Shown here piece after piece: positions 1 to 64,000 of a stretch of DNA of 64,000 nucleotides. The translations under genes were made by a program, and so were the position numbers. The stretch is from Crambe crambe (lineage: Eukaryota > Porifera > Demospongiae > Poecilosclerida > Crambeidae), in the NCBI GenBank assembly GCA_963924555.1, contig OZ004592.1, forward strand, positions 2,852,001 through 2,916,000, read 5' to 3'. How positions within the stretch are numbered: position 1 is the first letter of the stretch; every line of letters starts with the position of its first letter. Below the pieces are notes generated by a model. That model was given only the letters and a program-made list of their open reading frames with translations, was not told where the DNA came from and did no database searches.

Positions 1-318
1 TCCAATTCTTGTTCTGTTTTTGTCATTAATTTTAGATTCTAGCTATGTGTGTGTAGCTAGCTAGATTATCACACCCTATTAATTTTCTGTATGCATTCTG
101 AGTCACAATAGTGAGAGTCATAACAGTAGCCAGCTATATTCAGCACCTATACCATAAATGGGAAGTCTGTAGGTTCCAATCTGTACTTCATCCCATAATA
201 GCTAGTTTGCTGGTGCTGCAGTCTGAAAAGTGTATTGCACTTTTTACTTCATCTCCTGTGGGTTTTTCAGAAGTGAGAGCTCAGGGGTTCAGTACAAATT
301 TAGCTAGCTATATTAAAC
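1..318. other. 5' flank of the first thiolase gene
   Basis: AT-rich sequence with TAGCTAGC runs. A 246-bp open frame crosses it (111-356), but only its last part overlaps, in another frame, the proposed first exon of the thiolase gene. I see no other gene or motif here; it probably holds the promoter and 5' UTR. Confidence 0.4.
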
Positions 319-3300
319 ATGTTTGCTCTGGAGCGTCTAAGCAAAAATTGCCTTGAACAATGTAGGAAGATTGTCAAGCAAGGTAAAATTAGTAGCTAAT
401 TAAAGACAGCAGTGATGATTATTATAGCTATTCTCAGCTACCAGTTCAGCCAGAACAAAACTGACACAAGCTCATCAGAGTAAGTTTTGGCTAGCTAGTC
501 TATAGGCAATGTAGCTACTGAAAGGTGTGGGTATAGCTGAACGACATTTATTATAGCTGCACTGTCATTGGAGATTTAGACCACTTGCCTTTTGGGGCTT
601 GTCCATGCAAAATAGATATTTTGAAAATGAGTCAAGATCTGTTTTGGACACACCCCAGAAGGCAAGTGACCTATAGGGTTGCATGACTGTATAAAGCTAC
701 AAATTATACAGTTGATGCGATAAAATTGACTCACTTAACTTTTTATCCCAATTTCTCACTCCCTTTATCCTAATATTACAGCTGGCCGTAATGTTGTCCT
801 TATTGATGGGGTGAGGACACCTTTCCTCACATTTAGAACAGAGTGAGTCAAAGCTTCTCTTCACCTAGCTAACAGATAACTGATTTTTTTTCTCCCTACT
901 AGTTTCAAAGAAATGAGCACCTCTGATCTTCAAGCCTATGCATTTCGGTATTAGTTAGCCATAACCTTGGTAGCTATATTATAAGTAGTTAATCCTTTGC
1001 ATTTATACAGGAATTTGTTGAATAGAACTGGATTACCTCTAGGTATAAGAGTATCATTAGCTGTACTAGCTGCCATCTCATTTAACTATATTTAACTATA
1101 TCTATCAGATTTAGTAGATTACATTTTTGCGGGAATAGTTGTCCAGGAGTCTCCTCAGCTCAGTAATATTGCTAGAACTGTAAGTCAGTCAGCCTTACTT
1201 TATTGTGTAATCGATCTTTTGATTTTTCCTCTGTTTGAATCACAGGCAGCAGTTCAAGCTGGTCTAAGTGACAGCATTCCTTCCCACACTATAAGCATGG
1301 GCTGCATATCTTCTAATGCCGCAATAAACATGGGTTAGAATCCATACTTTGGGCTATAGCTAACTGCTGAGGGTTTCTAGTCATGGCCAGGCAGGTCTTG
1401 GAGTTTAGTTGTGCAATTAGTTACTAAATCAAAGTGATGAAATAAACAGTTGTATAGTGGACTCTGAAGGCTAGACCTGTCTGTCATAGATTTTTATGAC
1501 TACAAGATGTATTACAACTACAAGCTAACTAGGTTGTAAGAACAAAATGGAAATTAGCTACAGTACATAAAAATAATTTATCTCTGAACTAATTGCAGGC
1601 ATGCAACAAATAAGAGTGGGTGAAAGTGATGTGGTAGTAGCTGGAGGGGTAGACAGGACATCGGATCTCTCTATCAAAATAAGCCCAGAGATGAGAGCTG
1701 CTGTACTTGAGATAACATATGTGAGTTGATCAGTAGATTTGCACATATCTACAGAGCTAGCTGTGGCTTCCTAAATCTTGGTAGCTCAGGAGCTCCTAAA
1801 TTTGGAACTATACTGATTGTAGATCATTGCAACAGAAGACTGCTAAGACATTAAGTTTTGACTATCACATTGTGTATATTATAGCTAACTAGCTCACTGG
1901 TTATAACTACCTGGAGAGCACAATAGCTACTTATGACTCCATAGATTGAGAAGACATTAATGGGAAAGGCCAGAAGAATGCTCCAGACTCTCAAGCATGT
2001 TGGTATAGAGGTGAATGAATCTAGCTATCAGCATCTAATATACTGATAGAAGTATAACTATAACTTTCTACTGAAGTTACCAAGTCCTACAGAGTCCACC
2101 TCCAATGAAACAATGGGTCACAGTGCTGATCGTCTTGCTGCATCCTTTGGTGTAACTCGTGTAGAGCAAGATGAATTTGCCTGCAGGTCTCACATTCTAG
2201 CACACAAGGCCACCCAGAATGGATATTTGAGTGATATAATAACAGTGCACATACCAGGTAATACCAGCAGTAACCTAATAGTCATTTCATTAATTGCATC
2301 AATTAAGGCAAAGAGAAATCAGTGAGTACTGATAATGGGATCAGAGTTTCTACTCCTGAGCAGATGGCCAAGTTGAAACCAGTGTTTATCAAACCACATG
2401 GCACTGTCACTGCAGCAAATTCATCCTTCTATGTGTGTTGAGTTAGAAAATGTCTCATGGTTTTATTGTACTGATGTGCTAAAATTTCAGACTGATGGAG
2501 CTTCAGCCCTTCTGATGATGAGTGAGGAGAAGGCATTAGAACTTGGATACAAGCCCAAGGCCTATCTTAGGTATATCTAGCTACAGATAATAGACACAGG
2601 AGAAAGAGGGGGAAGGGGTGGCACATGCACACACACACACACACAGCTAACCAAAGCATAATGCTGAGCTGCTACATATGCATGATGCACAATTAAATAG
2701 ACATGTGCGGTAGAGCTAAATAGAACACGAAGATATTCTCAGCCATAAGGGATATGTAAAGACAACAATCTTTAGCTACTTAGCTAGCTCAGTATTATAC
2801 ATATTTTAAGCAGAGAAAGCAAACGGTATTATGCTGAACATGCAACAAAAATAAGTCATGTGATATCATACAGAATGTCATGTGACAGAAACCCCCATGT
2901 AAAACACAACATTAGCCATGATAGTCAAGTTGAACATAGCTATAATACTCCGTAGCTATAACCTGTGTTCCGTAGCTGGTCTAGACCAATGTGTGAGACT
3001 GTAACCCAGGGTATGGTGCTAATAGATTCTTCCCTGATGACCAGACAAACTTTCCATCTGTAACTATAGCTAGCTAGTTAGAACAGGAGTAGTTTATTCA
3101 GGTATTTTTTGGTCCCACAGATGAATTGTTTCCAATTCAATTTTTACCTCAAAAATCTCACACACAAATCACGTGCACGTGAACACACACGCATACACAC
3201 TTATATGTGTCCTTCAGGATTCTAAATCATGGATGTGCATACGCCATCGGGCATGAGATTGTAAATAATGTTCAGTTATTTTCATCTCACAATCATACTT

Positions 3301-4281
3301 TTTCTGTACAGGGATTCTATTTTTGTTGCACAAGATCCAAAAGATCAGCTCCTTCTTGGGTGTGAAGTTTAAGTTACAGATAGCTACATAGCTAGATAGT
3401 TATATTGTATTGTTTCTTCCATACAGGCCAGCTCATGCTATACCCAAACTTCTCAACAGAAGTGGCCTAAAGTTATCTGATATTGATGTTATTGAGCTGC
3501 ATGAGGCTTTTGCTGTGAGTGAGTTTCTCAAGCACAGGCTAAGTCCAATTTTTGATAGCACTGTGGTTATGCAAAAAAGTAGACAATAGTTATTCTTTTA
3601 TGTGCAACTATGTGGCCATTCAACCTCATAAATACCTCTGCTTAGACTATAGCTAAGTTTCACCTATGCATTCATGTATACAGGGTCAAGTGCTGGCTAA
3701 CTTGAGGGCATTGGATTCTGACTATTTCTGTGAAAAGTATGTCAGAACTAGCAAGGTATGTTACGGTCATCAATGTGTCATAGCAAAGTGTGCAAGTCTT
3801 ATGCTATAGTAAGCCAATTTTGGTATGATGATGGACTATGTGATTCTTAATTGGCACCCATCCATCTTCCAGACATGGATAGCTACCAAGGGATCATGTG
3901 ATCTGTGATCTTAGCTTGGGACACCACATTAGCCCTCCAAGTGTTGAGTCATAATCCTTATATAGAGTCATAGTAGCTATAGCCTTTAGATATAGTTTAG
4001 TAGCACCTTGGGAATTTGGTGTAGGTTGGAGCAATTCCCATGGAGAAACTGAATACTTGGGGAGGGTCCCTTTCCATTGGTCATCCTTTTGGTGCTACTG
4101 GTGCTCGACTTGTTACCACTGCTGCAAATAGACTACACAAAGAGGACGGACGCTTTGCCTTGCTTGCTGCATGTGCTGCTGGGGGACAGGTACAATCATT
4201 AATGTAGTAGCTACATTGATTATTTCTATTCTACTTTTATCATAGGGCAATGCTATGTTGGTGGAGCGCTACCCTTCATAG
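319..4281 (+). CDS. HADHB-like: HADHB-like thiolase, copy 1 (trifunctional enzyme beta subunit family)
   Basis: 3-ketoacyl-CoA thiolase, which cleaves 3-ketoacyl-CoA with CoA in mitochondrial beta-oxidation. Exons read (approximate): 319-382, 438-479, 782-842, 903-947, 1012-1042, 1110-1180, 1246-1332, 1602-1720, 1951-2013, 2075-2257, 2305-2430, 2491-2569, 3311-3359, 3426-3513, 3684-3755, 4025-4189, 4245-4281. The start [17 protein letters not shown] gives a short basic leader compatible with mitochondrial import. Thiolase landmarks are intact: the nucleophile cysteine in [25 protein letters not shown] and the second active cysteine in CAAGGQ. The N-terminal half departs from canonical HADHB ([14 protein letters not shown] where the canonical gene has [24 protein letters not shown] for GVELMSDVPIR). 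It therefore looks like a diverged paralogue with possibly altered chain-length preference; that is inference. An ATTAAA lies about 50 bp after the stop. Expression is unproven. Confidence 0.85.
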
Positions 4282-4732
4282 CATTAACTCAACTGAAACA
4301 CTTATTATAAAAATCGTTGATAATAGGAAAGTATTAAAGACTACAAGTATGATAATTTCTGCTAACAGCTAGCTAGCTAGCTAGCAAGAATTATATTAGA
4401 CAAAATCAATATACAGTTATGTTAACTTAATGACAACAATAATAAACAAACAATCAACAAACAAGCAACAAACAAGCAACAACACACAATAAAAATGACA
4501 AATTGATCATGATGCTAAAAATAGCAGCCATCATACCACTAACAATTGGACAAGCCTTAACCCTCAATTGGGATGTTTCATGTCGTGCTGATAAGCTTTT
4601 GGATATCAATCCAGTATTTGAATTTCCACTCCATTGTCTACCATTGTTCCATTCAACTCACTACTGCCCACGTTAATCTTCCTATACTTCCTCTGCATAA
4701 AACAGATTTTAAGTTATCTATACTAGCTAACT
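4282..4732. other. Spacer between thiolase copies 1 and 2
   Basis: AT-rich spacer of about 450 bp with a TAGCTAGC run and a CAACAAACAAGCAACAA stretch of low complexity. It should contain the 3' end of copy 1 (ATTAAA at 4333-4338) and the promoter of copy 2. An open frame beginning at 4573 runs into copy 2's first exon in another frame and is not convincing as coding. Confidence 0.4.
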
Positions 4733-7700
4733 ATGTCTTCTCTGAGACTTCTAACCAGAAAATATTTTGCACAACCTACGTTGTCTACCAAGGCAATCAG
4801 ACAAGGTAACTAAAAATTAATCAGCTGAATGCTGTATTATTATTTGCTACTCATGCAGCCACCAGCTCGGTCAAAACAAAACCAAGACAAGCTAAGCAAA
4901 GTAAGTTGTGTAGCTACAATGATTGACAGCACAACGTGAAACGAGGAAGGGATGGGTATAGTTAGTTGCTAGCTAGTTACTTAGAGATATAACAAATTGC
5001 TCAAATGTGAGTAGATAGCTAACCAGCCTAACCAGCAAAGCATCATAGTCATGAAACAGTCCACAGATACCTCTTATAGTACATATCTAGAGCAGGACCA
5101 TGCATCTCTATAGTATCAAAACTACCAATAATAAGGTACCACACACCCTAATTATAATGCAGTATGTAAAGGCTACTTTCTTCATGCAATCCAGGGCTGG
5201 CTAGCTGCATGCATAACTATTATATTGGTAGCTACCAGAAGTGTTGGGGAATTAAAATTGCATGTGCTTCAACATACACTAAGGCCTGGCCCATACATTA
5301 TGCTGGCAAGATATATCCTACCTGAATAACTATTGGAGTCACTACTAATAGGTACCAGCTAGCTAGCTACCTTTGATAGCTTACAGTGATTTTGTTAAGT
5401 GATGACCAGTTACTAGTGGAAAGTATTTGCTCATGGAGGTAGCTAGCTATAGTTCAATAGTAAATCAACAATAAAAGCAATAACGTAATAAAAGGCATGG
5501 CTACATGCTGAGTGGGGAGGGTGAGGACTTGGAGATATAATGATTGTTGCTGCTTCCAATATGGCTATAGTCCTGTGAGGGATGAATCATGCATGCTCAA
5601 AAGTCTAAAATAAAATATGCATTATAGCTAATAAAAAAGGAGAATATGTTTGTAGATATAGTACTTCCTGGACTAATGATTATGATGCTCAGAAGGTATT
5701 ATAGCTGTAGTTAAAGTTGTATACCTGATGGTCCTTTATTATACAATAGCTATACATCCACATTTTCCTCCTCCTCCTCACCCCACCCTGTTATTCATGT
5801 TTCAGTTGGTCGTAATGTTGTCCTTATTGATGGAGTGAGAACACCTTTTCTTACTTTCAGATCAGAGTAAGTCAAGTTTTCCCTTAATCCAATAGGATAG
5901 TTTATGTGATACTTTCTTTTGTCCACACCAGTTTCAAAGACCTAGGGATCTCTGATCTCCAATCCTATGCATTTCGGTATTGAAATTAATTGTTCATTAT
6001 TGCTGGTAAAACAATTAAACACTTGTGGTATATTATTATTATTGCAGGAGTTTGCTGAATAGAACTGGACTACCACTTGGTACAGTATAACATGATTATC
6101 ATAATAGCTAAGCTTTACTATAACATTTAACTTCCAGATTTTGTAGATTATGTTCTAACAGGACTAGTTACGCAATTGAATACTCAAATCAGCAATGTTG
6201 CTAGGATTGTAAGCCTAATATTTTTATTTTATCTTTATTCTTAACAATAATTAAATGCAGGCAGCTGTTCAAGCTGGTCTAAGTGATGATATTCCTTGTC
6301 ACACAATAAGCATGGGCTGTGTATCTTCAAATGCTGCAATTAATACAGGTTAGAATTCATCCTAAAACTGGATAATCAACCTGAAATGTGAATGCAATAA
6401 TAACAACAATACTTTTGCAAGGCATACCCACTGATGGTGGCGTCAATGCAAGTATAAAACATTTTTAGAAACAACAACAACAACAAATATTTTATCACTT
6501 GGATGCTTATCAACTTCTACATTTAAAATAGTTAGCTACATTATTTAGAGTAGTTACACATGAATGTCATCCCCTACAAGCTATGGAGTTTATGCATTAA
6601 TATAATACACATATACATAGGAATGATGATGATAAGATTAGGTGAGAGTGATATTATAATGGCTGGAGGGGTAGATAGTACATCAGATGCCCCTATCAAA
6701 ATAAGACCTGAAGTGAGAGGAGCTATGATTGATATACGTTATGTAAGTTTGTTATAAGTTTTCTGCAGCTTTATCAGTTATAGTTATGGCTATTGTGACA
6801 GATTGAGAAGACATTAATGGGAAAGGCCAAGAAAGTGTTCCAGATTCTCAGGCATGTGGGTATAGAGGTGAATGAATCTAGCTATCAACATCTATAATAC
6901 TACTGATATCTGTTGAAGATTCCAAGTTCTGAAGAGTACACCTCCAATGAAATAGTGGGTCACAATGCTGATCGTCTTGCTGCATCCTTTGGTGTAACTC
7001 GTGTAGAGCAAGATGAGTTTGCCTGCAGGTCTCACATTCTAGCACACAAGGCCACCCAGAATGGATATTTGAGTGATATAATAGCAGTACACATACCAGG
7101 TATATAGCTGTAGAAAGCCATAGTAAAACTGGCTAGCAAAGTTTGCAGATGCATAGTGACATAAGCCATGCAATGCATAGTTAAGTCTTACCGGTACAGT
7201 TCACACAGAGCTTAATAGCTAACTATAGCTAGCCTAGCTAAACTAGCACGAGTCAAAAAATTTGGATGTCATAAGAATGAACCAGCTATGCTTTGGTAGG
7301 GTTGACTGTTTTGAGAAGCATTTATTATTACATAGGCAAAGAGAAATCAGTGAGTAGTGATAATGGGATCAAACTTACCACTCCTGAGGAGATGGCTAAC
7401 CTGAAACCAGTTTTTATCAAACCACATGGCACTGTCACTGCAGCAAACTCTTCCTTCTTAGTATGTTTAACTCATATTATGCTATATGCTTTCTCATGGT
7501 GGTTCTAAAATCCCAGACTGATGGAGCTTCAGCTCTTTTGATGATGAGCGAGGAGAAGGCATTAGAACTGGGATATAAACCTAAGGCCTATCTCAGGTAT
7601 GCAGAGCCCTCTTAACTTAGTTTCATAAGCCAGACGTATTCTTGGAGGAGGAGGAGAAAGGAGAAAATATATCTGGTGAATGTTGCCAAGACTTAGCTAC

Positions 7701-9037
7701 TGGATATATCATTACACTATTTTCCATCACTTAATCAAGCAAGATTCTGATAGAGCTTATGGAAGCCTGGCAACACCTACCAGACATACTTTCCTTACTC
7801 TTTCCAGAATAGCTGGTTTGAAATGAACTACATACATGCAATCTCATAATCTTGCAGGGATTCTGTTTTTGTCTCACAAGATCCAAAAGACCAGTGTCTT
7901 CTTGGGTAAACCAAAGAGTATTATATCAGAAGCTAACCTTTTTTTTTTTTTTGCAGACCTGCTTATGCTATACCAAAAATTCTAAATAGAAATGGTTTGA
8001 AGCTGTCTGATATCGATGTTATTGAAATCCATGAGGCTTTTGCTGTGAGTTTATTCTGCATAGTCATGAACTCTCTATACCGGTACCATACAGGGTCAAG
8101 TTCTGGCTAACTTGAAAGCACTGGATTCTGATTATTTCAGTGAGAACTACATAGGGTCTAGCAAGGTACATTTATCATAATATACTTGCTTCAATGACTT
8201 TAGCCTCTTCCCAGGCCCATAATTGTGTGATGTAAAGGGATAAGGCTAGGGTGTATAACTTATACTCGAAATTTTTTATTCCTGGATTCCCCTATTATTC
8301 TTTCAGAAGGTACGTCAAAGATTCTCATGTATAATAGTCACGCAACAACAAAGCTATCTGTAATACAGTTCAAATGCATTTTGTTGGTTCTCTTTAAAAC
8401 TGTTAGAAAGTAGAGCTTTAACTCTAGTTGATGGAGAAACATGGCGTTCACTGTAAACTACTGCTTTAGATCTCTTTTTTCCACTAGGAGGATTGGTTTT
8501 GATCTTTGCTACAATCAGACACTTCAGCTTGCCTAGGAGACTAGGAATATTATTACTATACAACAGCTTCTTATCTTTCTTGCTTTCTGCCATATTGAAG
8601 AAATGCGGTCTAATTAGCTTGTGTATGCACAAGCCACAAAACATATACTGGTAAGCTATATTATTAGCACTCATGATTCTCAAAAATCTCAAGCACACCT
8701 ATTCTTCTCAAGATTATGCCAGCATAATCTACAGGACCCTAAGCTTATGAATGCATATGTACCAGCATTATTGGTATAGGTTGGAGCAGTTCCCATGGAG
8801 AAACTGAATACTTGGGGAGGGTCCCTTTCCATTGGTCATCCTTTTGGTGCTACTGGTGCTCGACTTGTTACCACTGCTGCAAATAGACTACACAAAGAGG
8901 ACGGACGTTTTGCCTTGCTTGCTGCATGTGCTTCTGGGGGACAGGTACAATCATTAATGTAGCACACTGTTTATCACTGTACTACTTTAATATTATTCTA
9001 GGGTAATGCTATGTTGGTGGAGCGCTACCCTTCATAG
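4733..9037 (+). CDS. HADHB-like: HADHB-like thiolase, copy 2
   Basis: Tandem duplicate of the preceding thiolase, same orientation and exon plan. The start [20 protein letters not shown] is an arginine/serine-rich leader typical of mitochondrial import; the next exon (4859-4900) joins it in phase to the [15 protein letters not shown] core at about 5807. The cysteine motif is [10 protein letters not shown], followed by [15 protein letters not shown] and CASGGQ, so both catalytic cysteines and the histidine are kept. The exon around 6918-7099 is almost identical to its copy 1 counterpart, as is the 165-bp exon at 8780-8944, showing a recent duplication or conversion between the two. The last exon encodes [11 protein letters not shown] before the stop. 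The intron at 8167-8779 is unusually long and carries an unrelated antisense open frame (separate entry). Likely product: mitochondrial 3-ketoacyl-CoA thiolase paralogue; exact substrate range cannot be read from sequence. Confidence 0.85.
8354..8698 (-). CDS. Unrecognised antisense ORF inside a thiolase intron
   Basis: A 114-codon open frame on - lying wholly in the longest intron of thiolase copy 2. The product has a cysteine/isoleucine-rich start, then a lysine-rich body ([21 protein letters not shown]) ending in [11 protein letters not shown] do not recognise the family. It may be an inserted gene or transposon fragment, or chance. The corresponding intron in copy 1 is only about 270 bp and lacks it, which argues for an insertion. 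Confidence 0.2.
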   Translation of the reverse strand: MCLRFLRIMSANNIAYQYMFCGLCIHKLIRPHFFNMAESKKDKKLLYSNNIPSLLGKLKCLIVAKIKTNPPSGKKRSKAVVYSERHVSPSTRVKALLSNSFKENQQNAFELYYR

Positions 9038-9954
9038 ACTTTGTTCATACTAACACTGTGACTATGAATTATGAAATGATATTTTATATGGCACGTGTTA
9101 TTGTTTCCGCCTTGCACATGCACATAAGAGAACACCTGTACAATGTGCTGACAGGCTCTAGCTCATGATAGCAGTGTCAGTGAATAGCTAGCTTAATATT
9201 ATGCATACTTAGCTAATTATTTACAGCCTGGTGGTTCATGATGGTATGTGGTAGTGCTGTGTTATTCCCAGAAGATGTATTATAAAATCCAAGCATGATG
9301 CACACTGCATGGAGTAATGCTGTGAATTTCATCCAACAGCTGCTTTTCTATTAGTCTGGCATTTCATGCTCAAGTCTATCAATATCTATTCATTAGCTAT
9401 GACTCACATTCTCACTAGCTTATCGTGATAACTTTATCATCGTGCATGTGTTGATTTTGTTCAGCATGCATGTGTTGTAAAATTAATAGAATTTTTAAAT
9501 TTGTCTTAAATTGAGAATATTCATTGTTAACTTATTTTTATTGTCTTATTCAACAACACTAGTTTATTACATCGTCAATGAACAGCATGACATTTTTTCA
9601 CTGGACAATAATGGCTGTGTGACACAAAGGGGATTCATCAATCAGGATATAAAGGACAGCAGTCCAGATTATTACACAGAACAGGATATACCATATTTTA
9701 CTGCAAAGCCTCCTCATTGCATTCAAACAAAGGAAGGTTTTAATGTTGTCAATGTTCGGCTAATAGATTAATGGCAGACACAGTACACTGAGATGTATTG
9801 TGGTGGCTGTTACAGTGCAGTGTACATTACATGAAACAAGTTATTTCAGTCAAAGAAGCAGTTACTTCTCTGAATAAATACCCATACTCATTCTGTGTAG
9901 TTGTATTGTCTTCACACACATGTACATACATACATACATACACATGCACATACC
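9038..9954. other. Intergenic region with a possible orphan exon and a shared non-coding repeat
   Basis: An 86-codon open frame at 9511-9771 (+) begins with a hydrophobic stretch (FIVNLFLLSYSTTLVYYIV) and ends VNVRLID-stop. The second half has balanced composition and two cysteines, and a possible acceptor precedes FITS-type codons near 9562, so it could be a terminal exon fragment; I cannot name it. Sequence from about 9775 onward is a diverged direct copy of 18690-18915 near thiolase copy 3. Confidence 0.3.
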
Positions 9955-10450
9955 AGTACTTGTAGCAGCATTGGAAGATATGCAAGCTCTAGTGGTTGTA
10001 TGGCAAGGGACATCCAGTTGACACAATTCCTGTTGTAGGTCTCAGACACTTTGGATTAGAAGTAAGTCTGCATTCCAGAAGTGAGCCATATCCATAAACC
10101 TGGCTCCTTTTTGGCATAAAATGGACTGTTCTTTGAATAGAATGTGCATTTTTGTGTGTATTCTTTAGATTCCAAGTATATCAGAGTTTTCCACAAGGTC
10201 ATAGTGCTGACTGTCTTGCTTCATTAATTCGTCAAGAAAAAGATGAATATGCCCTCCGTTCTCACACACTGGCTAATGGTGCCACAGAAAAATACCTCAG
10301 TGATTTACTAACTGTACACATACCAGGTTAGGACCATCACTGCTGCCAATTCCTGTAATTTTCAATAATAAAGTTTTAACACAACCTACATAGCTCTGGT
10401 CCAACAGTAAAGTTTATGTTCATTACACACTGTTACTTATAATACTGCTT
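9955..10450 (+). pseudogene. Rearranged thiolase pseudogene fragment
   Basis: Fragments of a copy-3-type thiolase. At 9955-10015 the complement matches the cysteine-motif exon (ACISSNAA type, - sense). From 10040 the + strand carries the GLRHFGLE exon end with its GTAAGT donor, then (after ATTCTTTAG) an exon beginning IPSISEFST and ending DLLTVHIPG at about 10327. Small deletions break the frame after EFST and shorten the [10 protein letters not shown] segment. Intron sequence matching 17455-17500 follows near 10381-10430. Adjacent exons therefore lie in opposite orientations, so the fragment cannot be expressed as thiolase. It derives from an unspliced genomic copy, not from mRNA. Confidence 0.75.
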
Positions 10451-10655
10451 GTTGCATTGGGTATAGCAAGACATGGAGCCAATAAAACACTATTCATGTT
10501 GCAAGAGTTCAATGCATAGTTTCAGTATCAAGATCTTTGTAGAAATTTAATCAACAGTAAAGACACACATGAATTAAAAGGAAGGAAGTTATAGTTACAT
10601 GTTGTAAGGAAGCTTTTACAGATTAATCTCTTCACTAGCTAGCTAGCTAACTACA

Positions 10656-13096
10656 ATGGTGAGACAAATAATTTCAAAGTATATAAAAAAGGTAACTAGG
10701 GAAAACTCCGATGAGAAGGAAGAATTTACATTACAAGAACAGGACTCATCTTCACCAGATCTACCATTATTGTCTTCACCTGAGCCATCCCTGACTGAAG
10801 ATACCCCTCAATCTTCCCCTCAGTCACAAAAATGGAGAGATAGAGCAACTATTGTAATTGTCTTGATATGTAACTTGCTTATCACAGCAGCTACTATTAT
10901 ATTTGGCGTTTTTTTCCCAGAAGAGGTAAAATAACTATAGTTATAGCTAACTCAATAGAACCTTCAAGTAATTGTAATTGTTGTAGGGTAGAAAAAGAGG
11001 AGCCAGTCCTGCTGTTACAGGTGCTATCATTGCTTCTTGTCCCTTGTTTATAATACTTGTAAGCCCTTTGGCTGGCTACATAGTAAGTTGAGCAGTACAA
11101 TTCAATACACAAATAAGTGCATATGCTATTAGCTATAGTCTTGCCACACAGGTAGCCTTGATCATATCATATGTACCCAGGAGTGGACTACCTAATTACA
11201 GGGCCAAAAATATTCTTTACTTTTACAGATCAACATTACTGGACCAAAATTTCTAATGATCCTAGGTCTACTACTGTTTGGGTGTGCCTTCATACTTATG
11301 AGGTATGTCCAGAATCTTGATTGAACCACATTTATAATATTATTGCTATAGATTTGCATTTATGGTTCCACTAAGCTGGCTCTTCATTCTTGTGACCTTT
11401 ATACTGCAAATAATTGCAGGAGTTGGTTCTGGTCTCTATTTTACATGCACTTTTAAACTGCTGTTCCATCTCGTACCCAGTTCTATAGGGACCATTATGG
11501 TAATCAATCATAAATAATCATTACTCTAGCTATGAACCCTATCTGCTATGTAGGGAGTTTTAGAATTATGCATTGGAATTGGACTTGGAGCAGGATTAGT
11601 TATAGGAGGCGGTCTAGATCAGGTATAAAAGACCACAGAAAAATCTTGTTCACTCATAAACTAGCTCTAGCTTATAATAGTAAATACCAAAACAAAAATG
11701 ACTATCAATAATTTCAGCCGCAATGATATACTTTATGACAAATGATAGAGCTAAGTGAATGAGTTGACAAAATTCCTCCAAGTAACTGTCTAGATTTTAA
11801 TGTCTTTCTTATAGGCTGTAGGTTTCAAACTCACAGTCATTATTGCCACAGTACCTGTGCTAATGATGATATTACCAACGGCTTTACTACAGAGGAAGAT
11901 AGGTAATGTTTAGCCTCATCCCCAGGCCTTCCTCTCTCACAAAAATGAAACAAAAGGGATCTGGAAGGCCTGCACAATGCTATTGTATGTATGTCTAGGA
12001 CTTTGCTATGCAGTCAATAAAGAAAAAAGGACCATCCCAATGAAGGTTACTTTGATGATATTTACAGATGTTACCTTCATTTTATTGTGTTAGTGATCAC
12101 ATCATAATTAAAGTTGGCATGTTGAACGTTATACGTACATCACACACAGGCACGGCTATCTTTTTGGGATCGGCAAGTTCCTTTTTTCAAATGCCCACTG
12201 TTCAAATTTACCTGAGTGATCAAGTAATTTTCTATGGATACCTGAGCTTTTGGTTATTATTTTCTTTATTATTACCAGTTTAATCTCACCCATACACAAA
12301 TTGGCATAATAGCAGGTCTTTCACCTGTAACATACACAGTAACTGCTATCATTGTAGGGACCATCACAGATAAACTGGTAAGCAATCTTGAGTCTCCCTG
12401 CTCATGAATATGTATAAATCATACAGAAACGCTATCGTATATTCTTTACTATTTTTGGACTACTAACTTGTACTTTGTCTTTCATCCTTCAAGCAATCCC
12501 GTACTTCACAGGATACCAGTACATTCATTTCATTGTTTTAAATAAATGATGATGAATATATTATCATTATCCAGGAATGTATGGCTCATGGTTGCTGCTT
12601 TCACATGTGGTGGAATTGGAGGTGGTTTTACTATTGTTCCCACCTATGGTCAACTGTACAATGCAGCTATGTCAGTAATTGATCTGTATGATTGTTATTT
12701 TCATAGCCATGTCATTATACACACAGGAAATACACCAAAAATAAAGATGATGAAAAAGTAATGACTTCATTAACATCTGCAATTTTGACTATCCTCATAT
12801 ACTCTGGGTATTTCATTACTTCTTATTATCGTGGCTAATATGACTTATTCATTCCTTACTTCCAGTAAAGTGTTTGGAACTTTTCTGGGAGGGTTTCTAA
12901 AGAACTTTCTATCCTTCAATCTCTCTGCATTCATATTTTCTGAGATTCTCATGGCAGAGGTAAATAATAATAATGGAGCCTTACAAGCCAAATAATATGT
13001 AGCTATTCGTTATGGTAACTTACTATTATACAGATGGCTCTATTTATTGTTCTCATGACTCTTGAACACTTATGCAACACCAGATTAAAAACTTAA
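10656..13096 (+). CDS. SLC18B1-like MFS transporter
   Basis: Multi-pass major facilitator transporter, probably in a vesicle or plasma membrane. Exons (approximate): 10656-10925, 10986-11081, 11228-11302, 11352-11500, 11554-11622, 11815-11903, 12149-12222, 12280-12378, 12426-12517, 12575-12671, 12728-12808, 12865-12959, 13034-13096. The first exon gives a ~60-residue acidic, Ser/Pro-rich cytosolic tail, then the first membrane helix ending FFPEE; next comes GRKRGASPAVTG, the family-typical loop in which an FFPxEA motif is followed by a KxGAS segment. Further helices include GVGSGLYFTCTFKLL, GIGLGAGLVIGGGLDQ and GGIGGGFTIVPTYGQL. Resemblance to vertebrate SLC18B1 (polyamine/monoamine carrier branch) rests on the FFPxE loop and the late GGxxxxPTY motif; substrate is not inferable. 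A decayed duplicate follows immediately downstream. Confidence 0.75.
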
Positions 13097-13539
13097 GTTT
13101 TCATATTCATATCTTACTTTGTGCATAATCAAAGTGAGATGATAATTATCACTATGTCTTATTGCTGGTGGTCAGCCACATCTAAATCCCACAAGCAATA
13201 ATATAAATTCTGACACATATTCCAATGTTTGCATGCTTTTAATTATGTGTCAACTGCTTCAGATTTCTCACCAATTACTGCCAAGTAGCTAAATGTAATG
13301 GCAGTACTTCCTTATACCTATACACTTTCAGTTCCATAGATTAACCATTTATGGTGAAGGTCCATTATAGAAATAGAATTTAGTAAAAATGTAATAATTA
13401 AATGTCCATGCAACTGACAGTTTCATCATCCCCTGCCAACAGTAAAGGCATGCATAAAAAAGACAATAGGGGAAGCTATGGGAATAGAGCTGCATAACAT
13501 TACTTGCTCAGTGATTGCTAGGTACATTTGTCTTCTATA

Positions 13540-14830
13540 ATGGTGAGACAAATAGTTTTGAAGTATTTATAATAGAAGTCACTTGGATAAAAAAGAAAGC
13601 CAGTATACAGAGACTATCATAATCTGCCATTATTCTCCTCATCAAAATATGGAGAGACAGAGCTACTATTGCTATTTAATCTGCTCATTTTTTACAGCTG
13701 CTTCCTTTTCATCCCATGGATCTGGTACTAATCACTACAATCACGATGGGAGATTTATCAGGCAGCAGCACCTGAACCCTATATCTATGCAGGTGCACCC
13801 ATACCCCTCATGCATGCACACATGCTACATAGAACGCTTCAAACTATATTTTTATGGCAAACCAACTTAAGTCCTTGACGATTTGCTTAAGCTAAATCTT
13901 CACCATTTAAATATTTAGATATATGATTGCACTAAACTGGCTTGTGGCCTTGAGTTGGTTCAGGCATCTATTATACATGCACTTTTAAACTGCTGTTCAA
14001 TCTTGTTCCCAGTTCTATAGGGACCCTTGTGGTAATCATACCATAGCTCAGGTAGTTAAAATACTAGCTATAGAGCTCTTTCATAGGTCAAGTGCGATGA
14101 ACTGACAAGTTATATAGCAGCTCCATACAGAAGCAGTAAATAAATCACTCTAGTTCTTGTTACGCTTTTTTGTAACAAGGATATATCTTTACATTAGCAA
14201 AATACTGAAGAATCGTAATTATTATCATATACAATAAATCGGAGGTTTATCACAATAATGGAATCCCTGTGCTAATGATGATCATTGCCATGTCATCCAG
14301 GACTAGGTAATGTAGTCATCCTGAGAATTCTCATTGATACCACCTTCATTTTACTGAGTCAGTCATCATATAACTTCTTCGCACAAAAAAAAACAAACCA
14401 AAATGCCACAGGTACACGTACCTACATGTGTCGTGCAATAGTAGTGCCCTGCACGTGCACAGTGCGCATGCTCCAATTGTAATTTTGAAGTGGATTGTAA
14501 GTGCTAGGCTTATCTAAGTGGACAGTCCTGCGTACAGTGCTACTATGTAAATTGACCAAATTACAGTAATAAAGTGCCACTAAATATGCTAAAAATGAGG
14601 ATGATGAAATAGTGATCTTTTCATTTACCTCTGGAAGCAGGGTAACAACACTTTAGTTATGAAAAAATAGTTAGCTAGCTACTCTTGCACATTTTTTGCC
14701 CCCCCCCCCCCCCCCCCTTATTACACAGCAGAATGACTGGACCCCTTTGGGGAGGAATGTTGAAGAATTTTTTATCCTTCAATCTCTCCAGTTTTCCATG
14801 GCCGAGGTTAAATATTAATACCTGTTGCTG
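13540..14830 (+). pseudogene. Degenerate copy of the SLC18B1-like gene
   Basis: Three blocks match the intact upstream gene in order: 13541-13700 (ATGGTGAGACAAATAGTTTT start region, soon interrupted by stops), 13920-14035 (helix encoding the CTFKLLFNLVPSSIGTLV-like segment, still followed by a GGTAATCAT donor) and 14735-14815 (GGMLKNFLSFNLS-like end). Retained splice-site remnants show it is an unprocessed tandem duplicate, not a retrocopy. Several exons are missing and the frame is broken. Confidence 0.8.
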
Positions 14831-15647
14831 TAGGCATTTTAATCCACAAATACTTTTGCAGAACAATTGTCATGCAGGCAGGGATACATGGTGGCCATGA
14901 AGTATTTGTGACTAGGGAACAATGTTTTCATAGCCCTATTGTTCTTAGCCACTAGCTACTCCAGAGCCGCTACCCTAAACTGCTGTATACAGTTCATTGT
15001 TTTCACAATCCTTGGAAAATTTGACTCAGTAACAAGTGTGTCTTTAAAAAGACTTGATGCCTCGGCACATAAGACTTGATATGCACCAAGCATTTATTTT
15101 GGGTTTCTAGATAGCTATTCTACTTTTTCAGGTAAGCTATACAGAAGACTAAAGATCTGAAATTCATCATGTTATTATTGTATTGATTCTGTCAATAACT
15201 TCTATGCTAGCTAGCAATAGAGATTTTGCTCTTCCTACAATCATGACTTTGTGGCTCTCTTTCTGCTATCTCAAATGACTGTTTAATAACTGGCTTACTT
15301 TGTAGCCTCTGCTCCCACCATTCAAGATTTTTTTCTTCCCCCCCCCCCCCCCCCCAAAAAAAAAACAACAACAAAAAACAAACTAACAAAAAAAAAACAG
15401 CCAGTATATTTTTTAGTGTGTAGATACACACACATCCATGAGTGGGCATGGCAACTGGTACTGTATTATTGTAGTCAGCCCAAGTTTAGGTAAATGAAAA
15501 TCTGTATATCTATGAAAGATTGAGTTGTAGTTGTAATACTGCACTATTAAGACATGTTGTCATACATACATGATTTAGACTTAATACTATAATCACTGTA
15601 AGTCACAATGACAGTGTTTAAATATGAGAGTCAATGATAGTATAATG
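14831..15647. other. Spacer between the transporter pseudogene and thiolase copy 3
   Basis: No gene recognised. It includes a poly-C tract running into poly-A at about 15340-15365; a similar poly-C run lies at 14700-14717 just upstream. Open frames across the poly-C tracts are compositional artefacts. Confidence 0.4.
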
Positions 15648-18600
15648 TTATGAAGCATACCGTTCCACCAGCATAGCATGACCCTACAATTATAACATGC
15701 CGTCATTATGTAATAATGGATATCAATACACTCTTATATACCTGTCCCCCAGCAGCACATGCAGCAAGCAAGGCAAAGCGTCCGTCCTCTTTGTGTAGTC
15801 TATTTGCAGCAGTGGTAACAAGTCGAGCACCAGTAGCACCAAAAGGATGACCAATGGAAAGGGACCCTCCCCAAGTATTCAGTTTCTCCATGGGAACTGC
15901 TCCAACCTACATTTCATATAGATGGAACTATTATACATGTAAGATCTTTTCCATTTTGATAGACTAATGAATAGTGTTCTACAGAATTTCTAAGTATACT
16001 AGGGCAATATTCAACATTCAGTAACAGCGAGTGAGCAAGCAAATATTCTTTAGTGCTACAACTCTTTAGAAGATTTTGCTGCTGAGTTTATATGTAACAA
16101 AGCACTTAGATAAGCCTGTAGAACCTCTATAACTATACTATAGCAATGTGCACTGCAGCATTTGAAAGTGAGCAAGTAAAGTAGCTAATAGGCTCCAGTG
16201 CTTGATATTGCTAAGAGTCATGTTAGTGGTGGTTCCAACCAGGAAGCTCCATGCATGAAAAGCTGTAAATATTTACCACAAGCACCTCTATGACAAAAGG
16301 CCATACACATCATCAACTGGAAAATGTCCTTTCAGACTGCACTTTGAATTAAGCAATGATCATATCACGCATCCTTTCAAGATTAGGTTTACTCTTAGAT
16401 CTGTCCACAAATAATAATACCTTAGTGGATCTTCCAATATACTTTTCGGAAAAATAATCAGAGTCCATAGCTTTCAAGTTGGCTAGAATCTGACCCTGCA
16501 GGTACATAGTATATAATTACATATCATCATGACTTTGCTAATACTCACAGCAAAAGCCTCATGGTATTCAAAAACATCAATATCCGATAGTTTCAGTCCG
16601 GTTTTATCGAGAAGTTTGGGCGTAGCATAAGCAGGACTGAGAAATAATTCATACTAACATAATGAGGAAACTTATATGAGATCTTTTTGGTACACTTTCC
16701 AGGTAAGCTCTGCCATTAAATAGCAGAGCTAGAAATAAGATGGGTCATTATGAATAAGATGGGTCATTATAGTCGGACATTTAATATCCTGTAATACTTA
16801 AAACTGGTCAGCCATTTGGTTGGAAATGACCAGTGACCAGCAGTTATTTCTAGCTCTGCAGTAGCATTTTGGCAAAAGTCTACATAGTGTGCATTATATC
16901 TAACTGGTATTAAAACACATACCCAAGAAGCAGCTGATCCTTTGGATCTTGTGACACAAAAACAAAATCTCTATAATTATAGGACACTATGATTATTGCA
17001 GACTGTACTAGTAGCATGTAACTATATACCTGAGGTAGGCCTTGGGTTTATATCCCAGTTTTAATGCCTTTTCCTCGCTCATCAGCAGAACAGCTGAAGC
17101 TCCATCAGTCTAAAGTAATTTCAGAGAACAAAGAGGAATTATCATAATCATTAAGAATTCCAGTAAAATATTTTTCCTGCAATGTGTCCCATTTAATTCA
17201 CATACAATTTGCAATGATAGTTTGAACAGTATGGACTGCTGTAATGGCAGCTGACCTTGTAGCGTAGCACAATATGACTAGGTAATACACATACATGCTA
17301 TTCACAGGAGCAATCTGACTGAATAACTCTAGTCCATTAGTTATTAATGGTGGGTGGAGTTTCAAACTAGTTCTAGTATGTAAGACCGAAACCTAAAGAC
17401 ATAGTTGAAACAACAATAATGGCATGCCAGTCCCAATGCAACAAGCAATATTACAAGTAACAGTGTGTAATGAACACAAACTTTACTGTGGGACCAGAGC
17501 TATTGTTGAAAATTACCAAGAAAGAGGAATTGGCAGCAGTGATGGTACCATGAGGCTTGATGAAGGCTGGTTTCAACTTGGCCATCTTCTCTACAGTAGA
17601 AACTCTGATCCCATTATCAGTGCTCACTGATTTCTCTTTGCCTATAACACACAATGAATGATAGCTTACAAACACATCCTTAACCATAGGTATAGCTCCT
17701 AACCTGGTATGTGTACAGTTAGTAAATCACTGAGGTATTTTTTCTCAGTGGCACTATTAGCCAGTGTGTGAGAACGGAGGGCATATTCATCTTGTTCTTG
17801 ACGAGTTATCCCAAATGATGAAGCAAGACGGTCAGCACTATGACCCATCACTTCATTTGTGGAGAACTCTGATATACTTGGAAGCTGAAAGAATATACAC
17901 AAAATGCACATTCCATCCAAAGGAATAGTCCAGAATGTAATGATTTATTTGAAAGCTTTGCTTCGTGGAAGAATTTCAAGCCGAGTTTATGAATATGGCA
18001 AATGTAGTCTTACTTCTAATCCAAAGTGTCTGAGACCTCCAAGATAGATGCTGGCCTTGCCTACAGCTGACTTGACCTATATAAAAACATAAACTCTACA
18101 CTTGATTTCGATCACTAGCTGACCTTGTTGGCATCGATCAAGGCTCTCCTCAATCCACGAGATAATCTAATGGGTACATCTGACATAAAGTCCACTCCAC
18201 CAGCTACTACAATATCACTTTGCCCTGATGCTATTTGGCATACCCCTGCAATGATGTTGATATTATAAATCCTGGTTACTGAAGGTTTCAAAATCTATGG
18301 AGTGATCAAATCTAGCTTAATTGATCTAGCTCTGAAATTAGGGTTTAACAATACTAATTTAAAGAGCATATGTACTGCATCATAGATGAACTGCGAGTGA
18401 TGCACACTTTATAACCATAATAATGCCATAGCTACTACCACTTCTATCAAAAACTCCTCTTCTTCAAAAATAGCACCATAAACTTAGGAGAGTGAAGCAG
18501 CTTTAGACCTCTCCATTGGTTACTAGCATCTTCAAGACAGAGGGTATTATAGGAGAGGGGGACTATTGCACAGCAGCATTCAAATACCAAAATTGTAGCA

Positions 18601-19997
18601 TTAAAAGTGAAGACAATAGAGATCTCATAAGCTGAGCTAGGAACAAATAGAAAATCATGTACCTACACTGTAGCTCCACGTGATCAAGAGTGGACAACAG
18701 GAATTGTGTCAACAGATGTAGGCATAGTGATGGCTGTTACAGTACAGTGTATATTCACTTTTCAGTCAAAGAAAGCAGTTACTTCTCCAAATAAATTGAT
18801 CATATATTGTCTTCACACATATATGTACATACATACATACACATGCACATACCAGTACTTATAGCAGCATTGGAAGATATGCAGGCCATAGTGGTTGTAT
18901 GGCAAGGGACACCATCCTTGAAACCAGCTTGCATTGCTGCCTATAGATCGGTATTAATTAAATGCACAGAGATAGTGCACATACTACACAGACAGTGTAC
19001 TGTGTCTATCATTAGTGCATTACTATATTTTGAGCAAGATTTACCTCTCTGGCAATGTTGCTGGTCTTTACCTCCTGAATAACAGTCCCTACCACTATAT
19101 GATCCACTTGTTCTGGATATACATATCAATATAATACATGACGACTACGGGTCATCCATTCCTTCCTCCCTCCTTTTCTTTGCCTAGGTACAGGTACCTG
19201 CCCTTGAAATAATGCTATCAACTAACCTGGAAGTACTCCAGTTCGATTCAGTAAGCCGCTGCACATAAAGCCAGCCATGAAGGATATAATTATTTTAAGG
19301 AAATCAACTTACTGAAATGCAAAGCGTTGCAAGTCATGAGGCATCATCTTCTTATAACTTGAAGATCAACATTGTTAGTGACACGCACACACATGTATAC
19401 ACACTTACTCTGTTCCACTCATGAGGAAAGGTGTTCTTACTCCTTCAACAAGAACCACATTGCGGCCAACTAATGCAGGATGGATAGTGGTAACTACAAT
19501 ATACATTTTTAGGGGCTCCCCTTCATCAGCCTCATTTTTATTTTTATTCGAATTTTAACTTCCATGGCCCATAGCTGTGCTATACAAGTAGTAAATAATT
19601 GGATGTCAATTACAGTATAGCTAACACACACTTTATGTAGAAAATGCAGCAAGCTCACATCCTGGCACCACTTGACTTAACTAGGAAGTGTAGTTACAAG
19701 AAGTACAATCAAGCTAGGAGCAGTGAGTGTATACAGCCAGTGTAGGCACTGCACTATCAAGAGTTCTTGCTAGCTACGTACGTCTTTCCCAAAACAGAAA
19801 GATAACCCCCTGCATGCGGTGCAACTTACACTTAGACTGATTTATCTTGACTGAACTGACAGCTGAAATAGTGACAAAAAATATCACACATGCACATGGC
19901 ATGAAACTTACTATTCACCTCTTACAGTCTGCCTGATATTTATAGCCACCAATGGCCGTGCAATACCTCTTCTGCTCAGAAAACTTAAAGAAGACAT
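15648..19997 (-). CDS. HADHB: HADHB thiolase, copy 3 (canonical-type trifunctional enzyme beta subunit)
   Basis: The copy closest to canonical HADHB as I remember it: [86 protein letters not shown], and a last exon [11 protein letters not shown]. Exon 1 (19997-19920) encodes [20 protein letters not shown], a classic arginine-rich mitochondrial presequence, and joins in phase 1 to [15 protein letters not shown] (19469-19409). Later exons in transcript order lie near 19360-19316, 19262-19222, 19117-19043, 18945-18857, 18247-18123, 18077-18013, 17884-17702, 17641-17516, 17110-17033, 16967-16922, 16637-16548, 16497-16420, 15907-15742 and 15683-15648. The product should pair with the HADHA alpha subunit on the inner mitochondrial membrane and perform the last step of long-chain beta-oxidation. 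Its 165-bp exon at 15742-15907 is almost identical to copies 1 and 2 although the rest is diverged. Confidence 0.9.
18690..18915 (+). repeat. Segment duplicated at 9775-10018
   Basis: Direct repeat shared with the region left of the transporter gene: the block around GTGATGGCTGTTACAGTACA, the TCAGTCAAAGAAAGCAGTTA stretch, the TACATACATACATAC run and the cysteine-motif exon complement all recur in the same order at 9775-10018. The repeat links the thiolase pseudogene fragment to copy 3 and marks the source of that fragment. Confidence 0.7.
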
Positions 19998-21190
19998 CGG
20001 GATTCAGGTTAGCATAGATGATAAGAGTTAGGGTATCACGTGACACTTACTATTAATTATTTTTTGTTTACAAGCTAAGAGCCAGTTGCATGCAGGAAGT
20101 GTACTTGGGGTCGGGAGGCTTGATACGTGCCAGGCTGGAGAGTGACAAGACGATTTAGGTGAGTGTGCTATTGTAGTACGTACTGGCTACCTATTCCTCT
20201 CAGTCTGGTTTGGCCATTTCCATGTCAAAAACCTATTATAAAAGCTGCTAGTCTCAAACTCCAGACACAAGCAGTGAGAGGGGTGGGAGATGATAAGTGA
20301 GCACACTACAGTTAGTAGCCAGATCTCTATTTAAAAAATACAACCAAAGATATGACAATCTGGCGTAGCCAGCCAAAGGCACGAGGGTCTGATGCATGAT
20401 ACATAATACTTGGACTTGTTCGGGGGCAGGAAGTGCGTGGATGACGCTTCCAATAATTCATGTGTCACAATGACACAGTACACGCAGTGGGCAAAACCGC
20501 AAAAACATCTCTCCCACATAGAAGCGTCCACCTGCTCACACTTCAACCCTAATGGGTACCCCAATCTAACAGCAGCTCTGTTGGCTTCAGTGTTGTTGCA
20601 GCCATTATTACAGTGTGCGCACTTTTCAATGACGTCATTCAGTGACGGATGAAGTCATTTTGCATCACCAACGCCAGAATACATCACAATGATATTCAAC
20701 AGATTTTGTTGATGTGAACCTGATTCTCACTTAATTAATCCACACACCCTTGATTCATAAACACCCATGTTCATCCCTTGTGTGATCTCAACGTCTCACT
20801 TTGAAGTTTTTTTGTGTTGCTATTATCTATCTGGTTTTTTCATAGTACTTCGTCATATCTCTAGTTTTGTTCTGTCATTCTTGAGCATCAGAAGTTAGTT
20901 AGCTATACTTGCTAATCTCGCTAGCTAGTTAATTCTCGTAGCTACTGGGAGAGGGCTCACACAGATTTCTTGCTAAATGAACAAGTCCAAGTATTATGTG
21001 TTGTCAGATAAGTAATGACCATAAAGTTCAGTATAAGAATTAACCCAGGCTGCATGTTTATGTTGAAATGGTGGTACTTATCTCCATGGTTATCAGGCAT
21101 GAAAGTCTAACCATGCTAGCTAGCCATAAAAAAATGCTGCTCTTCTTTTCTTTGAGTATAGATACATGCTTTTGTGCTGACTCTCTAATC
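19998..21190. other. Divergent intergenic region between HADHB copy 3 and PCMTD
   Basis: Presumed promoters for both divergent genes, split by a mobile-element relic (20358-21009, separate entry). Flanks contain no recognised coding sequence; an 80-codon frame at 20410-20652 lies within the element and has no family resemblance. Confidence 0.45.
20358..21009. mobile_element. Small inverted-repeat element (family shared with 46151-46517), truncated
   Basis: The left end TCTGGCGTAGCCAGCC with following CATAATACTTGGACTTGTTC is repeated inverted at 20979-21009 (GAACAAGTCCAAGTATTATG). The same two motifs bound the element in the TM9SF4 intron, so this is a dispersed non-autonomous family. The right outer part (the complement of GTAGCCAGCC) is missing here, so this copy is truncated. 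No transposase frame is visible. Confidence 0.7.
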
Positions 21191-23429
21191 ATGGGAGGAG
21201 CAGTGAGTGCAGGGCAAAATAATGATGAACTGGTTGACAATCTCTGCCATGAAGACTACATTCAAACTCCAGAAGTAGAGATGGTACATCCACTTGTATA
21301 ACTTTGTTGATGAAGCACACATAGGGTGATAACACAGTAGAATGTAATGTGGGTACATCTGTATACCCTACTAAAGATCAGTGATCACCTGCTCAATTTT
21401 GACAATCATAGGTATTCCGGCAGGTGGATCGTGCCAATTTTATGAAATTTCAAGAAGATGGTGACATATCAGAGGCATATGAAGACCATGCGTGGCGAAG
21501 GGGAACTCTGCATCTTTCTGCACCTTGCATTTATACCCGCGCTATGGAAGCACTACGATTCAAAAGAGGTCACTAGATTTGTGTATTCATGTTAATGACA
21601 CCTTTTATATGCCAAATTGACATAATAACATGCTGTAGGTCTTCCTACAATTACTATATTGCCACTATCTTTATTATCAAACAGCCCTTGAGATATACCT
21701 CCATAGATTTCATTATAGTATTGTTTAGTGTATGAATATTTAGGTGTGTGTGTGTGTGTCTTTTGTAGGTGTGTCCTTTCTGAATGTGGGTAGTGGGACT
21801 GGATACTTCTCTACCATGGCAGGACTTCTCATAGGTCCCTATGGTATCAATCATGGGATAGAAATATACCCAGAAAACATAGAATTTGCTCAAGAAAAGC
21901 TAGCAGAATTCTATGAAAAATTCCCCTGGTATGATCCTATGAAGTTTTGTGAACCACTCTTTGTGGAAGGCAATGGGTTGCTGCTTAGTCCAGGGAACTT
22001 GTTGTACAGTCGGATATATTGTGGAGCAGCCTGTCCTCCTGAGCATGCTCAGTTGATGAAGAACATGTTGGCAGTAGGTGGGATCCTAGTTATGCCCCAT
22101 GATAACCAGGTTAGTTTCTGTTTATACCCCAAAAAGATAAGCAAAGATTGTACATTGGCATAGCAAATTCATGCTATTCAGCGTTTAGGCATAATAATTA
22201 TTATTAGATGATGCAGAACAGCAATTCCTGTTCTCATACTGTTATGTATGTATGTGTACAATGTTATGTACAGTTGGAGTGTGTTGATCGAGTCAGTCAA
22301 ACAGAGTGGAAAACAGAGGTGATTTTACCAAGTGTGTCCTTTGCTCCTCTCATTCTACCATCACAGGAATCGGTTAAAGATCTTGCTGCACTTGAAATAG
22401 GTATGTGCAAAGCTTATAATTATTACATCAGAAGGAATGACCATACTTTGTGCTGCACTTATCACAAGATTGAAACAGCATTATGAGGTGCTAACTTTTA
22501 AGCAGCAGAACTGTTGGTACATGTAAGACATCCTATACCCAGCCGATACTTCAAACACTTGGCTAAATAGTTGGGAACTCTCATAACAGTTCTTGCTTGA
22601 AAAGTCTTGATACGTATACATTTTATGCAGCCATTCAGCCATTTACTCTAAAGCATTATTGTCGCCTGGAGATCCTTAAGCAACTTGGTAGGGAGAGATA
22701 CCATAAAGCATCAGAACTTCCTCTGCCCCAACATTTAAAGGTCGGTTAAAAGACAATTTCTCAGACAAGTACATACTATTTCTTGTTCAAAATAGGATTA
22801 TGTGGCGCATTACAGAGATTGGGGTCCCTCTAGTCCTCCAGTCAAAATCCTTTGCCCAATAGACCACTCAAAAGAGAAACTAGATCAGAGTAGTTCAGAA
22901 GATGGCCAAGCAAAGGCAGAGGCTGCAGCATCTGGAGATGGGGACAGTGGGAGTGGCTCTAATGGGTACAGAAAGGGTGGGGCAAGGGAAAGTGGGGATG
23001 GAAGGATGCAGTATGCTCACCCTATGAATATCAATGGAAGAAGAATGCTAATCTGCAATATAAACGGCATTTATTTCCAGGTATTGTGTCCTTTCTTCAA
23101 CCAGGATAAGTTTTGTTTTGTTACATGATAATGTGTTCCCACATGTCCCCTAGTATCACTCTAGTAAGTTTGTTCATTTGTGTGTTTAGATTCCTCTTGA
23201 AAACGATGATAGAAATGAAAATGATGATAATGATGAAGAAATGACAGAGAACAGTGCCAGTGAAGAGAATTCAAGCATGGATAATAATGCTAGTGATGAA
23301 AATCACAATGAATTGGCTATGAATGAAATGGTTTCTCAAGATGAGTGTACTTACAGCACTGATGATCCTACTTCTGATAAGGAATGCCTTGAAGAGCATA
23401 ACGAAGAACAATCAGTTTCAAAACACTGA
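21191..23429 (+). CDS. PCMTD1/2-like: PCMTD-type protein-L-isoaspartate methyltransferase domain protein
   Basis: Exons: 21191-21283, 21412-21568, 21769-22109, 22274-22399, 22630-22740, 22796-23079, 23190-23429. The start MGGAVSAGQNNDELVDNL matches the PCMTD N-terminus and has a myristoylatable Gly2. HLSAPCIY and the SAM-binding LNVGSGTGYFSTMAG follow, then GINHGIEIYPENIEFA, RIYCGAACPPEHAQL and VGGILVMPHDNQ. After the methyltransferase fold comes PFTLKHYCRLEILKQL and, 14 residues on, LPLPQHLKDY; this has the shape of a SOCS box (BC box then Cul5 box), as known for PCMTD proteins, which act as Elongin/Cullin adaptors. The protein ends in an Asp/Glu/Asn/Ser-rich acidic tail of about 75 residues. 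Whether it still methylates isoaspartate is uncertain; vertebrate PCMTDs bind SAM but show little activity as far as I recall. Confidence 0.9.
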
Positions 23430-23822
23430 CTACTCACTGTTTTATACTACTCAATTACATTCAGATCTTTCAACTTCATTTCTCAGCTCAGTTTTCCCCA
23501 ATCATCAGTAATTGAAGTGTTGTTTATTATAATTATAAATCACAAATCATAATAATTATTGTTTATGTAATATATTCCCTACGCGCGCGCGGTTACCGTA
23601 CCCGTCGCGTGATTTACCGCGCGTATTAACTTTGTTGTTATGGTTACTAATTCTTCCGAAAACTTTACTGTCAGTGGAAGTTTAGGAGTCACCGTTCATG
23701 AATTCTATCCTAATCATAAAATCATACCAACTGTGAATATGGTAGTGGCGAATCTTTGGTTTTGAACTTCGATTGGTGTAGCTAGCTTGTTTATTATGCT
23801 GGCTGAGTGATTAAACTATGCA
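23430..23822. promoter_or_regulatory. Presumed CpG-containing promoter of the MAK/ICK kinase
   Basis: A 390-bp gap between two genes on the same strand. It has a local CpG-rich patch at 23579-23630 (ACGCGCGCGCGG, GTCGCGTGATTTACCGCGCG), striking in AT-rich surroundings, and no coding frame. The promoter role is inferred from position and composition. Confidence 0.45.
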
Positions 23823-26800
23823 ATGCAAAGGTATAAGATAATTAAGGAACTTGGAGATGGAACTTTCGGTTCTGTTAGTCTGGCCAAGACAGTGGACACT
23901 GGAGAACTGGTGGCTATCAAGAAGTGAGTTCAGTAGCCCTCTAGAGCATAATTTCAAAATGACATACCTGAGGGTGTAACCTTAGCCAACTTCTTTGCCA
24001 AAATAAACCTGGGCCTGGCCAGGCTGTCAGACAAACTGATGCACATGTGTGTAAATCAGAAAATCTGGTACTTCGTTAGTGTGCCATAATCATCACATGT
24101 GCAGTCAGTGTGTACCAGGCCACCTTTTCCCCTCTCCACCTCCTGACAGTATGGGAACGAGGCTAGTGATTATTGTGCACTCCAGACTTCCAGATTTGCC
24201 ACAAGATTGTAAGAATAATCATTTGAGTGAAACTTCTTTGCACATTAAACAACCTGCTCATGCACTACTAGCTAGCTATGACTGTTCTATTTTCTTTGAT
24301 AGGATGAAGAAGGATTTTGGCTCATGGGAAGAGTGTATTGCTCTTAGGGAAGTCAAGGTACAATGGTGTAAGCATACTGACCCAGTAGTTACACTACTGT
24401 CAATACTACAGTCACTGATGAAACTGAAGCATCCAAACATAGTGCGTCTGTGTGAGGTTTGCCGGGAAAACAAAAAACTTTACTTCGTGTTTGAGTACAT
24501 GAAGGAGAACTTGTATGAGATGATCAAGCATCGAACCAAACTCTACCCCGAAGCAACTGTCAGGAATATCAGTTATCAGGTCATACAAGGACTTGCTTTC
24601 ATGCACAAGCAAGGTTAGTGAACACCATGTTTAAGGACATAATTTTGAACTGAATCCTATATGGCTTAGTACCCCTTGTTCTCAGGACTTATTTATGCTT
24701 GGAAAGACACTTGGCTCATTTCCTTAGTAGTATGCTCTATGGCCCTCAGTATTGTAGATCCCTCAATCTAGCATAGCTGAACTAATCTATAATACTATAG
24801 GTTTTTTTCATCGTGATATGAAACCCGAGAATTTGCTCTGTTCTGGTCCTGAAATAGTCAAGATTGCTGATTTTGGCTTGGCCAGAGAGATTCGGAGTAG
24901 ACCCCCCTACACAGACTACGTTTCTACAAGATGGTATGGCATGAAAATTGTACATGGCATAATTATATTCTCTATGTCCCTTTTACAGGTATCGTGCTCC
25001 TGAGGTCCTCCTTCGTTCTAGAAATTATAACTCCCCCATTGACCTTTGGGCAGTGGGTTGTATTATGGCTGAGGTGTACACCTTCAGACCCCTCTTCCCT
25101 GGGGCTAGTGAGGTTGACCAGATATTCAAAGTGTGTTCTGTACTGGGAACACCACAACAAGTAAGTGACCTGTTATAACAGAAGTCAGGCTGGAATTATG
25201 TTTAAGGTGACCCTCTATATTATTGAAATGCTGTCCTGTTATCATGTAGATATATTTTTAAAAGAGCACATGTACCAACTTTGGGGGTGAATGTGCACTT
25301 AGAAATTTACTGTGGTCATACACAAGGTAATTCTAAAATTGTCCACAGGTAAAAGGGTGCCAAAAAGGCTACATCAATCACTGTTACTGACAAAGATAAT
25401 TAAGCCTTTAAAGTGATGTTGACATAAGTTTGGCACCACACTAGAGAGTTGAATGAGGGAGTGCTAGTATTTTTGTCATAGAGGGCTAGAGTGGATTGTA
25501 TAGCTCAATTATATAAGTGCTTGTGATAAGCATTAGCCTCCTATGTATGCAGCTGCCTCCACTGTCAAAATGTCCTTTAAAAAAAAACAACAAAAAAAAC
25601 AGAGATCAGCAGCATTGCCATTGTAGTTATGTACCAGGTATTTTTGTTGCTGTTTTTTTGTTTTGTTTTGTTTTTGTTGTTGTTTTTGTTTTTTTTCTTC
25701 TCAATTTAACTGTGATGTATTACTGTGACGTAGTGCATACATATGCACTGACACGCATACTAGATGTACATCTCGTTCTAAGGTTGCAGCTTCTTTTTGT
25801 GATAACCTAAACTGAGCATGCCACAATCGTAACATGCAGTCAGTAGAAGTGCAGTCCATAATAAGCATGGGGAAAGATAAAGGTGCTTTAGGAATCTGTG
25901 ATGGCAGCAAAGCAGTAAGGACTCAGGGAACATATGCATTTGATTGGATTATATTTTTTAACTTGTGAATTTGGTATGTTTTTTATATTCTGTTAATTCT
26001 CCAGAGCACATGGAGTGAAGGACTGAAGCTAGCTGGTATGATGAACTTCAAATTTCCTACCATGGTATGTACTAGCCTTCATTCCCTCATCCCCAATGCT
26101 TCTGCTGATGCCATTCAACTCATGACCGAGCTCATGGGCTGGGATCCTCAAAAGAGACCTTCTGCTTCTCAGGTATGCACACTTATTATAATAATAGATG
26201 CCCACAGAAATTCAGGTTATTGTTTTCCCTTTAATAGGCTCTTCATTCAAAGTATTTCCTTGTTGGTCAGAACTTGAGCACAAAGGCTGAGACCACCATC
26301 TCTACTCGTCCTCCACAACCAAAGGCACACACAGAGAATAAGCAATTCAGTATGGGAGCTCAAACCTCTTCTTATTCTCAACACCCTGTTGCACCACATG
26401 TTGGAAACAAAACTGGAAATAAATATACCAATCCTGGAAACAATCCTGGAAATAATGCTGGAAACAAATATAGCAATACTGGACAGATAAACCAGACCAC
26501 AAAGGATTTAAATCCTGAAAAAAATAATCAAACGAAAAATAAAATAGAACACTTACAAAAAGATACTCCACCTTTAAAAAGTGAAGTGAAAGATGAGAAA
26601 CCACCTCTAAATCCACTAAGGAGGGAATTTTCAGTAAAACAACAGGAAGGAAAGAAGAGTCTTTGGGGAGTGGATGGCAAGTTAGTACATGTACCCAAGA
26701 AAAAAAAGTTTGATAACATTTCATTGGATATGGATATCAAGAAAGATCAAAGGTAACAATAACTATTTCTCAAACCATTGGGACCGGGACTTCATTGAAG

Positions 26801-27676
26801 GGGAAGGTTGCAATACTCTTACCTCCTTCCTTTGAGATTTTTTCCTTAGGGACTTTTGCATATTTGCTTTCTTGTCCCTTTTTTATAGTTCAATATATTC
26901 ATCTGGTACTCGTGGACAAACAGACCCCACAGAGTACTATCTCAGAAGGGCTCGTCACTCCCCAGGCACTTTGGGAAGGCTCCAAGATAGAAAAATTGAT
27001 ACAATTATAGGAATTGGAATCAGAGCATCACCACGATTTCCTGGCAAGTTATAAATTTAAGTCATAGGTTAAAATTCACAGTTCACACCAGTTCATGAAT
27101 CATAATGTTTAATACTGTATAGCTAACCATCGAACTGTAGTGAAGGCATGTGCTGTATCTGAAGTCGAAATGGATGATATCTTTACTACCACCAATTCAG
27201 GACCCAGATCCAAGAGAAATAGCTACCTTAAGAAGAATGATGTGTGTGGGGATACAGAGCACACTTCTCTAAGCAGATATGAGGATACAGAGCACACTTC
27301 TCTAGTCAATCATAAACAAACCAAACGTGAGGATACAGGGCATGCATCTATAGTCAATCGTAAACAAAGCGAACATGAAGATACAGGGCACGCATCTATA
27401 GTCCATCGTAAGCAAAGTGGATACGAGGACAAAGATCCTGTGCTCCAACGCAATCAAAGTGGCTCTGCTTACCACTCCAGAGTTGCAACCAATTCTGGTC
27501 GACCTAGTATTCATGGAAGAATTGACTGGTCTTCAAAGTAAGTCTTACAATAATATAGAGGAAGCTTGACATGGTGATATTTTTGATAAGACCCTTTCAT
27601 TCCAGCTGTAGCTTGTAAACCATATGCCGTTTTCTTTCCTTTCAATAGATATAAAACAGGTATTACAAGAAATTGA
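23823..27676 (+). CDS. MAK/CILK1-like: MAK/ICK (CILK1)-family ciliary protein kinase
   Basis: Ser/Thr kinase of the RCK group, which controls cilium length and intraflagellar transport. Exons: 23823-23923, 24303-24357, 24412-24614, 24801-24933, 24989-25160, 26005-26172, 26238-26753, 26889-27050, 27141-27538, 27649-27676. [20 protein letters not shown] is the start and glycine loop; VAIKK the ATP lysine; HRDMKPEN and DFGLAREI the catalytic and metal loops; [16 protein letters not shown] carries the TDY dual-phosphorylation motif diagnostic of this family; [12 protein letters not shown] closes the kinase domain. The long basic tail is low in conservation, with four degenerate copies of a ~16-residue repeat ([13 protein letters not shown] type) at 27255-27420. 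The end [13 protein letters not shown] resembles the family's DWxxKY terminus. The intron after 27050 seems to use a GC donor (CCTG|GCAAGT). ENDOU lies tail-to-tail 101 bp away. Confidence 0.9.
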
Positions 27677-27777
27677 GAACAAAATTAATTATTTGTATAA
27701 TGTTCATGTACTATTTTATAATATTCTCGTTTTCTCATCCATTTTGTTATGTCATCATTTTGATTTGAACTAAATAA

Positions 27778-29134
27778 CTATCTCTGTTCATACTTGGCTG
27801 TATGATGTGGAGCCTCCTTGGGGAAAGAGGTGCCAAGGTTTAGCCCATGCTTATAGCAAGTGATGACCACATCATAGTCATCTATAGTCAGGTCTATGGT
27901 CTCATTTCCACTCCCACAGAGAAAGCAGATGGTATAGAGAGCGACTTCAAACTCGGGGCTAGTACCAATAAAAGTGCTACCCATAGGTTTCATCTGCATA
28001 AAACATAAAAAGGTCAATACCACACCAGCTATCTCCTTCCACTTACTTCATACTATAGAACTGGAAACTTCATTATCATTATTGAAATTTAAAATTTGAG
28101 TGGGTGCAGATGGCATGGCTCATTAATGTTGCCTTATGTTCATAAAGTTTCTAGTCTTACATTATTATGCATACTTGGACTCTCAAATGGGAAGGACAGA
28201 AGCAACCCCTTTTAGTGTGACACAAGTTTCCCACTACAAATTAGTGAGGGAAGTGACTCCCTATCTGAACTCACCTCTCTATTCCACTTGAATTTGATAG
28301 TCAATAAGTGGGCTTTGTTTCCAAGCTCAGGCTACATGAGTTCATTTGAGCTCAGGCGCATACAGAGAAATAATTTCTTACTTTTTTGCCTAATACATAT
28401 CCCTGGTAATCCACATTTCCTGCCTTCTCCTGCAAGTAAAATTGTATCCAGTTATGGAAGCCCAAGACATCTTTGCCTCCTTTTGTCTCTCCTACAAATA
28501 CATGCTCAAATCCTGAGGAGTCCAGAGCTCGGCTACCTCTTGTTCGACGATATAGCTTGAACCATATGTCATAGAGTTGTTCCTTAAATTTGCGTACATC
28601 ATTTGCGCTCTTTCGTTTAGAGATGAGATACTTGTGAGCTAGTTTCATCACCTAAAAGGTAAGGCATTCCAGTCTCACAAATTTCACCATTATATGCATG
28701 TTGCTCTTTGTTGCAATCACCATAGCTGTATTTACCTTGGTGCTACATATATTGTCAATAAAGGTTCTGTTTTCCCTGATTTCCTCAGGAGTCACTTCCT
28801 CTTGTTTTCCTGTACTTGACTCATAGTTATCCAGCAGGGCTATGAAGCTGCAGAAAGTTGGCCGTTGTAGAATGTCATCCTTAACAAAAGTAAACAGAGG
28901 ATCCTCAGCTTTATCCTGACGCCAATAGGCCTTGGTACCTATAACAACACAAGACTCATTCTATAGAGCTAGCTGAGCTGGAATAATAAAAAAAATCTCC
29001 TTGCTAGCTATTTCCTTACCACCCTGTAAATTGATTTGGTAGTCCCTTCCCGGCACAAGTCTGTTTTCATCTGCTTCCCATAATTGAGTACATATCTTGC
29101 TCAATTCAGAGTTGGGTTCGAAATTACTGGCCAT
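27778..29134 (-). CDS. ENDOU-like: XendoU-type poly(U)-specific endoribonuclease
   Basis: Manganese-dependent endoribonuclease family that cuts at uridylates. Four exons in transcript order: 29134-29018, 28936-28737, 28653-28381, 27992-27778. The start is [20 protein letters not shown], with no signal peptide, so the protein is probably cytosolic or nuclear, unlike secreted vertebrate ENDOU. Domain signatures: [16 protein letters not shown], then [10 protein letters not shown] (first catalytic histidine), [15 protein letters not shown] (second catalytic histidine in the HNW motif) and [20 protein letters not shown] near the C-terminus. The C-terminal region has lysines (CYKHG, FPKEAP) of which one should be the catalytic lysine; I cannot assign it without alignment. 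The protein ends shortly after, in HTAKYEQR. There is one XendoU domain and no somatomedin B repeats. Confidence 0.9.
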
Positions 29135-29298
29135 GGTATTAGCTGGGTACCGACGATGTTAGCCACGCCCATTCCAACCATCAATAATTATTGCAAATTA
29201 ATTTTTGTTTTAATTTTTATTTCACTCTCCCTTTACCGTAGATTTTCTAATTAGCGCGTCATTCTTAAATAAGCGCCAAAACCACACCTTAAGTGTAA
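29135..29298. promoter_or_regulatory. ENDOU 5' flank
   Basis: Short region upstream of the ENDOU start and left of the large palindromic element. It carries TACCGTAGATTTTCTAATTA followed by GCGCGTCA, which resembles the motif in the hairpin at 36240-36360 on the far side of the element (TACCGTA, then CTAATTAACGCGCCA). The likeness may reflect a dispersed repeat. Confidence 0.35.
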
Positions 29299-29357
29299 GG
29301 ACCGGCTAGAAATGACGTCATAGTGAGACTCAAGATATTTCGCGACATCAAAAATCA
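29299..29357 (+). repeat. Left terminal inverted repeat of the palindrome
   Basis: Matches the complement of 36151-36209 over 59 bp with two mismatches; begins GGACCGGCTAGAAATGACGT and ends ATCAAAAATCA. Confidence 0.9.
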
Positions 29358-29929
29358 TTACAGTACTGTACTAACATATTTCAGCATAGATTCAGATTCG
29401 ATGATCTGCAGAGATCGCAGCTAAGGAATCGAGTTGATGCAGTTATCTCTCAATACTAAGCACAGCCTACAAGAATAGACTGACAGTGACCGAAGACCAG
29501 GCGAAATAAAGAGTAAGATGAAGCTGCTAGCTAGCTAAGAACAAGCTAACTGCAATGAAATGTGTAGCTATATCACATATTCTATTATACTAGCTGTTTA
29601 GCTGTGTAGCTATGCTGCAAGAAGTGATGAAACGAAGAAGGATGGATGAGTGAAGGACTGGATAAAATGAGTGGAATGATAAATTCCAGACAAGCCGGTG
29701 TCACAGTTTATTTTGTCGCTGGGAGATTCTGTCGCGGCGACAAAATATCCTAGGAAATTCTGTCGCGAGCGACATAATCTCCTAGGATATTTCGTCGCCG
29801 CCAGGATATATTGTCGCTGCATATAAGTACCTATCGGAGAGGTGGCATAGCTATATCTGATTATACAAACACAATCGGTCACCAACAAATTGCTCTCCTA
29901 GCAATAAAAGCCACTTGTTCTAAAATTAG

Positions 29930-30180
29930 ACCTTGGAAAGAAGGCTTCCTCCATCAAGTACCTAGGAATCCAACAATCTCTCCTGGGTTGGTAAGGGTCG
30001 CCGCTATGCCAGACTATCAGCTGCAGCATCACCCAATTGCCTTACCTGCCTCTACTATGCCATAGTAGTCCCGATCCTAGACTACGGTGCCAGTATCTGG
30101 GATCCACATCACAACAGGCTGACTAGATTATGGACTCTCTGCCACCAATTGATATAACCTTATAAAGGTGCTCCTACCAT
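29930..30180 (+). pseudogene. Fragment of a non-LTR retrotransposon reverse transcriptase
   Basis: Translating + in two frames gives SIKYLGIQQSLLGW (29948-29990), the usual KYLGxxxxxxLxW motif after the RT palm, then, after a frame change, YAIVVPILDYGASIWDPHHN (30056-30115), the LxPxLxYGxxxWDP motif of the LINE thumb region. Spacing and order fit LINE-type elements. It is short, frameshifted and sits between the left inverted end of element A and element B. Confidence 0.75.
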
Positions 30181-30517
30181 CAAATCCAAACTCAAAGATT
30201 ACCTTTGATCAGTTATTTTGAGAAGTTTTGAAGCCAATAACTTGCACATTCCATCTTGTCTCCCCTTGCCGAAACTGTATGTCAAATCCCAAGCCACCCA
30301 ATCATAATTATACGTGAGTAGACATTTTCCAATAAAACTCTATCATGCATTCACATCAATAGATCAGTTAATAATAATTTGCTGCTAGCTATAAACCAGT
30401 GAAATATTCCACCGTTGTACACTTGCAAAAAATATACATAGCTAGCAAGATGCTAGAAAAAAACATGCTCCTTTGAAGTATGAGTGATATATACAATAAC
30501 ATATATGTGACTCAATT

Positions 30518-31539
30518 TAGGAAAAGGGGGCACTTCACGCAAGATAAATTTTTGAGATATGCGCGTTTAAACTAGCCTTAGGTAAAAAAAAATATTTTTA
30601 TCCACTTCTTTTTCCTTGCTTCCACAGTATCTTCAGTCCTTTATCTAACTTCCTGCCAAATTTCAGGAAGTGGGAAGGATTTGAAGTAGGCAAGCGCTCG
30701 AGTTGAAGTGAGCTACCTCACCCGGAACTTATTTCACATCCTACGTGCCCAAATTTCAATCTTCAATTACGGAGGATGTATGAGCATAATGCGCGGAAAT
30801 AAGGGAAATTCCCCACACAACAATAAAAATTCATATTGATGATTTTTACTGAATACAAAGTAGCTACACAGATATTTAGCTAGCTACAGATAGGAAGAGG
30901 TTGTGGTAGGAGCCATCCAACTTCATATGTCAGAAGATCCAGATATAGAGGTGCTGGATGAATTCTATGTCTCCTTCAACCCCAAGACAGTAGTCAAACA
31001 CAGCCCAGATCCTACCAGTGTCTAGATTCCAACTCAGGCTAACACCACTTCCACAGGAATCAACTAATACAGCAGAGATAGGATCATAAAACTTACAAGT
31101 ACTATTAAAACTACTGATGTACAAACATCTATCTACCCAAACTTTACCTGATCATTATTCAGAACTTGTTCCATATCTAGCATGCCTCAGATAACCCAAG
31201 CGCTCAAAGATAACAACGTAGTAAAGCTAAGTCTACTTCTTCTCCACACAGCTGCTACACGAGGTGAGAAAAATTGAATGATGTCATCGCGTTATACGGA
31301 CTTCCGTAAGGATTTACGGAGCATTGGGTATTGACCGGAAGTTCAATGTTTAGACGCCGTTTATTGCAAAACGCTTATTCAATCTTTCTCTGAGGTGATG
31401 TACTTCAAGCGCTTATAGCTCCGCGGTGGTTTAAGATTTAGCCTCAAGCGTAGTATCGGTGAAATTCTAAGGTAATGAGCTATAGCGTGGTATTAATAAC
31501 TCCATTTTAAATTTTTGCGTGAAGTGCCCCCTTTTCCTA
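30518..31539. mobile_element. Nested element B, 1.0 kb with perfect 25-bp inverted ends
   Basis: TAGGAAAAGGGGGCACTTCA at the left (30518-30542) is exactly mirrored at 31515-31539. The repeat may begin two bases inside, leaving TA on each side as a target duplication. Further out TATATGTGAC (30502-30511) and GTCACATATA (31546-31555) also mirror each other, so the true ends may be wider. The interior has CpG-containing blocks at 30640-30790 and 31265-31500 and a possible captured coding fragment on - (30895-31200). Confidence 0.75.
30895..31200 (-). pseudogene. Possible captured coding fragment inside element B
   Basis: A 64-codon open frame on - (31124-30930) ends in LGVEGDIEFIQHLYIWIF, with CGSGVSLSWNLDTGRIWAVF earlier. 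Directly upstream on the same strand, GGCATGCTAGATATGGAACA leads to GATCAG|GTAAAG, which looks like an exon end and donor. Family not recognised. It may be a host exon picked up by the element or chance. Confidence 0.3.
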
Positions 31540-31929
31540 TAGCCTGTCACATATACACCCAACTATATTAAAGGTGAATAGCTAACAAGCTTGAGATTTT
31601 GATGCACCTATAAATAGCATTGCTCTTTCTCTCGTTTTATCTATAGAAAAAAACTAGTGAAAAAATATCCCATTAAAGATTTATCACCAAGACAGAAACG
31701 ACCTAGGAGATGTTTTATTGCTAGGAAAGCTATTTGTTGGTGACCGATTGTGCAGATATAGCTATGCCACCTCTCCGATAGGTACTTTATATGCAGCGAC
31801 AATATATCCTGGCGGCGACGAAATATCCTAGGAGATTATGTCGCTCGCGACAGAATTTCCTAGGATATTTTGTCGCCGCAACAAAATCTCCCAGCGACAA
31901 AATGAACTGTGACAGGCCGGACTGCTATA

Positions 31930-33020
31930 AATTTGGGGAAATCACACTATACTAGCACTTGAAGCACTCTCTGTACTGCATTTAATTAGAATTGACACTC
32001 TATGAAGGTTAGAATCATAATGATAATGATAGAGAAGAACCGAACGGAAAAAGAAAAGGACTGGGCTCTATTGTGGGCACCAGACTGCTCTAATTAGAGA
32101 GACCACACTATACCAGCACTAAGACACTCTTGAGCATCTCTGTACTGCATGTAATTAGAGTTGACATCCTGTGACGGAATCAAATTAGAATCACAGAGAA
32201 GGACCGGATGAAAAAGAGAAGGACCGGGCTCTATTGCAGGCACCAGACTGCTCTAATTAAAGAGACCACACTATACCAGCACTAAGACACTCTTGAGAGT
32301 CTCTGTACTGCATGTAATTAGAGTTGACATCCTGTGACGGAATCAAATTAGAATCATAGAGAAGGACCAGATGAAAAAGAGAAGGACCGGGCTCTATTGC
32401 AGGCACCAGACTGCTCTAATTAAAGAGACCACACTATACCAGCACTAAGACACTCTTGAGAGTCTCTGTACTGCATGTAATTAGAGTTGACAGCCTGTGA
32501 CAGAATCGAATTAGAATCACAAAGAAGGACCGGATGAAAAAGAGAAGGACTGGGCTCTATTGCGGGCACCAGGCTGTTCTAATTAGAGAGACCACATTAT
32601 ACCAGCACTAAGACACTCTTGAGAGTCTCTGTACTGCGTGTAATTAGAGTTGACAGCCTGTGACGGAATCAAATTAGAATCACAAAGAAGGACCGGATGA
32701 AAAAGAGAAGGACCAGGCTCTATTGCAGGCACCAGGCTGCTCTAATTAGAGAGACCACACTATACCAGCACTAAGACACTCTTGAGAGTCTCTGTACTGC
32801 ATGTAATTAGAGTTGACAGCCTGTGACAGAATCATCACAGAGAAGGACCGGATAAAAAAGGGAAGGACCGGGCTCATTGCAGGCACCAGACTGCTCTAAT
32901 TAGAGAGACCACACTATGCCAGCTCTAAGACACTCGTGTGAATCTCTATACTGCATATAATTGGAGTTGACATCCTGTGACGGAATCAAATTAGAATCAC
33001 AAAGGACTGGATGAAAAAAA
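31930..33020 (+). repeat. Left-arm tandem array of a ~163-bp unit (about 7 copies)
   Basis: The TCTGTACTGCATGTAATTAG motif recurs at about 31970, 32141, 32303, 32466, 32627, 32790 and 32947, giving a period of 157-171 bp, mostly 162-164. Each unit also contains CACCAGACTGCTCTAATTA, AGAGACCACACTATACCAGC, GTTGACATCCTGTGACGGAA and GAAGGACCGGATGAAAAAGA. Units differ by a few substitutions and indels; the first and last are the most diverged. Confidence 0.92.
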
Positions 33021-33184
33021 AAAAGAGAAGGGCACAAAAGTACTCATGAGCATGCCTATAGCTATTTATTTGCAACATTAATTCACTTCTATTGGCCTGT
33101 ATGCAAACAATTTTTCAGACTTGCACACTCAAGCTATCCAAAGGGGGGTGGGGCTCATATCTGCAGGGTATTTCGGAGACCTTA

Positions 33185-33500
33185 AGGAGTTAACACACAA
33201 TAATGTTGTCATGGGTAGATTGGATGAGTAGAAAGGCTGTGACAAGATTTGGTGACCGCAGACTTGTTAATATCCAAGTAATGGATAAGTCATGTGCCTG
33301 GGAAATCAGATTTTTGCTAGCAGGGAGTGTAGTTTTAGTAATAGGAAGGTCAAATTGTGACATTGGGACCTCTATACAGTGCTCTACCACATACTTCATG
33401 GATGGGAAAATTAACCCCATCTATGCTGATTACATGACGTACCACCATGGGAGCATACGTGATTGAAGTAGAGCGACTGCTAGCTAGAGCTAGGACACTA
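33185..33500 (+). repeat. Inner palindrome block with an open frame, left copy
   Basis: Mirrors 34080-34480 on the other arm. Both arms carry a related open frame starting MLSWVDW(M/V)SRKAVTRFGD and containing GTSIQCST(T/A)YFMDG. The left copy runs 87 codons unbroken (33203-33466); the right copy is split by an indel. I do not recognise the protein. It may be the relic of a gene carried by the element. Confidence 0.6.
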
Positions 33501-33563
33501 ATGGCTATTTGGAAACATCAAGATGATATCATGCACACCTATGGTATAATTCCCAGCTATATA

Positions 33564-33784
33564 CCTGGGTGTATCCACCACTCCGGGGTTGGTCCGGTTT
33601 TCACCGGACCACTTTTTATCCCATGCCTGCAGAGTTAGCCAAGTGATTATGTATCCTTCAAGAATCATGATCACATTAGCATATCAAAACTCCTTCTGAT
33701 AAGTGGGTGAATGATATAAAGTGGGCATGGTTATCCCACGCACAAGCACACTGGGCCACTCAAAATTCTGTGGATGCACCCCTG
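33564..33784. mobile_element. MITE M1 (about 220 bp) near the palindrome centre
   Basis: Ends CTGGGTGTATCCAC and GTGGATGCACCCCTG form short inverted repeats; the interior TTTTCACCGGACCACTTTTT and GATAAGTGGGTGAATGATAT match M2 at 34826-35066. The mirror position in the right arm lacks it, so it inserted after the palindrome formed. CAGGGGT-type termini resemble hAT-derived MITEs. Confidence 0.8.
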
Positions 33785-34080
33785 TTATAACAGCTGTGGT
33801 TCTCCCTATTTGGTGTCCAGATAGCTCTAAGTGAATATATACCCTGAATTAGTTGTTTCAAAATCAGTGCTACTTTTTAGCTAATGATACATACACATCT
33901 TTTTATGAACCTTGATCTCTAGACCTCTCTGCAGGGTATGGGGTATATTCACTTAGAGCTAACTGACTACTTTAATATCTGGACACCACGTACATAGGGA
34001 GAACCTATTAGAGCTGTTATATAGCTGTTCCATTAGAGGAACTATACCCCACTCTTCCTCCCCCCTTTGTAGTCTGCATG
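33785..34080. repeat. Palindrome centre with inner inverted pair
   Basis: GGTTCTCCCTATTTGGTGTC plus AGATAGCTCTAAGTGAATAT (33791-33836) is mirrored by 33948-34012. The unpaired loop is about 110 bp (33840-33945). Pairing continues outward on both sides, making this the hinge of the whole structure. Confidence 0.75.
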
Positions 34081-34600
34081 ATATCATCTTGATGTTTCCA
34101 AATAGCCACTAGTGTCCATGCTAGCAGTGGCTCTACTTCAATCACGTATATGCTCCCATGGTGGTACGTCATGTAATCAGCATAGATGGGGTTAATTTCT
34201 CCATCCATGAAGTATGCAGTAGAGCACTGTATAGAGGTCCCAGTGTCACAATTTGACCTTCCTAGCATTAAAACTACACTCCCTGTGAGCAAAAATCTGA
34301 TTTCCAGCATTGTTGGTGAAAAAAATCACTACAATGTAAAACATAATGTGATGTGATCTTTTATGAAATCTGTCACAGGCACATGAATTACCTGTTACTT
34401 GGATATTAACAAGTCTGTGGTCACCAAATCTTGTCACAGCCTTTCTACTCACCCAATCTACCCATGACAACATTATTGTGCATTAACCCCTTAAGGTCTC
34501 CGAAATACCCTGCAGATATGAGCCCCACCCCCCTTTGGATAGCTGAAATGAAGTGCTTATGAGCATGCATATAGCTACATACACCTTATTGTGCCCTTCT
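34081..34600 (-). repeat. Inner palindrome block, right copy
   Basis: Complement of 33040-33500, including the open frame MLSWVDWVSRKAVTRFGD (34473 leftward) and the flanking GGGTATTTCGGAGACCTTAA stretch. An insertion of about 75 bp near 34305-34385 interrupts the frame relative to the left copy. Confidence 0.75.
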
Positions 34601-34604
34601 CTTT

Positions 34605-36060
34605 TTTTTTTCATCCAGTCTCTTCTTTGTGATTCTAATTTGATTCCGTCACAGGGTGTCAACTCCAATTACATGCAGTACAGAGATCCACACGAGTGTC
34701 TTAGAGTGTGGTCTCCCTAATTAGAGCAGTCTGGTGCCTGCAATAGAACCCAGTCCTTCTCTTTTTCATCTGGTCCTTCTCTGTGATTCTAATTTGATTC
34801 CATCACAGGGTGTCAACTCTAATAACAGGGGTATATCCAACACTCCGGTTGGTCCAGTTTTCACCGGACCACTTTTTCACATGCCTGCGGAGTTAGCCAA
34901 GTGATTATGTATATGTGAAGTACCATGACCTTCAAGAATCATGATCACATTGTAGCATAGCTTTATCAAAACTCCTTCTGATAAGTAGGTGAATGATATA
35001 AAGTGTGCATGGTGATCCCACGCACAAGCACACCGGGCCACTCAAAATTTTGTGGATACACCCCTGCAGTACAGAGACTCTCAAGAGGTCTTAGTGCTGG
35101 TATAGTGTGGTCTCTCGAATTAGAGCAGTCTGGTGCCCACAATAGAGCCCGGTCCTTCTCTTTTTCATCCGGTCCTTCTCTGTGATTCTAATTTGATTCC
35201 GTCACAGGATGTCAACTCTAATTACATGCAGTACAGAGACTCCCAAAAGTGTCTTAGTGCTGGTATAGTGTGGTCTCTCGAATTAGAGCAGCCTGGTGCC
35301 CGCAATAGAGCCCGGTCCTTCTCTTTTTCATCCGGTCCTTCTCTGTGATTCTAATTTGATTCCGTCGCAGGATGTCAACTCTAACTACATGCAGTACAGA
35401 GACTCTCAAGAGTGTCTTAGTCCTGGTATAATGTGGTCTCTCTGATTAGAGCAGCCTGGTATCCGCAATAGAGCCTGGTCCTTCTCTTTTTCATCCGGTC
35501 CTTCTCTGTGATTCCAATTTGATTCCGTTGCAGGATGTCAACTCTAATTACATGCAGTACAGAGACTCTCAAGAGTGTCTTAGTGCTGGTATAGTGTGGT
35601 CTCTTTAATTAGAGCAGTTTGGTGCCTGCAATAGAGCCCGGTCCTTCTCTTTTTCATCCAGTCCTTCTCTATGATTCTAATTTGATTCCGTCACAGGATG
35701 TCAACTCTAATTACATGCAGTACAGAGACTCTCAAGAGTGTCTTAGTGCTGGTATAGTGTGGTCTCTTTAATTAGAGCAGTCTGGTGCCTGCAATAGAGC
35801 CCAGTCTTTCTCTTTTTCATCCGGTCCTTCTCTGTGATTCTAATTTGATTCCGTCACAGGATGTCAACTCTAATTACATGCAGTACAGAGACTCTCAAGA
35901 GTGTCTTAGTGCTGGTATAGTGTGGTCTCTTTAATTAGAGCAGTTTGGTGCCTGCAATAGAGCCCGGTCCTTCTCTTTTTCATCCGGTCCTTCTCTATGA
36001 TTCTAATTTGATTCCTTCACAGGATGTCAACTCTAATTACATGCAGTACAGAGACGTCCT
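34605..36060 (-). repeat. Right-arm tandem array of the ~163-bp unit (about 8 copies)
   Basis: The complement motif ATGCAGTACAGAGA recurs at about 34675, 35066, 35227, 35389, 35551, 35717, 35879 and 36043. The first gap is widened by MITE M2. Units match the left-arm array in reverse orientation, and the last part (36090-36150) matches the left boundary unit at 31978-32050, including the TCATTATCATTATGATTCTA run. Confidence 0.92.
34826..35066. mobile_element. MITE M2 (about 240 bp) inside the right array
   Basis: CAGGGGTATATCCAACACTC at the left and TTGTGGATACACCCCTG at the right. Same family as M1, slightly longer (an extra ATGTGAAGTACC stretch). It interrupts a ~163-bp unit between TCAACTCTAATA and CAGTACAGAGAC. 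Confidence 0.85.
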
Positions 36061-36150
36061 TTTTTTATTTTTTTGTTCGGTTTTTCTCTATCATTATCAT
36101 TATGATTCTAACCTTCACAGAGTGTCAATTCTAATTAAATGCAGCATAGC

Positions 36151-36209
36151 TGATTTTTGATCTCGCGAAATATCTTGAATCTCACTATGACGTCATTTCT
36201 AGCCGGTCC
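36151..36209 (-). repeat. Right terminal inverted repeat of the palindrome
   Basis: Complement of 29299-29357 with two mismatches. The flanking sequence, read in the complement, is GTAGAAGGACG followed by the repeat, close to the GAAGGACCGG motif of the internal units, suggesting the unit and the terminus share origin. Confidence 0.9.
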
Positions 36210-36234
36210 CGTCCTTCTACTGTTTTCGCTACCT

Positions 36235-36365
36235 GGAAAAGCTACCGTATTTTTTTCTAATTAACGCGCCAGAAAAAAATAAATTGTGCAATTCTTAAAA
36301 CATGTGTCTGGAAAAAATACGGTAGCTTTTCCAGGCACATGTTTTAAGAACTGCACAAATACTTT
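36235..36365. repeat. Hairpin with TACGGTAGC and ACATGTTTTAAGAA arms
   Basis: GAAAAGCTACCGTATTTTTT (36236-36255) is mirrored by AAAAAATACGGTAGCTTTTC (36313-36333), and the intervening TGCAATTCTTAAAACATGTG is mirrored just beyond by CACATGTTTTAAGAACTGCA. Two interlocked inverted repeats within 130 bp; probably a small element or its end. Confidence 0.7.
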
Positions 36366-36458
36366 TCCCCCCACTATATAACATGACTAGGTAATGTATA
36401 TACTAAAGGGTAACAAAAACCGAAGAACCTACATAATCTTGATATTGAATAGTAATAG

Positions 36459-39400
36459 CTAGCTACAGGTGTGGGAGTCATCATGAATGGGTCGATGATT
36501 AATTTTTTTGACTGGCTGCAGTTTCTTTGCCCATGTCTCATCTTCGGTGCTGATCTTCTTCATTCTTCGATGACTGAGACTGATTGTAGAGGAGTCACTG
36601 TGTTTGGTGATATCCATATCGCTGTAATGATATTGAATGCCAGAAATATTGGATGGGCTGCTTTTAGCAAGAGCTGTTGGCGTATTCTTTGTTGCACTAT
36701 GACAGTAGTTCTCCTCATGACTATGAGACTGGAAGTAAGGTGGCTTTGGTATGGCCACAATAGGTTTAAGTCGGATTTGAGTTTTTGGATTCACAGTGGG
36801 TCTAGTTTGGAATGGAGATACAGTGAATCTAGGTTTTGGTGGGACCACATTTTGATTAGACTTCAGAGTGGCCAACTGGTTTGTTGTCACATTAGGTATT
36901 GATGATGGAGGTGGTTGTACTGTGGTACTGACAGCCTCTGGGACTTCAGTCATATTTTGAGTAGATGGATTAGCCACTGCAACTGTTGAGAAAAATTTAG
37001 AATCAATAACTGAGAAGAAGAAAAAAGTTGATATGCTATACACACTTTTAGAGTTATCTTTTATATCTGCTTATCAAACCACCATAGTATACTTACCACT
37101 TATCCCATGAGTCGTCCTCTGAGAGTCACTTTTGTATTCCAACTGGAGTTTTGATACAATACTCTACATGGCATAATGTTGGACTATAGAATATAATATG
37201 TGTATAATAGAGACCTACACCTCTGTATGTAACCTAATTGGTATAGTTGTTGGGCACGATATAATTTATCAGCTGCTACATATATCATAATTGCTAGCTG
37301 CATATATATCCCCGAGGAAGGCCTGAGCATCAGGCCGAAACATCAGATGGTTTTTTGATAAGAATTTTTAAGCTAATATCTTGAGAAGTTTTATATCATA
37401 ATTATTTGACATCATACTTTGGTAACGAGTAACATTTTGGAAACTGTCTGACTTAGAACTTACATGTATCTTGTGCATGATTTTCTTTAGTTCTGTTGGT
37501 TTCTGTTGGCTATAGTCATCATCATCATCATAAAACTTGGTAAGAGGACTGCAGTTCTTATGTATATGCCTGAGATAATATTGACGAAAACATGAACCTG
37601 CTTTGTCCTCATATGATAAAATCAGGCGACCCTACAATAATAAGATAATACGGTACAAGGCTAGCAATACACATGTAACAACACATGTTATGTACTCTTG
37701 ATTCGTACCTGTTGCAATAAAGCATTTGCTTGAGCATTGTCATAAACTCTCTGGAAAGTATCTGAAAGAAGAGCTATAAATAAGTTTAGTCCCACCACTG
37801 CCAAAAAGAATAGAAAAGTTATGACCAGTATGGCTGCCATTGCCTCATCAATAGTCCGAAGTACCTGCACAACATCAAGTGGTATTATAATCTGCCTCAA
37901 ATGTTACGTGAAGATTGAATTATTTATGTGCGGATATAGCTCTCTGCTCGGAAAAAAAAACTATGCAACACCCCTATGTATCAGGGTAGATTGTTTATGA
38001 ATTATACTACACACAGCTTACACTGTACTGATACTCATCTATGAGACTCATCCTGAACATCATAATTGCAATGCGATAAATTGCAGACAAGTCCTCTGCA
38101 TTCTGTAAACTTATTGATTGTTGTCCTCCAAACAAAACCCAGAAACAAATGACGTAAGGAACAAACAGGATGGCATAAAGGGTGAAGTAGTGGAAAATAT
38201 CTCCAATAAGCTGGCTGATAATTACCACTAGAGGCCCCAAACTGCGGAATCCTCTTGCATATTTGAATAGTCGCACCCAGATCAAAATCACTACAAAACA
38301 TGAGACCCTAATTGAAGCAAAAAACAAACATATTAACCTTTGGTTAAAAGACATCATGTAAACATAACGGTCCCAATGAAAATTTTTATCATCTCTGAAT
38401 CTCTAAGCTATGTTTCTATGTTCCACTGCAAACTGACCTGGCAACCCACAGAGCCAAACTGAGAGAATGCCCTATGATATCAGCAATATGGAGGATGATC
38501 ATGACAAAAATCAGGATGTATGTAAAGATATCTATAACATTCCACATGTCCTTGAAATAGTTAGAAACAGTCTTGTTAAGATGAGCCAATACATTTTCCA
38601 TGAACTCTCTCTCTTCTATCAAGTTTGGATCCAAGTTATCAAGATCATCTCGGAGTAGTTTGATTCGGAGTTTGATGTGGTTCTGATTTTAAAATAATTA
38701 TCAAATTAACTTTACACTTATAAGGTATCAAGAAGGCTACCTTATGGTTGATCCTTGAGGTTATTACTTCTATAATTTCTTCAATTATTAGTATAATGTA
38801 TGTCAGAATAGCCAGAAACTAAAACAGTAAAGGAGGAAAGCAATCAGCTTAACCCATGCAGTCATTAAACACTTAGCTAGCTATCATGGCCATTTTTTTT
38901 GCTGGAAGAATTTTACGCCATTAATTATATGACCTGTACAATGAGTCTCCAAGCATCCTTAGGAAATGCATACGCATGCTTTTCTTGAACAGAAGGATGC
39001 GCAATGAGTATGGTCCACGATAGGAGAAAGATCAAATAAAATGCCAGGTGTATATAGAAATACCATCGCATGAACCTCCATTTTTCACTGATAAGAGATT
39101 GCATTACAGGATGAGCCAAGATATTGCGTCTCTTTTCTTCCACTGCTATCTCAAACTGTATAAAAAAGAGGTTACTTGGCCACAGCACAATTATTTTACA
39201 CTAACTGGTGTTTTGACTCCTTGAGCACTTTTATCTCCAAACTCAGATTCCAAGTGATTAATAAGGTAGTATTGTTTCCTATTGGCTGGAGCTATTCTAT
39301 GCAACTGATCAAGAGCTAACAAGGCCTGCACAGAAGTAGTTAATCATTCCAGCTGAGCACACTGAAATCAAGATTATGACTTACCATTTTGGGCATAGTC

Positions 39401-40530
39401 TGTATCATATTGGCAATAGCATGGATGCCTGTATTATCCTGAACTCTAACCTCAGCTGGAATTGGCAAAGAGAGGAGGCATTCAGCTGCAGCAGTTCTGT
39501 CTAGCTCAGCTGCTAGATGTAGTGGGGTGCGTCCTTTATAATCACGCACCTCATAGTCACCTGATAAATTGGCTGATAAATTAGAGATGATAGCCAGCTA
39601 AGTCTTACATATCATTACAGCTAGAGATAGTACAATAGTAGAGATGGCACAGAACAATATGTATACCTAATACATACATATATAATTGCTAATAATACCT
39701 CCTTTATCAACTAATGTTTGCAAAGCCTGAACTGCATCACTCTTTGCTGCAAGGTGGAGTGGTGTTTGAAGTTCAATGTTGGTTGTGACTTCCATGTCTG
39801 CTCCATGCGTAACAAGCCACGTAATCATTTCAGCATGATCAGTACTGGCAGCTATGTGTAACGGAGTCCTCCCTCTTTTGTCCCTAAGGTGAATATCTGA
39901 GCCCTTCTCAAACAAGTATTTTGCCACAGTCTCATCCCAGTTAGCAGCTACTTTATGCATGACACACTGGCCCAATGGTGAGGTAGCATTTATATCAACT
40001 CCACTGTCCAGGAGATGATCAATGACTTCAAAGTTGATATTTTCATTAGACTGAGACAAATGCTGGAAATAGGCTAATAGTTGACCTTCAAAAAAATAAT
40101 TATCACTTGATTAACAACTTAGTTTCCTAACTCTAAGGTGAGAAATAACGCGCAGACTTCTATTAACTATATCACAGCTATTAATTATATGACAGCTCAG
40201 CCATAGTGAATCAATAGTATACCTTCTGTTCCATCTCCAACAATTGTTTCATGTTCACCTTTTGGGTTATGTGAAATCACCCACGAATTTCTATACCTTA
40301 TGAATCTTCTCCCAGTACTTGTATCTGTGTCAAGTGTTGGGAACTGACCAGGTAATGAAAATGGTATTGGTTGATTTTCACTATTTGCATCTTCCTGCAA
40401 TTGGAATTTACTTATTATTATTATTATATATAAATAAAATAACCTTAATTTGAAATAGGGTGCCATCCTTTTTGGTTTTATCCTCGGTTAACCCTCTGAC
40501 TGTACCAAGATCTTCAGCAAGAGAACACAT
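36459..40530 (-). CDS. Ankyrin-repeat TRP-type cation channel
   Basis: Exons in transcript order (approximate): 40530-40444, 40396-40222, 40087-39702, 39560-39385, 39327-39206, 39155-38936, 38818-38742, 38683-38439, 38309-38023, 37866-37709, 37632-37467, 37164-37100, 36984-36459. The N-terminus holds at least four ankyrin repeats (RDKRGRTPLHIAASTDHAEM, ELQTPLHLAAKSDAVQ, RDYKGRTPLHLAAELDRTAA). Six membrane segments follow: WYFYIHLAFYLIFLLSW, AILTYIILIIEEI, WNVIDIFTYILIFVMIIL, CFVVILIWVRLFKYA, a pore-region segment YFTLYAILFVPYVICFWVLF, and FLFFLAVVGLNLFIALLSD. The LNLFIALLSDTF motif matches the TRP S6 end. The tail after S6 is Pro/Ser/Thr-rich. Subfamily (TRPA, TRPV or sponge-specific) is not certain; the small number of repeats does not suit classic TRPA1 or NOMPC. 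Head-to-head with PPP1R8. Confidence 0.82.
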
Positions 40531-40661
40531 TATTTTTTTGCAGAAAAATGCGCATGCGCACATGTGTAGACGGTATGAATCGTCAAATCCCCGAGCCTAA
40601 ATCAGGTGCTCTATATTTAGAATCACCCTAAACTGAGGAAAGATTATGTTATTGTAGCTAA
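40531..40661. promoter_or_regulatory. 131-bp shared region between divergent TRP channel and PPP1R8
   Basis: The start codons of the two divergent genes are only 131 bp apart, so promoters and both 5' UTRs must overlap here. It includes GCGCATGCGCACATG (40549-40563), which contains the TGCGCATGCGCA-type palindrome resembling an NRF1 site; that assignment is by motif likeness only. Confidence 0.55.
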
Positions 40662-42809
40662 ATGTCTGCAGAAGGATTCAAAATACCCAAATGGTGAGTT
40701 AAAATAGCTCAGGAATCGGATTTGACGAATGTATTAAGCATCCATAGATGTATGAATGTAGATTGCCTCTTATAATGGTAACCATTTCTCTATTGTAGAT
40801 CTCAATTTACACTTTATTGTATAGGGCTAGCATACCTCCTCCTGGACTTCACTTGGATGTCATCAAGAATGGAGTAGTCCTTCAGGTACTGTACTACTGT
40901 GATAGAGAGGTAGATTTGGGAGAGGTTACGGAGGGTATGAATGGGGTGTGTTAATTTTGGTGAACAATACTGTTAAATGATTCCAGAAATTGCTGTTGGA
41001 TGAGAAGAGCTGTTACTTATTTGGGCGGAACAAGTGTGACTTTCCTTTACAACACCAGAGCTGCTCTCGTCAGCATGCAGCTTTAGTCTACCACAAGCAC
41101 CTCAAGCGACCTTTTCTCATTGATCTGGGAAGCAGTGAGTTTTCCATGAACCATCAAAGGAAGGAAATTTCCTGTAGCTGTAGCTGTTTTATATTTCCTC
41201 TGGAATGAGGTGGTTTCTTATTTTGGGAGGAGCCTAAATTGAGACAGTATAGCGTAAGCTGGACAGCCATCAGGTGGTGTGGGCTAGTCCAATAATTCAC
41301 TCAATTCTTGACAAGATATGTCACAAGAATTTATGTATGTGATTTAGCCCATGGAACTTTTGTGGGAACAATGCGCCTGGAGCCTAACAAGCCCACACAG
41401 ATTCCTCTAGACACTACTTTGAGGTTTGGAGCATCAACACGATCCTACACACTCAGAGAGCGACCACAAGTCTCCATGAATTTGGTGACTGATACTGAGG
41501 GAGGAGCATTGGAAGAAGGAGAAGGGGGGACATTGTTGGGATTGCCGGAGCTGGATAATGAAATAGATGTGAGCTGGAAAATATCAACTGTTAGCTCTCT
41601 CCTACTCACCGTGTACTGACTTCACTGGTCAGGAAATTGGCCAGAAATAGTTGAGTCTAGTATAGCTTATCAATTTTAGCATGAGAAAAATGGCAGCTAT
41701 GTAGCTGTTTGTGCAGAAAGGATGCAGCCAGATTCTTTTTGCACACCAGTAGTCTTAAGGAGGAGAAATATAGAAGCACTGAGTAATTTGATGTGTTAGT
41801 TTTGTGTTTTGGTAAGTGATCATCACATTTCTGTTCTATGTTAAACACTGATAATTTTACAATATGAATACTATTTTTCCCATTGTTTTCGTTTAGGATT
41901 TAACTCAGTACAACACAGCTCATAACCGTCAGATATCCACAGTAGGGATTGAGGACTCACAGAAAAGTGGCAAGCAACAAAAGAACCATCTTTCCATCTC
42001 ATTTTCTGAGGAGGAAGAGATCATTAACATTGAAGATGTCGACCCAACAGTAGGAAAATTTAGAAATTTGATTTCTACCACCATCATCCCCAGCAAGGTG
42101 TGTGGTTATGATGGCATTGTATGGCATACAGCTATATATGTAGCTAGGAGCTGTTTCCAACCGCAGATTTTAGGTGGGTAATTATTGTCTACTAATTTGG
42201 TTTCTCCTAACTACAGTTCTCAGGTTATTGGGATCAATAGATGAAGTTACATATATACATTATATATATATTATAATAGAAACGGAAACTTGACAATAGT
42301 GGAGTGAAAGATGTTGCTGAGTCACTCCGTCCTACCCCAATCAGCCCTACCAGCCGTTTCAAACAACCCCTTAGCTCCCCTTCAGCTCTGTACTCTGACA
42401 TTCCTCTTTCAGCAAATGAAACTACACCCATCTCCCCTTCAGCTAGCTTGGGTGGGTACCCAGGTACTACTGGTCTGTTTGGAAAAGCTATATCTGCTGG
42501 TATGTTACAGTTGGTGTACACTACTAGATGCCACTCCTAATTACCAAGGACTATCTGTTCTCACTACAGAGCTGCAACCATTTTACTTTGTGTGTGTAGC
42601 TATTTATTAACTCTACCCTATACATAGCTCCTCCAGTTGCCAACCCCATGGAACAAGTACCTCAGAACACACCCACCTTCTCTTGGGATCATACCTCTCA
42701 AGCTGTCCAAGTCTCATCATTATTTTCTGATGATACTGGACCCAGGAAGAAGAAGTATGCTAAAGAAGCCTGGCCAGGGAAAAAACCAACACAGCACCTT
42801 CTAGTGTGA
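40662..42809 (+). CDS. PPP1R8: PPP1R8 / NIPP1, nuclear inhibitor of protein phosphatase 1
   Basis: Nuclear scaffold that binds PP1 and spliceosome proteins. Exons: 40662-40693, 40825-40885, 40987-41134, 41348-41568, 41897-42098, 42280-42500, 42628-42809. PPPGLHLDVIKNG leads the FHA domain, with YLFGRNKCDFPLQHQSCSRQ, HAALVYHKHLKRPFLIDLGS and, across the splice junction, STHGTFVG then FGASTRSYTLRERPQ; these match NIPP1 almost word for word. The PP1-binding region reads SISFSEEEEIINIEDVDPT where I recall vertebrate RVTFSEDDEIINPEDVDPS, so the basic residue of the RVxF motif is not in its usual place. The C-terminus PRKKKYAKEAWPGKKPTQ is the conserved NIPP1 tail. Intron phases agree at each junction. 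Identity is secure. Confidence 0.95.
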
Positions 42810-42998
42810 CAATAGTAATCATCATTGCATTCTGTAGTTACTCCTTTCTATAAGCTACGCGCATGCGTACTATGCCAGTGCTAGTGGTGACCATTTCCAA
42901 ACGTTAACTTTCTTACTTAGATCTTCTTTCCGAGTGCAGTGCAGTTATTACTTATGGTGTAGTCATTATCAGTATATATTTAGAGGGTAGCGATTAAG

Positions 42999-51247
<8,249 letters not shown>

Positions 51248-51486
51248 GTACTGCCCCTGTGGCAATTAATAGAAATAGTCAATAACACTGAATTAATGTC
51301 TTTCAATAACATTTGTTTATTATAATATTGCGCCGATTGCATGCATGCAGGAAACGGGAAGTGCTTGGTATTCCGGCGAAAGTCAAAGGTCGTCGACATG
51401 AATGGCATGCATGGCAATAACTTGTAATTTGTGCATGTGATTCTTTATTGTGAGTATCGAACTGTATATTGCGGACTAACAGAGTT

Positions 51487-54400
51487 ATGGGTTGCGTTCG
51501 CAGCAAAAACCAGATCCAATCTGCTAAAGTGAGCTACCAAGGCCCCGCTAGTGGACGTCTCCAGTTTGAGGGAGGACTCGGTAGTCAGCAGCCGTACTCT
51601 CCAAATGTTCCTGGCCCTGGTCTTGGGCCTAACCCACCTCAAGCTCAAGACCCTAGACAGTATATACCTCAGGGCCCAATTTTCATTGCGTTATTCGATT
51701 ATGACCAAAGAACTAGTGAAGACTTGAGTTTCGTGAAGGGAGAGCGGTTAGAAATATTAAACAATACAGATGGAGACTGGTGGCAAGCTAAAAGTTTGGA
51801 TACTTTTAGGGAAGGCTATATCCCAAGTAACTACGTGGCAGAGAGCAAGACCATTCAAGCAGAGGAGTGAGTTCTAGCTTAGCTAGCAGTTTGGATTAAT
51901 ACTATTTGGCTAGGTAGCTCTTTGCAAGCATGCATAGCTACAAGCTCATAAAAAAAACAGTAAATATTTATAAATCAACACAACAATGATGACTTTTATT
52001 GGGACCTCCAGGGTTTTAGGGAAAACTACTTAAATATTGAGCCAGAACCCTGTCTTGTCCTTAAAGTGTAACTCTTCAAGCATTACTGTCCCTACCCCGC
52101 CCCGTCATCACCTAACTCCCTAAAGAGTATACCAACCTGTGCTTGTTTCCCTCATCATCTCAAGAGAAATTTCCCTTTCAAATCTCTGTTATTGGTATAT
52201 ATCACAGTATAAGTTCTTCAATGAGGGTGGCTCCCAGGACATACAGATATCGGTACTGTGTATAATTGCCATGATTATTTTTTTTACTTGTTGTAATAAG
52301 ATATATTTATCCACCTCCCTTCCAACCCAGCCTTGTCTGCACTCTCTTGTTGGTATGAAAGCACATTCCTGTGTTGGTCCAAAGTGTGTTCTCCAATTCC
52401 TACATGTTGAGTAATGGAATGTGCTGAGCACACATGAAAGTCGCTCCACCTGCCCTCTTCAAATTTAAGAATTTTGTGCCCCTGGTAATTGGCAAATTTA
52501 CGTTGGTGGATTGGGGAAAGAAGTACTGTACTATTGGGTCAGCTGTATTGTACAGGTTACAAATCGTGTTGTTGAGATTGAAAACCCAACCAATTTGCTT
52601 TTTGTAGTAGTTTTCTTTTATTCAGGACTTTACAAACATAATTGGTACATGATTACTCCTCTAAAGACCAATTGCAGCTGTAATTTTGTACTCTCATAAC
52701 TTACTATTCAGCCATTTATTAGTTCTTGCATGGTTACTTCTGCCATCTGATCACTTGTCCTGTTGGTACATTGTATCTGAAGTGCATTTCAATTGCTTTC
52801 TTCCTAGTAGTGTGGCTATAGTATTTGAGAACTGATTATAACTTTTTCTATGTTGAAGCACATTTTCCTTAGATAAATACCTAGGTAGCTACTAAATTTG
52901 GTTAATTTTAGGTTCAAACTGCTGCTTGAAATTATAACTCTTAATGATGAAGGCATGGGTTAGTTAGCCTTGTACCCAGGTGTTTTGCGGAGTGGGAGAA
53001 AGCAGGGTGAAACTGATCAGAGCAGTGCTTGAATATCACATTGATGTTCTTGTTTTAACCACACGAAAAAATGGCCCCCATCACCTAACAGCCTTTGGGG
53101 AGAACCCTGGAGCTTGGTATACATTGCATGTGCATCCAGGGGACTTGCTAGTGCATGTCTGTTGCACGAGTTCGAGTAGTAATGAATGTTATGTCATCAT
53201 TATTTTTTGAGTGGCAGACTGTTTGAAGGTGTTTGCTCTTCCAGCACTATGTGTACAATCTGTTAATAAAGCACATATGCATGCAATATACCGGACCATT
53301 TCACTTTACGAAAAAAGCTGGGCCTGAGTACAAGGTTAGGGTCTAGTATCAATGGTGTATCAGAGTTAAATTTCTCTGTAGCTGTTAAATTGAAATCACT
53401 GTTGTACCCATAAAGGTAACCTGGAAACCTGGAGAATTGCCTAAAGGGATAAAGGGGGCATGACCTGAGCTAAAGAAGCATGACGGAGAGACTTGAGGAG
53501 AAAGGAGTATTAGACATTAGTTGAAATGTTTCAGAGCCATCTATTTTTCTCAATCCAACCAAGGCTGACAACTTTGGTATGCAATTAGAATCCTTTTCGG
53601 TGATCTTGGCATTCTGGGACTCAACAATCAACTTGGTGAAACTAAACCTCCCTGCAATATGAAGAAGCTGCCGTAGGATCTATAGGCTACTCCCTTAACT
53701 TTCTTGTAATTCTCACTGCTGATCAGATCACACATTTTAAATGATTCACCCCTCCCCCACTTATTTCTCATCAGATTGTCCTCCCATGGAGTTGCTATTG
53801 ATTCCTCACAACTTAGCTAAACTGCTATAAACAAGCTTTAGCCCCCAGTAATGACAAAACAAGGGGAGAAGTATACACAACATTAAAGCTGCATGTACAT
53901 CTAGAAGTGGAAACACTCATTCTTGCAAATTAACTGTACGAATCTTCAATATTAGTAACTCCTCCAACCTCTATTCCAATGCAATGTGTATCAATTCACC
54001 CATCACATGCTTTTCAGACTTGGCAGAAGTGCGCACATGCACTGGTTCAAGTTGCATGATCATATATTAATATGGTGACAATAATGGGTGGGAGGATGTG
54101 ATTGTTATTGTAGGTAAAGTGCATTCCCTGAAGTAGTAACAATGGACTGGTAATTGGTCACCACCAGGCACAGGTGTGGGATAGTTATGATATGCCACTC
54201 ACTCAACCATGCTATAGTCTCTTTCTCCCACTTATGGTCTTGATTTCATCTCTGCTGTAAGCTGATATGCCACATTTGCATTTGCTGGCACTAATGCTTG
54301 GGGATTTTGCACCTACTCTGGTGTTGATACAACTCTTTTGCTTCTAGGTGAATTAATACCTGACTTTCTACAGATGTGACTCTGGCCTCTAAACAATAAA

Positions 54401-55979
54401 ACTATCAATTGGGTGGCACAGCATATATAGAAAATAGTAGTCATGTGCTATATTTAGAAATCTAAATATAGTTAGTGGATGTTATTACTTGCTCACTTTT
54501 TTTGGAAAACATTAACTGGGACTTCTACACTAAAAACTGTCCTTACATTTTTACATGCCACAGGCTTTGAGAGTCTCTGAGAGCACATAATTATATCATG
54601 AGAAGATATAAACAACTCTTATCTACCAAGTATGCCACTGATCATATCACAGTTAGTGTGTGGCCAAGGTACTTCAGTGGAACTTTCAGTGTGGGCGCCA
54701 GAAAGAGGTGTCCTCATTTAAGGAGTGAATTAATTAGAAAAGTGTATTGGGGAGAGGGGAGATACAACAGTCATCGTATGGAAACTTGATTGCTCATGAC
54801 TTTATGTTGTTACACAGGTGGTTCTTTGGACCTATAAAAAGAGCAGAAGCTGAAAAACTTTTACGTCTGCAATTGCACAAGAAAGGCACATTCCTAATCA
54901 GAGAGAGTGAGAGCAAACCTGGAGATTATTCCCTTTCCATCCAAGATGGTGAGAATGTCAAACATTACCGGATACGACGGCTAGATGAGGGAGGTTTCTT
55001 CATCACCAGAAGAGCTGTATTCAATACTTTAAAAGAACTAGTGCAATACTACATGGAAGACAGTGATGGACTGTGCGTTAACCTCAGATACCCTTGCCCA
55101 CAGCTGGAAAAGCCTCAAATTGATCTCTCCCACAAGACTAAAGACATGTGGGAGATTCCCAGATCCTCTGTCCACTTGGTGAGACGACTGGGTGGTGGCC
55201 AATTTGGAGAGGTATTTGAAGGTCGGTGGAATAACACAACACCAGTTGCTGTCAAAACTCTCAAACAAGGGACCATGCAACCGTCTGCTTTCTTACAAGA
55301 AGCTCACATCATGAAGAAGCTTCGACACCCCAAGTTGGTTCAGCTCTATGCAGTCTGTACAGAAGAAGAGCCCCTGTTGATCATTACAGAGCTAATGACC
55401 AAGGGTAGTTTATTGGAGTATTTACAGAGTGAAGAAGGAAGGTCGTTAAAATTACCCCAGCTCATAGACATAGCTGCCCAAATAGCAGGAGGGATGGCAT
55501 ACTTAGAGCTTCATAACTACATTCATCGAGACCTTGCAGCCAGAAACATTCTAGTGGGTGACAATAACATTTGCAAAGTAGCCGACTTTGGTCTTGCTAG
55601 GCTGATAGCTGATGACGAGTATAATGCTCATGAGGGGGCCAAATTCCCCATAAAGTGGACGGCCCCTGAAGCTGCCCTTTATAATCGTTTTAGCATCAAG
55701 TCTGATGTATGGTCATTTGGAGTGTTATTAACTGAACTGGTATCATATGGTCGTATACCATACCCAGGAATGTCAAATGCTGAAGTATTACAGCAGCTTG
55801 AGAGAGGCTACAGAATGCCCTGTCCGCCCAATACTCCAGAGAGTTTGTACCAGATCATGCTTGATTGCTGGAAGAAGAATCCTGCAGACAGGCCCACCTT
55901 TGAGGCCCTCCTTTGGAGGTTGGAGGATTTTTTCGTCCTAGAACCTGGGCAGTATCAGCATGCATCAGATCTATTGTGA
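51487..55979 (+). CDS. Src-family tyrosine kinase, copy 1
   Basis: Non-receptor tyrosine kinase, 513 codons from exons 51487-51866 and 54818-55979 joined in phase 2 at AEE|WFFG. MGCVRSK provides Gly2 for myristoylation and Cys3 for palmitoylation, as in Fyn. A Gly/Pro-rich unique region is followed by SH3 ([37 protein letters not shown]), SH2 ([17 protein letters not shown] with the phosphotyrosine-binding Arg) and kinase: [11 protein letters not shown] loop, VAVKTL lysine, gatekeeper Thr in [22 protein letters not shown], activation-loop Tyr in [20 protein letters not shown]. The end [12 protein letters not shown] places a Tyr where Src has its inhibitory one. SH2 and kinase lie in one 1,162-bp exon. 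The 2.95-kb intron contains no other gene that I can see. Confidence 0.95.
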
Positions 55980-56481
55980 TTCCCATAGTATTATTATAAT
56001 TATTATTATTGTGTGATGCAGTATGTCATGTATTAATTTTATGTAATGCTCCGAGAATATATTTTTTTAAATTCATTTCTGTCATTTTTCTTCCACATTA
56101 TCAGTTATTTAGAGCAAAAAAATATTTTGATGGCGGATCATGTCATGTATTTTAGACACGTGCGCGCGTGTAAGTTCACCTTTCAAAATTCCTTATTCGT
56201 TCGCCTTATTTTAGAACAAAGCTATACGGCGCTATTTACGGTAACAAGGGTGGTCCCCAACAAAAAATGGCTTCTAATCGCATAGAATCATAATCGTCCT
56301 GTCAGTGTTGTTTCGGCGATTTAAAAAAAAAAATCTATCTCGTGCAAGTAAAAGACTTCGGTAACGTACTTTAGTCTAGTCTAAGCTAGCTAGCAGAAGT
56401 CTTCAAATTTGACTTCCCGGGCCCACAACTTCTACCACGGGAAATTCAATTCGCAGGAGAAGATCTAAGGAAGGGAGCAAC
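55980..56481. promoter_or_regulatory. Intergenic region ahead of Src copy 2
   Basis: 3' end of copy 1 and presumed promoter of copy 2. It has ACACGTGCGCGCGTG (56156-56170), an E-box/CpG cluster, and otherwise nothing coding. An open frame at 56046-56285 is low-complexity and not supported. Confidence 0.4.
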
Positions 56482-58957
56482 ATGGGAAACAGTTGTTCTG
56501 GCAAGCCTAAGACTAGTGACAACGAAGAGAAGGGCGGTGAAAAGGGTGAAGGAACAGAACTCAGACCCCCTATTCAGCCTCCGGCCCCACCCCAGCCGTT
56601 ACCTAAGCCTTTACCTCCAGAACCCAGCTACCCTGTGTATGTCGGCAAGTATGACTACGACTCGCGAACAGACGATGATCTGAGTTTCAAGAAAGGTGAC
56701 CTGATGTACATCATAAGCACGGAGGAAGGGGATTGGTGGTTTGCGCGATCCAAGGAGGGAGGGAAAGAAGGCTATATTCCAAGCAACTATGTGGCAGAAT
56801 GGAAGAGTTTAGATGCAGAAGAGTGAGTTTTTTCTTGCTAGCTATAATAATGTAGCGACATGATTGCTATGGTGTGGGTGACTTAGCTCATGTGAATTAA
56901 GGTTTATAGTCTATTTAAAGCACAGGTGTGGACGTGTGTTGTGAGAATAATATTAAACTGCTTCACAAACAATAGTCCTGAAATAGTGCGAACCTCAAGT
57001 TTCCATAAATGTACATTCAATACTTTACACTTAACATTAGCTTAGTTGGTTTCTGAATGTAAACTAACATCTGTTACGAGAGTAATGTGGTAGCTACATT
57101 GCACGCTAAGTGTTGACTCTTGAGGTTTTCAAATTCCATAAGTTGTTTATTCATATTGATTGAGGTATATTTAATCGTATAAACAGAGTTCATTGCAAAA
57201 GTGTATCCCCCTTGTGAGTGCTCTAGCCATAGTGATAGGATGTGGGTCTGTCTTCCTTTTTGTTGAAAGTTGTAAGAGTTCACTACCTTTGATGTTTTAG
57301 CATTAGCTCATGTTACTTGAGCTTTTGGCAAACAGAAAACCTTAGGAATATGTCATATTTGAAGTTGCTAAATAGTTATATTCAATATGGGTAGATCACG
57401 TGTCAGTTTTGTACTGTGTGTGTCATATATTATTGTATGCGTGTGTGTACGTGCGTATTTCCTCGTTTTGTAGCCTGGGTAACATAATAATTAGCCCCGC
57501 TTCTCCTCCTCCCTCCCAAAAAAAACAACAAAAAAACCCAGAATGGTGAGCAACCTCAGATGTGCTTCTTAGTTTTCATCAGAAGAAACAGATATAGGTG
57601 TTGCTAGCTGATTATCAAGTTAGCTATTGCAAGTTCTCAGCAAAAAGCTCGTAGCTAAGTGTGTTGCTGCCTGAGCAAGTTTTTTATATCGCGATACCAT
57701 GCTTCAAAATGAGGAAATACAAAGTTAGTTGATATACCACTGCATCAGCGAATGCGCTGATAGCATGCTTTTTTTTTCTTGTTCTCCCTTAGGTGGTTCT
57801 TCGGCAAGCTCAAGAGAGTGGAAGCTGAAAAACAGTTAATGATGCATTTTAACACAGTTGGATCCTACCTGGTTCGTGACAGTGAAACTACCCCTGGAGA
57901 TTTCTCCCTCTCAATTCGTGATCAAGAAAAAGTCCGGCACTATCGGATTCGAAGACTTGACAATGGTGGTTTTTTTGTTACCCGTCGAGCAACCTTTGAC
58001 TCTATCCTACAGTTGGTTGAATACTATCAAAGTGCAGCTGATGGACTATGTACGACTTTGTCTTATCCTTGCCGAGTGTCTGAGAAACCCCAGACTGCTG
58101 GTCTCTCTAGACAGGCCAATGAAGAGTGGGAGATTGATCGTCGTCAGATTAGATTGAACAAAAAATTGGGAGCAGGACAGTTTGGGGAAGTGTGGGAAGG
58201 ATTGTGGAATGGAACGACTCAAGTGGCCGTAAAAACACTCAAACCAGGTACCATGTCAGCATCAGAGTTTCTACAAGAAGCAGCTCTAATGAAAAAGCTT
58301 CGTCACCCTAAGCTGATCCAGCTATATGCAGTTTGTACAAAGGAAGAACCAATTTATATTATCACTGAGCTCATGAAGAATGGAAGTCTGCTGGATTACC
58401 TCAGGGGAGATGGAAGAGCACTCAAGATTCAACAGCTTATTGACATGTCTGCTCAAGTGGCTTCTGGCATGGCCTTTCTCGAGCAAGCAAACTACATCCA
58501 TCGAGATCTTGCAGCAAGAAATATTCTAGTAGGTGAAAATAGGGTATGCAAGGTAGCAGACTTTGGTCTAGCCCGAGTTATCGACGAGGATATATATGAA
58601 GCCCACACTGGAGCCAAGTTCCCCATCAAATGGACGGCCCCAGAAGCTGCAATGTACAGCCGGTTTACGATAAAGTCCGATGTTTGGTCATTTGGAATCT
58701 TGCTTTATGAAATTGTTACGTATGGTCGATTCCCGTACCCGGGTATGACCAATGCTGAAGTTCTAGAACGGATACAGACGGGTTATCGGATGGGCTGTCC
58801 CCCAACTTGCCCCAAACAGTTGCATGATATGATGTTAGAATGTTGGCGAGATGATCCTAGCTCCAGGCCCACGTTTGAGACCTTGCAGTGGCAGCTAGAA
58901 GAGTTCTTTCAAACGGATGAGAGTGGTTATCGCGAACCAGAACAATTGGCACACTAG
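56482..58957 (+). CDS. Src-family tyrosine kinase, copy 2
   Basis: 501 codons from exons 56482-56822 and 57793-58957, joined in phase 2. [10 protein letters not shown] gives a myristoylatable Gly2 and Cys5. A Pro-rich unique region ([18 protein letters not shown]) precedes SH3 ([39 protein letters not shown]). SH2 has [18 protein letters not shown]. The linker contains [14 protein letters not shown], shared with copy 3 but not copy 1. Kinase signatures: [39 protein letters not shown], activation-loop Tyr in [20 protein letters not shown]. The tail [13 protein letters not shown] has a candidate inhibitory Tyr but not the YQP context of vertebrate Src. I did not find a canonical AATAAA in the ~1.1 kb downstream. 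Confidence 0.95.
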
Positions 58958-60119
58958 AATGATGGACTAACAAACTCATAATTTTTGGTAACTTACTTCA
59001 TCCTTCTGATGGACATCCTTTTTTTTAAATATTTTTAGTATTGCAACTTATTTTTGTATGACCAAAGGTCCTCGTTATTTATTTTAACACTGATAGTTTG
59101 TGATATTATTATTATGTATTTTCTACTTTTTGTTAATCGCAATTTTTTTTCCTTTCATTTTGTGTGTGTGTGCACTTAGTGTTATCACTTATTATAGAAG
59201 TCAATGTCACGTGTAACTACTGTTAGCTGCATCTTGAGACAAAGACTACTTGTACTATGTATGTATTCCAGTCAGCACTTTTATTCTATATTAATGTTAT
59301 ATGCTTTTGTAAACTAATGATTTTCTTGGGAACTTCTACTCTTTTGGTAAGCGTAATGAGTATATCAAGTATCAAGACTGCTACAAAGCAATCATGATAC
59401 AGACTTAAGCTTGCACAGCTAAACTCAAGTTCTGGGGACCCACCAGAATTTTCTGACTCTTATCACCATCATCATCAGGTACTTGGTGGGCCCATTGATC
59501 TTGGTCTCTGTAGTGAATCACACCTTAATTGTGGCCCATTCCAGACCGAATTTTTGTGTGTGTGTCAATTCAGGTTTTCTTTGAAGTATAATGTACCATC
59601 TTGTGCAGAACAGTACTATGATATTGATCAAGTGTCCATTCAAGAACTGGTAACATCATGTACCATACACAGCTATGCAAAGTGTTTGTTTTTTTGTTTT
59701 TTTTCTACGTACACCTGATCATTCATTGCTAAAATCAATGATCAAACGTGACATTCTGTAACCTTAAGGGGGCATTGAGTAAGACCCTACTTGTTAATCC
59801 CTTGCTTCACACACACCACACCACATTCTATTGTGGCTTCTACCATGGACTGATATTGATGTGTGTATTGCTAGGATGTGTGTGTATATTTGAGTGAAGA
59901 GCATTTGATCATATTGAAACTGAACTCATGAAAACTAACATTTAGGAAAAACAGAATTGCTAGTGGCCTATACTTTGTGGCGGTTGATCTTTGGAGTTCA
60001 GTGTAATTACCAGTGATGTTGTGAAAAATACTGAATGTGTCAAAACTATTATTTCTAAATGTGTTGCTGTTATCATAAACTTAGTGTCATGAATTCATGT
60101 TTGTGTTGTTTTTGTATAG
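58958..60119. other. Gap between Src copies 2 and 3, without an SH3 exon
   Basis: About 1.16 kb read in all frames for an N-terminal/SH3 exon (ALYDY, GDWW, PSNYV motifs); none is present. AT-rich, with poly-T and TG runs. It should hold the copy 2 3' UTR and the acceptor region of the next exon (TTTTTGTATAG). Confidence 0.7.
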
Positions 60120-61284
60120 GTGGTTTTTTGGAAGGTTGAAGCGAGCTGATGCTGACAAGCAACTCATGATGGAATTTAATCAATTTGGATCCTTCCTCAT
60201 TCGTGACAGTGAGACAACACCTGGTGATTACTCCCTTTCCATCCGAGATAAGGAAAGAGTGAGGCACTACCGTATCAAGCGCCTTGAGAATGGTACCTTT
60301 TTTGTCACAAGACGTGTGACTTTCGAGACCATCCAAGACCTTGTCACTTACTACAAGAGCCAATCAGATGGATTATGTGTTAACTTGCTGTACCCATGTT
60401 TGCTTTCTGAAAAGCCACAGACTGCTGGTCTCTCTAGACAGGCAAACGAGGAGTGGGAAATTGACCGTTGTCAGATCAGATGTGCCAAGAAACTCGGGGC
60501 TGGGCAATTTGGGGAGGTCTGGGAGGGTCTGTGGAACGGGACGACACCAGTTGCTGTAAAAACACTCAAACCAGGTACCATGTCTCCAACAGAATTTCTT
60601 CAAGAGGCAGCTCTGATGAAGAAGCTGCGTCACCCAAAACTGATCCAGCTATATGCGGTTTGTACTAAAGAAGAACCAATTTATATCATCACTGAGCTCA
60701 TGCATCAAGGCAGTATGCTGGATTACCTACGTGGGGATGGTAGGTCTCTCAAACTTCCTCAACTCATTGACATGTGTGGTCAGGTTGCTGGTGGCATGGC
60801 TTATCTAGAGTCCCAAAACTACATCCATCGTGATCTTGCTGCCAGGAACATCCTTGTAACTGAGAACATGATCTGCAAGGTAGCAGATTTTGGTTTAGCT
60901 CGAGTTATCGATGAAGATATTTATGAAGCTCACACTGGAGCAAAATTCCCCATCAAGTGGACGGCTCCTGAAGCTGCCATGTACAACCGATTTACAATCA
61001 AGTCTGACGTGTGGTCGTTTGGAATTGTCCTTTATGAGGTTATTACATATGGGCGCTTCCCCTATCCTGGAATGACCAATGCTCAAGTCTTGGAGGCTCT
61101 TCAGCAAGGTTATCGCATGCCACGTGCTATGGGCTGTCCAGAAAAGCTCTATGAAATAATGCTGGATTGTTGGAGAGAAGAGCCTGCTAATCGACCAACT
61201 TTTGAGACTCTCCAATGGCAACTAGAAGAGTTTTTCACAACAGAAGACGGAGGTTATCGTGAGCCTGAACAGACTGCTACATAA
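60120..61284 (+). CDS. Src-family SH2-kinase exon, copy 3 (no own N-terminal exon)
   Basis: A single 1,165-bp exon, exactly as long as the copy 2 counterpart, opening after a splice acceptor with the same phase (G|TGG TTT TTT GG). It encodes [21 protein letters not shown]2 with [18 protein letters not shown], linker [17 protein letters not shown], kinase [59 protein letters not shown] and tail [12 protein letters not shown]. All catalytic residues are kept, so it is under constraint and not a pseudogene. With no local first exon, it is probably spliced to the exon at 56482-56822 as an alternative terminal exon of copy 2; the join is in frame. An AATAAA lies at 61384-61389. Confidence 0.9.
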
Positions 61285-61383
61285 ATTTAGCTGTCATAGT
61301 ATACAATAGAAGTATTATATTATCTATATGTCTGTCTGTTATAATTATAATTATTATTGAATGGAAAAAGAGGAATTGCAGAA

Positions 61384-61389
61384 AATAAA
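61384..61389 (+). terminator. Polyadenylation signal AATAAA
   Basis: Canonical hexamer 100 bp after the stop of Src copy 3, in AT-rich 3' UTR. Confidence 0.6.
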
Positions 61390-61580
61390 TTTTAATTTTT
61401 GTATGAAAATTGATTTTTCTTTGTCATGAAATTTGTATCATCCTGTTCACTAAAATAATTATTGTGAAGTGTTTAATTATAATAAATTATTGGTTGTTGT
61501 TTTTTTATACTTGTTTATTTTATTCTTGGAACCTTTGAACCCAAGCTAAGTTAACCTTTGAACCACTGAAGTTATCAAAA

Positions 61581-63370
61581 ATGTGGCTTAGGAAACCAGT
61601 GATTGCATTTGGTGTAGGTGCACTTACTGGTGGTGGTGGAGTATTGAGCTACCTTCAGCTGAAAAGAGATCCATATCTAGATGAAGAAAAACCAACTGAA
61701 ATTAAAACCTTTCCAGGACCTTCAACAGTGGATAAGAATCTCTTCAAGTGTGTAGACTACACTGTCATGTTGTTAAACTAGGTAGTTAGTAGTAATAATA
61801 ATTACAGTGACTAGCCACTTCTCATTTGAGAGCACCTGATGTCAGCGGTGGAGAACTAGGGGGGGCAGGGGGGCTTGAGCCCCCCCCCCCCCCACTTTTA
61901 AAAATGGGGGGCCATGCCCCCCACTTTATGTGATATGCATATTATTAACATTCTTGTCACTAACAGACTTTGTGATATTCCCAAACACTCAACACTTGAA
62001 ATTTCTGGTCTTAGAATTTTAACATAAAACCTCCTCAGATTGCACCAGATTGCTTCTAATGGACCCCAAAATCCAGAAATTTCCTGGGGGGGCATGCCTC
62101 CAGCCCCACCTAGATGGCGCGCTTCGCGCATGCTATATGGTACAAAAATTCTCTGCCCCCTCACTTTTCAGTAGCTGTCTCCACCCCTGGATGTTGGCAA
62201 ACAAGTATATTAGTATTCCTGATGATAATTAGGAAGTAGTTATATATAATATATTTTTTACTAAAATTTCAGGTATGGCTATCCTGAATCCTCTACCTCA
62301 TTTCATTCATATAGAGCACATTCTCTCACTTATGATCACTCTCATCGAGTTCCTCTTTGGGTAGCTGAAGTGATTACCGATCAGCAGGTGAAAAGCAGTG
62401 TAGCCAACCGGAAAAAGTCCAAGTTTAGGCCAGACCCTGCAGTTCCATCTTGTTATAGCTCTGCTAATGAGGATTACTGGAAAAGTGGGTGGAGTAGAGG
62501 TCACATGGCACCTGCTGGAAACTGTAAACATTCCCAAGAGGCCATGGATGACACATTTTTCCTCACTAATATCGTGCCTCAAGATATTGACAATAACTCT
62601 GGGTATGTGATACCAAGCTTTATTCTCTCCCCACTCTTCGATACAAGACCTTGCCCTTGATACGACAAAAATATTCAGCAGACTATTGTTATAATAATTA
62701 TAGGTATTGGAACCGTCTGGAAATTTATTGTAGACATTTGACAAAAAGGTTTGAAACTGTTCATATAGTCTCAGGACCTCTCTATATGCCAGAGGTTGAT
62801 AAGGAGTCTGGAAAAAGTTACGTCAAATATGAAGTCAGTCGATACATTGAGAGATTTGGTTGGATAGCCAGTACCCATATTAAAACAGTGAAATTTGGTT
62901 CAGCCATTCTGTTAAAAGTTGACAGATTGCTATAAGCCTATAAATAATCCTCGTTTTACTGTTTCTTTTCAAAGGTAGCTAGAGATTCTGCACAATAACT
63001 ATACTGCCAGATTCAATATCCCCCATTCACTACCCTGCCATTTCCGAAAGAAGGTCCCAATATTATTCATGTGTGCAGGTATTGGGTAAAAATAAAGTTG
63101 CAGTGCCTACGCATTTGTTCAAGGTGATTCTAGCAGAGAAAAATGGAGATCGTCCCAACCTTGGAGTATTCATTATCCCTAATAAACCCATTAAGGATGT
63201 AGACCTGAAGCATTTTCAGGTCAGCTTGGACCAGCTGGAATTGTACTGTGGATATATATTTCATCCTGATCTCAACAGAGATGAGGTGAGCTTATTAAAA
63301 AAAATTATTATTATAATAAACTATTATAATGCAGGTGGTGGACCTATGTGCAGATGGATGTAAGCTATGA
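61581..63370 (+). CDS. EXOG: EXOG-type mitochondrial endo/exonuclease
   Basis: Beta-beta-alpha-Me nuclease of the EndoG/EXOG family. Exons: 61581-61747, 62273-62602, 62704-62832, 63079-63285, 63334-63370. The N-terminus MWLRKPVIAFGVGALTGGGG has a basic start and a hydrophobic segment, fitting inner-membrane anchoring. The catalytic motif is SRGHMAPAGN (Ser in place of the EndoG Asp, as in EXOG), with the metal-binding region NIVPQDIDNNSG|YWNRLE. VSGPLYMP, VAVPTHLFKVILAE and FQVSLDQLE agree with EXOG. The last exon gives VVDLCADGCKL and a stop, so the protein (about 290 residues) ends where vertebrate EXOG continues into its C-terminal wing domain. Expected role: 5' exonuclease in mitochondrial DNA repair. 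A small DNA element lies in intron 1. Confidence 0.92.
61843..62189. mobile_element. MITE in EXOG intron 1
   Basis: Ends CAGCGGTGGAGA and TCTCCACCCCTG are imperfect inverted repeats, and GATGT directly flanks both sides (61838-61842 and 62190-62194), a target duplication of at least 5 bp. The interior has G/C homopolymer runs including a poly-C tract, and GGCGCGCTTCGCGC. No coding capacity. Confidence 0.75.
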
Positions 63371-63553
63371 CAATTTCAAGTTATACACATCAGTCAATTT
63401 AATCTAATCATATCAACCAATCAAAATCCCCGATTAAATCACGTGTAATTCTGCGAGTGAGCGGGACCACATGTTAGCGTTTTAGTGTTTTGCTAGCTGT
63501 TAAAGACTGGGGCTAGACTGATGTGTTGTGCCAAACAGTGACCTTAGAGTGCA

Positions 63554-63625
63554 ATGTCTGACTCAGGATACAAAATTAAAGGTCACCAGAGATTGCGATC
63601 GGTTAAACCCTATGAGAGACCCAAG
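63554..63625 (+). CDS. First exon of an unidentified gene (partial)
   Basis: ATG opens MSDSGYKIKGHQRLRSVKPY followed by ERPK, ending at CCCAAG|GTAAAA, a good donor. The 24 residues are basic and hydrophilic. It starts 184 bp after EXOG on the same strand in a segment with CpG-containing sequence (GCGAGTGAGCGGG near 63455). I do not recognise the family; the rest lies beyond the window. Confidence 0.5.
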
Positions 63626-64000
63626 GTAAAACTTCTCAATGAAGTGTATAGTTATTATTGGTGTTGGCATGAATAGGCTCTGCCTGGGTGCTGGGTAGTA
63701 TCAATCAAATATATATGGGGCCTGGAGTTGTGGAATAAAGTACCAATCACTGGTGATATAATAATTCCCCCCCCCCCCCCCCCCTGATGAATTTATTAGC
63801 AGGATATTGTGGTTTTAACCCTTAGCTAGCTCGTGAAAAAAATCTTAGTGTATCCTCCTTTCCACTATATCTAGTTGCACCATATATAGAGATATAGAAC
63901 AGGCATAATAGCCAATTAATGCACACCATCCACATTGGATGGTAGGAAAAGGTACAATGATTATGTCTATGACTAGGGCGTCAATACAGGTCTTTTTTTT
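63626..64000. other. Probable first intron of the right-edge gene
   Basis: Follows the donor at 63625. It contains a poly-C run at about 63767-63784 and ends in poly-T. No exon visible. Confidence 0.4.

Follow-up and report, generated by a model that had tools for sequence, protein, structure and literature searches.

A damaged foldback palindrome in the sponge Crambe crambe, and a KDZ-like gene in a relative as candidate source of its mobilising enzyme

The palindrome at 29299..36232 of the window, the whole 64,000-nucleotide stretch of the Crambe crambe genome analysed here (contig OZ004592.1, positions 2,852,001 to 2,916,000), is best read as a damaged, non-autonomous copy, with its outer tips lost, of a foldback DNA transposon family. 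In this family the unit that moves is the palindrome. But what moves it? We put at about two in three the probability that this is a non-autonomous foldback family mobilised by the transposase of a gene-bearing relative, an enzyme resembling the Kyakuja-Dileera-Zisupton (KDZ) type. Foldback elements are found across many organisms, and Galileo, one such element, has produced chromosome inversions; the transposases linked to foldbacks so far are mainly those of Mutator and P.

An initial annotation, made from the window alone, had described 59-bp terminal inverted repeats with two mismatches, mirrored arrays of a ~163-bp unit, mirrored unique blocks and a short central loop, and all of these were recovered by alignment. 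The terminal repeats (29299-29358 and 36150-36209) align over 59 bp at 96.6% identity, with the two mismatches. They are real, but they are inner repeats, and the element does not end at 29299 and 36209 as had been proposed: the true tips of the family lie ~43 bp farther out. In the window copy the left tip is missing, and what is left there is the inner repeat with the start of the subterminal region (29299..29380, plus strand). On the right the inner repeat is followed by an outer-tip remnant, 36210-36232, of the ACAG type that matches the Y side of other copies (together 36150..36232, minus strand). Both tips are lost, and no target duplication is seen. Native subterminal sequence resumes on the plus strand after the insertion M1 (29575..29698, 75-92% to other copies) and again after element A (31911..31989, 94-96% to the copies L010 and L012). 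The left array of 6.5 copies of the 163-bp unit follows (31968..33018, plus strand), then a half-core of type X (33019..33846, plus strand), a central loop of 85 bp (33847..33931) and a half-core of type Y, the mirror of X (33932..34590, minus strand; 94% between X and Y in a multiple alignment). The right array (34595..36055, minus strand) is made of part units, a copy of a block called M2 and 6.1 tandem units of period 163 (35065-36055); beyond it only part of the subterminal region remains (36063..36149, minus strand, a mirror of 31971-32057 at 92%), with ~215 bp missing in comparison with L010 and L012. The two arms form an inverted repeat of 788 nt, 95% complementary. The mirrored half-cores (33132-33538 and 34072-34544) are 90-93% identical, and the mirror extends inward to 33786-33846 and 33932-34021 (alignment score 68, against 26 for the best of 200 shuffles). 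The longest exact inverted word within 31915-36209 has 142 nt; 20 dinucleotide shuffles gave none longer than 14. The copy thus has the structure of the foldback class: long inverted ends, built of tandem subrepeats, that enclose a short or variable middle.

The left arm is split by element A (29699..31914), which has 128-bp terminal inverted repeats (98%) and contains element B (about 30507..31553), with inverted ends of ~50 bp (84%). M1, a ~190-bp insertion at about 29383..29574, is found in none of the copies fetched. The other copies compared run uninterrupted across the sites of A and M1, so both are insertions; the site of A reads ACAAGCCGGACTG in L010, and the 5-bp GCCGG is repeated at the A junctions. 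B is missing from L040, a relative of A. These empty sites support the nesting that had been annotated, A in the left arm and B in A. A LINE-like stretch with broken frames is part of A, L040 aligning to 29695-30312 at 93.6%. The order of events suggested at the outset, from palindrome to A, M1 and M2 and then to B, survives for A and B and for M1, which is copy-specific, but not for M2, which is old and shared: both M2 copies (33568-33785, inside the X half-core, and 34828-35065) have counterparts in L010, L012 and L016, the three copies compared, so M2 predates the spread of the family and is not a late arm-specific insertion. Bases 29374-29548 of the M1 region have one other match, at C12:1231039-1231213 (98%).

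Could the palindrome be an assembly fold-back artefact or an immobile segmental inverted duplication? Long inverted repeats are an assembly hazard, and a window copy with no target duplication would suit this reading. For the family it is refuted, and it is extremely improbable overall: the palindrome is present at no fewer than 14 places of the 143-Mb genome (13 of them read), the flanks differ, the halves have diverged by ~6%, the insertions are arm-specific, and six of the seven palindromes with both tips lie between 7-bp duplications. Genome searches returned at least 37 matches to the 59-bp end and at least 299 to the 163-bp unit. Among 11 inverted pairs, that of the window included, eight keep both tips; an identical 7-bp duplication flanks seven of these and a 6-bp one the eighth (L016). 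With dispersed copies of one architecture and target duplications where tips survive, the family shows the mobility expected of foldbacks, and the initial annotation was right both to name the class and to doubt an artefact. The tips read CATCTATTAA... on the X side and GACCTATTAA... on the Y side. CATC is paired with ACTG and GACC with ACAG, in a fixed relation to the half-cores in six of the seven two-tip palindromes; L016 breaks the rule, since each of its ends has GACC and an ACAG-like sequence. Since the ends keep different tips (6/7, L016 excepted), inverted duplication of one end is ruled out as the sole origin of the palindrome.

How, then, did the palindrome arise? Each of the 13 palindromes read combines one X with one Y half-core, and the two classes are distinct (X-X 97-100%, Y-Y 98-100%, X-Y 93-95% identity); from this it follows that the palindrome was formed a single time and afterwards multiplied as a unit. 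Single half-cores occur in L025, L026 and L037, the last a gene-bearing copy, and are 88-95% identical to both X and Y, which would agree with a half-core that existed before the palindrome. A test for homogenisation of the arms on the subterminal regions gave no clear signal: left-right identity within nine copies is 92.0-98.4%, and averages between copies are 96.8 (X-X), 95.3 (Y-Y) and 95.4 (X-Y).

The remark of the initial annotation that the mobilising enzyme of foldbacks is often unknown can be taken further here, since a relative that shares these ends carries a gene, and a candidate can be named from it. This 14.7-kb element (C10:1257219-1271880, L017 and L018) has a CATC tip on the left and a GACC tip on the right, ACAG at both, and GTATATC on both sides, a duplication of the same 7-bp length. 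Its inverted array arms of ~3.4 kb, 92.5% identical, consist of 163-bp arrays as in the palindromes, and in its coding middle is a gene of several exons whose product shows a D-D-E pattern. We infer that this gene encodes a transposase of KDZ type or of a closely related sister group; D298, D582 and E638 in the portion read are the candidate catalytic triad. Spliced, it gives 677 aa free of stops, and the D2-E part (133 aa) has a weak match to PF18758 (KDZ) at E 4.5e-4 and 20.4 bits, below the curated cut-off of 26.6; none of six controls, the reversed sequence and five shuffles, hit. The match comes from the spliced D2-E part only: no transposase domain emerged when single frames of the C10, C18 and C6 genes were scanned with Pfam, the whole 677-aa sequence had no Pfam hit, and the C10 gene is not listed among the 59 matches of a PF18758 search of the genome. 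The 133-aa part had no match up to E 10 among solved structures. Cysteine pairs are visible, with no hit to the Pfam CxC cysteine-cluster domain in the C10 and C18 frames scanned or in the splice. One intron of the splice has no GT donor, and the C10 gene is therefore perhaps not functional. The second Asp is gone from the C18 copy that was read, and in the C6 relative that was read the frame is broken at that place, so that no intact helper is proven. The KDZ-like gene is found at five loci, the C10 one and four on C18, and at all five, by coordinates, 163-bp units lie upstream and the inverse subterminal region downstream (the arrangement was read in the sequence for C10 and one C18 locus, L037 and L039). 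Such a gene could plausibly supply the mobilising enzyme that the palindromes lack. At C18:687884-688395 a 163-bp unit and a half-core stand with no listed gene match nearby, an observation to be counted on the other side.

What would the transposase recognise? The motif AGAAGGACC, a candidate binding site, occurs eight times in the left array (32197..32849, plus strand) and 11 times in the right (34772..35994), there always on the minus strand. These 19 occurrences compare with a shuffle mean of 0.045 and with none in the remaining 57 kb of the window. Because the 163-bp unit includes the motif, the high count follows from the repeat itself. The motif is present up to twice per unit and twice at each family tip. 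Of the 12 palindromic relatives fetched, 11 were examined for its order (L020 being left out of this count), and in all 11 every plus copy precedes every minus copy. In the mechanism proposed here, the KDZ-like transposase would bind these putative sites at the tips and in the units, the arrays would act as clusters drawing the enzyme to both ends, as has been proposed for Galileo, and gene-bearing and palindromic elements alike would be cut and pasted. That gene-less palindromes are mobilised in trans is suggested by the ends held in common. The palindrome itself may derive from a gene-bearing element in which the coding middle was lost and the right arm received a reversed copy of the inner left arm (the half-core), array homology serving as a bridge.

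Is the helper perhaps of another kind? Galileo, according to the available part of its description (PMC3573991), combines long ends of internally repetitive structure with 7-bp duplications, the length also seen here, and P-type RNase-H domains (PF21787) abound in this genome, with at least 150 matches (150 of 197 candidates scored). Yet no listed PF21787 match lies inside a two-ended element of the family (by eye, from coordinates), whereas the KDZ-like gene lies between arrays at 5/5 loci (by coordinates), and a THAP/P domain is absent from the scanned frames (six of the C10 element, five of the C18 copy) and the 677-aa splice; a P-superfamily foldback whose THAP/P transposase is encoded at another site of the genome is therefore quite unlikely. 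Mutator is the presumed home of most foldbacks in the text available of PMC4079207, and 54 MULE domain matches are present, but none of the 54 falls inside a two-ended element (by eye), and the duplications of 8-10 bp given for Tm1 and Tetris in the accessible text differ from the 7 bp (7/8) and 6 bp (1/8) found here. A Mutator-type foldback, already disfavoured, is very improbable.

The KDZ-like gene might instead be mere cargo in the 14.7-kb element, the true helper being another KDZ gene or an rva_4 integrase. The genome holds 59 other KDZ domain matches, the nearest among those listed ~12 kb from a copy on C20; an rva_4 gene adjoins L012, with its domain match ~0.4 kb outside the tip, and one lies ~1.4 kb from the solo end L021. 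Against this, rva_4 is widespread (at least 155 matches, 150 of 326 candidates scored), its match at L012 falls outside the target duplication, two-ended elements contain, by eye, none of the rva_4 or KDZ matches listed, and the KDZ-like gene, with its D-D-E pattern, is internal at all five loci by coordinates, so we regard cargo as unlikely. P, Mutator and rva_4 were rejected as helpers after genome searches for each family showed no listed match within a two-ended element, as checked by eye. Dada has duplications of a compatible length (6-7 bp), but it does not fit: long terminal inverted repeats are present here, and Dada-U6 and Dada-U1 are described without them in the text available.

Mobilisation by the KDZ-like transposase agrees with known KDZ elements in some respects. 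Duplications measure 7 bp in Kyakuja and 8 bp in Zisupton (PMC12730594) and 8 bp in Cryptococcus KDZ1, with 4-8 bp also on record for KDZ (PMC12810828), so far as the available text of both papers goes, and the 7 bp of seven of eight two-tip copies falls within the 7-8-bp range. The same excerpts give CA at a tip for Kyakuja and a large size for KDZ1-3, both likenesses. As differences, they describe two Kyakuja families without inverted ends, KDZ1-3 ends of 139-241 bp, and a CxC1 domain beside the core of KDZ1-3, whereas Pfam found no CxC in the frames scanned here or in the splice; kilobase array arms, present here, are not reported in them for Kyakuja, Zisupton or KDZ1-3 (PMC12730594, PMC12810828). 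No link between KDZ and foldbacks was seen among the open-access papers listed. The odds lean somewhat towards a KDZ-type-powered foldback family as a further class besides Mutator and P, in which kilobase inverted arrays of binding sites evolved independently. If so, this would favour the view that long repeat-array arms evolve convergently because they gather transposase-binding sites. The origin of a foldback palindrome would also become testable: gene-bearing element, single-half-core relatives and palindromic offspring coexist in one genome, in which the birth of a foldback could be read.

Other systems share parts of this picture. Tm1 of root-knot nematodes has foldback-like composite ends, gene-bearing and gene-less forms, and asymmetric terminal motifs A1/A2 comparable to the CATC and GACC tips, but mostly 9-bp duplications and ~14-bp repeats, and its authors place it in Mutator (PMC3169594, from the sections available). 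Tetris, a gene-less foldback of Drosophila virilis, similarly has ~220-bp tandem repeats in inverted ends, but its duplications are 8-10 bp and no gene-bearing partner was found, to judge from the available text (PMC4079207). For some foldbacks, Tetris among them, the mobilising enzyme has not been found; a helper candidate can be named here since tips and target duplications are held in common. Galileo (P superfamily, Drosophila, with 2-TIR copies included) has a P/THAP gene where a KDZ-like one is seen here, and the family differs from it in the 163-bp unit and in a palindrome with a mirrored core of its own that has multiplied as one unit. An array at C19:2098948 has a P-type fragment ~3.5 kb away, at C19:2095142, but further copies of this fragment occur elsewhere in the genome.

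The palindrome at 29,299-36,209 is real, as the initial annotation had it, with its inner repeats, mirrored arrays, half-cores (the mirrored unique blocks) and loop all confirmed, and it is a foldback element. The inner terminal repeats are 59 bp long with two differences, as first described, and a tandem-repeat search places the arrays of the 163-bp unit at 31,968-33,018 and 35,065-36,055, in opposite orientations and forming a 788-nt inverted repeat with 95% pairing. The half-cores are 90-93% alike and the mirror extends down to the central loop expected near 33.9 kb (85 bp, 33,847-33,931). Could such symmetry arise by chance? This is excluded: the longest exact inverted word within 31,915-36,209 reaches 142 nt, whereas none exceeds 14 nt in 20 dinucleotide shuffles. 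Immediately to the left of the element lies an XendoU-type endoribonuclease frame (28352-28651; Pfam XendoU, E 1.1e-37). By eye, a further short inverted repeat (TACCGTATTTTTT...AAAAAATACGGTA, 36240-36350) directly adjoins the right end and related sequence occurs in the left flank (~29240-29270); given these related flanks, the element may have an older repeat around or next to it. Away from it, at 49210-49383, is a simple repeat, (TG)87, with 97% matches.

Does the element belong to a family? The 143-Mb genome (119 contigs, window included) holds 37 matches to the inner 60 bp, with 11 inverted pairs including the window's own, and at least 299 matches to the 163-bp unit. Alignment of the copies extends the terminal repeat ~43 bp further outward, to outer tips reading CATCTATTAAATGTAGCGAAAACTGTAGAAGGACCCTGTAGAA at one end and GACCTATTAAATGTAGCGAAAACAGTAGAAGG... 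at the other. Both tips are kept in 8 of the 11 pairs, and in seven of these eight an exact 7-bp repeat borders the element on both sides (GTGTGTT, CACATGT, CATCATG, CGTAACC, GGAACAC, GTATATC and GCTTAGC); the duplication around palindrome L016 is 6 bp, CACTAT. One or both tips are gone in L009, L011 and the window copy, which has no readable target duplication. The window copy is thus a damaged family member and probably immobile. One palindromic copy, L014, contains a second set of tandem repeats of 54-70 bp (6592-7685).

The half-cores bear on how the palindrome was formed. The stretch at 33,132-33,457 has at least 75 genome matches, and among the half-core matches listed two face each other at 14 places; 13 of these palindromes were read (window, L009-L016, L019, L020, L022 and L041), the other being on C9. 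Their half-cores fall into two classes, X and Y (X-X 97-100%, Y-Y 98-100%, X-Y 93-95% identical), and each palindrome has one of each. Of the 7 palindromic copies with both tips readable, 6 pair the CATC-type tip with X and the GACC-type tip with Y; the exception, L016, has GACC on its X side too. The palindrome thus arose once and was then copied as a unit. The X-Y difference of ~6% would reflect either age since that formation or divergence already present in both halves. A single half-core was found in the stretches read of L025, L026 and L037, 88-95% identical to both classes, and locus L024 has one X half. As L037 is a truncated gene-bearing copy, these single half-cores fit a half-core that at first belonged to a single arm of such a gene-bearing element and was later reverse-copied into the other.

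What moves these elements? The palindromes lack a gene, and among the MULE, P-type, KDZ (Kyakuja-Dileera-Zisupton) and rva_4 domain matches listed genome-wide none was seen by eye inside a two-ended copy. A 14.7-kb relative at C10:1257219-1271880 (L017 and L018, joined for coordinates) has the family's tips, GTATATC on both sides and inverted 3.4-kb arms of 163-bp units, 92.5% alike. In its ~8-kb middle both strands have open frames. Six exons on the + strand join into a stop-free 677 aa (682 aa if an alternative donor is taken); one join uses a non-GT donor, so we make no claim that the gene works. In the protein, a D298-D582-E638 pattern is formed by VIMDATSLSF, VIYDNACNLHSYCLNREP and INSQVVEQSNSTL; similar motifs are found in animal proteins of the KDZ group. 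Its D2-to-E part gives a Pfam KDZ match with E 4.5e-4 and 20.4 bits, below the curated cut-off of 26.6, while a scan of the full 677 aa gave no Pfam match; the reversed sequence and five shuffles gave no KDZ match, the best of any family being E 0.024. The element also has frames closely similar to the - strand frames of L037, a C18 copy whose - strand has pieces resembling a PHD finger (E 2.9e-5) and an OTU protease (E 0.0028), neither of which reaches the cut-off.

KDZ-like genes occur at four further places, all on C18. By coordinates, all five gene loci have 163-bp units upstream (6-16 kb away at the C18 loci, among the matches listed) and the subterminal region inverted downstream. The one C18 place read (L037, L039) has arrays on both sides, has lost the second Asp and shows no tips as read. 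The four C18 relatives lie within 400 kb (521000-921000), with no terminal-repeat match near them in the genome search; two have identical protein match scores, which suggests segmental duplication among them. A further C18 place, 687,884-688,395, combines a 163-bp unit with a half-core and has no gene match among those listed. More distant protein relatives are found on C6, C1, C17, C3 and C4; in the 5.5 kb read of the one on C6 (L038) there is no array, and the frame is broken close to the second Asp.

Foldbacks are defined by structure. Most are considered relatives of Mutator, and Galileo (P) is among the exceptions (PMC4079207). The 8-10-bp duplications of Tm1 and Tetris do not match the family's 7 bp. 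Two Kyakuja families are described with 7-bp duplications and CA..TG tips, without inverted ends, and Zisupton with 8 bp (PMC12730594); Cryptococcus KDZ1-3 are 9-11 kb, with ends of 139-241 bp and duplications of 4-8 bp (PMC12810828). Among the papers listed from a limited open-access library, one, PMC4022104, counts both foldback and Zisupton; its main text has no Zisupton. We assign the family to the foldback elements and, tentatively, as KDZ-like, short of a proven KDZ member. Genes with an rva_4 integrase core adjoin two family copies (L012, 1-507; L021, 2068-2862); rva_4 matches number at least 155 genome-wide.

Each tip has two copies of the motif AGAAGGACC and each 163-bp unit up to two; the window element holds 19 (mean of 200 shuffles, 0.045) and the remainder of the window none. 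Every + copy precedes every - copy in 11 of 11 palindromic relatives (L020 left out), and the C10 element has the identical layout. In Galileo, extra sites within the tandem repeats of the ends are described as bound by its THAP domain (PMC3688188). By analogy, the 163-bp arrays may offer extra transposase-binding sites: they would gather transposase at candidate AGAAGGACC sites, the tips would then be cut and a 7-bp staggered insertion would follow, the gene-less palindromes presumably being moved in trans.

The order of events first proposed, palindrome and then A, M1 and M2, stands for A and M1, which the other copies compared lack, and fails for M2. Because the M2 copies have counterparts in all three copies compared (L010, L012, L016), they are older than the family's spread. 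M1 (~29,383-29,574) does not occur in the fetched copies; a single near-identical match to it lies at C12:1231039. Element A (29,699-31,914) splits ACAAGCCGGACTG, intact in L010, with GCCGG repeated at the junctions. Its 128-bp end has at least 41 matches of at least 121 bases, the window's two included, a lower bound from 40 scored of 383 candidates, so A's family is abundant. A was said to hold a LINE fragment and element B; its relative L040 contains the LINE-like stretch without B, and therefore B is a separate insertion and the LINE-like stretch part of A. L040 differs from the window's A at 30,313-30,468 and is located at a CGGACCGG repeat that closely resembles the foldback family's GGACCGG motif.
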